Part shown: positions 1 through 64,000 of the stretch, piece by piece
Numbering within the stretch: position 1 is the first letter of the stretch
How the letters are laid out: each line of letters starts with the position of its first letter
Source of the DNA: Paramecium tetraurelia
Lineage: Eukaryota > Ciliophora > Oligohymenophorea > Peniculida > Parameciidae
Direction of reading: 5' to 3'
DNA length: 64,000 nucleotides
NCBI RefSeq assembly: GCF_000165425.1
Contig: NW_001798968.1
Span: 128,922 to 192,921 of the forward strand
Translations under genes and position numbers: made by a program
The notes under the pieces: model-generated
The model's input: only the letters and a program-made list of their open reading frames with translations
Told to the model about the DNA's origin: nothing
Database searches by the model: none

Positions 1-743
1 TTTTTACCCATATATATGCACCATGAATATAATAGTTTTACTATTTAATAATTTTTTATATATTAATATTCAAAGCATCAAAACAAGAAGAGTTATAATA
101 TATAATATATTTACTGTTACTTCTTAAAACATATAAGGGCATAAATATAATTAATAAAAAATAAAAAAAGTCTTAAAGTACTAGGTCAATTTTTTTTTAA
201 TATTTTATTGAATAATAATTTAGATTTAAAATAAAGTAGATAGAATCTAACAATGCTCTATAAATACAAAGATCATGAAATAAATAAATCATTTATATAA
301 AAGGGTTATTATAAAATTTAGTGTTTATTAATAGTTTATTTAATTTATATAAAATGTCTCTATGTAATGTTATTCTAAGATGATAATTAAATACTGCGTG
401 CCAACTATTTTGCAGGCACTTAAATTTGTGGAAAAACGGTAATTTATATTAATCGGAATCAATTAAATCTTAATAGAAAGCCTAACTGAATATTAAAATA
501 TATTGATTAATTCTGAAATTTAAAGTTAAATCTGTATATATTATTTCCTAAAAATTCTATTCAAATAAATTTAAATGACTATTTTGATATTAATAGAAAT
601 TAACACATTATCTCAAAGAAAGTGTTTTTAATCTAAATTTGAAAATAAATAGCTAGAAATCACCAGAATGGGAATTATGTTTTGAATTAAAGCTGTTTTT
701 ATACCAAAATTATAATTGGAGAAATAATTATTAATTTAATAAA
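1..743. other. AT-rich spacer, no gene recognised
   Basis: I see no frame with protein-like composition on either strand. The stretch is AT-rich with homopolymer runs and no recognisable RNA gene. It could hold the end of a gene outside the window, but nothing supports that. Confidence 0.5.
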
Positions 744-1505
744 ATGATTTAAACTGGTTTGAATATTGTACTTGAGGGTTCGGTCAAGGAAACATTAGAA
801 CAACTTAATAAATTCAAAGAAAGACCTTACAACGGGATTTTAATCACAGGAAAACCAGGAACAGGAAAGACATTTTTATGCAAATATTTTGCTCAAATAA
901 ATGATTGTTGTCATTTGTTTTTCAACTGCGTTAATGAGTTCTCAAATTTGGAAGCATCATAGATGATTGAGTTGATAAAGCAAGAAAGAAAAAAACTGGT
1001 GTTTTTTGACGAATTAGAATATTTTAGTTTTGTGTAACAGGAGAAATATTATAAATTGATGGAAATTATTAAGATATGTTAGGAATAGGAACATAAATTA
1101 ATATTTATCACTCAGTCCCCAGAGAAGCTTGACCTGTATCCTAAAAAATTACCTTATGATCGAGCTACTGTGTTATTATTACCAGAAAATAAGTTTAGAG
1201 AATAATTAATAGCCAATAACTTGCCATCGTTTAAATTCTTAAGTGGGCTTACTGATAGCTATTCAGTGAGTGATCTTATTGTTCTAATTAAAGATATCTA
1301 GATGGAACCACTAAAAACGATAATCAATTGTGACAGTTTTGAATTGATAGATGAAAAGTATCATCCCACTTAGGATGTAAAGGATTCAAGTGTGCTATTG
1401 AGTTACGATCAGAAACTAAAGTTTTTGTAGGAAGGTAAAATCCAAATAAAGGAATTAGAAGAGAAGGATGTGAGAAGAATATTGAATGAGAAAAAAAGAA
1501 TGTGA
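744..1505 (+). CDS. Divergent VPS4-like AAA ATPase, 253 aa
   Basis: Intronless frame from ATG to TGA, with TAA/TAG read as Gln. The Walker A motif GKPGTGKT lies near residue 37. A Walker B-like LVFFDELEYF follows near residue 88, and a sensor-1-like strand HKLIFITQS comes after it. The tail YSVSDLIVLIKDIQMEPL resembles the helical region of VPS4/katanin-type AAA proteins (pattern YSxxDIxxxxxDAxMxP). Known members remodel ESCRT-III or microtubules as hexamers. Here the N-terminal MIT domain is absent and no arginine-finger RR pair is evident, so activity as a normal hexameric ATPase is doubtful. It may be a derived or decaying paralog. The family call is moderately sure; a cellular role is not assignable. 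Confidence 0.8.
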
Positions 1506-2675
1506 GAAATTATAATTAAATTTTTAAATTTATTTAATTTATCAAATTATCAATACTTTCACTACACAAAATGCATCATAAATTTGTCGAATTTATAATT
1601 AACCGAGATTAATATAACATCCAAAAAATCATCAGAATAAAACTTAATCAAAGCAAAATTGTTCTTAATTTAATTTAATGCAAATATTTTTATCAATTTG
1701 TATTATTCTAAACTTTTAATGAAGATTCAAAATATCAATGTACCATATGATTGAGTTTATAACCACTATTTTCAAACAAAAGAGAGGCTGTATATTATAT
1801 CGTTAAGTTTAATATAAGCAATCAAATAATAAATAAATATTTTATTATTACATTTGATGCCAAGACTATATATCTTTCTTATTGCATGCTAATGAATCTC
1901 GAAGCAGCCTGATAGGATAATTTTTCTTTGACATTGTTTTCCTCTTGGAATTATATTTTAGCAAATATCAATTTCATTTTACATATAAATACATTTTAAT
2001 TTAGAATTGAAATTTAATACGGATGGTTAAATATATATGGTATCGGTTTAATATTCCAAAAATGTTTCTGAATAACAAAGATCCTTATAATTTGGATATT
2101 ATTTGTTTAATATTTAGTTACTGATGCATACAAAATTTTGTTTGTGTCTCAATAAAATCTGATAAAAGTCACTGTTGTTATCTATCAGTAGTCTTTATAT
2201 AAATCACTATTAATATCTGTATTAATCAAATTGTAATATATATTAACTTCCTATACAAACAGAAACGTTTATTAACACTATTAAATATGTGTTAAAAATA
2301 AAATTAAGTAACAAAAAGTAGAAAATAAAGAATACCTAATTTAGCCACTCATATTTACAATTTAAAAAATAATTGGAAAAATTGTAGAATTTTGTTATAA
2401 GATAAAAGAATAAGATCTTAATTTATCTGAAATTTTAAAAGAAAATCATTTTCTTTATTTTTGACACTACTTTATTAATTTCTCTTTAGAATAATTCATA
2501 ATAATAACATTTTATTATTTTAAATCTTCTTCTATTTCATTAAATTTAATGATTTCAAAAATAAAAAAATAAATAAAATTAAATTTGTTAAAGATAAATG
2601 TTTTTTCAGATAAGAACAATAGAAAATTAATCAATAAGATAGTTTGAATTTAAAGAATGTTAATTAACTTCTAAA
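1506..2675. other. Long AT-rich spacer
   Basis: About 1.2 kb without a convincing frame on either strand. This is unusually long beside the spacers of tens of bases elsewhere in the window. Other long spacers here hold gene relics, so a very decayed copy could be present, but I could not identify one. Confidence 0.4.
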
Positions 2676-3230
2676 ATGAGAGCTAAAAACTAGTAAAATG
2701 TACAATATGGTATTAAATAATAGATGAGCAATTAACAAATTAGAAGTCTTTAATTTTCGCAATTGCTTCTTTCTTCTTAATAAAGACAATTTCCAAAATC
2801 AAGTGGTAATTCTGAAGATTAGATATTTATCGTAAAAAAGGGTTCAACACTAACATTGTCTTATTAGATTGATAAAATTTTTTGACACCTTTGTTTATTG
2901 AAAAACCTATGTTGTAGTTCGATAAAGGAGTGCTAAAACTAAATTGCAAACTTTATATCGTATTTAATAAATGTATACAAAATAATTCACTACATTAAGC
3001 ATAATTTGGTTTGATTTTATCAATAAATATTTAAATATCCTTATCCACTTTCTTCTAAACAAACTTTAAATAATTTGCATCTTAAAGTTTATTTAAAATA
3101 TTTTATAATTCTTAAATCGTTCACCAGAAGGTTGAGATATATATTCCTAAGGAACATGATGATTAAAGTACTTCACAATATGATAAATTACAAATTATGG
3201 AAAATCTCAGTAGAAGAAAGGTTAAAATGA
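2676..3230 (+). CDS. Small unknown gene, frame shifts near 2880
   Basis: The Gln/Ser-rich N-terminus begins at ATG 2676. It runs in one frame to about 2880, where a T-run precedes TGA. Coding-like sequence then continues in the next frame to about 3165. Two readings restore a frame. One is an 86-nt GT-AG intron at 2832-2917 plus a 46-nt intron at 3168-3213, giving 140 aa and ending at TGA 3228-3230. The other is a one-base indel in the T6 run at about 2878-2883. Both introns would be long for this window. The product has no family I recognise. It ends 18 bp before the kinase start at 3249, in the same direction. Confidence 0.5.
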
Positions 3231-3248
3231 TAATATTAATTTAATTAA

Positions 3249-5720
3249 ATGGCATCAAAAAAAATTTTGATTTTGAATACTTTCCTGTTCATCTTAATGG
3301 ATTTGGCTACGATTTCAATCTTGCTTTTTGAATCAGTTTAAGAAGAGATAGGTTAATTATTAACGATTTCATTGATAATTGGATATGGGTCATTCGTTAT
3401 AATGCAACAACTGCTTGTATATACTGAGTGGAAATTGAATATAAAAAGTAAATTAAGTTTGGTTTCATTTTTTGGGAAGATCGTAATTGTTTGGATTGGT
3501 GGAGTCAAATTAATCACTAATTAATACCTATTGATCTTATTTTAAATTTACATGACTTCAGAAAGTTACAGAGAAAACTCATTATAATACTTGTTCGTTT
3601 TTATGATGGTTCTAAATTTATTCGAATTCAAAAAGTTCATTAATTTTGGATATGATTAACTAATAAACTCAATGCAAATTATTATATTGATTGTTCAACA
3701 TTTTTATTAAGTAAAAAAGTCAGATGATAAATATCATTAATCATATGTACAAGTCTCAACTGGAGGTGGATAAATGTAATAAACATTTGCAATGATGCAG
3801 GAATCCAGAAGAAGCATGCCAATGATAAATTCAATAAAGTTGGTGGAAGATGAACCGTGGTTAGACCAGTAAGAATATTATTCTAATTAGCAAATGGTTA
3901 TAATATGAGAAGTATCTTGTACTAGGAAGAGATTTAAAGTTGAAGTTCTACAGTTTCGATCTAAATATTTTGGGAAAATTTTAAGAGATGACAGAAAACT
4001 AGAACGAAATCGTAGATTAGCTGTTAGATTAAGGAGTGAAGTTTATATCAAAATTAGAAAACAGTTAACAATCTCTTTCCTGTCAAAAAGGAGTGATAAC
4101 CTTGAGGTAAGTGCTAGAGAATTAGTTGTAAACATAGATTAATTATGAACATTATTATTAAACATTCCAGATGTAGGGTCAGACTTTAGATGTATCAAAG
4201 TACTTGTTGAATGTATTTGGTTTGATTGGTAGACAATAAATGTATTATGTCATGCATTTTTAACTTGTGCCAAAATTAGCGATCGAGATTAATACTAACA
4301 TTTTCGATATGTGTAAATCCCTTTCTCATGAACTAGGAACAAGTCTCAATTGCATTCAAAGCCTATCAGAAATAGCCTTATAAAAGTCATCGGTTACTCA
4401 AGATATAAAAGATAACATCATTTAACCCATTCTTACAAACAGCCAATAATTAAATCTAATTATATCCAATATTAGAGATTATAGTTCAATCGAAACTGAT
4501 CAATTTTAATTGAGTCTTTCTACATTCAACATCTTTGAGGAAATCAAAGCAATTGCTGATTTCTTTTAGATTACTTGTCAACAAAAAGGAATCCAATTAG
4601 TTTTGCCAACTGAATCTTGTATTATTTTATAATTTATTAGTTCCAATTTTTAATGACCGAGATCGATTTCGCTAAGTTATTTTTTAACTACTGTCGAATG
4701 CTGTTCGTTTCACAATCACTGGCACTATCTAATTATTGATCAAAAAGCAGGATTTTTTCTATGAAATTGTTGTGTCGGATACAGGAATAGGAATGGTTAG
4801 CAATTCTACATTTACATTAGGTTGGTTAAGAAGAGAATAATCTAAGAAGAATCTTAGAATAACGCTTAATGTTGAGAGTATCAGAAAACAGTATCGGTTC
4901 AAGTCTAGGCCTATTTATTAGCAATTTGCTTGTCAAAAAAATGAATGCTGATGATGATTGTAAAATTCAATTCACTTCCAATAAAGCAGGTTCTAGTTTT
5001 TACTTCTTTATCAAAAATATGTCTGAATTCAAAAATAACATTGACAAACTACAATCAGTCAAATTTCATAGAACAATAGTTAGATTCCAAAGCATTAATT
5101 CTTATTATGAAAATATTAATGACATACAAATCAAGTTTGGCTAACATACATTTAAGTCAATAACAAATGGATAATCAAATCTAGATGATGGCAATGTTAC
5201 TGTTTATTCAAAAGAATTCGAAGAAAATAAATAAACTATTCAACCCCTTCAATCCCTCATTCCTTAACTTTAAGATACAATTCAAGCGTATTCTCTTAAA
5301 AGTACATGCTGCTCAAGAGTCCTAATTGTTGATGATGAATACTTTAATATTATGGCTCTATAAATGCTAATGCAATAATACTCTTCCATTTGTGATAAAG
5401 CTTATAATGGTATGGAAGCTATTGAACAAATAAATGAAAAGCTAGCCAACCCTTGTCCAAAATGTTAAAATTGCTGTTATTAACTAATCTTTCTTGACAT
5501 TAACATGCCGATTATGGGTGGAATTGAAGCTGTCAAAATTATTAAAAAAATGATGCAAAATAGAATTATTAAAAAAGTTTATGTTATTGCCAACACTGGC
5601 TTTAGTGATTTGGAAACCAAGGAAAAAGCCTATGATGCTGGAATAGATTATTTCATGACCAAACCTTTAAATATGATGACTTTTAGGAGTATAGCATCCA
5701 AAATATTCCCAAGAGGATGA
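3249..5720 (+). CDS. Membrane-bound hybrid histidine kinase, 800 aa
   Basis: Four exons with introns at 3869-3890, 4619-4640 and 4796-4820; exon lengths sum to 801 codons. Residues 1 to about 170 form several hydrophobic helices, so it is probably an integral membrane sensor. The HisKA H-box is SHELGTSLN with the phosphoacceptor His; Gly replaces the usual Arg of HELRTPLN. The ATPase part has an N-box-like QLLSNAVRFT, a G1 SDTGIGM and a G2 SLGLFIS. A C-terminal receiver domain has the acidic pair in LIVDDE, the Asp in LIFLDINMP and the Lys in MTKPLN. Hybrid kinases of this layout autophosphorylate on His and pass phosphate to their own receiver Asp. The ligand is unknown. The gene is intact and confidently called. 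Confidence 0.93.
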
Positions 5721-6388
5721 ATTAAATTGATATTACTTAAAACTATATATAAATTATTTTCGAATTACCACATGAAATTTTGAATATCTCTTTCTACATA
5801 TTAAAGAATTTCGACTTTGTCACAAATTATAATTCTTTACTTTAATTATAAAGCGAAACATATTCCAAAAACGATATAAAATTATAAGCCAAGATTGATT
5901 CCTTTTTTCACCATTAAAAAATATATTTTATGAAGAGAAAAATGAGTTCATATCTTATTAGTTTAATATATTTTAACAAATATTAATCAAATACTTTTGC
6001 TTGATAATAATGAACCTTCAAATTATAATTATTAATATCAATATTAAAATATGCGATTTGTTTAATGCATATAATTCTGCAATAGACAAAATTATGAGAT
6101 TTATCCTAAAAATCTTATTAAATTTTTGGCATTTCTATGACATAAACAAGCATTTCATTAAAAATTATTATATCAATTATGGTGTTTCATAGCAATGAAA
6201 ATGCTATTAGATCGAAGGTTTTTAGAATCATTTAAGTACACATACTTAATAAATTATAATATAATATAATTAATTGGACTTGTTTTGATAAATAAAAGGA
6301 ATTTAAATATATATAGAAAATAATGTTCAAAATAGACGCTCAAGTTAATTTTTATAGTTCTTATTCATTTAATGGTTTTTTAGAAGAG
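5721..6388. other. AT-rich spacer
   Basis: Convergent spacer between the kinase and the minus-strand membrane protein. One short open frame at 6001-6192 has skewed, non-protein-like composition and was not accepted. Confidence 0.5.
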
Positions 6389-7192
6389 TCATTCAAATTT
6401 TATTATTCTCGCTTTTTGCTATTGATTATTTAAAAACTGTTACTTAAAAGCTCTGATTGCTGCCAAGATAATGACACCAATTATTATGGCAACTAGACCA
6501 TAAAGGTGAGTATTAGAACTTGAATCAATCGAGAAGTTCTCTACAAACAATTAACCTTTGATTGATCCGCTTACTGCTTATGTGGGACTGCCTTCAGGTA
6601 AAGATTTTGAGTATTTTTAAAGTAAACTTATTTATTCAGATGAAATTGGGAGTGGATCTGGCAGTAAATAAACAATTTGATCGCAATTCTCATATTCAAG
6701 ATAATAGGCCATATTTTCCAATTATTTTGCTAAATCCATCAATCGCATTTAAAAATTGTTTTGGATTTAAAAGACTGGGTTTTCTTTTAATTCATTATCT
6801 AATTCTACTGAAATTGCAAACACTGCTTTTGAAGGAGTAGATGTAGCATTTATTTCTTTCATATTTAGTTGAATTTCACATTTTATTTACTAATTATTAG
6901 ATAACTAATGAATAGCTGGACAATATATTTCAAAATTGGATGGTCCAAATGTTAAACCTCCAGGTACTTATTTAATTTAGATTTTGGACTTATCTTTGAC
7001 TTCATAATCATCTCCAAATCCGATTACATATTCGCCTTCTAATTTAACTGAGATTCTCTTGACTGCCTAATTGAAAATATAGGATATTATTAATACATAA
7101 ACCCATTCTTCTTAATTTGGATAAGTTAAGTATGAATTTTGAATGCAATCTGCGAAGACTTGCTAAAGAGCTAACAAGAATGTTAAGAGCAT
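6389..7192 (-). CDS. Type I membrane protein, 257 aa, unknown family
   Basis: Two exons with a 30-nt intron at 7067-7096. The start MLLTFLLALQQVFA is a clear signal peptide. Near the C-terminus a single hydrophobic segment, LYGLVAIIIGVIILAAI, is followed by a basic Gln-rich tail. This predicts a lumenal or extracellular domain of about 200 residues and a short cytosolic tail. I do not recognise the lumenal domain. Because the intron length is a multiple of three and holds no TGA, the retained form would also be open, so the splice is inferred from GT-AG ends and size. A plus-strand frame at 6562-6840 is an antisense shadow. Confidence 0.85.
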
Positions 7193-7357
7193 TATTTAAT
7201 GAAAAATCAAGGAGATTTATATAAAATTATTGAATAAAAATAATGAGTGAGAATATTACTCGATATTAACATTAAGCCAATAATAATAAATTTAGAGTTG
7301 TAATAAAGTAGATGATATTTAGATAATGATTTCAGATAACAAGGCATAAATTTGTAC

Positions 7358-7693
7358 ATGAATAATTAATTGGTATATTTGATTTTTAAGAAATTAATCA
7401 GAATTTCTTTTTGTGAATTCCCATTTAAATATTTTGAATATGTTGCTCGTTATTTAATTAATTTTGGTATTCAGCTTGGGGAGTGGAAATTAATTAACAA
7501 AATAAAGGAAATTAAATGGAGACATAAATTAATTAAGATGGAGAGAGAGTCAGACAAATGGATTTGGATTGTAGATGGTGTATTTGACTGTTAATTATTT
7601 GTAATTAAATAAATAATATATATAAATTAGTAATTAAAAAGATAGATAAAAATGAAAGAAATAAGTGTATTATGTAAAATGTTTGTATGTTGA
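7358..7693 (+). pseudogene. Possible relic of a G-x-W (MORN-like) repeat gene
   Basis: An open frame of 111 codons has a protein-like middle (about 7400-7595) with spaced Gly-Trp motifs (GEWKL, then KWIWIVDG). These resemble the short repeats of large ciliate proteins with G-x-W or MORN-like units. The end of the frame is AT-rich filler. There is only one recognisable repeat block, and no signal or intron. It sits in the 575-bp spacer between two divergently oriented genes. It may be a decayed fragment or an accident of composition. Confidence 0.3.
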
Positions 7694-7767
7694 GGATTAT
7701 TGAGGAAATAAAAATATTAAAGGACTTAAAAATTCCATAAAAATCTTGAATTTAATAAAATAAAAAA

Positions 7768-8843
7768 ATGAGTGCAAATGATCTATCCAAGCCTGAAAGT
7801 CTGGATAACTTAAGCTAACCATCTTCATAGGAAGGACAATAGAGGAAATAATATAAGGTTCATCGTTTGGGAAACAGGAAATAATTATCCAATTAAAATT
7901 ATTACATTAAGGAACAGGCATCAAGCAGAGAGGAGAGAAAATTGAAATCGTATTTGTAGAGGATTGAAGAGTAACAAAAATTAGAAGAGGTAAGTCACCT
8001 TTAACTTTAGTTTTTATTAAGGCAGCCTTATTGAAACGTAAGCGTTCCAAGGTATTTAAAGCTTATTATTCAAGCCAAACCAGGAGACTAAGAGTAGTGA
8101 AACTTAGGAAGCTCCAAGGCAAATTGATGAAGTCATGTATTATACCATAAATATAATCTGAAGTATGCCAATATAAGCCACAGTGTTGTTGAATCCTTTG
8201 TTGGTGCCATAGTAGTCTCAATTAGATGTGACAGCATAAACAAAGCTTCGTCTAAATCCCAAGCTCAAGATGAAAGTATCTTAATTTAAAATATTTTTCA
8301 AAGGAGAAACATCATATATTCCTTTATCTCTCTGATTGGTACGAGAAATGTGTTGACAATGTGCAAAAACTCAATTCTGGAGCCACTTAGTCATATTCGC
8401 CACAAAAAGTGGGCAAATGTGATGTGACTAATATACAATCAATTAATTAAGATGTGTATTAGGACACTCTCATTTTAATAAAAAATTTTAAACATTAATA
8501 TTAATAATAGAATGGAAATGATTCAAAAGAGTTATTAAGCAAATACTCTGATAAGAAATTTTTAGAGACGTCATATTCGCCACAAAAAGTGGGCAAATGT
8601 GATGTGACTAATATACAATCAATTAATTAAGATGTGTATTAGGACACTCTCATTTTAATAAAAAATTTTAAACATTAATATTAATAATAGAATGGAAATG
8701 ATTCAAAAGAGTTATTAAGCAAATACTCTGATAAGAAATTTTTAGAGACAATTTTGAGAGATAATAAATAATAAATAAATAAAAAAATTGGATTTGAAAA
8801 GGTTCAAATATCAAATGGGAAATTTAATTCAAAGAAGCATTGA
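7768..8843 (+). CDS. Unknown protein with exact internal duplication, 330 aa
   Basis: Four exons; inferred introns 7994-8021 (28 nt, GTCACC start), about 8137-8163 (27 nt) and about 8274-8301 (28 nt). Exon sum is 331 codons, ending at TGA 8841-8843. The basic, Gln-rich N-terminus runs into a short heptad-like stretch (RIEEQQKLEE), faintly bZIP-like, but the canonical basic motif is not there. From 8391 the coding sequence carries two copies of the same 60-codon unit. After the second copy the frame reads into low-complexity Lys/Asn/Gln and stops, while a better coding frame continues at +1 (see 8815-9275). The original protein was therefore probably longer and this C-terminus is likely aberrant. 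Confidence 0.65.
8391..8750 (+). repeat. Exact 180-bp in-frame tandem duplication
   Basis: Bases 8391-8570 and 8571-8750 are the same apart from the last base of each unit (g versus a). The period is 180, which is 60 codons, so the reading frame is kept through both copies. Identity this high implies a very recent event or an assembly artefact. Confidence 0.95.
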
Positions 8844-9275
8844 TATAAATTACAACTCATTTTATAAATTTAATAACAGTCATCTAAACTTCTACTTCTC
8901 ATCCTTTAAGGAGAACAATATAGAAGCTTACACTTATTTTAATTAATTTCATAAGTCAATTTATTATGAAAATCAATAATAACTGCTTATTAAAGATATT
9001 TTAGAGTATATTAGGAATTATAATACTGTTTTACATATGTTCCTATGATCTTATTCATGAAAGTTCTTGGGAAAAAAACTATGTCCAAATAAATATATTT
9101 TTATTCAGTAACAACAACCACATGAAGATATGATTCTCCACTGAAAAACAAGAAAGTTAGAAAATTTAAACCCTTTAGATATCAAGCAACTTAAATTGAA
9201 TATTTAACTATGATTGAAATAAAAATGAGTAGATCTCTTTATGAAGCTTCATCATCTTATTCTCTATTTCAGTGA
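8815..9275 (+). pseudogene. Shifted C-terminal coding segment of the upstream gene
   Basis: Strong coding continues in the +1 frame of the gene above. It is open from about 8757 and its first ATG is at 8815. Two introns fit, a 36-nt one near 9030-9065 and a 20-nt one near 9108-9127, ending at TGA 9273-9275. The protein is rich in Tyr, Phe, Asn and Gln and is unrecognised. The first ATG overlaps the preceding frame, and no GT-AG intron can join the frames. I therefore infer an indel in the A-rich repeat around 8755-8790. The end overlaps the convergent kinase gene by 24 bp. Confidence 0.55.
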
Positions 9276-11529
9276 ACAAACTCTTTTGTGTAAATTAGTG
9301 CCACATAAACCATTCTATAGCCAAGCTTTGTAATCAATATTGTCCTTTGAATTAAATCCCATATTTGTAGGAGATGTGTTTTATCTATCCATGAAAAAAT
9401 TATTTTAAGAAGTTATTCGCTTCAAGCCAATCAATTTAGATTGTTAAGGAATGGCTGCTGTATTAATCTAAATAGGTTAAACAAAAGACGACTACCTATA
9501 AATTTAAATAAATGACTTTACTAAGATTTAATTCGTTTTTATAAAGAATTAGATTACTCTATATTATTTTTCTATTTCTAATTAATCAATTGAGATCCTC
9601 TTGATTACTGTTTCGATAGACAATTGGATCCTGGGCTGTTCTTTTTGAGATTATACTTTTAGGTCAATTACATTTAGATTTATGTTATCATCATAAAATG
9701 TTACTTGAGTACTTTACTTTGTTCAATTTTCATTTACTTTTATTGAATTACATCAAAATAAAATGTCTTAAAAATTTTAATATCTTTTTATAAACCTGAT
9801 TTTCCTAGAAGCTTTTCCCTTGTTTCCAATTCCCCTTTGAGCAATTCATTTTGATCATAATGAAATTGTAACTAATTTGGTTTGAATGGAGGCTCAATGT
9901 TCTTTTATAAAATTTAAATCCAATCACATCCTTTAAACCAGGGATGGAGCATCAATTCTTATAAACCATTCTGAGCACCCAATCTACTTTAAGGTTTCTT
10001 ACATAAAAGTCCTTTAAGTAGATCTTTGATATCATCAGTTAAATTGATTTTGTCTGGGAATGTCAACTCTTCACTTAAAATTGATTCATAAATTTCTTCA
10101 GTGTCCCTAGAATAATAAGGAGGTAATCCTGTAACTAATTCATATAAAAGGGCACCTAAACAATAATGATCCACTTAAACATTGTGACCAACTTTCAATA
10201 ACATTTCAGGAGCCATATATTCAGGAGAACCACAAAAACTATATGCATAATCATCTTCATTCATGTTTGGCTTTGATAATCCAAAATCTGCAATTCTAAT
10301 GTGGCCATCCATATCTATCAATATATTCTCTGGTTTTATATCTCTATAGACAACAGATATTGAATGTAAATAATAAATGGCCAAACAAATTTCAGTAAAA
10401 TAAAATCTGGCTTGATCCTCAGTCATCCTCTTCACCTATTTCAATTACCAAAATAACTCTCCACCACTGCAAAACTCTAAGACAAAAACAATGAAGTTTT
10501 TAGACTCAAAGGCATATTCTAATTTATTTATAAAGGGATGATCCAACACAGTCATTATGTCTCTCTCATTTTACACAATTCCTATATGATTAGTTGATCA
10601 TCTACCTTATTTTTTACGTTAGATAATAAATTCTTTATCTATCAATTTCATCGCATAAAATCTGCCATCTGATTTCTTTTTCACTAGATAAACTCTTGAA
10701 AATCCTCCAACACCAATACATTTGATAAAAATGAAATCCTTCAATGTTATCTAAGATCCTTGAATGCATCCATAAAATGGTTATAAATTTAATGTTTATC
10801 CACTGAATATATCCAAGGGTTTATTTAATTACTAAATGTAAAAATCAATGGGTAAATTTTTATCAACAGTATGGAATGATACAATTTCCATATCTAGACA
10901 TTCATTGCCCGTCTCACATTGTAATTTATTTTTATTAGACGAAGATCCAGTCGTTGAATATACTACTATATTTTTTTTCATTTCTGTTTTCAAATACTCC
11001 ATCATATAACCTGTACTTTTTTACGGATCCATTGTAAACTTATATTATTAATTCAAAGAATGAACCACTACAACAATTTAATTTGCTACACTTACAAAAC
11101 TCTAGTTTTTTATAGTCTATATAAATGATTTCTGAAGTTAATTAGAATTGGTTCTTCGAGTATCAGTAGTGGCAATTGTCTTTAGAATATTGGATGAGTC
11201 TGATATGTTATTCTGTTAATTAGATTTCTACGTAGACAATTATTTATGACTGGTCATTAGTTTTAATAATTCCTTTTTGTATTATTTCCCCTGTAAGAGT
11301 TATCCTTAACATTTCTATAATTGTTTCTAATCTATCCCTTGAAACCCAGAACTTTAATTAGTTTTATGAGTTGGACTCTGACTAAGCAGTCCACTTGGAT
11401 TGAAGGATTGACTCAATTTGATGTTACTTTTACTCGTACAACTACAAATTACAATGGCCAATACATTCTTAATTTATTTTATTGTACGATCTCTTATAAC
11501 TATTGTTAAGGACGAGTTAAATGCTGCAT
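9252..11529 (-). CDS. AGC-type serine/threonine protein kinase, 731 aa
   Basis: Four exons with introns at 11442-11464, 10582-10605 and 9717-9751; the exon sum is 732 codons. A Ser/Asn/Gln-rich N-terminus of about 270 residues precedes the kinase domain. Motifs: glycine loop GVGGFSRVYLV, VAIK-type Lys in YAMKLIDK, catalytic loop YRDIKPEN, DFGLSK, and APE in YMAPE. The order and the post-DFG region FCGSPEYMAPEML place it with AGC kinases (PKA, PKG, S6K, AKT-like). A C-tail with PPFKP follows the kinase domain. All catalytic residues seen are present, so it is probably active. No cyclic-nucleotide-binding or PH domain is evident. The upstream start at 11529 was chosen because the spliced frame is continuous from there. 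Confidence 0.92.
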
Positions 11530-11699
11530 TTGGATGTTATTAATAATTATTCGAATTTTAAATAACACTATATACTAAAATATAAACACATCAAACTTAA
11601 TTAATTTATCAACCTTGTTTCATCTCAATTATTTATGATAATCTACCAAAATCCAGTAATCATGTTAAATCTAATGAAAAGTTTAAAAAAAGAATTTCT

Positions 11700-13356
11700 G
11701 ATCTTTCTTAAATTATAGCACACGACTACTCTGTTTTACTTTCATTTTCATCAGTTTGCACTTCAAAAATGTCGACTTCAACAACGTCGAAGATTTTGGC
11801 TCATTCTTAAGACTTGATCGAAAGAAGTTTATTCTGCAAAAAATTATGTGCCATCCTCTTTCACCAACTATGTATTTTATCGAATTCTGCTCAAAAGAGT
11901 AAAAATACTTATTGAAGAAACAGATGACAGTATTATTATTAAATAATGAATATTTGGTTTTAACAACAAAATTTCTATCATTTTTCTTTATGTAAACATA
12001 ATTTGTGGTTTTACTTTTTTTTATAAAAAATTTTAGAAATTTTTTAGCCTCTCATAAAAAAAAGAATTCTTCATTACATATTTTCATTTGATGGAAGTGC
12101 AATGCAAGTAAAAAAAATTATATATAATTTCATTTATTTTATTTATTTTTTTTTGAAAGCTATTAATATAGTTTAAATTGGTCTTTTTCATAGCATTACT
12201 AACTATTTATTAAAATATATAAATCTATCTTTTCTCAATATTAATTTCAATACTACCTTTTATATTTAGACCCTATGAATACAAGTGAATAAACGAAAAT
12301 TTCTCCAGATTTTGAACTGGAATCTCATTGTAACTAATTTTGAAGTATTAAATAATTTTTTTCATAATCTGTAAGCCATTCTCTTGATAATTTCTTATAG
12401 GTATGATACTGGATACAAATAATAGTTACTTAATTTAAATCTATGCTCTTTGAGGATATATGAATCACCATAGACCAACATGATAACATTTATTTAAGTT
12501 ATAAGAAATTTCAAACCAAAAAATTATAAATAGCATCATTTAATAAACAAAATATATAGTCTCAAAAAAGAACTATCATAAAAAAAGCAATTGTTTCAGG
12601 AAAAATATATAGTATTCGCAAGTCAACAGAAACCTCTTGAAATTCTATGTGAAAAATCGTTCTAGGATTTATTCAGAGAGAAAACACATTTTGAATAGAT
12701 CAAACGCTCCTTCCATGGACCAAGGCGATTAATTATATAATGAGTATCAATAGAAGAATCTGAATAGAGCACCACAACAAAAAAAAAATAGAAACCAATA
12801 CTTCGTTTGCTTTTCTAATTCGAATTAATATATAGATTAATTATTCCACTTATTGAATTGCAACAATCAACAATTGAATACTAAAATATGGAGTATCTTG
12901 CAAATGATTCCCAGTAATTAGGAAGTATATTAATTGATTGAATAATCGCAGAATGATTGGAGTAAGTTGCTAGTTGTTGGTAACAAATATCGATTACAAT
13001 ATCATTTACAAATATTAAGGGAATAATTGTCATGTGATTGTGTAGAAGATGAAGATAATTACAGAATATTGAGATATAATTTCATATTTGAAATGCACAA
13101 CAATTATTCACTCTACCCAGTGTATAAGAGGAGTAATACAAGGAAGAGAGCTTTTGATTTATTGTTAGAGTTAAGCAAAGTCTAAATGCATCTCTATTAA
13201 ATACTAGATCTAATTCAAATCAATCAGCAAACCAGAACAAGTTCTCAAGAATTAAATTCGGAATTTGGCATCAAAAGAGAACATGGATTTGTATGTCTCT
13301 ATATAGAAATGGTGTGCTGTTACAAGGTCTTGGAGAATTCTAAATTTTATTATTGA
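11700..13356 (+). pseudogene. Relic of a large ubiquitin-specific protease gene
   Basis: Two blocks of good plus-strand coding lie in a stretch with no intact gene. The first, about 11750-11945, is flanked by stops and filler. The second is open from ATG 12715 to TGA 13354-13356 (213 codons). Near its end comes EFGIKREHGFV, which resembles the EHGFVGL lead-in to the catalytic Cys box of USP24/34-type deubiquitinases. The following residues do not form the expected NxGxTCYxNS box, and TGAs appear soon after. The huge N-terminal part of such proteins is missing too. I read this as a decayed, truncated host gene copy. Confidence 0.5.
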
Positions 13357-13711
13357 GGCGAATTTGATTTAAGGATTGAGATGCTTTGATTTTTTAGGAT
13401 GCAATCAATTGGTTTGCCTTATGATATTAAGATTGTTTGAGTGCTTGAAAAATCTAATTGGAATCCAAAAGTCCTTGGATTACATGTAATAAATATTATA
13501 AATATTATTAATATAATATATTAAAAAATTCAAGGCTTGAATATGGATTAAGTCAATGCCAAAGCACTATAGGATAGGGAAAAGGCAAGGATGACTCCAA
13601 ATATTCCCACTAGTATTTTGTACTATTCATCATTGAGGACTTTTCTTTAATTAATCATTTAATAAATATTAATAAAATATTGATGAATAGATATACTTAT
13701 TGTATTATATT
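13357..13711. other. Spacer with decayed sequence
   Basis: This continues the relic with scattered TGAs and an AT-rich ATATTA microsatellite-like patch near 13491-13525. No intact gene was found. Confidence 0.4.
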
Positions 13712-14212
13712 TCAAATAATTTCTACAAATGCTTTTGGATGTTAAAAGACTGTAGCTGTTGGTTTGACGACTTCAGCATTTCTTGGGAGGACTGGTTATC
13801 TTTTGGTTGAAATATGTTTTTTTTATTTATTGGGTTCTGTTTTCTTTTTATCATTCTCTTAAACTCTCTTAACAAATTCTTCTCTGCATTTTGATGGCCT
13901 CAAATGATCAGCTCTGACATGGAATCTCTTCTCTACATATCTACCTCTAACTCTTCTTTGTAATGAGACACCGATTCCTCTTGGATTGACATTGAATACT
14001 CTAGCAGTACGTCCATGATAATATTAGAAGGGGACACCCTTGTGTTATGCACCATCAACCAAAATATCAACAAAATCACCTAGGATTCATGATGGAATTG
14101 TACCTCTTCTGAAGGTTTAGAGTGTTTTGCGAATGCTAATGTTTCCATGTCCTCTGAATGGTTTAGCAAACTTGCTTCTTGTACCCTTTTTCAAACCATA
14201 ACTATGTGTCAT
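13712..14212 (-). CDS. RPL21: Large-subunit ribosomal protein eL21, 158 aa
   Basis: Two exons with a 24-nt intron at 14080-14103. Without splicing, a TGA interrupts the frame; with it, the junction reads RRGDFVDILVDG. The sequence matches eukaryotic eL21: MTHSYGLKKGTR start, KPFRGHG, YHGRTARVFNVN, and a basic tail with KRQPVLPR. Its length (158) is near the usual 160. eL21 is a structural protein of the 60S subunit. It lies directly downstream of the eS26 gene on the same strand, with 101 bp between them, and both have one small intron. Confidence 0.97.
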
Positions 14213-14313
14213 TTATTGAAGATATTAATTTTTTTTTAAATTATTTTTACTCACATACTTAGAAGGCCCTTGAGGAAATTCAAATTGATTAATGTATGTT
14301 TGTAATATATATA

Positions 14314-14716
14314 TCATTGAGCTGCGACTGGAGCTTAAACTTTGGTGGCATCCTTTTTTTAAGTTGTTTATTAAACAGGTCGTTTTCTTTCAATGACACG
14401 AATTTTTCTGTCTTCAGAAGATCTGACTCTCACAATACGAGCATGGATAGCACATGATACGCAATACTATTCTGATTAATATAAACACTACTTAGAGTTT
14501 GTCAAACAATTTTGGAATTGACTATTATTATTTGGTGTCATAAGCTGATGCTTCCAAGATATCCTTCTTTGATGATGCATCAACAATGTCTCTCACTGTA
14601 AATCTCTTGATGGCCTTATCTTTGCCAACTAATCTACAACAATTTGAGCATGTAACTGGTTTGACATGTCCTCTGTTTTTCTTGGAACGACCATTATTTC
14701 TTCTCTTTGATGGCAT
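14314..14716 (-). CDS. RPS26: Small-subunit ribosomal protein eS26, 125 aa
   Basis: Two exons with a 25-nt intron at 14467-14491. [21 protein letters not shown] and the zinc-binding cysteines (CSNCC and the later YCVSCAIH) are those of eS26, a 40S protein near the mRNA exit channel. The splice joins KLFDKLQ to YCVSCAIH, as in other eukaryotes, which supports the 25-nt intron choice. The C-terminal tail is Gln/Thr/Ala-rich. The gene is intact. Confidence 0.97.
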
Positions 14717-15763
14717 AAGAATTTTTATTTTTTAATAATTTATTTAAAATGATTTAATTTTTTTCATATTAACATCCCCAATACATATCTATTTAATTAA
14801 TTATAGTACATACTCATTCTCATCATCACCCAATCAAAGGATATCTATATATATCATATCATATTCAATGTAATTCAATTCAACACAAATTAACTTAAAT
14901 AACAATCAATACAAAGCATAACACTTTAATATTTTATTTATTAAAAATGACTGATGATCTCTAAACTATCATTATACTATTATTAAATAATTTCATAACT
15001 GTCCTTATTAATATCCTTAAAGTATTTTTAAATATAGAAATTATCCTACATTTTTGCAATAAAATTCAATTCAACATCTTCCTCGGAGCAGCTAGGCTCG
15101 GCTGGGTTGTAGGGTGCCCTAAGTCTAAAAATTTGGCAATTGATATTTTATTATTCCTAACTTATTTCATAGCTCAATCAACAAAATTAGCAAAATCATT
15201 GATATTCAAACATTAAATAAGTGTAATTGAACAAATTTAGAATGTTTGATAATTAAATGAATCTTCTTGAATTTTTACATCTAATATGAATTAACAGAAA
15301 TAAATCTATTTTTATATGCTTCGGTATTTTTCAGATTTTTAAGCAAAACAATATTAAAAGCTTTAGGCAATTTGTTAATATATTCATCCTGGATTATACT
15401 CCCTTAAATTGACATTCATTTCCAATTAAAAAAATCTATATACATTATTCGCTTTTTTAAATTAATTGAATATTTATCATCATCTAAGTAATTTCAACTG
15501 GAATTATTATTATTTTCAGTCCAATCATATATAATCAAATTCAATTCAATATATTGTTGTGTAGGTTATCAAATTAGATAAATTGATTTCTATTAATCAG
15601 TAAAGTATACTTCTAACTTCTAATTATAAAAATTAATATCGCTAATAGTGATTACTCAGAGATCTTCTAATTGTTTAATGAGTCCTGCAAGATTCGAAAA
15701 AATATCCTTGTGCAACAAGAAATAATATAATTTGAGGATGAAATATTTAAATTATAATATAAA
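14717..15763. other. AT-rich divergent spacer with one GC-rich patch
   Basis: About 1 kb between divergent genes (eS26 to the left, the 853-aa gene to the right). I found no coding frame. The only outstanding feature is the GC-rich patch at 15081-15120, listed separately. Confidence 0.5.
15081..15120. ncRNA. GC-rich island, candidate structured RNA
   Basis: By count 27 of 40 bases are G or C, inside a spacer that is otherwise mostly A and T. The patch holds short inverted repeats: GAGC/GCTC around AGCTAG, and TAGGG/CCCTA. In AT-rich ciliate genomes, GC islands outside genes often mark structured RNAs. I could not match this to tRNA, U1-U6, SRP, RNase P or telomerase RNA, and the strand is unknown. 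Confidence 0.35.
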
Positions 15764-18397
15764 ATGGCCGATACATTTTTATTGACTGAGGCTTAGATAA
15801 CTCAAAAGAAACCTGTATAACTAAGTCCTCCAAAGATAGAAACTGAAGCAGAGAAGAAAGAGAGGCATTGGTTATAGATATTGAATAAAATTCTATTCAA
15901 TCCTCCAAATGATGACTATTATCAAAAATGGCCAATCAAACCAGGTTGATTTGAAATCATTAAACTTTAATAGGAATATTTTTCTACAAAGCCTTGGCTA
16001 TGGGAAAATTGCCAACCGAATAAATAAGAGTTAACATACCTGAAAGTGTAATGTGTTTTGAATAAACATATATTTTGATGTACACAGATCCAGCAACAGG
16101 GCAATTGATGAGAAAAACCGATATTGGATATTAGGATTTCGAGAATAAAGTATAAGTCAGTTAAATTAGGTGCATCATTATCATGAAGAATATTTGAAAC
16201 GTCATGTCTAAGATGATAGATTTGATATGAGAACCAATGTATTTGTGAATTAGGATAACCCATATATAATAAGTAGAGGTCAAACAGGATAGGATTGGAA
16301 TATGTCTAAAGCTGTATATACATTTCGGTAATAAAAAGAGAGAAAAGTTTAATTAGATAACAACAAACTAGAATAGCGATTTGTAATATCAAGAGTAATG
16401 AAAGCAACTATTGTTCGACTTGTGTTCTATACAAAGAATTCAAAATCCTCCCATGCTAATTATGGTTATCGAATTATGAATGTAATGGAATTATACGATC
16501 CAAATCCAAAAAAATCAATAACAAACAAAACTACTATTAATACAGAACAATAAAACTCCTTCACTATCCAATAAATTAAGGGAGTGGGATTATATGAATA
16601 CGAGAAGGTTTGCGAATAGATAGTAACCTATTTGGAGAAGAATTACCCTGTAAGAATAAAGACGGGTGTTTTTGACTTTCTCTAAGATCCAGAGGGAAGG
16701 ATCTGGTTATTCAATTGTAAATAATTAATAATGGAAAATGCTATTTCAATGAGTGAAATTTAAGGAGTAGGTTAAGGAAAGAAGACACTCGATTAATTGA
16801 CTTGTTCAGTGTATTGTAAATTGTGTGGTATCATATTTAAGAAGGATGATGCTAGCAAAACACTTACTTATAAGTTATTATGGGAATTAGTTTAACATTT
16901 AAAAAAAAGAAATAAATAGTTAACAAATATTAAAGTATCTCATTTATCTACCAGACCTTGTAGAGTATGTGATGTTTGTTACATGCTTATTGTTGGAGAG
17001 CATGAATTAGTTGAAATTGAATAGAAATTTGCCATTGCTTAAAACATTCCATTGGGAGATGCTATCATCAGAGTTCCTATGGATAGTAAACCAAAGCATA
17101 GACCAGCTCTCTTGAATGAATAATTATATCAATGGAGGTTACTGTTTTATTTGGAGATGGTTGATTTGTAAGGTAAGAAATTGATAGATTTGAATGGTAA
17201 TTCTGTTGGAGACCTTAAGAATATAGTGCTATAATATCGTTTACATCAATCAAAATCATCATTTAAAACACATATCATTAAAGATGATAATTACTAAACT
17301 TTGAAATCAAATAAACAACAAACCTCACAATCTTAATAAAAATAACTTAGATTCAGTGGAATTGAAAGGTCTGATTCTATTGATGCTCCAGATGGATAAG
17401 GGGAAGATTAATTTGCTTAAATTAATGATGAAAATTTAAAATTGAATGTCATCAGAGTCCATTACTATTTTAGTGAAACTACAGACATAGAGAAGTTTTT
17501 GTCAGAAACAGAAATTAAAATGAGATTATGTTAAGGTTCTGAGTGGATTAATTATGTGGCAGAAGGATCTACTAAGACTATACACCACTTTAAAAACTCA
17601 TAGATGGGAGGTCAGAGACATAGAGCTTAAGTTTTGTTGTTTTTTGCTAATGGTCATTATTGCATATTGAATCTACAAGTTGGATTGGTAATTATTGTCT
17701 ATATCCTTAGTTTTGTGACGGGTAGTATAATACTGGCAAATTGAATCTGTATAAATACAATAATGTGTACTTTCCAGATGACAATTATTACAATTGTAAT
17801 CCCTTCCCACCTGAATGGATGGAGATATTTGATCCTCAATATGTGAATATGCATAATACTTTTGAAGAGTAAGTAAAAGAAATAGAGGCTTACTCTCCCA
17901 AGTGTACAAAACATGAATTGAATCAAATGATAGATTTCAACAAATATAAGGAAACTACAAAGTATAAGACAGTAAAACCTAAAATTGATGCCAAAAAAAG
18001 AGATATTCAATCAGCAGCTCCTCAATATGGTTCGAATACTCAATAGGTATTACCCAAATTGCCGTAGTCGGCCAAGAAATACTCGAATACAATGAGATAA
18101 TTCGATGAACAACAATTATTGGAGCATTACACTTTGGAGGAGTAGGACATAGGGGAGTTGTTATTCGAAGAGAAGAAATAGAACAAGAAGATTAGCAAGG
18201 AAGATAGAGAGTTCTATGAATAACACAACTTATATGATGAAGAAGCAGAGGATAGTTAAGAAGATCAGGAATTAAATTTGAGATTGAATAAGCAAATTCA
18301 AAAGTCAATGAAACAGTTGGATAATTAATCGCAACAATCTAATTCTGTGAGACCAATAAGATCAGCATAATAGTTACCACCGAAAGGACACAGATGA
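15764..18397 (+). CDS. Unknown 853-aa protein with paired cysteine motifs
   Basis: Four exons with introns at about 15953-15981 (29 nt), 16151-16170 (20 nt) and 17688-17710 (23 nt); the exon sum is 854 codons. Two cysteine clusters, YCKLCG near residue 335 and RPCRVCDVCYM near residue 380, could form a zinc site. The N-terminal half is globular with many aromatic residues. The C-terminal 200 residues are acidic and Gln/Lys-rich, with probable coiled coil. No family is recognised. High conservation of composition and no frame breaks argue for a functional gene. The start was chosen as the first ATG after a typical A-rich leader. Confidence 0.88.
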
Positions 18398-18424
18398 TAA
18401 TATATTATTATTATTAATATAAAA

Positions 18425-18889
18425 ATGGTTTATTAGTGGACAAACTTTGTCTGGGAAAACAATGCATGGTGGTTAAGAAGAATCAGACCTGTACTTTTGT
18501 TAAAATATCATCAAGTTTATTGTCTTGGGAGGATTTGCATTTACAGCATTCTATGGGGGCAGATATTATTTCTTTGGAAAGTGGGCTTATTATAAACAAA
18601 GATAATTTTCAGAGGCTGAACTTGTAGCATAAGCAGAAGTCAATAAGAGGTGTAATTATCACACTAATGCTATATAGAAATTGGGGATATGGAGTTTGGT
18701 ACAAACCAACATTGGAGAGAAGCAGAAAGAAGTTATTGCAAGACGCATTGAAAGGTAATAGAAAGAGATACATTTTGTGTAGATAAATATAGATATGCGA
18801 TGACATGGGAAGAGTTGTTTTATGAGGATCCAAGACCAGTTGAAGAAATTCTTGAAGAAGAAAACTCCTGGGAAGAATACGAGATATGA
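18425..18889 (+). CDS. Small single-TM protein, 133 aa
   Basis: Three exons with a 25-nt and a 38-nt intron; exon sum 134 codons. A Trp-rich N-terminus (WTNFVWENNAWW) precedes one hydrophobic helix (IVLGGFAFTAFYGG). A charged soluble part follows, ending in a Glu-rich tail. Size and layout resemble accessory subunits of ciliate mitochondrial complexes, but that is only a guess from shape. It starts 27 bp after the stop of the preceding gene on the same strand. Confidence 0.8.
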
Positions 18890-18931
18890 CAAGATTTATA
18901 TTCCCTATATTGTTATAGATATATAATTATT

Positions 18932-19652
18932 TCATATGAAGAGAGTCCATATGAAATTCATATCACTCATTCTTGTTTTAGAGATGTGGTGATAGCTTAA
19001 GCCAATTTCACTAACTCACTTACATAACTAGATAATTGAATATTATTGCATACGTCGAAGTCAATGATGATCTACTAACTACTGATGACTCAATCTTATT
19101 TCGCAATGCCACTATTTCATTTAATTATACTGCATCAGACAAAAGTCTTCCTTGTTTTCTCTATGATCCTTTTAATGGCAATTATAGAGTATCACTTGGT
19201 CTTTAAAATATCTTCTTTTGTGAAGATTGAGATTTCGAATTTTGAGATTGCTTTTCAATTGAATTGCTCATTAAATTCTAGCCTAAATTGTTTGAAATTC
19301 TTAAGATATTGGCTAAATATTGATTACATTTATTTCATTCCATATGCTCTATGTGGAGAGTACAGATTCTTCTGAGGAGTAAAATCATCGTTAGAATTAT
19401 AATTTAAAATTGTCAAACGAGATTAAGACAAATCTCGAATTCTTGCTTGTAAATTGTCAAAAGATGGTACTCCTTAACGATTGTCCTTTCTTTGAATAGA
19501 GATGGTTCTTACTTCACAGAATTGAAGACTGATTAATTCAAATCATTATTCAAACTCAAATTCAATCTGTCTTTCACATGAGAACGATATGATTTCAAAT
19601 CGAAATTGGCATCTAAGGGACGTCGTTAATTAGAATCATTGAATGTTCTCAT
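18932..19652 (-). CDS. Ser/Asn/Gln-rich unknown protein, 213 aa
   Basis: Four exons inferred with introns of 23, 28 and 28 nt; exon sum 214 codons. The composition is low-complexity Ser, Asn, Gln and Leu with no domain I recognise. The last intron (GTAAGTGAG donor, 28 nt) extends the end to 18932; unspliced, the frame would stop at 19008. A plus-strand open frame at 19085-19375 is an antisense shadow. Its neighbour at 19726 has the same orientation. Confidence 0.65.
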
Positions 19653-19725
19653 AGCTTATTTCAAATATTTAAATTATAAACCTATTTTTGTTTAATTCTA
19701 GGTTATTATAAAAATAATATTGTAA

Positions 19726-20565
19726 TCAGAATTTTTTCAATTGTCTGACCGAGATTGAGTTTCTGAAATCATACAACGAACTCAGTTATGGTAAGATAGA
19801 TTTTGGAGAACACTAAGTGGAATTGGGTTTAGAACGGTTTGCAATATATTAACTAATAGGTCTATTCGCTTATTTCACATAGTAGACTCTTTCCAACTTT
19901 TTTAATTCCTTAGGCGAAGAAAGGAAATGAGCAAACGATTTACGATTCTGATTTATCTTTGGTTTAAATTGATAAAATTCTTCATCCGAATCATGTTCAG
20001 CCAACACTTCGACATGATGTTGTTATAGTTTCAATTACCTTAGATTCAAACAATAACAAATACTTAATTCCCTCAGCAAGCAAATTGGCCACAGCAGAGG
20101 GCTTATGGATATGCACATTCTAATTGATGGCTTTTTTCATTTTATTCCTTTGTCGATCTCTTATCTTTTATACGATCTTGTATCTAATCATGAATAACAC
20201 ACAATGAGCATATTTCCTGAACTTTTTGTATAGTCTCCTCCTTCGATTAAAGCTAATTTGTTTAATATTAATTCAATTTACTTGCTTTCAAAGGGAAATA
20301 ACTGAAAAGTCTTTTTCATAAATGAATTGTTCTTACCACAATCAATACAATCGCAGCTGGAATCTCTTATAGCTGTTGAAAAGTATTTTTTCAATTTTCT
20401 TGATTATCGTTCGCTTAGTTATGGAATTTCCTCCACTAATGGTATTCTATGCTTTGTAAATAAGGACATTTTATCGAAGAATCTCGATGGTCTGCTGCTT
20501 TGCTGTTGGGAAATAATCTTTCGATGCTATGGTTTGATATGTGTCTACAGTAATGATTTATTCAT
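19726..20565 (-). CDS. Unknown basic protein with CDCIDC motif, 262 aa
   Basis: Three exons with introns of 26 nt (GTGTGT donor) and 25 nt; exon sum 263 codons. A Gln/Ser/Lys-rich N-terminus leads into SCDCIDCGKNN near residue 75, a possible half zinc site, then a helical region. The C-terminal half is Ser/Lys-rich. No family is recognised. A 17-nt intron at the first junction would also keep the frame, but the 26-nt choice matches the usual size. The plus-strand frame at 20327-20587 is a shadow of this gene. Confidence 0.7.
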
Positions 20566-21249
20566 TTTATTAATAAATATAAATTGATTTAACTGGAATA
20601 CATTAACAACATAAATTTCATATTAATTATCGAATTCGTCCTCTATAATCTTCAAAATACTACTATTTTCATTATGAATTTCTACACTTGAAATGCATTT
20701 AAATATGATCAAGTTGTAAATACTCGTGAATTTACAATTTATTAATTGTTATTTTTATTTAAATTAATAGAATATCTCTTTAAAGTTATTCTTAACCTGA
20801 AAATAATTAAAGAAGAATTAAACTTCAAATATTCCAGTTAAGATTGAGTGTTGAGATTATCTTTTAAATATATTTTATTATAAATATAAAAAAATTTAGA
20901 ATTACTTATATAAAATATAATTAACCTGCTAAAATAGAGTTTAGATCAGTAAGGTCATATTAAATTCAGTTATTGATAACAAATTGGATAAACATATGTT
21001 TAGTTGTATTATATTTTACATCAAATTTATCATAGCAATTGAGAATATTATATTAGTTAAATCAATTATGAAATATCATATTAAAACATCCCTTAGAATA
21101 AAGTAAGTATTAAATATATTGGTTGTTAAGATAAAGTGAAAAATTATAAATATAATATTGAGTAATTAATTTGCAAATTTTCTGATAGAATGTTCTTTTG
21201 AGATTAAAATTCTATTCATACGTGGAATAAATAAAATAAAAAATAATTA
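20566..21249. other. AT-rich divergent spacer
   Basis: This stretch separates the minus-strand gene from the thioredoxin-fold gene. Nothing coding was seen. It presumably carries both promoters, but I recognise no motif. Confidence 0.5.
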
Positions 21250-22571
21250 ATGAAGGTTAGCATATTAGTGTTCATCTTACTTTCTTGCACATTTGCAAAA
21301 TAGTTGTATGATGTAAAAAAATCATATGTCACTCCTGTGAATGAAATCAATTTTGAGAAATAAATTAACAAAATCAGACAAACAACAAAATATGTTACTA
21401 TCGTGCATTTCTATAAATACTCAGGTATGTTTGCGAATTTGATTGGTAGATGGAGAAAGTAGATCATTTGCACCAAAATATGATGAATTTACAAATGAAT
21501 ATAAAGGTATTTTCAGAATAGCCTCATGTGATTGTGACGAAGCTGAAAAGATTTGTTAGAAAGAGAGTGTCTCAAAATTCCCCACATTTAGAGTATATCC
21601 TCCATATCCAGTTCCAGCAATTGATTATGAGGGTCCTCTTGAAATAGATGGAATCTTGAAATTGGCTACAAAATATATCCACAACAATGTTATCGAAATT
21701 ACTGAAGCTAACATTAACACATTTATCAATGAAAACCCTACAGTTCCTAAAGTGCTATTATTTAGTGAAAAGAAAGGATTCCCATTAGTTTTCAAAGGAT
21801 TGAGTGTCGAATTTGAGGTATGTGCATTTGTTTAATATTCATAGAAAAAATTATCATTTGGTATAGTGAGATCATCTGAAAAGGCCTTATTGGATAGATA
21901 CAATATCAAAGCATTCCCTAAGTTGTTACTTGTAAAGACTAATGAAAAAAAACCATTCCCATATACAGGAGAATATAAATTCAAGCCAATGTTTGATTTC
22001 TTGAATGTTCACAGCGAAGTCTTCGTACCAGGAGGTGGATCTTCTTCTGATAGTGCTGCAACAAAAGAATGGATGATGCAAGTTGTTCCTTAATTACATC
22101 AAAGATCTGCAAATGATATCTGCTTAAAGGTTGATAGTGCTATTTGTGTAATCTTATTGAACAATGGAGATAAACCGTAAATTATTTAAATTAATATCCT
22201 TTAGAGACAATGGATTGGTAGATGAATTGAAGAAATTGAACTAATAATACGAGAGACATATCAATAGAGGAACAGTTTTCAAATTTATGTGGTTAGACGC
22301 AAAGACAGAATCAAAAGTAATTATATTTTGTATAATTATCTTAGTGGGGTTAAACATTAGAATTCTCAGGTGAACCAAAAATAGTGTTATTGAATCCAAC
22401 TAAAAGAAAGCGATTTGCTGTTCATGATGGTGAAATGACATTTGAAGGAATATGTATATAGATTAATTAACTATTATTTTAGAAAGAACTCTAGAGAAGT
22501 TGATCAGTGGAGATCTCAAATTCAAAAATTTAGGAGAGTCATTACCCGATTTTGTGAAAATTGATTTGTGA
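21250..22571 (+). CDS. Secreted thioredoxin-fold (PDI-like) protein without CxxC, 394 aa
   Basis: Six exons with introns of 25, 27, 28, 28 and 29 nt (first at 21425-21449, second at 21818-21844); exon sum 395 codons. A signal peptide (MKVSILVFILLSCTFA) targets the secretory pathway. A thioredoxin-like domain follows: YVTIVHFYKYS, the strand SVSKFPTFRVY with the cis-Pro, then a second similar unit, NIKAFPKLLLV. Known PDIs have WCGHCK after the first strand. Here the equivalent place reads YKYSDGESR, so no redox pair is present. Cysteines occur elsewhere (SCDCDEAEKIC). It is probably a redox-inactive chaperone-like member. No C-terminal KDEL-type signal was seen. Confidence 0.87.
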
Positions 22572-22703
22572 ATATTGTTAATTAGCTTATCATTAATATT
22601 TATTTATAATGTCATAAATATATATATACAAATAATTAACACATTTTAAGATGTATATAGTGTTTAATATACTTTAAATAATAACAACAATATTATATAT
22701 TTT

Positions 22704-23061
22704 ATGAAACTATTGATATTATTAATACTATTATCAAGTGTCTTATGTAGAGAATATAGACCAATGGCTGGAGGGAGATTTAAGCCAGACCAAAATGATG
22801 AAGGACTGGGATAGGCAATAACATATGCGAAATAGCATTTTGAAAGTTTAAATGGGTTAGATAATAATAGCATCTTGTGATGGGACTTCTGGATATGAAT
22901 GGGATACAACAACGGATGTGGAATAGTAGATTGTGAATGGAAGCAATTACTATATTTCAGCTTAGTTGAGAAATGGGGATAAAATAAAAAAAGTTTAAAT
23001 TGTAGTTTATATGCCTGCATCTCCACCAGACATAAGAATAACATCATGTTCAGTGTTATGA
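22704..23061 (+). CDS. Secreted cystatin-family protease inhibitor, 110 aa
   Basis: Two exons with a 25-nt intron; exon sum 111 codons. The signal peptide MKLLILLILLSSVLC is followed by MAGGRF (the N-terminal Gly pair of cystatins). The central QIVNGSNYY corresponds to the QxVxG hairpin that enters papain-type protease active sites. The family inhibits C1 cysteine proteases. The last 12 bp overlap the end of the convergent heat-shock-factor gene. A minus-strand frame at 22664-23047 is its shadow. Confidence 0.88.
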
Positions 23062-23822
23062 AATATGTAGATAAGATGAATCAAATAATATAGTCTGTTT
23101 TGATTTTTTTATTTTATTGATCCTGTCCAAAGACTCTAGAGACCAATTTAATGAGATCTTTTTTTGTAATACTTTTTTCTAGAATTCTGAATAGAGACTC
23201 TGCAGTGATGTTGTTGGTGAGCCAATCAAACATTGTCTCTTATTAATGATCGTTTTTTTATCTAGATTAGTAAATCTCTATATGTGTTACTTTAGTTTAC
23301 ATAATTCTTACCATAAATAGGCATTCTCTTTTTATAATTTATCACTTTGCTGAATGAGATATTTGAACAAAGACTCTAACTCTTGATTTCTCAAAGTCAA
23401 AATAGATAATTGTTGATTAATTTATTCAATGCTAGGCAGTACGATAATTTAATCATTAACTTTTCTTTTAATTTAGGGAAGCAGTTCTCTTATTTGTCTT
23501 TAATATATTTTACTTCTAATTTCTTCTGAATAATTTGTGTTTAAATGAATACTTTTCTGTCTTATGAAAATCATAAATATTCAACTTAAGTTCTTATATA
23601 TAATTGAACTACCTGACGAACAAACGAAGAGTAATTGGAATGCTTAAAGTAATTAGGCAATATGTAATTCTGAAATATATTGATATCTTTCACATCAAAT
23701 CTATCTCCATTGTCATTCCAACTAACAATATCATCATAATCTTGGTGCTTAAATTGATATCAGTCAGATACCTCTAAAATAGAATATACTTTATATAAAA
23801 ACCCAGGACCTTCTTTATTCAT
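23050..23822 (-). CDS. Heat-shock-factor family DNA-binding protein, 231 aa
   Basis: Four exons with introns of 24 nt (23748-23771), 28 nt and 25 nt; exon sum 232 codons. The HSF winged-helix domain fills residues 5 to about 105: GFLYKVYSILE, VSWNDNGDRF, and the recognition helix NYSSFVRQLNIYDFHK. The third splice yields ELLPQIKRKVND, as in other HSFs. A short leucine-rich helix (ILTLRNQELESLFKYL) follows and may oligomerise. The protein is much shorter than animal HSF1, with no obvious activation domain. Its ATG lies 5 bp from that of the divergent gene at 23828. Confidence 0.92.
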
Positions 23823-23827
23823 TAATT

Positions 23828-24899
23828 ATGTTATTAATTATACTATTAGCATTAAATGCATTTGCGTATCTGCATAAACAGGAATAACACTGGATGGACT
23901 TGTATAACAAAATGAACTCAATTAAAGAATTTCTGTCTCAATTGGAATACTATACGGCTTTGGAGAAGCTAGAATTCAAATCACAGGAGAATCTTGAATT
24001 CGAAGAGGAAAGTCTAACAATTTACAAAGAACACTATTAGGAAGTAAACATAACAACTCATAATCTAGATTATAAATTCCTTTAAGTAACAATTGACATT
24101 TAATAAAAACGAAAAGGAAGATATAAAATTATTTTTGAGGGAAACATTTCCAGAAGTTGTAGAAAGGATAAAACGTATTATTGTAGATAAAGTAAATTAA
24201 TACTTAATTTAAGGAAAAATTAATCGAAGGCGACATTAAAGAACTAGCTAAACTCAAACATTAATAGCCAGAAGACATAAGTCAAAGATTTGAAGAGTTC
24301 AATCATTTACATAAGAAAATTTAGGAAGGTACTTAAGATTAATCAATCAAGATTAGTTTTGGAATAGAATGATGAATAAATCATTTATAAAACAGTAGAA
24401 TTATTGGAATCAAAGATTATGATAGGCTCTTTCAAATAGATACAAAGTTAGGAAGTCGATTTCTTTATGAAGAGTGTTGATAAACTTTTCAGGGAAAAGC
24501 AGAATCCTCATAAGAAATAAGATGCAATCCAATTACTCAGTCTAATGAGCAGTGTAATATCAGAATATCTTATTAAAATCGTGAATGATTAAATTGAATC
24601 ATCCTTTGAATTTCTGGATAAGGAACTCTTCTTTACCGAATCCAAAAAGACTCATTTCAATGCAAAGGAATAATACATCAATCTCTTAAATAGATTAGAT
24701 TGTAATGTTTATCTTATTTTAAGAATTTCATTAAACAGTTTGGAAATAACTGATGGAATTACCATATGATAGCGATTAATTAGAAATAGCTGAAAAATAG
24801 TTTGAATAAGCAACATAAATAGGGACTCGTGCCATATCATATCATACATAATTTATTGATATGGTAAAAGCAATGTTAGAACGGTTTTTGTAAAGATGA
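23828..24899 (+). CDS. Secreted helical protein, 322 aa, unknown family
   Basis: Five exons with introns of 31, 22, 28 and 22 nt; exon sum 323 codons. It starts with MLLIILLALNAFA, a signal peptide. The remainder is Glu/Lys/Gln-rich and mostly helical, with heptad-like patches and no TM segment. It is probably lumenal or secreted. The start codon is only 5 bp from that of the divergent HSF-like gene. A second Met (MDLYNKM) lies about 20 codons in and would remove the signal peptide if used. It ends 30 bp before the convergent disrupted gene. Confidence 0.8.
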
Positions 24900-24929
24900 A
24901 TTAAGTTTATATAATTAAACTATTCATCA

Positions 24930-25506
24930 TCATCTCTCAAGTTATTAGAAACTAATTTAGTTATATATTTATTTCCATCTTAAAGTAAATAAATATATCT
25001 GATTTTATGCCCTTTCCACTATCAATAATTCTAAGATAAATTTGTCATCTAAAAAATTCTTAGAATACTGTTTTCTTATTCATATATTTTTGTCTTATAA
25101 CTTTTACTCCTCTTTAACTTTTCTTGATGCTCTAATTATAATTTATTGTATTCAAATATTGTTTTCAATCATTCAAAGTATATTAGATCTATTTATAACT
25201 AAATATTATTCTTGCTGAATAACGGTAACTCAGACATTCCTTATCCAGATAAAACGAAAATTTACTAAAAAGGCGTACTTTATAATCAAATTCATTTTAG
25301 ATCCTGGAGTTGTTCTACAATTAACAGAGTTATCCCAAGTAGAGAAAGATACAATGTAACTTCAAAAGACAAAATATCGCATTTTCATTATAAATGTATC
25401 TTAACACCTCATTCTGAATTAGTTGTTTCTATTCATCATAACATTTATTTAAAGCTTAATCAACTAAAAAAAATGTTCAAAGGTTTAATCTATATTGTTA
25501 ATTCAT
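24930..25506 (-). pseudogene. Disrupted coding sequence, unknown family
   Basis: Coding composition is good from about 25480 to 24930 on the minus strand: an N-part rich in Leu, Tyr and Cys, then a Lys/Glu/Gln helix, then a 20-nt intron and a short C-terminus. Two defects prevent one clean frame. One is an in-frame TGA nine codons after the only plausible ATG (25506). The other is a one-base frame slip near 25160, where the text reads as if a T were missing. No GT-AG intron repairs either. It could be a young pseudogene, a gene with a missed first exon, or sequence error. Confidence 0.5.
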
Positions 25507-25543
25507 ATATATTTCAAAATTAAATACATATACAATATTATAA

Positions 25544-26824
25544 TCAAAATAGAATTGATTTCCGTTCAGAAGTGAGTTTCTATTGGTTAACTTTGATAAT
25601 TTAAGAATTTAGTTATTATACCTTCTAGAACTATTTAATCCTCTTAACGAATTTCTCTGAATCACTTTATAGAATTTGATTTTAGATGGCTTTACTAGTT
25701 CTATACATATTATCGATATTGATTTCTAACATTGAATTAAGAGATGAATCATTAGACATGCTGATATTGCGAGAAGTTAAATCATTATTGAAGTTCTAAA
25801 TAAAATGTTTTGGTCTGTCAACATTTCTTGTAGTCTAACACATCCTCTCAGAAGTATCTAATTTTTTTCCTTTCTCTTTATTTCTCATGAACATGTAAGC
25901 ATATAACTTTACATCTTTGCTTAAGGGATCATTCAAAACATATTTGTCTTTTTAGAATCCTTAATATTGATTATTTTTCAATAACAACTTTCTTTTAGCT
26001 TTATTCAAGATATCCTATTCTTTTTATTGTTTCTCATTAACAAACTTCTTCAATTAATCATTAATTGCATCTCGAACCTTCTATTTAATAAATTATTTGT
26101 TATCACAACTGGTAGTATTTTCATTTTACTTTTCAACCTTTTTAACTCTTAAATATCCATGGGTTGTATATTTTACGTTATCAAATTCACGCTATCCATT
26201 AGCTCTCTCAGTCAATAGATTTCTCTATTTTATCTTATTTTTATTTTCTTCACTCACCTCATAGAGTTGTCTAAAAAGTTACACATCTCTGAGATTGTTG
26301 TCTTCATTTGGTTCGGTTTATGAGTTCCTTTAAATTAATTTCTTTATTTTCTCAAATCTTTAAAATACTCGCACTTTTTTCTCGATTTCTTCATCTGTGA
26401 GTCCTTGTTAATGCAACGATTTGTATTTGTTTCCCACTTGCAATTAATTAGCAAACATGTTGGCTCTCTTAATGAGTTTGATCCTGCTTTTTAACTTGGC
26501 TTCCTTTTTACTTATGTGATTGCATTCATTAACTAAATTGAGAGCAGAACGTTCCCCACATAAATATTCCCTAAAACCTTGTCTAAGCTTTTCATTGAAC
26601 TAAAATGGGTTTGGTTAATGCAACGGAGATTGTGTGCATATTGGATCATTTATCAATTAATATTTTGATGCAGCTAATCTCTTTGCCTGATTTCTAGATT
26701 TAAGAGCATTGTTAAAATTTCCAAACATTTGATCCCAAATTAATAAGTTCTATCGATTGCCTTCAGCTGTAGATTAAGGAGTGCTTGCTAGAGTTGTCCT
26801 AGATTTAGAAGTAATCTTTAGCAT
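25544..26824 (-). CDS. Basic coiled-coil protein, 426 aa
   Basis: One uninterrupted frame of 427 codons. It is highly charged (Lys, Arg, Glu, Asn, Gln) with long predicted helices (for example EEIEKKVRVFQRFEKIKKL and the Lys/Gln-rich stretch near residue 265) and no membrane segment or enzyme motif. Such proteins are common in ciliate cortical and basal-body structures, but nothing here names one. Near the end an alternative with 31-nt and 38-nt introns would end at 25460. I chose the unspliced end because it keeps a natural coiled-coil tail. Confidence 0.8.
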
Positions 26825-27046
26825 TTAATTGATTCTATAAAATAAATTACACAAAACTCATTCAATCCTATTGAGATTGATGGTTTATATGTACTTATTA
26901 AGTTATACACAAACATTAATTCAAAAATTCATTTTAAAAAAATGAAACTATCACTAAATTCAATACTTGTATTTTGTAAAGTATATATATAAGGAGTAAG
27001 AGTGAAGTTCTTGTAAATATTGAGTAATTAATTTTTATTATTAAAT
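26825..27046. other. Short divergent spacer
   Basis: A 222-bp AT-rich spacer between divergent coiled-coil genes; no motif recognised. Confidence 0.5.
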
Positions 27047-27812
27047 ATGAATTATTAAGACCCTACTATTTTGGCATTAAAATAATAGAATGTTGAACAG
27101 CAGAGATAAATAGAATAATTGATGGGGAGAGTCAATATGCTCATTAAATAATAATAACTATTGAGACCTCCAAATAAAAAATTAGAAATTGTGTATAAAA
27201 AGAAAAAACTTCATGACGAAATAGTAGATGAAGTAATTAAAACATTTACTTCTATTATAGCTAAAATCGGCTAAGGAATCTCTTTATGATCCACTGACTG
27301 AGAAAAGGAAAAAGGATGATAACTTTATCAAGAGGTTCCAACTCAATAAGGCGATTAAAACAGCCAAAGCACAAGTCGAAAAGGAACGTGAAGAACAGGC
27401 TAATTATATGAAGAAGATTAGTAGCATTCATTAGAAATCGATCGAAGAACAGAAACTATAGATGTATTAGGAAAAAAGAACAAACAGGAATAAAGTCTAA
27501 TTAAATGAATTTTAATCTAAATACAATTATTAATTATATTGGGATGAGAGAGTAAAGAAATTTGAATAAGAGTAAAAAAGTGTTAAGCATCAGCTATCTA
27601 AATCTATGATGGATTAAGAAAATTTAATGAATTATTTGGAACAATAAGAAACACTATTATTGGGAAGATTGCAATAGAGTAAGTCTTCTCAATAGTTCTT
27701 ATAATAAAAATTAGAAGATGCCTAAAGATTAAAGGCGAAAGATTTTGAATAAAAATATGGGAAGCCCAAAGAATCCAAGTTTTAATAAGTACTAGATATC
27801 AAGGCTAAATGA
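27047..27812 (+). CDS. Coiled-coil protein, 245 aa
   Basis: Two exons with a 28-nt intron near 27233-27260; exon sum 246 codons. It is Gln/Glu/Lys-rich throughout, with heptads from residue 80 on, and soluble. The family is not recognised. The composition fits a structural or cytoskeletal partner. Confidence 0.82.
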
Positions 27813-28135
27813 TGAACATTTTTTTATATTTAATAAATTAATTACCTATTATGACTTAATTTATAATATTGTTGCAAAATAAGTTATATAATTATTTATA
27901 AGATTCATTTTAATCATATTTCAACTAGTTTTTTTTTTATAATAATATACTATATTTAATGAATCAATTATTCTTTGTGAATATACTATTTCAAAACGAT
28001 TAAAAATTTTATTAATACTAAATAATTTCTTAAATAAAATAGATTGGTTACTTTTTAAGATCAAGAATTAAGATGATTAGCAATTATTTATACATCTTAT
28101 CTATGTTGTTTTTATTATTATTTTATATTTAATAT
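27813..28135. other. AT-rich convergent spacer
   Basis: Nothing coding was seen; there are several T-runs near both gene ends. Confidence 0.5.
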
Positions 28136-31100
28136 TCATTTTCTAACTTGTGATTTGAAAGCTAACAAATCATTTTCCAATTAAACTTTATCCAATTTCA
28201 ATTATTCTCTTTCTTTTGTTCTTTAATCCAAATCTTTCTTTAATTTATCACAGTCTGTTTGTAATTATTTATTCTGTTTTTCTGAACTTGTCCATTTGTC
28301 ATTCATTAATCCAATTTGCGATACTTTAGCTTCTAATTGTCCCTGTGTTTATTTGACTTTTGTTAACTCATTGACATTCTAGTCAAATTATTACTTCAAT
28401 TAATTGAATTGATCCTCCTTAGTTTTCAATGTACTTTATAAAACAGCAATTTAATCCTTTAATCTTTATAATTCTTAATCTTTCTTATCTCTATCCTTTG
28501 TCAGATTTGCTAAATCCTTTTGAGCTTGAGCTAATAGAATATCATATATATAGATTACCTAATTGTTATTCAAGTACTTTTAATTTGTCTGCCAATACTT
28601 TTTTATCTTATAATTATTGTTCCAAACCTGCAATTGTTTGTTTTAATTTATCACTTTCATTTCCTTTCTGTTCAAATGTTTGTTTGATTCTTGTAAATTC
28701 TTATTCAGTTGTTTATGTTTGTTTTTTGAAATCATTAAATTACTTTTCAATCAATCTAATTCTATTCAATTCAACTTCACTTGTACTAAGTTTTTGTGAT
28801 AATACATCATTTTCAGTCACCTTATCCTTATACAATTATTGTAAACGATCGACTTCTTTAGAAAGTTCTTAAGCCTTTCTATCTGCCTCAGGTAATCTGT
28901 CTTTGAATCCTTGTAACATATTAATTTCTTATTGAGCCTTATTCAACTATCTAGTTAATTCATCCAATTATCTCAGATAGTCTTTGATTTAATCTTCTTA
29001 ATTCCTACATTTCTCATTCACTGATTACAATTGAACAAGTTATTGATTCAAAATTATTATTTAAGAATTCAATTACTAGACTTCTAGTACTCTTTCTATA
29101 AGTTTCTTATTTAAATCATCATAGTCCTTTAATTTTTCATCTAATTTTTATTAGAAATCTTTAACTTGGGTTTCAAGAGTTGAAATTTCTGCTTTCAACT
29201 TTAAGATCTAAGCCTTGAGATCTTCTATTTCTTTATTTCTTTTTTCAAGAATCAGCTTCAATCTATCAATTTCTTATGCCAAAAAGACTGTTTTGGATTC
29301 AAGGTCACCTATTTTCTTTTCCAACAATTCATTGTCCTTTAAGACCTAATCATAATTCTATCGGTAGTCTTTTAATTCTTCATTAAGTGTAGCATTCTCA
29401 TTTTCTAATTGATGAATTTTCCTGTCTGCTTCTTCTAAATCCTTTTCTGCCATATCAAGACTGTGATCTCTATCTTGGATTAATTATTATAATCTCTCTA
29501 TTTCTTTACGTTGATCTTCAATTTAATCTCTTAATTATTAGATCAAGAATTCCAATTCTCTTATTTTTGATTCTGCATTAGAGAGATCATTAGCTAATCT
29601 ATTTAATTCCTAATCCTTCTAGGCAATTATATCTTCTGCTCTTTATAAATCTGATTCTAATCTTCTGATGATACTTTCCTGTTCTTTGATGAAATTGTCC
29701 TATCCTGAACTATTGTTCTTCAAATTAGAGTTCTCATTTTCTAATTGTCCATATCTATTCCTCCAAGTATCTAGATCTGATTGATATTGTCTCAATTGAG
29801 AATTGAGATCATTAATTTAAGATTCATAGTTTCTGATGGCTGTATTGTATTTGCCTTCCAAATCTCCATACTTCAATCTCCAATCATCGATTTCCCTTTA
29901 CATCTAATCAATGATCTATCTTAATCTATTGATCTCATCGTCCAAATTTCTAACAACTCCATTCAACCTATCTATTTCACTCTAAGCCTATCTATACTAA
30001 TTTTCTAGATTAGTGTATTTAGAAGTCCATTCATCAATGGTATTTCTCAACTCAGATTGTAATCTGTTAATATCATTCTCTCTATCTCTCAATAATCCAT
30101 TGAGTCTTTCTGACTCACCTCCTGAAGAAGATTTGTAATTTGAGAATTGCATCTCCAGAGCACTGTACTTGTTTCTCCAATCGTCTAAGTCTCTCTTATA
30201 TCTTTCAATTTCTGAGTCTCTATCTCTAAGTTGATTTTTCAAATTATCCAACTCTGATTAATACTAGGCTATTTTAGAATCATAATCTCTCCCCTTGGCT
30301 TCCCATTCTCTAAGTTTATTTTGATAATCAGATATCTGAGTTTCGTAATTCTTAATTTTGAGTTGATACTCTGAAATCTAAGTTTCCAATTCCTTAATTC
30401 TCTTATTCAATCTGTCTATATCTGATGAGGAATTTCCTTTAAGATTCTTTATCTCGTTAATATAATTCTCAATCTCCAATTTCAACCTCTTAATATCACT
30501 CTCAAAGTTGGATTTCTCTGTATTCCAAGTCGACTTCAGATTATTTATTTCTGTTGTGTACTTACTCTCTTAATCCTTCAACTATCGTTCCAAATCCTTG
30601 ATTCTCTACTCTGCCTATTATAACTTATTGGCCAATGTGTTGTCTACCTATCCCAACTTTGATTTGTATTGGTTGATCTCATCCTCTAAAGCCTTGATTT
30701 TCACGTTTTGCTAATCAATAGTTGTCCTATAAGATTACTCATCTTTCTTACTTAAACTGTTAGACCTCAAGATTATACTTCTCCTGAAGTGTAGTGTACT
30801 CACTCTGCAATTTCGAGTAGTTACCTTACAACTCATTGATAAAGGCTCTTTGATCTGAGTTTTCCCTCTGCAGTCTGTCCACTTCTAAAGCAAGTAAGAA
30901 GCACACAACTTCAGGCTTCTCTCCAAGCCATTTTCGTTCCTTTGATGGTGGAGGCACATTCACAACCTCCTATTAAGGCTTCACTCTTTATGATATAAAT
31001 GAAAGAAAAGTACAGTACGGATTTACGCTGTGTGCTGCTTCTTTGGGGTGCTTCAGTTGTGTTGGTACTTGAATATTGTGAAGAAGTTGTGGTAGCTCCT

Positions 31101-31162
31101 CCTATTCCAGAAGAACGCACCGTAGATGATATGCTGCTTGAATATCTTGATGAATAAGACAT
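28136..31162 (-). CDS. Long coiled-coil structural protein, 977 aa
   Basis: Four exons with introns of 40, 25 and 28 nt; exon sum 978 codons. A Ser/Thr/Gly-rich head of about 45 residues (MSYSSRYSSSISS...) is followed by some 900 residues of almost continuous heptads. These carry recurring units of the type RDxDxEIxxYxxxLDDWRNKY spaced about 60-70 residues apart. Head plus rod resembles intermediate-filament or striated-fibre proteins in layout, not by homology I can name. A filamentous cortical or basal-body role is a reasonable inference. Four large Trp-containing repeats in the middle may set a long-range periodicity. The plus-strand frame at 28429-28872 is a shadow. Confidence 0.9.
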
Positions 31163-31973
31163 TAATAAAATTTATTAAGCGCTGTTTATTAAATTTAATG
31201 TAAAACTAGTCCCTGATTAAAGGAACACCAGTATCAAATCAAGCTGAGAGGCAAATTTAGAAAAAAGAAAAATAAATCCTAATTGGATATTATTGGATTA
31301 TCAAATTAGAACAAGAATCTCTTGTTCATTCAAATTCTGTCTAATGATATCTTGAAATCTCACATTAAGCAATCTTAGACTAAAATCAATGTTGAAAAGA
31401 GTGATGATAATAATAAAATAATAGATTGAAATACTTTCATAAAAAAGGATTATAAATTGTACTAAAAATGAAGTGCTGAGTGTATATGAAATTAAAAAGA
31501 TGAAATTTGATAATTAGATTATCTTTAACTAAGAATCCTTAAGAATTATCATCATAATAAGTTTGCCTTAAGTTTGTAAATCAATTTGGAACTAATTAAA
31601 TAGAATAAATACCTATATTTTGTAAACCACTTCCAATTCATCCGCTCTAGTAAATTCTAATAAATGTAGAAACTCAAAATGTAAGATTTTTCTATTCTGG
31701 ATTATCTTAGAAAATAATTATATTTATCTGAATTAATAGATATTTCAAAAATGTATTATGTATTCATTTAAGAAGTGAGTTTAAAATTATTTGGAATGCA
31801 AATGTAATACAGTATAAGTAAGTAGTAGAATGAGAAAAAAAATAAGAAGAGTTTAGATAGAGTTTATTCACCATTGATAATGAAACTTTAGAATCTTTTT
31901 CGGAATACTTATTTAATCATCTCATAATTGAATTGATGGAGGAATTAAAACTTGATAATGTTATTTATTTATC
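31163..31973. other. AT-rich spacer
   Basis: About 0.8 kb with no convincing frame on either strand. The open frame at 31933-32169 on plus is antisense to the EMC2 gene. Confidence 0.45.
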
Positions 31974-32879
31974 TCACTATTGTATTTCAAGGGCTATTTT
32001 ATCAAATGGATATTTGATTGGGTGCTATTTGTATATTTTCTACAATGCCTATATCACAATTGTTCCTAAATCCTTATCATTTCCTTCTCTTTTCTTTTTT
32101 CTTAATGTTTACAATAGACCCCACAAACATCTTGGCTCATTGGGATTTTTGGATAACACAAAACAATAATAGTTCTTAGCCTATGAGTAATTTTGATTGC
32201 TATAGTTGATCTTTTAATGTGCATTAATATTATTACTTCTGCTAATTTAATCCCTAAATGTAAATCCTGAGTATTAAGCAATAAAACTTCTTCAAGACAA
32301 AATTAAGCCTTGGAGTAGTTCAAGTGTTCTAAATATATGTCAGACAATTCTAGCCATGCTTCAGCATCGTTGGGGAAGGAAGTGAGAAAAGTATTCAACA
32401 AGGCTATTGCCTATTCTACATTATTTTATCTCTTTAACATATATCATTTTCAATTACCCTTAACAATGCTATTTTTCTCTTTCTTGAATTTTGATCCATC
32501 AAATTTTCAGACAGCATCTTCTCATATACCACTTAAGCATTCTCATCCTCTCCATTGGCTTCCAACAAGTATCCTTTTAATCTCTAAACCTTTTCAGCTG
32601 TAGGGAAATTTTTAAGCAAAACTTAGAGTACTTGCTATTGTCTTTACACATATTTACATCACTTATGTTTATCAATTACATATCAATTGACAAATAAAAC
32701 AATTCTTGAAGGAGCACTAAATATTCTGAACTTGAGGGTTTGAATTGTCTAATCAACTTATAAATCACAATTGAGAGACCGTCCACTATGCGAATGTTAC
32801 CATTTTTCATTTTATGAAACAACTGCTTTAAATTCTTCATGCTTTCCAACTATTCAATCACTAATTGATGTTCCTCCAT
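31974..32879 (-). CDS. EMC2: ER membrane protein complex subunit 2 (EMC2), 271 aa
   Basis: Four exons with introns of 38, 26 and 26 nt; exon sum 272 codons. Spliced, it reads as the TPR protein EMC2: [17 protein letters not shown], then KRKIALLR, then [16 protein letters not shown], then [14 protein letters not shown]. These are the helices that wrap the cytosolic side of the ER membrane protein complex, which inserts tail-anchored and multipass proteins. Length is close to the usual 260-300. No frame problem was found. Shadow frames on plus at 31933 and 32337 are ignored. Confidence 0.9.
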
Positions 32880-33145
32880 TAATATATAAATATTTTAAAA
32901 TATTTGTGTTAAATAAATACAACTTTGACTTTTTTTGTTACCATATGTAAATCAATATTCAACTTAAAATCATACAAACACAGAATTTAGAAGAGAGATT
33001 ATAACATTTAACATAAAAATGAATATATTCGAAGGTAAATATGATCTTAAAGATTGCAAAAATTATTTCCTCATTTAGAGAATAACTTTCTTATCATTCA
33101 ATATTTCAATTAGTTATTCATTTTAGTATATATAAATATCTAATA
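32880..33145. other. AT-rich spacer
   Basis: Short stretch upstream of EMC2 and downstream of the giant minus-strand gene; nothing recognised. Confidence 0.5.
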
Positions 33146-36100
33146 TCATTACAATAATTGATGTGTGGAAACTAATAGTCTGTTTTTAAAGCTTCGATAT
33201 ATTCTATTTCCTAATTCCTAATGTAGACCCAAATTTAATAGACCTATGGCATTAGGAATGCAATGCTGAATTTCCTTTAAATTATATTTAACAGTTGTGT
33301 TTTTACAATTTTTCATACTTTCAAAATATAACCAAAATCTTTTTCTCTTTTCCTAATAAAATATTGATACGTAGATTTAAGTAGGCCTCATTGTAAATAC
33401 CATTCTCTTTAACAACGTGTATTAATAAGACTAATAATATCAATAAATATGTATACATACTTTGAAAGAGGAATATTACTCATAATTGGCATTCACTTTA
33501 ATTACTTAAGGACATTTCTCATCTCCTTACACATCTTAAACGATAAATTTAGAGGGATTCAATTTAAGTTATTTTTTCAATTTGTTTAACATGTATACTG
33601 AACACTTTTAGATATCAGATTCTATGAATTCATATTGATCCACACTACAATCATTCAATTTTAAATTCTGAAGGTTCCTCCTTTCATCGTTATAATAACT
33701 ATAAAGTACCTTCCTCAACATTAGTTTAAAATTCACTATTTTAGGTTGTTCAAAGAGAGTAATTCTTTAATACAATTAAAAATTCTAACTCTCATTTAAT
33801 CTGATGGGTATGTATGGTTTCAACATATTAAAGGGTTTTCTAATGTTCTCAACAAATACTTCAAATAGGGCATTAACTTCATTACCCAAATAAACAACTT
33901 AAGTATATAAATTCTCTCGTAAAACCCCTTTAAATGTATCAAGATTGAGTATAAATCGATTTTATTGATTCTTAGTAATTTTTACTCTGTCAATAAGGGA
34001 TTCCCATATTTTAATTTCGAAAGTTGAAATCATATCAAGATTGTTCTTTCTTACAAGGATCTAATTAAAGAATAAATCCTTATCACTTGAATACAGATTT
34101 TCAATACTATCTTAATTTGATACTCTAGGACTATTTCTATAAAAAATACTCTTGTCAGTCTTCTATTAAAATTATGATGTAGGCAATGGCAATCTCATAC
34201 TTGTTTGACCGATAGAGTTTTGCACCGAAAACTATTTGGAGAATTATTTTTTAACAAAGAGAGGAGGTTGGGTTGAGGATCTGGCATTTTATCTACTTTG
34301 ATCACTAAAGGAATCAAGCATTTTAGGAGTATCATCCAAAGGTTTATCTAAGAATTCATCCTCGTTATTAATGGAAACCTTGCTCTCAGTCAGTTTTTAT
34401 AGTTCAGATTGTGGAATAGCTCTAGCCTGACTTCGCATTTCGCTATAGAAGTCTTCAAACTCATCTGGGTGATTGATGGCCATTTGATAAATTTTGTTCA
34501 TTTCAGAGAATTTCCATCTATTGATATAGAATTGGTCAATAGTTTCCTTGGTCACTAAACAGGAAGGGAATATGGATTCTAAGAAGACTGGATTCATGTT
34601 TTGAAAATCATTTGATGAGATATAGCAACTGAAATTCCTACAAGTTTGTGGTATATACAATCCAATTTGAAATTTGTTGAGAGATAAATAAGATATGGTG
34701 ATGATGACATACATGTTATTTACAATTTTGGTTGTTTTATATATAAATTTCTATCCTCTAAAGATGGGAGTTAACATAGTAGTATTTTTTAAGACTTTGT
34801 TAGCTTCTTCTGGCATTTATAAATTATCTATTTAGACATCCATGATTTAAACTTAAGACTTTTTTCTAAGCATAGGATCACTAATTAAAATAGATAATTT
34901 GGGATGAGAAGATCTAGCATGTTGTTGTTCTTCTAGAATGTTGCTTCCATATGTTACTTCCGTGAATGTATTGTGAAGATCATATTTGGATTGACTTGCA
35001 ATATAAGATAATGGTATTTTGATTCCATGATAAGTGTTGGTTCTATAACATACTAAATAAGCTGTCAATATTTTAATGATTTCACGTAACACCTTGTCTT
35101 AAAAACAATTATGTGATGTCACTTTGTTACAAATACTTTTGATGTCAGCAAAGTCCAAAACCAACTTAAATACCTTGGTTCTGCTCTCCTAAGGAGTAAT
35201 TTGAAAGTAGAAGTAGGTGTGATCATTAGTTAATTGATCACAGTAAAATTCGTTAAACTAATATACTTCACATTCCACAAACACCTTACCTATATTGCTT
35301 ACTCTACTTTGAGCATTAAAGGTTTTGCGATGAAAGTAGGTTTTCATGAAATACCTTAAACGACTTGAAGATATCAGAGTCAATTTCAACTGTTACTTGA
35401 AATAATAAAAAAGGATTGTTTATTTTAATAATCTATGATTTTCATTATTTATGAATTGCAAAGGATCAATTATGTACATCAATAAAAACTAATCTAAACC
35501 ACTAAACTTATCCCTATTCCGATCCTCCAAACTAACAAACTATCTATTGAATTACAAAGCTCTCCCTATTAATTTCCTTTGCAATTTGGCTTGTGATTTA
35601 ATTTAATACCCTATCAATTATGGTTTGATGAATATATGAAGCATCTTCTCAATATCTTAAATTGATTGAATCGTACGAAAATAATATAAATGTTGATTAG
35701 GATTGTATAGTGTGATCTTCACCAAAAGTTTCTAATTTCTTATCAATTCATGCATGTTCTTTTTGAGAACAAGTAAATCTTACTTTGCTTATTAATCACT
35801 CAAATACAAGAGTTTGGTGTCTAGAATTTTGACTTCTCGAAAGCACGTCTCAACTTTAAAATTTAGATTCTCCTCAAAATAATAGAATTTATTGTTGTTT
35901 ATATGGAACTTAGATCTATAAGTAAGAAAGGATTTGCTATCAATTGCTTCTTCATTGGATTGATTGACCCCAGTTTCAATAGTCAATTGAATGCCCTCTT
36001 CAGTTTCAGTCCTATTCAAATCCGGCATTAATATTAGGGAAGTTCTTTTTTCAGAATAATTAAGACATTTGATTTCTGTTGGAGGCATAACTTGATTGGT

Positions 36101-39100
36101 TCGTAAGTATTAATGGATTTCATTGTGTATGAATTCATCATAATGATTAACTCTTTTGATATACCTATCTAAAATAATTTCAGTATGTCTGTAATTATAT
36201 TATTTAAGTTCCTGAGCTAAGGTCAATCTCTATGAACTACTTTTTTTCTCTTTCAATAATTCCAAGATTTACAACTTCTTTTGACGATTAGGCAATCTGA
36301 TACCAGGATCTATTTAAATCAATTATTTAATTATATTCCCGTCTTGATTATCAATTACCAAATATGTTGAACCATCTTCATAAAGGATATAACCAGTTTT
36401 AATAGAATTATCTTACCTTAATGTTACATTGAGCATTATAAATTAATCGGGATATTCTGGGAGGAATTATTCGGGTTCTGGTTGAATGATTTGACCTCTA
36501 GGGGGAAAGTAGGTAGATTTATAGTTAAACTAATTTTTAAATGAAATGATTGGGCCTTCCTGTGGTTGGTATTCTGCGAAGTCAGCCAGATTGGCAAATT
36601 AGAATTCAGGTAGATAATCATTAAGAAATTATATATCTGATTGTGATCTATCTCTGCTATACTCATCGAGACTTTATTTTGAGATGGGAGGTTCGAAATT
36701 AAATTCTTCTTTTTTTATTTCATCTGGTTTTTGTTTCTTTGAAAACTCCAAAAAGTGGCTAACATGTGTTTTCCTTTGTACAGCATTGCGAATCAAAGCT
36801 TATGAGGAGATAATAGAATCAAATCTAGGACTAGCCATTGTGTTTCTATTATGAATTACAGAATATTATTTCTTAGGGTTCCTCTGAGGGATCTCTTAGA
36901 TAAAATCTTTCTCTGAAATATTTTCAATGGATTTAAAATTATTAGAAAATTGTTTTTATTCAGTTGGGGATTAAGATGTGACACCTCCTTTTGAAAGGTC
37001 AGATTTATTATCATCTGAGTCTTAAATTATAATGCTTTGCTCTCGAGATTATTTAATCTCATCTGAGAAGAGTTGTTGTTTTCTGTTTCTGGATGATGAT
37101 GAAATAGTTGGCAATTCTTCTGTTTTATGTTCTATGATTTTGATGGGTTCTATTTTGAATTGTCTTTATATCATTCTTCTTTTGTTCTCCTTTTCAATCT
37201 ACTTGTTTTTATAATAGGATCTAATGTCAATAATATCGTGTTGTAATTGATGTTATATTACATCCTTCATTGATATTATTTTGAAACCAACAACTGATCT
37301 GATCAAATAGTAATGATTTTTTAAGGCATATAACAGTTTACTCACTATTTCATGGGCATATTCAGCACCAGAAAATATGATGGCATGATATTTGTTGGAC
37401 TGATGCAGTGTTTATTATTTACAATAAATACTTAATAAACCATTAAAGTTTTGTAGTCTATCTTTGGAAAACCACCTTTAGTATTCATCCAAATAACTAG
37501 CAAAGTTGTTTATTTTGAAATTGAGTGTGTATTATTATTTATCATTTGACAATCTAAAATAAACAATTAATTGTAATGCTTTAATTGATTAAACATCTGC
37601 AAATATATTCATAATGTATTGTAACTAATTTTCTAATTGAAGTTTACTACAGATATATACATATTTCACTAGCAGATATGTCATGTTGTATTTCTTCTTC
37701 TTCCTCCGTATCCGGATTTTGAGAGTTGGCATCACTAAAGGCTCTGACCCAAATATTGGAGAGTTTCCAAATCTTAATTTCAGAATCAAAGAACAACTTA
37801 GATAAGAAGTACAATTCCGATTCTGGTTAATTGTAGAACTCTTTAATAATTGAGACCAACTAGGATAATCAATTTATATAACATTACCGTCTTCGCTTTA
37901 TTTGAACTGGATTAGTCGGAATCAGTATTTTTGATTTCCTTAACAATGGAATCAAATCCAAAGTTTCTTCTCCTAACTGAATTCTTCATTTCTTTAATTG
38001 AAACTTTCATTTGATTCCTCCCTGTCTATTAGCTATCAATCTTCTCACTAATTTATGTTGCATTAATGGGTCTAGGAAGATTGATAGGTGTTAATTCAAT
38101 AGTTTATATCGATTATACCTTCTTTATCCCTTTAGAATATCTCCTATAACAAGACTAAATGATGGTGGCTGCCAAATTCAACTAATCCATTGTGTACTTA
38201 TTGAGTAAGTCTGCAAAATGATTGTCATTCTTTTCAGAAACTTCAGTTAGCACATTCTAAATTACAGGCATCTACTAGATTTGCTATTGCTATTATTAGG
38301 CCAAAATGGATTCAGTAGTGGGAACATGCAAATCATCCATTTGCTATTATTAGTTTAAATCTTAAATGGTTTGCAACTTATGTATTTTTTATTCACTTTA
38401 TTGAGAGTCAGATTTAATGTGGATTAGTTGACTACTCTATTTATTTAAAACACGAGGGATCAATCTATTTGATAAAAATTTCTTTTTGCTAATATTTTTA
38501 ATTTGTTAAGCAGATTCAGTTTCTTTGTTATCATTCTTCTTCTTTCTTTGTACCACATATTCTGATTTGATCTACGGTCTAGACAACAATAAATCATCAA
38601 CTGTATCCTTCTTCAATTCTGTTGTTTATAATTGTTATCTATGAAAAATCGATATGAGATACTTTAACTAATCCATATGGTTCTCCAATTAATAGAGACT
38701 ACTTCTTTGAGATTAGGTAGCATTGGACAATCTAGGAGAGAACAATCTATCTTAAGGTAGAAGAGATTGATTGTAAGTGGAGACAGCTCTAGATGAAGAC
38801 TTCTTATTTTTGATTTGGTATTATTTCTATTTATTGTTGGAGTCATCAAATTTCTATTGAAATGATATGGTTCTCAATTTATCCTCGTATTCTATTCTGA
38901 CTTTCTTCACATATTCTGGCATCTAGTACTTGGTTGTATGTTAAGTTAATTGTCCTACTATTTGCTGATACGATTTAACTTATTGAATGATATGATGCTA
39001 AATGAAATATCTGATATAAGAATACATTAAAATTTTTGTTTGGTTTCAGTGTAACCACTTTTTTGAGCAGTTCTTATCCAACGTCCTTTTGTAAATCTTC

Positions 39101-39945
39101 CTTGAATTATTGAAAATCCACCTTCTCTTTTCCCATAATCATTTCAAATTCCATTTTCTAACTCAATTTCTCATATTTATCCCTTGCTTTGATCGTAGCA
39201 GGTGCATCCATCCCATAGATTAACTCTGATATTTACCAGGATTTATAGAGATTACGAAGTGCTTCCTTCTCAAATCCAACCTTGAATTACGATTTACCAA
39301 TATAATAAAAAGCCTTTGCCAACATCAAAAACCATTTTTTGAATTCTTAATGAAATTCGTCCTTGGTTAGATTTCGTAAAGAGTCAAAAGTGATACCTAA
39401 ACGCTATAAGATTTCGACGTATTTATTGCATTAGTCCAACATATCATCCTTTCTATGCATCATTCTACAGACTTCGCATCCATGAAACAGTAACTAGACA
39501 TACAATTTTAAAACATTTTAATCATCCTCGCTAATATTTACTCTTTTCGTATAAGCAAACTTTTCCATAAAAGGCACTACTTCCTTGATATTCATCCAGG
39601 CTTTTTGATATTGATTTTGTTACTCATACAATTGGACAATCTGCAATATTGCATTGCCTCTTGCAAGAACAAAATTGGCTGTATAAAATATTCCACTAGT
39701 GATTGAAATCGGTGTTGTAATCTAAATGTCATTATATTATTATCTACTTCCTTTGCTCGATTGAAGAACATTTCTGCTTAAGGATTGTTACCAGATTTTA
39801 ATAGAGATCTTCCATCTCTTATCAACGTATTTGCAAAATCAACTGCTGCATTAACGACAACAGGGGATTCCCATCCATTCTAGGAAAGTGTCTGTAAGTA
39901 TTATCTCTCAAGCCTTTACAAATTCAAGAGCTGTCCAGATTACAT
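33146..39945 (-). CDS. Giant helical-repeat/IQ protein, 2,220 aa
   Basis: One gene of 6.8 kb with six exons. Introns lie at 39722-39747, 38905-38929, 37860-37887, 37633-37660 and 33431-33460; the exon sum is 2,221 codons and each junction was frame-checked. The first 370 residues are TPR-like paired helices (QYQKAWMNIKEVVPFMEKF; MLAKAFYYIGKSQFKVG). An IQ motif, AATIIQSCYRRYSKG, lies near residue 595 and could bind calmodulin. The middle is Ser/Asn/Gln-rich and probably disordered. The last 800 residues are globular, with mixed beta and helix, unrecognised. It is likely a scaffold. Several shorter open frames inside it (for example 35792-36088 and 34397-34714) are parts of this single protein, not genes. 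Confidence 0.88.
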
Positions 39946-41496
39946 ATTAAATTATTATTAAAGAAGCTTATAAATTTTAGTTACTAATGTTTTAATGTTT
40001 ATTTCTAGGTTATTTTCTATAAATATTAATATTATACAATTAATTTATAGAATATTCTGAAGGGTGAATATATAATCCGTGAATTCTATTTTTATATTTA
40101 CCAAGATTAAATATCTATTGAGTGATAAATTATACTTGAATCTCATTGAAATATATGATTATAAATGTCCTATTATGTTATTAGATGTATACTTGGATGA
40201 GATAAATGTAGTAATAAAAAGGACGATTTAATAAGATATATTTGACTATTTTATTTAAAGTCCAAAATCATAGTTAATATATATAGTCAACGTTATAAGC
40301 ATCATAACATTTTTCAATCATAAGATTATATTGATTATCGCAAATCAATTAACGACAAACCTTAGTGTTATCCAATAGAATATGAAATCTTGTACTGCTC
40401 TTGACCAAAAAATATCATTACTGAATCAAATTAATTTTTATGAGAAATGTTTACTTTACTTAATTTATACACATAATATTATTTTCGATATATATAACTC
40501 ATATTTTAAGACAGGATTCAAGAAATGGTCTATTTGTTACTGAATGAAAATACTTTTAGGAATTCTTAAAAACAAATAAAATGATCATACGATAATAGCT
40601 AAGTGTAACTGTTACCTATATTGAATAGTTATAAGTAATGATTCAATTTGGTATTGCAATTTGAATGTATTTATATTTTCAAATATTTTATAAAAATACT
40701 ATCTAATAAAGTCACTTCTTTAACACATCTATAGAATTTATTGGAGGGATAGAATACAGACGAATAAGTTCAATATCCTTGACATAAATTTATAGCTGCA
40801 ATTAAATCACTTCTAATTATTGTAATTTAATACTCCAGACATACTGCAATATAATCCTGTTTTTTTCAAATATTTTGGACTAAATAATATTAATTTTTTA
40901 TATTAGCTCATTAATTATTTTCCTAAAATATAGAATTTAAAATGATCCAAGAGATTTCATGTTTTGATAACATACAACTCTTTTCTTGAATAAGTTATCT
41001 AATTTTTATACTAGGAACAATAATAATCTCTTTTACTAGAACAATCTGCTTTATATTTCTATATCTTTTGATTATACTTACTTATCTCCTTAATTTGATA
41101 ATATATAAACTTGAGTATTAAACAGATTAGAGATCAACCAGCCTTGTAAATAAGGTCAAGTTTGAAGGATACATTTTAAGTTTAAGTATATTTTAATTAT
41201 TCTTAATGATTTAAATTAAATTAAGTTAACTTAACAAATAATTAGAAAAATGATTATTACCTTATAAGTTATTGTAAATGCCATCCTTATAATGAAGATA
41301 AGCATAAAAGTTAATCATTAATCATTTTAATTTTTTTCAAGATAATTAAGATATTTTAGGATTTGAGGAATCCTTAAATTGAATGATCTAGTATTGTAAT
41401 TTAGGAGATGATATTATGGTATTAGATTGCTTAATGTTAATGTTGTTGGATTTTGTATTTATCTCTGGAATTTGATGATAATAATAATAATTTAAT
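39946..41496. other. Longest gene-free stretch in the left two thirds
   Basis: About 1.55 kb, AT-rich, with no acceptable frame on either strand. It lies between a minus-strand gene start and a plus-strand gene start, so it should contain two promoters. I see no repeats or GC islands. Confidence 0.45.
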
Positions 41497-41904
41497 ATGA
41501 ACCCATAATTCAAGGAATCAAATTGTGATAGCTTGTTAATGAAGTTAGTTTGTGTAATTGTAAGCAGATCCTATCCTCGGATTATTTAGAAATAGTGAAT
41601 AATTCGGAAAAAGGTCCTTGCGAGATTGAGCTCATCTTCCAACTTACCCCCTTGAAGGAATACAATAATTTAAGGGAATTTAGTGAGATGACATTAATTT
41701 TCATATTATTTTTATCAATTCATAGATTTACCCTTCATATTAAATTATGCATAGGGTGTTATTGCTTGGGGAAGTGTACTTCTAGAGAACAGGACATTTG
41801 ATTTTGAGAAATATCTGTCTAAATACTAAGATGACCATGTCTTCTATGTAGATGACTCCGACGCATAAGAACTTGTCATCAAATCGTTTTTTGATGATTT
41901 CTGA
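41497..41904 (+). CDS. Small unknown protein, 114 aa
   Basis: Three exons with a 20-nt and a 43-nt intron; exon sum 115 codons. Acidic and hydrophobic, with no signal or TM. The exon junctions are inferred only from frame and GT-AG ends; the 43-nt intron is long for this window. It ends 7 bp from the stop codon of the convergent gene at 41912. Confidence 0.6.
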
Positions 41905-41911
41905 CAAATTT

Positions 41912-42349
41912 TCAGAAATGCCCAAACCTGGACAATAATTGTTTTATACATTGAATCTCCTAACCCGAAACTTGAGCTGCTAATCCCTGCATGATTCTCA
42001 AAACCATATAGCATTTATCTTTCATGGTGACAGCTCCAATAAAAAAATTTTGGCATTGCCTTAATTACATGAAAGCATACTATAATTATTTGTGAATTTC
42101 TAAATACATCATATTTCTATTGCCCACAATTTCGATTACTCTTAGATTGATGTTTTTTTCATGATGTTTTCTGAGTACAAGACATTTTTGATTTAGCAAA
42201 GTAATTTACAAGATCTCACTATTTTTAATTTTGCCAACATCCCTAATGTCCTCAAGTTCATCCACAATCAATTCATCTGTGTATTAGGTTTACAGAGGTT
42301 GAGTATTTAATTCTTCATATTCTTTTTCTCTGAAGAGACATCCTCCCAT
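41912..42349 (-). CDS. Probably N-myristoylated small protein, 145 aa
   Basis: One frame of 146 codons starting MGGCLFREKEYEEL. Gly2 with Cys4 is a plausible myristoylation/palmitoylation site, suggesting membrane association. The rest forms mixed strands and helices (ILQITLLNQKCLVLRKHH; QLQYAFMQLRQC), somewhat like a roadblock/longin-type fold, but this is uncertain. An upstream ATG in another frame (about 42450) cannot be joined by a normal intron, so the 42349 start was taken. Confidence 0.7.
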
Positions 42350-42464
42350 TTATATTTTAATAAAGTTATGTTTAATTTGTTAATTAAATTTATGGCTTCA
42401 AATTACGCACTTCTGACTGAATCTATGGATTATTTTGTGTATTCGTTTGACATTAATTAATTAT

Positions 42465-42895
42465 ATGAAAATTCTGGACGACATCAAGCAGCAAGTTGAG
42501 AAGGAAATGCTGAAATTCGATCCACGATTGGCTGAGAAGAAGTATTTGAAAATTACTCAATCAATAAAGGATTTGTTTTTGAAGGCTGTTGTGAAAGAGA
42601 AGTAAACTATTAAAGCAGTAACAATTCTTATGATCTCTAGGCTGCGCATTCCATTGGAATCAATTACTCTTCCGCCAAAGCTATCTGGGCTGAATTCAGA
42701 AGTAAGAATCAGAAGAAGAAGAAGAAAAACAAGGAAGATTCAGATTAGAAGAATGGAAACCAATTAGTTAAGCGTTGTTCCTATAAAATTTTGAACGGAT
42801 GCAATAAAATAAAAAAATTCTTCATGGAAATCAAATCATCTGTCTCATAGAACTTAAGCTCAACTCATTTAATCAATTTGGAATCACATATATGA
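42465..42895 (+). CDS. HTH-like basic protein, 137 aa
   Basis: Two exons joined by a 17-nt intron at 42602-42618; exon sum 138 codons. The spliced frame reads YDLQAAHSIGINYSSAKAIW, like the helix-turn-helix AxxLGINYSTAK found in many ciliate DNA-binding-like proteins, followed by a Lys-rich stretch. It is probably nuclear. The intron is very short; 14 nt would also fit the frame. Unspliced, the gene would stop at 42804 after an Arg-rich tail. Confidence 0.6.
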
Positions 42896-43096
42896 ATTTA
42901 AATTATTTTATCTTTTTTTATGCTACATTTAATAGTACATTATATTATTTATCAATTATACAACACCAAATCAATTTAATTGAAATAATTAATCATGTTA
43001 GAGATCTCACTTTACGTATCACAATAATAGATGTATTTTTCATTAAAATTTATACTAATTGTTTGGAATTAAACTTGTATTAAAATGAAATAATAC

Positions 43097-44164
43097 ATGA
43101 ATAATATGTCTTCTTTACATCAAGATAAAAGGAAGGACGAAAGAGATAATGATGATAGTTATTATTGTTGCTTCTACAAAAAAAGAATATAGGTTCAATA
43201 ATTGTCAAAGAATTCAAATTCAATGAACTACTCCATCCTAAATAAAAATATTATTAATTTGGAGTCTTTACAGGAAGTCTAATTTCTACTAGAAACTTAT
43301 CCAGAAAGACAAGCACTTTTGAATAGTCTAAGGTACAAAGTCATTAATTTGGACAAATATCCCTTAATACTTGTATACAAAAAAGAATAATCACAACCAG
43401 ACATTCAGTTTGGAGAAGATGAAGTAACACTCATATTGTCATATCCAGAATATGAAGTAGAATATACGCCACTCATTATTCATTCAAAAATAATGGAAAA
43501 TATTGATTATAAAAAGGAAATCGACTAAAGCGAAATATATTTCAGCGGTATTTTTCAACATCTCAATACCAACATCTGTGATAATGTAATTGTGATTCCA
43601 TTCAGTCCATCCTTGAATATCATCGATCCAGTTTTCAATGAACTCAAACTAGAATGTCGATAAGCACTATTCAACCTACTAATTCCATTTCTTCCTATTT
43701 TAGATAAAGTCACCATCATTCTTCCCAATGTTGTACCATTGAATAGTATAATGTCAATTGTTGAACCTCTGATAAGTTTGAGAATTAAAATGATGTCACA
43801 TCCAAATTATACAACACTCATAGTCAATTGTGTTTAAGAGAACAGTCGCTTTGAAGATTTCAAACAATACAGAATTACTTTTGATCTTAAATATTATCAC
43901 AAACAAGTTAACCAATTTGTGAGATAGAAATTAAGTACAGATCACAATATAGATAATTTGCCTGTTCAATTCTTGGCTCAACTACTGTGGACCAACTAAC
44001 CTTTGCTAAGCTAACAGTTCTTAGAACAAACTCAATCTTTTTCGTTAAGAAAATCAGACCCCATCTAATAAACTTCCCCTGTTACTCCAATTTATAATTA
44101 TGAGAGCAATTACAAATTTGAATTAGAAGGGTCATCTCTCAAAAAAGATAAAGATTCATATTGA
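43097..44164 (+). CDS. Unknown soluble protein, 355 aa
   Basis: Intronless, 356 codons. It has a polar N-terminus with Cys-Cys, then a globular region rich in Ile, Leu, Asn and Pro with several beta-like strands (DNVIVIPFSPS; DKVTIILPNVVPL). No motif is recognised. The absence of introns is shared with several genes to its right. Confidence 0.82.
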
Positions 44165-44180
44165 ATTTAATTAACTTTAT

Positions 44181-44446
44181 ATGTCTTTAATAACTGATCC
44201 ATTCTCTAGAACCCAAATCTCAAATCCTAATGAATGATTCAAATTTATGTTGAATTCTGAACACACAACTTCAAAAAGCTTAGAAACTATCTACACTGCA
44301 ATACATAATGAAATATAAAAAATAATTTGCCAAATTGAATTAAGGACATTATTTAGAGTTTATGATCAGCACATGTAAGTAATTAAAAAACAATATAGGA
44401 GATGAAGATCTTGAAAATAATTAACACATCATCTAATGACATTTGA
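44181..44446 (+). CDS. Small frame with one internal TGA
   Basis: From ATG 44181 a Ser/Pro-containing frame runs 18 codons to a TGA, then continues in the same frame. It reads as a good helical sequence (LETIYTAIHNEIQKII; ELRTLFRVYDQHM), through a 20-nt intron to TGA 44444-44446. Starting at the next Met (44247) gives a 59-aa protein. The TGA would be Trp if the codon had been TGG. The gene may be real with the downstream start, or a nonsense-bearing copy. It begins only 17 bp after the stop of the previous gene. Confidence 0.4.
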
Positions 44447-44852
44447 TCTCATTGTTCATTTGTAAAGTTATATATAGAACTAATATATCCCTAAAATATC
44501 ATACAATTCTAACTAGACTAAAGTAATCTAATATATTGGAGAATCAATATATCTCCCATAACCATCTTGATTGTAAAAGTAATATTAATAGAAGGTTCCC
44601 TAGATGAAAGTAATATCGAAATAAAGACTGATAATTTCAAATAGAGGGTCATGAAATAAATAGTAAACTACTGAAACCTATTATGTTTATAACAATAAAA
44701 ATAAAATTTAAAAAGCAGATTAAAAATGGATGTAATTTCTGAGACATAATTGATTCAACAACGTAGAAAATTTACTATGGATAATAGAGTTATTTTTTAG
44801 AGAGTTTCTTTGCAATAAATACCGTATACCAAATTAAAAATGAAATTAAATT
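44447..44852. other. AT-rich spacer with short open frame
   Basis: A frame at 44726-44881 looks partly protein-like (RRKFTMDNRVIFQRV) and ends inside the next gene's start. It may be a 5' exon of that gene, but no ordinary GT-AG intron joins the frames. Otherwise nothing. Confidence 0.35.
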
Positions 44853-45605
44853 ATGAATAATATTAATGAATTAACTACTTATAGAAGCAGAAGCCATTAC
44901 TCTCCATCATAATTATCATCCAGTTCTGGGTTTCTGAATTAACAATATGATGAATTTGTAAATAAGATTTATGGCAAAACAAGACAAATAAAAATACATC
45001 ATCTTATTCCTAAACAGACCAATAAAGCGTTTGAAATAACTACTCCATAGTATGAAGATGCAATATACAAAAAAATGGATGATTACATAAAAAATGAAAA
45101 GATTAGTCAGAGAGAAACAAGGATTCAAGAAAGAATTATTGAGAAAGAAGTCATTTAACAATATAAGGCAAAATAACATACTTTTAAATTATTGATCCCT
45201 GATTAAAGTTATATCAAGATACTGCAGTCCTGTTAAAATTATATGCCCAAATTTAAGTTTTCCAGATTCAACAGTCCTAACAACCAAGCGAATAACGAAA
45301 AGTTGTTACACAAAGTTAGTGAATTACTACAATAGAGAAAATCAAGACATGACATTTATAAAAAACAGTTAGAATATGAAAGAAAGAGAAGTAAGAAGAT
45401 TCTAAGATAAAATTTCAGTACAGAAAAAACTCAAAGAGTTCCAAGTCCGTTGAGATTAAAAAATATTGAATAAATTATTCAGAAGTGCAAAGAATAAAGT
45501 GATGGATGTAGTTCAGAAATAAAGGAGATTAATAAAAATAAATAATAATTAAATAAAAATTATTAATTAATAAAAGACTAATATAATGATATATTCAATT
45601 AATGA
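44853..45605 (+). CDS. Basic Ser/Lys/Gln-rich protein, 250 aa
   Basis: Intronless, 251 codons. A polar N-terminus is followed by Lys/Glu helices (QEYERKRSKKIL-like composition), with a tail of Lys/Asn/Gln. No domain is recognised; a cytoskeletal or regulatory protein is possible. The last 11 bp overlap the end of the convergent MetRS gene. The minus frame at 44916-45179 is a shadow. Confidence 0.75.
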
Positions 45606-46976
45606 TGAATCTTTTTAATCTTAAATCCTACTCTAAATCCACTGTCACTTAAACATTATTATTTTAAGGGAATTCTTTGAACTAAGGACTTATGATATTA
45701 GGAGTTTGCACATAAATATCTAAAATTTATTAAGTCATTGATATCAGAATGCAAATAAAACTTAGAAATTACTCCTTTTGAAATTGAACTTACATTTTCC
45801 ATGGTTAATATTTATCAATTAAAGTATTAATGAGTACAAAAATCTTTTATAGTTCTAAATAACCTTCAATGAATAAATTTTTATCTAATAATGCCTTAGT
45901 ATTTTTGTGCAATTCCAGGAATGTTTATTTAGATTATAATAATTGATCATCCAATAAATGTTATTATAATAGCAGTAGATTTGGTGATATTATCTTTGGT
46001 CTGAATAGTCTAAATAAGATGTTATTAAATTGGTCAATGTACGTATTCCAACACTTCTCTAGTTTTTGTTCTTCGAATGAGACATCCATATTTTAAGGCC
46101 CTTAAGTAAGGAAGTATAATCTAATTTGATTTTAGTTGTATGTCTTTAGTAATTAGAATGGATCAATAACATTTCCAAGTGACTTAGACATTTTCATCTG
46201 AATTATTATGGTAAATTTACATTATTTCTTATCCAATGGTTATGGACAATCAATTCAGTTGTAGATTGGTTATTGATTCCTTTTAAGAAGCTCGGCCAAT
46301 ATAAGGCATGAAATCTGACTATATCTTTGCCTATCACATGCATATAGTGATGTTACTCTTCTTGTAAGTAGCCTAACAAAGCATCTAACCATACATAAAT
46401 CAATTAGTTAGCATCATTGGGAACCTCAATTCCCCAATAATATCTCTGTTTCGGTCTGCTGATACAAATACTATTAATAATCAATTGCTTTAGTTCATTT
46501 TGATATCGTGATGGTGCTTTAGTAATGCATGTTTCAAGATAATCTTTGTCAAATTTGAAAAAATAATTCTCTTCTTCCAAATATTGATCGGTTTTATGAT
46601 TTACAAAAGATTCTTCAACTTAACAATAATATCCTTTATAAGTATCCTTTAGAATGAAGCCATTATTTTAGAGCAGATTCCAATTCTTCTAAACTTTCAT
46701 GATATGTTGAGGATCAGTGGTTCTAACGAAATGATCGTATTTAATAAATGAATTAGCTAATTGTTGGAATTGATTGGAAATGGAATCACAATATTATTGG
46801 ATTGGTTGATTCTTGGCACTTCTGTAGACTTTCAATCCATGCTCATCAGTTCCTGTCAGCAATTTTACTGATTTATACTTAGCGATGGCATCTGCATAAA
46901 TCATTGAATAGAGATGACCTATGTGCGGTTAGGCATTCACATAAAACAAAGGTGTAGTTATTATTTATTTTATCAT
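45595..46976 (-). CDS. Methionyl-tRNA synthetase, organellar type, 452 aa
   Basis: Two exons with a 23-nt intron just before the KMSKS region; exon sum 453 codons. Class I signatures: [17 protein letters not shown] (HIGH box), [19 protein letters not shown], and [13 protein letters not shown] (KMSKS). It charges tRNA-Met with methionine. The compact size and lack of extra domains or a zinc-knuckle insert match bacterial/mitochondrial enzymes. It is therefore probably mitochondrial, although the N-terminus (MIKQII) is too short for a clear presequence. The ATG overlaps the TGA of the upstream gene (ATGA), which leaves no room for a separate leader. Confidence 0.93.
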
Positions 46977-48442
46977 AAAAAAATTAAATAAATTTTATAT
47001 AATTATAACATACATAATCCTAACCACCCTATTTATATACTTGTTATGTTGATTAGAATCTACGATTGATGCAACCATAAATGTAATCCAAACATTATCC
47101 ATGATAATAAGATCATTATTTTGGTAAACACAGTTGTTTTATCTTCTTTTAACACCACAATCAAAACAATCATTAAAAACGATATTTCAAATAAGGTATC
47201 TATGAATATGTTATTAAATGATGCTAGAATTATTCCAAATAAGTAAGGTATGACACTTGATTGTCTCTCCTAAGGTTGAGGATTCAATTAGCAGTCTTGA
47301 CTCTACAGTTCCAAAGGTTTATGATAGTAATCTGGAACTCCAATTGTATATGTATTATTTGATTACTCTTATCTGCTATGATGAGGCTATCCATCATTTA
47401 ATTCATTTGCAATCTCATTATTGTACGGTATCTTGATCTATCGTAAATCCTGCAATTGCAATGAATAATCCTCCAATTCGTCTTCAAATTTCTTGATATA
47501 TGATACTACAAGACTACGAGCTTAGTTTAATTGTAGATTCAATAATTTCTGATCTAAAACTTTGATTTCATAAGTAATTTCCATTTCCAACAACTCCCCG
47601 TTCTCTTTCTATGCCAGTAGTTCAGTCACATGCTTATTGAATTGTAAGGAGTATGTCGGTATCACTATTGTAGTGTTCATCTGATTTTGAGTGTTAGTAT
47701 TCAAAGACAGTAGAATACTGTCACCAACATCCAAAATATCTATTGTTTGATTTAGCTAGAACTGTAAATTATAACTAGGCTTAAAATCACTTTCAAATTC
47801 GTAGTAATCTTCAATCTTCATGTAAAATGCATATTATCCAACCATAAACTTGTTATGCACTTGCAAATTCAACACTGAGGCTGAATGTAACATCAATCTC
47901 ATAGGAGTTCTATTATTGTTGTTGCTAATCAATTGATTATTTTTCAATCTCTCATCTATAGCCGTAAGATTATCCTGTTCCTCTATTAGTTACTACTTTG
48001 AGTTGGCGATTTTTTGACTCAGCAACTAGATTGCATCCTTGTAAACCTTCTCAAATTACTAAATTGTGCATTACTTATGCTTTAACAATAATTTAGATAC
48101 TTACATCTTGCATACATTTATTATACAATTAACTTATCAATTGACGATCGATGGCTATATTTGAATGACTCTAAAGTAATTCAATAAGTTCTTGCTGTTA
48201 AAATGAATGCATTAATTACAATATATTTTATTTATATAATAATTGAAATTGTTTATTCCAATCTATATCAATTTATATTCCTGTTTGCTCCACCTTAGCT
48301 GACTTGTATTGAATATGTAGAATTTCAAATATTATCAAGCATACACCCTCGACATAGACTAACTCTCTATTCGAGATCCCTCATTAGTTATGAACTACTA
48401 CTCTATCACAGTTAATGCCACAGCTTCAATTTGAGATGTCAT
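46973..48442 (-). CDS. Coiled-coil protein with C-terminal TM helices, 466 aa
   Basis: Three exons with a 44-nt and a 25-nt intron; exon sum 467 codons. A coiled-coil N-terminal half (QQELIELLQSH; SKQQLIEEQDNL) leads to a beta-rich middle that could be C2-like (LNLQVHNKFMVGQYAFYMKI). A second coil follows, and at the C-terminus two to three hydrophobic helices (PYLFGIILASF; LFEISFLMIVLIVVL). It is probably an organelle-membrane tether. Its stop codon shares bases with the MetRS start downstream. The 44-nt intron replaces an earlier frame break; the downstream Met at 48212 is an alternative start. Confidence 0.78.
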
Positions 48443-48815
48443 TTCAATATTTAGAATAATTTATTTATTTTACTAACCCATAATAAATGAATTAAATTGT
48501 TTAGCAAAATAACTATAAATAAAATGTATTCATTGTATATATATGAGATTGCCACAGTTTTATTTCCTCATTATGAACTCAAACTGTCCATCTCGTAAAT
48601 ACAAAAAAGATCTTACTAAATAGGTTACAAATTTCGATAATAAAATGAGACATTTGTGCCGCAAGTAAGAAATATTCTTTTTTTTATTATAATTCCCATT
48701 TATATAATTTAAAATGTTAGTGACAATCAAAAAGGTTGGCTTGAATTTAGTAAAATTTAATAATAAAAAATATGTCAATCTATCAAATGGTAATAATTTT
48801 AATTAAATTTAAACA
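48443..48815 (+). other. Spacer with weak small ORF (48545-48841)
   Basis: A 98-codon plus-strand frame, MRLPQFYFLIMNS..., is protein-like in its first third (many Cys, Lys, Arg) and AT-rich filler after. It overlaps the end of the minus-strand gene. A very small gene with an intron from GTAAG near 48665 is possible, but unproven. Confidence 0.25.
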
Positions 48816-49758
48816 TCATAGTCCTTCCTGTTATTATTATGAAGAATAAGCTAGCATCCTATCAACATTTGAAATTATTATTTATTATGATTATTGTGTT
48901 TATGGCAATTCCACTCCTTTATTTATACTTCCTTCTAATCGAGGAGGGTAGAAATTATTAGATATCGTATTAAAATCAAGCTTAAGTATTTCGATAGTGT
49001 CTTCAGAAAATTCTGCATCTATGTTTCTGATAAAATTGGATTAGTGTTTCAAAAAGCAACATAAGAATTGCTCAACTTTTGTTATGATATTCTAATTTAT
49101 TTTAAATACATACACATCTACAAGGAGATCCAGATGTTATAACAGCATCTAATAGCCCTAGAGAAGTTGAAACTATTGGGCCGACTGGATCAATAAATAA
49201 GATAAAGATGAAATTCATTATTATTGGAATTAATTTGTTGGGGATTTAAAGGTCAAAAAAGAATAAGTTGGTTTCACGATGTGGTTATAAATAACACCTC
49301 ACTTATAGAATTAGAATTACTTAAGTGTGCTCATGTAAAAAAACATATTCCATAATCCATGTGATGGATGGACGTAGTAGAAAATGTAAGTGTTAATTTC
49401 TATGTAATAGAATAGTGTTATAATTGACTAAATAGTGAGAGACTATTTATTACATCAATGAAAAATGTCTTCAGAGTTATTTCTATAAAAAAGAGAGCAG
49501 TTCCTTATGCTTTCTCCCTTTCAGCAAGTAAATTCTAAGTAAATGCAAAACTCAATAAAAAGCTTTCAATTGAAGCTTTTTCATATTATTAATTTTACAA
49601 TTAAAAAGGAATGATGGAAATAACCTCCATATTTGAGTCTTAGTTATAACTTCGTAAGGTAAGAAGGAAAGCAAATTTGAAAGAATTCCAGAAGTAAAAG
49701 CATCCGAGATAAGTATTATGATAGATAGCACATACAAGGTTAAGGATCCTATTGCCAT
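48816..49758 (-). CDS. Rhomboid/Derlin-like membrane protein, paralog B, 290 aa
   Basis: Four exons with introns of 23, 25 and 22 nt; exon sum 291 codons. MAIGSLTLYVLSIIILISDAF begins a first TM helix. SNLLSFLPYEVITKTQIWRLF matches the strongly conserved Derlin/rhomboid-fold region before TM2 (QIWRL). Further TM helices follow, and IPNKLIPIIM lies before the last pair. No rhomboid GxSG serine is seen, so it is probably a pseudoprotease of the Der1/UBAC2-like group, which act in ER quality control. It starts 42 bp after the stop of its tandem paralog A and shares the same helix order and exon positions near QIWRLF. Long plus-strand frames here are antisense. Confidence 0.8.
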
Positions 49759-49800
49759 TATTATATAATTTAAAATATTTTTATATAAAAATAGCTATTT

Positions 49801-50787
49801 TCATTCAATTGTTGACGGGCCATCCTAATCACAATACTCACTACGGTTTAATTGATAAATTGATACCTATTATCAACGATAATATTCTCAAAGTTAAAAT
49901 TGTCCCCGCCTCCAATCTTTATTCCTTTTCCTTAAAATGATCGTTCTCTTTCTGACATTTCCTTTTCTTCAGTAGGATTAAGATCTAAATTTTATTGCAT
50001 CAAATGGAAATCTTCTCTCGTCACTAAGCGTTTCAGAAAATTGCTGTTCTCTATTTTTTTAATAAATGACTAAGATATTAGTAATGCGTATGATTTACTT
50101 GACTGGGTCTGAACATCATAGAATTGAAGAACTTTGCTTCAATGTAGCCAAAAATCAGAGCAGCTATGGGGTCGTAGCTTTAGTTCATTGCAAACCCGAT
50201 CAATCCATAAATAATGGGAACATATTTACCAGGAAGTTAACAGGGAAAGAACCAAATCCTAACTAATCCTTCAGGATTTGCATAGCACCTATAATAGCAT
50301 TGTTATTCTTACTGTAGGCTTAGGTAAACCAAATAGATATTCCATAAACCTCTGGATGGAATGGTGTAGACTTATATTATCAATGATAGAATTAAAAATA
50401 CAACCTTGAATAAGGATATATAAATTACTTGAATCATGAAGTTTTTAAAGAAGAAATCCAAAAGAAATACAACAGTCCCCAATTTTTTTTCCGTATTTAC
50501 AACTGAGGTAGAAAATATATATATCATAAACATAACTCCAAACAAGGCTAAGAATTTTGATGATAGTTACATTCTATAAATTGGGTAAAGAACAGTCTCC
50601 ATAATTAAAAACCTTTAAAGATTTTCAATGGCAAATCTTAGAACCAATAAGTAAATATCCCAGAAAATAAAGCGTCGACGAGAGTGGCAGATATTAATAA
50701 AAGCAATATGATTTTGATGCCCAAGGGAATTTGATTGATGAAACCTGCACATGACGTGTCTGCTTATGAGTATGTTCTAAAATTCAT
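49801..50787 (-). CDS. Rhomboid/Derlin-like membrane protein, paralog A, 304 aa
   Basis: Four exons with introns of 23, 29 and 20 nt; exon sum 305 codons. After a short polar N-terminus, PLGIKIILLLLISATLVDALF is TM1, then KGFQLWRLFFTQF (the QxWRLF signature). Further TM helices follow with SRGLWNIYLVYLSL and LPGKYVPIIYGLIGFAM, and then a cytosolic tail with SFQGKGIKIGG. That tail resembles the SFxGxGxxLG p97-binding box (SHP box) of Derlins and UBX proteins, which fits a p97/Cdc48-linked ER role. No catalytic Ser/His pair was seen. Paralog B lies directly downstream on the same strand. Confidence 0.82.
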
Positions 50788-50864
50788 GAATAGTGTTAAT
50801 AAATTGATATAAAAATATATGAAATAATTAATCAGTTCTCCCTAATTAATTAATTTTTATTTCC

Positions 50865-52178
50865 ATGCAATCTATTCAAAGCAACAGCAATTAAATACAG
50901 CCCACAATGGGAAGAGACAGATATGGTTAATCTCTATCAGTGGCCTTGCCAATTTCACCAGTTAAGAAACTTGATGTGACCAATGTGACATTACGAAAAT
51001 ATGATCGTTATACAGGGAATCCGGAAACCATAGCTTGGGAGAAACATTTGTTATGCGAAATCGGAGTAAGTGATTGTTCCATTCTTTAAGGATGAAGATT
51101 TGAACTTTATAAAAGATTTTTACTTAGAAGAGAAATCATACAAAGATGAAGAGTTTTACTTCAGGTACATCGATTCAATCAGAAGCAAATATCTGGCTGG
51201 AGCAAAGGAAGCTTACACATTGGCAAAAGACATATGCAAATAGTTGGTGGCCGAAGATCTGATAAAGACTTAGAGATTAAGGAAGAACCATAAATAAGTG
51301 ACCCAAAGGATCAGACAAACATTAGGAACATTTAAGCAGACTAAAAATGAAGATATCTTGAGATGGGTACGAATGACCTATTAAAGTAGAAAACTGGATT
51401 GAAGAAATTATTTCACGAGATGAGAGATGCAATCTAACACATTCTGGATGCAGGAGGGGAAAAGGAATTCTTTAGATTGGAAGAATTAATAAAATAGAAA
51501 TAACACATAACAGAAGATTTTCTTAAGGGACTTCCAATTAGAAATGTTTAGGAAATCAACAAATATTTGCAATCAATAAGACTGTTCATCTCTAAAAAAA
51601 CAGATGAGTTCTAATAACACAAGTTAGAACACGGAGATGATTTCCACTTTGATGAGAAAACTATTAGGGAATTGTCGAGATCCTCATTGGAGGACACAGC
51701 TTCCTGTTACTCTGATCGGTTGACTGAGATTAGAGCACATTCTAAGAGGGAGAAATAGAAGGAGGCTGAGAAGTAGATAGAAAAGTTTTATGATCTGAAT
51801 TAATTGAAAAATAAATGGAAAACTACTAATGTAGATTAATTGAAGGGAACGATTAGGAGAGTTTTAGTGAAGGAGACGTTATCTGAAGCTGAACACATTC
51901 GTGCAAGGGCGTATAGGTTGGAATAAGAGAAAAAGGGGATTTAGATTTTAAAAGTGTAGAAACCGAGGAAGGTTTAATAGACGGCTTAACAAAGGATTCA
52001 GGAAAGGAAGGAAAAGAAAGATAAGAGATCAGTGGCTGAATAATAAAGGAAACATACTTTAACTAGGGAGGAAATGAAGACGGAACAATTGAAACAAGAG
52101 TTTTTTACAAAATACAATCCTAAATCTAGCATTGGAGAATAATTTTGTGTTGCTGTTGGTTATAATAATTTATTTTGA
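50865..52178 (+). CDS. Unknown Lys/Glu-rich protein, 422 aa
   Basis: Three exons with a 25-nt and a 20-nt intron; exon sum 423 codons. A globular N-terminal half (TLRKYDRYTGNPETIAWEKH, then paired helices) leads to a long basic coiled tail (EKQKEAEKQIEKF; QERKEKKDKR). No family is recognised; the basic tail suggests nucleic-acid or cytoskeletal binding. It diverges from the Derlin-like pair, with 77 bp between starts. Confidence 0.82.
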
Positions 52179-52202
52179 ATCATAATAAAACAACTATTAA
52201 AA

Positions 52203-54028
52203 ATGCCATAATTTTTATAAACTACATAAAATCTTGTCTTAAAATTTCGTGATGTTGCCATAGATCAACTAGACATCTTCGGCCAACCTCCCAATTTCAG
52301 AGTGCTAAACAGATAAAAATATAACTCTATGATTGGATTGATAACGACCATACTTATTGGAGGTGTCACGTTTATTTACTTGGCGAATGAATTAATCACA
52401 ATGTTAGGCAAAGCTGAGCCGTCTGTGGTGTCCTCGGAAATCCAAGTGTTTGATACTTAAGTAAAGTAGAGTCATTTAAATTAGACATTTCCTTTGTTAA
52501 ACGATAACTTTACCTTAGCCATTTCAGCCACCAATAGTGCAGGAAATCAGCTCAATGGCCAGGGAAAGTATTATAATATTTCAATTTTCCATTGCATAAG
52601 GAGCAGAACCAAAAATGAGACAACAGGATTGATTGCGGTCAGTGTGGAGTAATCATTTCATCAATATCTTATAAGATGTTCTCTTCTCCCAACAGAAACC
52701 TGTAATATGTCCCATTTTGTCACTGAATAATAGAATGATTATTTTAGTCGAATGAGATTAGGTGCCATGCAATGTATTAATCGAGAGTATCTTAAAATAA
52801 ATCCACCAGTATTTCTAATTTCTAAATTTACTAGCCATTGCAAGGACAATTGAATGCTATGGTCTATCAATATTTGAAAATACAACTGACGGTTTGCCAT
52901 AACTCAACCGAATATTAGAAATGCGCATCCCCAGAAGAAATCAAATCCATCTTAATGTCAGGACATTATGTAGTTTATACGAGTGATTACCTAACGCAAC
53001 TCAATAATCCCAGCGAACCCTACAAACAAATTATCAATAGTGAGTTTTCAGGCTACTCTGTATCCACATCTAAAATGATTAAACAATATTACAGAATCAT
53101 CTAGACTACCAGCGATGACGGCTGGTTGTTATAGAACATACATGTTAAAGAAAATCTCAAACAGCAGGAATGGAGAGAAACCACAGAGTTGTACAATGGT
53201 GAATATATTGTGGAACACTACATTGCTCTGGATTATCGTCAAACCAATTATAATAGAAACTACGTTAAAATCCAAACTGTGTTAAGTAGACTAGGAGGCA
53301 TTTGGCAGATCTTTATAATCATTGTGGCCTCCATCATAAAACCTATTATTAACACACTCATGAATTTGGACATAGCTAACAGGGTTTTTCGGTTTTAATT
53401 AATGGAAGATGAGAAGGATCTCAAAACTAAGAACAATAGTCAAATGACTGAAACCAAAACGAATGAAGAAAAAATCACAATTTATAATTGGAAATGCCAA
53501 AATCATAAACTATCAAGTGATATCACTTCAAAAATGTTAATTCTCTTTGGCTGTCGGAATTAAAAAAAATTATTATTCAATCATGCCAAAGACCAAATTA
53601 TGCAGAGCTTAGACATCATTAACATGATTAAAAAATTGTAGGAAATTGATCTCATTAAATAGATCATCTTTACTAAGGAACAGCAACTCCTGTTCAATAT
53701 CATACCTAATCCTCTTATTCAGTTGAATAATGAGTAGGAAAATAATAATTTAAAAATTAATAATATTGATTTTATTAAGCACATCAATCAAATATCCCAA
53801 CACAATAATAAATACTACACCTACTTGGAATCGTATCACAAAATGATCAACACCAAAGATAAGAATCCTTTTGATGATAGAATTATTCAATTGTTGGATA
53901 AACAAACTCTAACTTTCTTTGACAAATAAATCGGGTAATTGAATGTTTCGCAAATTTCCAAATCCCCAGCCTATCTAGAAAGCAAAGACGAGGATATCAA
54001 CGAACCAATACCATTATTACCGAAATGA
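52203..54028 (+). CDS. Two-TM protein with large extracytosolic loop, 599 aa
   Basis: Two exons with a 26-nt intron; exon sum 600 codons. TM1, MIGLITTILIGGVTFIYLA, lies at about residue 45. A beta-rich loop of about 270 residues with conserved-looking Cys and Asn (NETTG; RCSLLPTETC) follows. TM2, WQIFIIIVASIIKPIINTL, comes near residue 370, then a 200-residue cytosolic, polar tail. I recognise this two-TM layout only loosely, as that of large ciliate membrane-protein families of unknown function. A channel role (P2X-like layout) is only an analogy of shape. The start was chosen as the first ATG, 24 bp after the previous stop. Confidence 0.85.
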
Positions 54029-54164
54029 TATTGTGATTGATTACTTAGTTTATTTAATTAAAACAAGTTGTTTAATCAAAACAGAGTTTATTTAGCACTT
54101 TATATAATATAATCAGTAAGAAATTTTATAGATATTTTCAATAATAATATGTATAGTTATAGAT

Positions 54165-54680
54165 TCAAGTTAGACACTTCTAGAGGTGCTAGATGAAGGT
54201 TTAAGTCAATGAGAAGATTTCTGGAGATAGATTGATAGAATGGATTAGCTAATTCAATTCATTTACCTTCTCATTAGGTTTGCAAAACATAGATTCTTAT
54301 TCGATTCTCGTATCACAGCCCCTAAGATAAAAATCTTATTATTACATTTAGTAGAGGTCTTTGTATTTGTCCCTCAAGTGCTTGTAATACCTGTTTTTTA
54401 CCATACTGTATGATTTGTTTGGAAAATAAAGAGCTATTTTCACAAATTTCGGTCCCACTTCCTGGACCAATCTCAGGATTCGCTTATCTTCCTCTTGAGT
54501 AAATTGGGACAGCGAGTGATTTTTGTGCTGTGAATCCTTTAACTTGTTTTTCTTTCTCAATTAACGATTGATATTGTATTAAATCCTTTTCTGACCAGTT
54601 TTAATTGTGTAATCCCTATTGGCATAAAAACCATATTGTTTAATTGCTGAACATCGCTTCTCTCTCTTCATTTGTTCCAT
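54165..54680 (-). CDS. Single-repeat Myb/SANT protein, 171 aa
   Basis: Intronless, 172 codons. One Myb-type repeat: FTQEEDKRILRLVQEVGPKFVKIALYFPNKSYSMVKNRYYKHL. The expected helix spacing is present, though the three tryptophans are replaced by Phe, Phe/Tyr-type residues. The flanks are basic. It is a likely DNA-binding regulator; one repeat alone usually needs a partner. Convergent with the two-TM gene, 136 bp apart. Confidence 0.88.
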
Positions 54681-55590
54681 AATATAAATAATAAATGGAA
54701 AATAAATTTTGGATTTGAATGCCGCTCCAGAATAAGATTTTGTGTTTTAAAATATAAGCAAGTTGTCTTTATCTAAAATAAATTGATTTTAAGTACCATT
54801 TCAGTTCGAAATTAAAATGGCCCACCACTGTTTTTGCTAATTTGTAGTTGACCCTTAAATTAAATATATCCTGAAGTAGTAAATTTATAACTTCATTTAG
54901 ATGGCGATTTGAATATAAAATTAGCAAAAAGGCATGGAGATAAATGAATTTCATTCAAAAGGAAAATTATGAACATTAAAAACTTCCAGTTTTTGAAAAC
55001 AATTAAATCAAATTCAAAGGATATAAATTGAGTAATAACTTATTCTCATTTGGAGTGTATTGAAAATAAAAATTTATTAAAACATGTATTGAATTTAATA
55101 GCCTAATTTTTAAAATTAAACTCAAAAAGAGAGAATTTCACAAATTTTTTCCCAATTTTAAGTAATTTATCAACTATGATTGATTGCTATTCTATTTTCA
55201 ATCAATATTGAGATTCAATTAAAAAGACTTTCATCCACCATTAGTATGGGGTAATAAAATGTAGAGTATTTAGTTTATACTTGTTAGGCTTGTAGTTTCG
55301 TGCCATAAATTTACTATTTATTTAGACTTCTTAAAAAGAAATAAATTGATAATGTAATAAAAATTTCATTTCTCTTTACTTTACAATTCAGCAAAGCTAT
55401 CAGGGTAGATTTGTAAATGATTTACAGAAAAATAGTTATTTCTCTAAAGCCTTAAAATAGAATCTGATAAAATTTTGGTTTCAAGCGAAAAATTATAATT
55501 AAAAATCGCAATTTCAGGTACATTGTATAAAGTATAAGGTCTTGATTTTGATGATCTAGTCAGTTATATATATTTGGAAAGAATGGAAAT
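54681..55590. other. AT-rich spacer
   Basis: No acceptable frame. The minus-strand open frame at 54769-54954 has filler-like composition. Confidence 0.45.
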
Positions 55591-56770
55591 TGATAATAAG
55601 GTAAATAGTTTAGGTGTTTCAAAATTTATTTTAAGAGGATGTTTACTTAATTCCACAGGATCTGCTAAATTGAAGTTAGACAGAAGAAAAATTAATTTCG
55701 TTAAATTTTATCAACCAAAATTTTAGTCTTGTTTATGATTTTAGGAAAACCACTTATATATTAGGAGGAAACAGTTATTAATATTAATCTATTTTAATAA
55801 GCAACGTATTTATATGCTGATATTTTCCAAGCTTCTGTTTAAAAAATAAACCATCAATATTTTCTCCATTATTACTATAAGGAATTAAACACAAATCAGT
55901 TTAAAAATCTAATTCCAATTAATACATTTACTATGACTTTTCTGCTTTCTCTAATAAGATTGTTTGTTCACATTCAGTAAAATAAAAATTAAATTTTGAA
56001 TTCTCTCAGAAGAAAAATAGAGTGTCCGATGCTGAACTTGATATTTGAGTTACCCTTTGAGTTTTTCCTACCTAGAGGCAAATATTGGCGCGGAAACAGT
56101 CTAAATAAAATAACATAAAGTAATGTAACCCAGATTTTTTTTTCAAGAGATTAGAATTGCCAATTTAACTACAAATCCAGATCCTCAATTAAATGATAAG
56201 TTTTTCTCTTTTCAACTATTTGAATTAGCAGCTATTATATAACTAGAACTGAGAATTGGCATATAGGAGATTGATTTAATAAGAAAGCAAAAATAGTTCC
56301 TATGATTAATGCCCCCTCAGGATACCTAATTTTCTTATTGAATGTTGAAACTATCTCGAGAGCAATCCACTCAGAGTTATTTGAATCTTATCAACAACTT
56401 AAAATGACAAAGAAGAATTTTGGTTTAAGCTAAAGATGATTGAATCAATTTAGAAAATGAATAAATTAAGTTTAGTAAAGCTGAAGGAGTAAATATATGT
56501 ATCACATGTAATAGATTTGCTTGTTAAAAATATGAAGTCTGCTGGCTTTATTTTTAGTTTCACAAATCTAAATATCATATCATTATTTAGAAATTTGTTT
56601 AATTAGGACATAAGTTGCATCAAAAGAAATAGGCAGACAGTTTTAAATATATATATTTATTGTTTACATGTTATAACAATAATATATGAACAAAAGAAGT
56701 CAGGAAAATGTCTTTAAGTTAAATGAAATTTGGAAAAATTTTAGTTTTAACCTTAGAATCTGAAGGAAGG
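55591..56770 (+). pseudogene. Relic of a RhoGAP-domain gene
   Basis: Over about 1 kb the plus strand shows protein-like blocks broken by many TGAs and frame changes. The clearest block, about 56308-56425, reads PLRIPNFLIEC, then NYLESNPLRV, then NDKEEFW. This fits the start of a RhoGAP domain (IPxFLxxCxxYLExxGLxxEGIFRxSG), but the catalytic-arginine loop is not intact. Further coding-like sequence continues to about 56720. A RhoGAP stimulates GTP hydrolysis by Rho-type GTPases; this copy cannot do so. Host gene relic, age uncertain. Confidence 0.5.
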
Positions 56771-56791
56771 GGAAATACATATTTTTTAATT

Positions 56792-58189
56792 TCAAATGAT
56801 AAAAGCTAGTAATATCATATTTACAAATGCTAAGAATCCATAATCACCGCATACTTCACATTCATAATCTGCACAGTACTCCTATCCTTCAGGTTTTATA
56901 CATGTAATTTCCTCACTCATAGTATTAATACATATACCTGGATCGTGTTCTTAAGTTGGATTTAATAGTAATGTTTAAACTTAAATCCTAACAGATTTCC
57001 AAACTACTTCTGCTTTTAATTAAACAATCACTTAATTTAAAGTAGCATTAATAAATTAAACTGGTTTTACTTTTTTATCCAATCCATAACCATTAAACCA
57101 GACATCTGCATCAGTAAAATAGTAGTCTTTTTTATTATCGAGTATATAATGAATTTTAAAAGAAAATAAATCATTAAAGTGCAAGTTTGGAGATTCTTCA
57201 AACAATGTTTAACATGTCAGATCAGTGCACCATCTTATCCTACCATTTATATCAAACTATGTTTTAAGACGAATTTGAATTGTGGTTTCAATATTATTGA
57301 GAGAAGGAGTTTCAGATAAAGCAGAAATCACCTTGATATTTAATTTGCTCAAAGCAATAGTTGCTTCCAATTATAGTATAACCTATCCGGGAATTGTATT
57401 ATTTATTTTAATTGGTTCTTATTTTTGATTAAATCCATTACCAGAATACCACACTTCAGTATTTTTCAAAAATTATTTACTTTTTTCACTATCTAAAATC
57501 ACTTATTTTATAAAAAATGTGTCATTAATTAAGATAGAGGGAGTTACATTTAATTTTGATATGCAATCGAAGTCACCACACCAATATAATTCAGATTATG
57601 GTGCATCGGAATTTGCTTATTCAGCTAAAATTTTATATTTGAATGATGTATCAAATAGTTTTTAAGAATCCTTAGTTGCAGTAATAGTGAAATTATAGAT
57701 AAATTCATATTAAAAAGCTTCTTGATTAGCTGATTCAAAAATTATTGAATAACATCCTTCATATACATTATTAATGATATTGAGTAATAAATTTTAATCT
57801 AATTGCGAAACTGGTATTTTGAATGAATATTATCTTGATTAATTAATTGAATTATTTGAAGATATAATTGGTAAGTCTGATATTAAATAAGAGGATTAGT
57901 GATCAACTTTAGAGACGTATAATACTTTAAGTTTAAGACATGTTGTTTCTGGTTTCTTTCCATCTTCTACTACCAAGCCAAAGTAAATTGGATCTTCAAA
58001 GAGAGCGTCAATATAATTCACATTAATTTAAACTTCTTGTGACTCCTAAATGTAAACTGCATCTCCACTAAAAATATTATGTGATTCATTAGTTCCAAAT
58101 TTAGAGAAATATTTATTGCAATTAATTGAATTACTCTTAGAGCTCATTGCAATTACGATGAATTAGATAAACAATATGATGTTCTTCAT
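56792..58189 (-). CDS. Secreted repeat protein with hydrophobic C-terminus, 465 aa
   Basis: Intronless, 466 codons. The signal peptide is MKNIILFIQFIVIAMS. Internal repeats of about 130 residues each contain a Cys pair (LYWCGDFDCIS; IRWCTDLTCQT) followed by EVWYSGNGFNQK or DVWFNGYGLDKK and a QVIxQLxA strand; a first, weaker copy may be at the N-terminus. The C-terminus ends in a Cys-rich patch and a hydrophobic segment, FLAFVNMILLAFII, without a basic tail, as in GPI-anchored proteins. It is probably a cell-surface or secreted beta-rich protein of unknown binding role. Confidence 0.85.
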
Positions 58190-58806
58190 TTCTATTAATT
58201 TAATTTATATTATATAAATATAATATGTCTATTAATCAAAAAAATCCAAAATAGCTTATCTTGAAAAATAATGGATCAAATGATGAAATTAAGAAGTACT
58301 AAATTAATATTTTATTTCATCTTACAATATATGCTTTTTTAAATACTCATAATTGTTTTAATTAAATATCTATTATGTGTTGTTTTTCTTCAAAGCTTTT
58401 TGAGAATGTCCCTCAATCTTGATTGGATGATCCAATTCATAACAGTTTGGATCTCATTTAAATCAAATTAATAAATATTGATTGGTAAAATTGAATATAA
58501 TTGAAAAGGTGATTAAATTACATTTTTCACTAGGAAAAAGGAATTTGTCTAAAAGAATCAAGAGAAAACTACTTGTTAATACTTTCGTATTAAATTATAA
58601 AATCTAAAAAATTAAATTGTTCTCTATCCTCTTATATAGGAATCTCTATTTAGAATTTTCTATTTATAAAATAAACATAAATGAATTAAAATTTTACCAT
58701 AGCCCAAAGTTTATAAATGTTGTATTACCTTACTAGAATTAATTAACAAAAATCATAGATTTTGGCAATTAAGTAGATATATATTTTAATTAAATAATTG
58801 TATTAA
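58190..58806. other. AT-rich spacer
   Basis: About 0.6 kb between two minus-strand genes. No frame or repeat was noticed. Confidence 0.45.
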
Positions 58807-59946
58807 TCAAAAAGTTTATATGTCATTTATTAATTTATCAATAATTTTTTACAAATTATTCTTTTTTATTGAGATGTTGCTATTTAGAATGAAACTTTTA
58901 ACACTATTGTTATTACTCAACTAAGTAAAGTATTCTCTTTGGAAAAGTCTTTTATCAAAAGTCAATACATTCATAGGTCCTAAGGGTTCACTTTATTTTT
59001 ATACATGTCCCCATAAGTGCTTGTATTTAAGTAGTGCATCTTTAAATCTAGTAGGATGAAATTCCAAAGTTTTAGGTTCAACTAATTTTTCTAATTCAAA
59101 ATCATCTTCACTGTCAGTATCAATTTAACCAATAGATTGCTTTTATCTTATTTTGTATTCAATCATCCTGACAACAGCATATCGAATCTTATTTTCAACC
59201 GGCATAGGTTCTCCAACCATAAATTTTTCATGGAAGGCCTTGGCTAACTATTACTCTTTGATGTAATAAAATATCTTGCCTATTTAATCGTAGGCATTTA
59301 ATTCGTAATTAGATTCATTAAAGAATAATGCGTATTTGATGAGTTTCTTGGAATAATTCAAAGCCTTCCTGAAGTTATGAATCAAAAGTGAAAGTTCTAC
59401 TAGGTGTTTGTAAGCAATAATTTTGTAACGATAAACTCGATTTGAGTTGCAAAATACTAAATATTTTTACCAAATTAAGATGGCCTTATCATATAGGAAC
59501 TATTTTTCTAATATATATGCATATGTAAAAACAGCTACATTGTACAGGTTCCCAATTTTTGATTGTCGCAGATATCTTGGATTGACATAATAAATTGATT
59601 ACTTTAAGACAAATGTGAATCTCTCTTCTAAATCATTTGCATCATTTAAATCGATTTGAGACAGAATTTTTAATGACTACTACTTTCTATTGTTATATGG
59701 AGAGTTGTCATCATCATTGATCTTAAATAATTTATCTCGATCCCTTAGAAAATTAAAATCTTCTTGATAACTGGATTGTATTTTATTTTCTTTCTTTTTT
59801 ACTTAGGGCAGAGTAGCCTATGCCCAGTTCCCAACAGTTCCTAAGGTAGATTCGTCCACTTTCTTGAGTGATATCATAGAGGTGGCTCTAGTGGATCTAC
59901 TAAAGTAAGTATGCTTGGTCTTAGGATTGAATAAATTTATTTTCAT
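58807..59946 (-). CDS. Helical-repeat (TPR-like) protein, 379 aa
   Basis: Intronless, 380 codons. After a polar N-terminus with DNSPYNNRK, the middle has paired helices of TPR style (LYNVAVFTYAYILEKQFLYDKAILIWQKYL; HLVELSLLIHNFRKALNYSKKL; YDQIGKIFYYIKEQQLAKAFHEK). An acidic patch (DTDSEDD) and a polar tail follow. It is a probable scaffold. A gap of 23 bp separates its start from the stop of the upstream coiled-coil gene on the same strand. Confidence 0.83.
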
Positions 59947-59969
59947 AATAATAAAGTATTTTATATCGA

Positions 59970-60895
59970 TCATTTTATATAGTAATTTTCTTCGTCTCCT
60001 TTTCTCATAGTGGAACCCTACATTTTGGATGAGTTCATTCTTGATTGTTACATGATGGATTGGTTCTTCATTGTTTTATCAAGTCTTGTTATTTCTTAAT
60101 TTTATTAACTGCTCAACTCTTTTCTTACATTTTAATACTTTTATAATAATCTATTATTTTATATTATAATATACTTCTCTAATTCCTATGATCTAATCTT
60201 TCTTTGTTCTTCCTATCCTGAAATAATTCTTTATTGTAAGGCACCTATTTCAGTACTTTACTTTTGTTTAAGTTGAAGAATGAGATTTCTGATCTTGCCT
60301 GATCTTGACTGATTCCATCTTTCATACTCTTCTCTTTCCATCGATAAAATTCTTTATTAAGTTATATGAGCTTCTTGGTAACTAAATAATATTATTGGTT
60401 ATATACTTTTCTTATCTTGCCAAAGATTCTTCAGTTTTTCTCAAACTCAACAATTCTGCTGAATCTTTTGGTTTAACAGGGATTGAGTTTTCTAATTCAT
60501 CTGTAAATTGTTTCAATTCTTCATCGTGTCTTTGAAGAACTTATTCTTTGACTCTTTGAGCCTCTTGATCAAATTCAGCCATTTTCTGATCCCAGAATTC
60601 GTTAAATTGATTGAATTCTTCAAGATGAGCCTTCTCAATTTCTTATTTTTCATTGGTATGTCTATCCTTGACTTCATACTTGTTTTTGGAATCCAAATCT
60701 TTTTTCAATTCCCCCAGTCTTTTTTTTGCTTAATCTGCCTCCAAATATTTTCCTGCCTTCTCACAACTCTTTTAATGATCATACAATATTTATCTAACAA
60801 TAGAATTGCAATCCTTACATATATTCTTCCAAATCTCCTGTTTAAACTGGGAGGTTGTTTGTACCCTTTCTGACTGTTGATCTCGAATTATTCAT
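59970..60895 (-). CDS. Coiled-coil protein, about 290 aa, first exon off by one base
   Basis: The body is Glu/Lys/Gln-rich coiled coil (LEADQAKKRLGELKKDL; FDQEAQRVKEQV), with a 25-nt intron near 60397-60421 and a Ser/Met/Gln-rich tail. The N-terminal exon (MNNSRSTVRK) is followed by a good 27-nt intron at about 60846-60872. However, a GGG run at the donor leaves one extra base, and the total exon length is one more than a multiple of three. One G fewer would give a perfect frame. A local indel or a different first exon is likely. The plus-strand 121-codon frame at 60508-60873 is a shadow. Confidence 0.65.
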
Positions 60896-61095
60896 AAAAT
60901 TATTTTTTTTCTGTTAAATTATAATTATCTTGATCTATTTTTATAAGTCCAAAATTCAAAATCATTTTTTTAAATCAATAAAATTCAATAAGATGATCCA
61001 TAAACTAAGTTACCATTCGAATTAAATAATTTATATATGATTTTTCTAATTCATACAAAAATGCAAGAAATATAATTATCTACTTCAAATTTATT
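60896..61095. other. Divergent AT-rich spacer
   Basis: A 200-bp spacer between divergent starts; no motif recognised. Confidence 0.5.
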
Positions 61096-61890
61096 ATGAT
61101 TTCCAGTAACAGCTAAACTTAGCTATACAGTCAGTTTGGATAAACAGTACCAAAGACACCACTCAACAGATAAAATAGAGACCAAGATCAATCGACTATT
61201 TCATAATATTAGTCTCCTACACTGAGATAGGCAATGTCCCCTAAAGTAGCCAGAGAGTATTTGAATAGCTTGAGAAGCTTCATATGTTAGTAACAATAAG
61301 CAACTCCAAAGACAGAGAGGATGAAAACAATTCCCACCCAAGAAATATTGTATTAACAGCCATATTTGTATTTCCCAGTAGCAAACAGATTTAATCAGGA
61401 TATTAAATTGATGACTCCCCATAAAATTGAAGTTAGGAAATTGAATGAAGATGGAACCGTTCATTCCCTAAGATATTTTTACTTAAAATAGGCAGTTTTG
61501 GATAGTTCCAATAATATACCATAATCATAATAAATAATGATTGTAGGATAAAAACAGAGTGGCAAGAAGAAATTATTTCAAGAACTAATCAAAAGATCAA
61601 TGTCAAAACTATTCAAACTATCCTTACAAACTGAATCAGGAGAAAAGACCATCAATCTCTCATTGAATGATGATATAAAATAAACTATTAAAAGTATATT
61701 GGCAGGAGTGAAGCACTATTAATTGGTTGCTTAAGGGGAATAAAATATGATAGCTTGCAGAGGGTTGGAAGGATTCAAGAGAGACAAGAAAGATAAGGGA
61801 ATCCTAATTATGTGTGTGAAACCAGGAAAGGAGTAGAAATCAGAGTGTATCAAAACTTTTAAGTTCTTAGAAGAAATTTGCAAAAATTGA
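61096..61890 (+). CDS. Degenerate kinesin-like protein, 264 aa to first TGA
   Basis: Intronless, 265 codons. A Gln/Ser/Pro-rich N-terminus is followed by a region with MIVGQKQSGKKKLFQELI. That stretch occupies the place and pattern of the kinesin P-loop (GQTGSGKT), with key Gly/Thr residues changed. So it is at best a motor-like domain that cannot bind ATP normally; the match is weak. The frame ends at TGA 61888-61890. Coding resumes in the same frame only two codons later (next entry), so the TGA may be an internal nonsense codon of a longer gene. Confidence 0.6.
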
Positions 61891-61896
61891 TTATTA

Positions 61897-62875
61897 ATGT
61901 AATAATTATATCAATATAAATGGGTACTTGTTAACTAAAAAATTGCAGATGTGTGTGCTAATCGGATAGATTAGCATGCCAATGTGGAAGTTAAAATACT
62001 ATTTTACTAGAAGAATAAGCAAGAGAGATTCGGAGAAGAATAAGTTCAGATTAGATGGTAAAACAGTTTAAACTATATAGAAAAGATCAAATAGATTCTC
62101 AAATGGTAAAAGCAAAACAGGATCTCCTGCTCAATCTAATTCAAGTGATTCTTAAAATAAGACCAAATTTTCTACGAATCGGAAAGCTTCAAATAGGTCT
62201 CCAAATTCAACTGAAAGGTATTTGATGTCAGAAGAATGCAACATCCCAACAGAAAGTAGCCAACAAAAGAAAATAAGAAAACCTAAAATTAGAAATTTAA
62301 AATTTAATCGAAGCTTGACCTATTTCAGTAAAGAAGTCATAGTCTTGAAATTTTAAGATGTCATTGATTAACCATAAAGTTAAAAGGAAGTCAAAGTAGA
62401 GTCGCCGCAATTTTAAACTCTTAAGAATACCTTGGAAAATAAATAAACTTTGGATTAAATTTAATCCTTCAAGGACCCAACAATAACAATGAAAACACCT
62501 ACTACTACTGGAGCAGAATTATCCAATAATGCAACATAATCGGCCCCATTTTTCATTCAATAACCATCCATTTCTAGAGAAAGCTCACCATCTAAATAAT
62601 CGCATCCAATTACTTAAGTCAGTATGGAACCAAATATAAACAAACAATCCTTATCTGTAATCACAGAACAACAGTAACTAAAAAACAGATCACACACAGC
62701 CGATCTGTCAGATGATCAAAAGAGTGTTACTCCAAGAAGTGTATTAAAATTATAGCAAAAGAACAATGATTCATTTAGAACTTAACAATAAGAAAAGCGT
62801 AAGGTTAGATTTGATCTTCCTAATTCACATTACATCAAGGAGAGAATAAAGTAATAACAGAGATTCTTTAATTGA
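61897..62875 (+). CDS. Ser/Gln/Pro-rich protein, 317 aa, possibly the second half of the upstream gene
   Basis: Two exons with a 25-nt intron (GTACTT donor, about 61924-61948); exon sum 318 codons. The sequence is mostly disordered, basic, Ser/Lys/Gln-rich (NGKSKTGSPAQSNSSDSQN), ending in an Arg/Lys-rich helix. The ATG begins 6 bp after the TGA of the preceding frame and is in phase with it. Either this is a separate gene with almost no leader, or one gene of about 580 aa cut by a TGA. Confidence 0.6.
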
Positions 62876-63074
62876 ATGATTTGTTTTTAAACATATATTA
62901 ATTAATTTGGGGTTCTTTTATATTAACTAAATATAAAACAAAAATGATCATTTTTTCTCAAATTGCTTTTTGTACATCAGAAAACCTATAATAATTAATA
63001 AGAGTTATTTACTAATATTATTTTGAGTTAATTATTTTGGAGTTGAGATGTTTTATCTAAAATTAGTAAACTAA
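62876..63074. other. Convergent AT-rich spacer
   Basis: Nothing recognised. Confidence 0.5.
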
Positions 63075-64000
63075 TCAGGTTCTTCTATTTAAGGATTTCT
63101 AGTTCTATGTGAGTCCTTTATAAAAAATATTTAATACAAGATCAGTGAATTCTGTTTATAGTTTTTCACTCTAAAATTCTATATTTGATAATCCACCTAT
63201 TGTTTTTGCTTGTTAGTCTTATTGGGTATCTATTTTCATCATACTATCGTCTTCCATTGTTCTTTGAGTAACTTATGTCTGTAGAGTAGGTTGAGTTTAT
63301 TTCTTTTTTATGATCTTAACTTTCTTCAAAGATCCAAATATTCTACCTAACTATTCCTCAGGTTTCTCAAATTAAGTACTTTCAAAGGCTTAGATAGCAA
63401 TATTCTTTGTATTATTGTTCGATTAATCAGATTTCTTTACTGAATCCATCTATACTAAAAATTCATCAGATTTAATTGATTTTGGAGACATTTCTGGTTC
63501 TTTTTTGCCAATCTCAATTTTATTAAATTAATTCGCTATATTTTTAAGATCCTATTCATCTGAGGTCTGCTTTTCTGAATCCACGAATCTGAAATTGATT
63601 TCAGAAGTTGATAATCTGAATTCTTGGTTTTTGTCCTCGTAGTCATAACGATTTTCAAATTATGGAGTGGGTTATTTAATATTAGGGGAGTTCTATTGTG
63701 AAAACAACTATTGACTCTAAGGATTTCTTGGAGTTTTGCATGGTTGGAAGATAATGTTGGCATTATAATAATGATTATTATTTTCTTTGTCTTAAACCCT
63801 TACTTTAGTAGCTATGAGAGGTGATTGATTGGTGGGTGACATTCTTTTCTGTGGATATATGATAGCTTTTGGTTGCTAGTACTTATATTGATCGATGCAC
63901 TTGAATTATTTCATGTATTTCTATTCATTTGGACTGAATTGCTGATTCACTACTACACATTTTCTTCCTTGAGGTGACCTACTGTAGCATTATTGTTGAT
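63075..64000 (-). CDS. Partial Ser/Lys/Gln-rich protein, truncated by window edge
   Basis: Open for about 308 codons from the right edge to TGA 63075-63077. The composition is polar (Ser, Asn, Gln, Lys, Pro), with short motifs SPTNQSPLIATKV and RIFGSLKKVKIIKKK; probably disordered. The start lies beyond the window. A frame at 63536-63763 on the same strand with an ATG is a different phase and was rejected. No family is recognised. Confidence 0.75.

Follow-up and report, generated by a model that had tools for sequence, protein, structure and literature searches.

Internal duplication of domains or exon segments is known within protein genes. Small tandem duplications at double-strand breaks can arise by fill-in and end joining, a route described in other organisms (PMC8355091). 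In Paramecium tetraurelia, end joining that depends on Ligase IV and Xrcc4 is reported to act in programmed genome rearrangements (PMC3077386). Recent segmental duplications and repeat expansions have also been described in Paramecium, where they were seen through duplicated germline IESs (PMC3464196). According to published analyses of P. tetraurelia, about 98% of the introns are 20–30 nt long and TGA is the sole stop codon (PMC5485702).

The locus described here lies in a window of 64,000 nucleotides, which is the whole stretch of DNA that was analysed (G+C 27.8%, no N). The last exon of a predicted five-exon gene contains two adjacent direct copies of a 180-bp unit, on which Tandem Repeats Finder and direct comparison agree. 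Most likely, this array is a real and recent in-frame internal tandem duplication in one of five known members of a gene family and involves no frameshift. The probability of this reading is put at about 0.75. The features of the locus are as follows; the paralogues of the gene are denoted by their contigs, C62, C16, C217 and C50.

7768..8843, plus strand: predicted five-exon gene of unknown function, 321 amino acids and a TGA stop (ciliate code; model from sequence comparison)
7990..8021, plus strand: predicted intron 1, 32 nt, GT..AG; its removal joins the frames; identical in the C62 paralogue
8052..8074, plus strand: predicted intron 2, 23 nt, GT..AG; identical in the C62 paralogue
8137..8163, plus strand: predicted intron 3, 27 nt, GT..AG; 26 nt in the C62 paralogue, with the indel confined to the intron
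8276..8303, plus strand: predicted intron 4, 28 nt, GT..AG; identical in the C62 paralogue
8390..8569, plus strand: copy 1 of the unit, 180 bp, 60 codons, within exon 5
8570..8749, plus strand: copy 2 of the unit, identical to copy 1; junction without microhomology
8750..8843, plus strand: end of the coding sequence including an A-rich stretch and the TGA stop, from alignment with the paralogues
8844..9237, no strand assigned: intergenic sequence and 3' UTRs of two converging genes; limits approximate, from TGA-free runs and the lack of a translated match
9238..10597, minus strand: predicted 3' part of a convergent protein-kinase gene, from the open frame 9431–10597 and the tblastx match at 9238–9547

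The spliced translation is open from the ATG at 7768 to the TGA at 8841–8843 and aligns over its full length with the C62 paralogue. An open reading of the gene requires TAA and TAG to encode glutamine, TGA to serve as the stop, and introns of 23–32 bases to be removed. These introns are predicted from the sequence. At 32 nt, intron 1 slightly exceeds the 20–30 nt range into which about 98% of P. tetraurelia introns fall (PMC5485702). Code and intron length otherwise agree with descriptions of Paramecium, and the sequence probably comes from a Paramecium macronuclear genome, perhaps that of P. tetraurelia.

Both units of the array lie inside exon 5 and keep the reading frame, each with 60 codons. 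All 180 bases agree between the two copies. A chance origin is excluded, the log10 of the expectation for independent bases being about -81. The initial annotation had correctly recognized an in-frame array of two 180-bp units and had placed it at 8391–8750; the correct limits are 8390–8749. It had also reported a one-base difference between the units. This mismatch arises because its register, which is one base late, compares 8570 (G) with 8750 (A), a position just past the array.

A protein search of the genome yielded 14 matching pieces, which correspond to at least five loci, namely this gene and four paralogues. The unit is present once in each of the four paralogues found. The closest one, C62, comprises 261 residues and has its introns at the same places. 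The two proteins align end to end, with one 60-residue unit as the sole gap. The C16, C217 and C50 paralogues are more distant (41 to 47% identity in the best pieces). Inside the unit region these three contain seven residues that are absent from the window gene and from C62.

When the array was used as a DNA query of the assembly (69,072,372 bases in 231 contigs), matches were obtained at this place and at C62 only. The locus was therefore not detected elsewhere with a different number of copies. The window locus and the C62 locus are situated in collinear blocks, with matches both upstream and downstream in the same order, as expected for a pair of whole-genome-duplication duplicates. The collinearity with C62 on both sides shows that no unrelated loci were misjoined here. 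The upstream neighbour of the gene is a minus-strand open frame of 386 codons (6389–7549), and the DNA there (about 6313–7227) shows a match of about 81% to the C62 block. The plus-strand open frames at 3826–5720 presumably encode a hybrid sensor histidine kinase with a response-regulator domain.

After the array, the same frame runs for 94 bases, through and including the TGA at 8841–8843. An alignment of 8750–8843 with C62 contains no indel across the A-rich stretch; 11 of the 94 bases are substituted and the TGA is common to both genes. The C-terminal region is also shared by C16, C217 and C50, whose ends fall into one alignment column with that of the gene. A frame break within the A-rich repeat, as proposed in the initial annotation, is not compatible with this alignment, the shared stop and the C-terminus common to three more paralogues. 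By sequence comparison the gene end is placed at 8843, and the apparent frame break is taken to be this normal gene end. A neighbouring frame stays open over 96 codons (8758–9048), across and beyond the gene end, and is probably the one that had been followed. A frameshifted gene or pseudogene was also considered and rejected, as the frame is not lost after the array relative to the intact relatives and the 94 bases are free of indels.

Coding sequence had further been proposed to continue for 500 bp up to the kinase gene. On the plus strand of 8844–9430, the longest TGA-free run in any frame amounts to 95 codons. This is below the median of first-order resamples of the same region (121 codons), 806 of 1000 of which reach or exceed 95 codons. 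For 9238–9547, tblastx against the paralogous block gives the best match in minus-strand frames (E 6e-13, compared with 4e-8 for plus-strand frames). Both results speak against the proposed continuation. The segment 8849–9020 has about 70% DNA identity to the paralogous block, with gaps, and no translated match to it at E 1e-3. These ~170 bases after the stop fit non-coding sequence of a duplicate pair, as expected. The minus-strand open frame 9431–10597 contains what we take to be kinase-like motifs, in line with the strand of the best translated match at 9238–9547.

Between the unit and its counterpart in C62, 23 of 180 bases differ, compared with 0 of 180 between the two copies. Because of this contrast, the duplication appears to be young, unless conversion between the copies conceals its age. 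The upper 95% bound for zero differences is about 3/180, and at equal rates the duplication would be younger than about one eighth of the divergence of the pair, with the same reservation. The pair is a soft clock, because gene conversion between whole-genome-duplication duplicates is reported to be widespread in Paramecium (PMC11334263). As in a recent tandem duplication, the copies are adjacent and direct, they are closer to each other than to their relatives, and a single unit is present in 4/4 paralogues found in the same genome. The identity of the copies and the single unit in the paralogues support the recency that the initial annotation had claimed.

In a codon comparison of the gene with C62 (n = 261, one unit left out), there are 192 identical codons, 48 with synonymous and 21 with non-synonymous differences. 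The corresponding estimates, again with one unit left out, are dN 0.038 and dS 0.43 (NG86) or dN 0.046 and dS 0.26 (YN00). As dN is low relative to dS, the protein is under constraint, and therefore mainly in-frame duplications are expected to persist. The parts of exon 5 differ from C62 at about 12% of the bases (10/86, 23/180 and 11/94). In the stretch 7985–8080, which comprises introns 1 and 2 with their surroundings and was chosen after being seen, 2 of 96 bases differ. This low divergence possibly reflects a gene-conversion tract, or constraint.

Identical copies and random-looking breakpoints without shared bases would also fit an assembly artefact, an alternative that the initial annotation had named. 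In this case two contigs with a true overlap of 180 bases would have been joined end to end, the gap between them closed with the overlap left unmerged, and the second unit would not be present in the organism. The fact that the array is the sole one of its kind in the 243,001 bases surveyed points in the same direction. On the other hand, exact 180-base overlaps are normally merged in assembly and Sanger reads are usually longer than the 360-bp array. The strain 51 reference of P. tetraurelia is described as built from 13x Sanger reads (PMC3464196). In its pipeline 442 of 861 sequencing gaps were filled with short-read contigs, and this gap filling favours an artefact if this reference is the source of the window (PMC3464196). 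The collinearity with C62 on both sides of the locus argues against it, as does the in-frame length of the array, which an artefact need not have (1/3). The lack of any other such array in the 179,001 bases surveyed outside the window, a small sample, can also be counted against it. All in all, an artefact is the less likely reading. Alternatively, the duplication may be older, its adjacent copies having been homogenized by gene conversion or by recurrent loss and gain. Conversion is reported to be widespread between whole-genome-duplication duplicates in Paramecium (PMC11334263) and could explain the 2/96 differences around introns 1 and 2. This reading is nevertheless very unlikely: the closest paralogue has a single unit, so that the duplication postdates the split of the pair or was lost there, and the four paralogues found contain no divergent trace of an older array.

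It is barely credible that germline and soma differ in copy number, either because the second unit was made during genome rearrangement and became fixed in the somatic macronucleus alone, or because it acts as a cryptic segment that can be excised between two identical TA sites. For the cryptic IES, the best TA-to-TA rotation of the unit scores 12 of 14 against the IES-end consensus; 173 of 1000 shuffles score equally well or better, and nothing in these data supports this reading. The initial annotation had attributed the duplication and the adjoining frame break to one accident. The open 96-codon frame at 8758–9048 may suggest such an event, although frames of this kind are common with TGA as the sole stop. 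Behind the array, C62 has the same frame, length and stop and shows no indel, and three more paralogues have the C-terminus in common with the gene. The idea of a single accident falls because there is no frame break, and next to no weight can be given to it. A real and recent duplication without a frameshift is the preferred reading.

Tandem duplications were surveyed in 243,001 bases, consisting of the window, 17 stretches of 10 kb and the stretch that contains the C62 paralogue (L003). The criterion was an exact run that covers half the period or more and is no shorter than 20 bases, for periods of 20 to 1999. Only the array described here was found; the window had been picked for this array and L003 for the paralogue. 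The remainder outside the window, a small sample of 179,001 bases (~0.26% of the genome), contains 0 arrays. In the window, Tandem Repeats Finder lists six further rows, all imperfect and with periods of 11 to 22. No exact match to a 35-base stretch of the unit was found in genome_contigs or viral_contigs, from which records of the same genome are possibly excluded; this is as expected for a ciliate.

The preferred reading implies a 180-bp tandem duplication inside the last exon of one family member. Frame, C-terminal tail and stop would have been kept because the unit is intron-free and its length is divisible by three, and the protein would have grown from about 261 to 321 residues. A staggered break with fill-in on both sides, closed by end joining, could produce an exact head-to-tail copy without microhomology. 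If so, selection would have kept the array solely because 180 bp add whole codons and every splice site is left intact. The junction between the units has 0 bases of homology on either side, as end joining after fill-in would leave it; in the local base composition, such a junction occurs by chance with a probability of 0.46. Together with the in-frame length, for which the chance is 1/3 without selection, this junction is for that reason weak evidence on the mechanism.

A Pfam scan of the 261-residue single-unit paralogue C62 gave one match, which is below the threshold (E 0.087, 12.9 bits, cut-off 27). Among solved structures, nothing better than E 0.26 was obtained for this protein and nothing better than E 0.048 for an exon 5 profile built from the four paralogues. 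The models obtained for exon 5 with AlphaFold2 show helices but are of poor quality, with a mean pLDDT of 41.4 for two units and of 59.5 for the single-unit paralogue. At this low confidence the added unit is predicted to be helical. Its likely effect would be one more helical segment near the C-terminus.

Most probably, the array is a real and ordinary internal duplication that adjoins a normal gene end. The derived state is present in one duplicate and the ancestral state in the other, and the pair could therefore be a clean and datable example in a study of how internal repeats begin in constrained proteins. With TGA as the sole stop and introns of 20–35 bases, what looks like a frame change is often an intron or the end of a gene. 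A duplicate gene should be consulted before a frameshift is called.

Compared with internal duplications of domains or exon segments, the array is alike in that a coding segment is repeated in frame and the rest of the gene is unchanged; it differs in that no known domain was matched by Pfam in the single-unit paralogue. The small tandem duplications described at double-strand breaks and attributed to fill-in and end joining are likewise head-to-tail and exact, and the junction observed here is consistent with theirs (PMC8355091). The insertions described in that system are short (<100 bp), whereas the unit of the array has 180 bp and exceeds this size. The recent segmental duplications and repeat expansions reported in Paramecium were recognized by means of duplicated germline IESs, whereas the unit described here lies within a gene whose four known relatives are without the repeat (PMC3464196).
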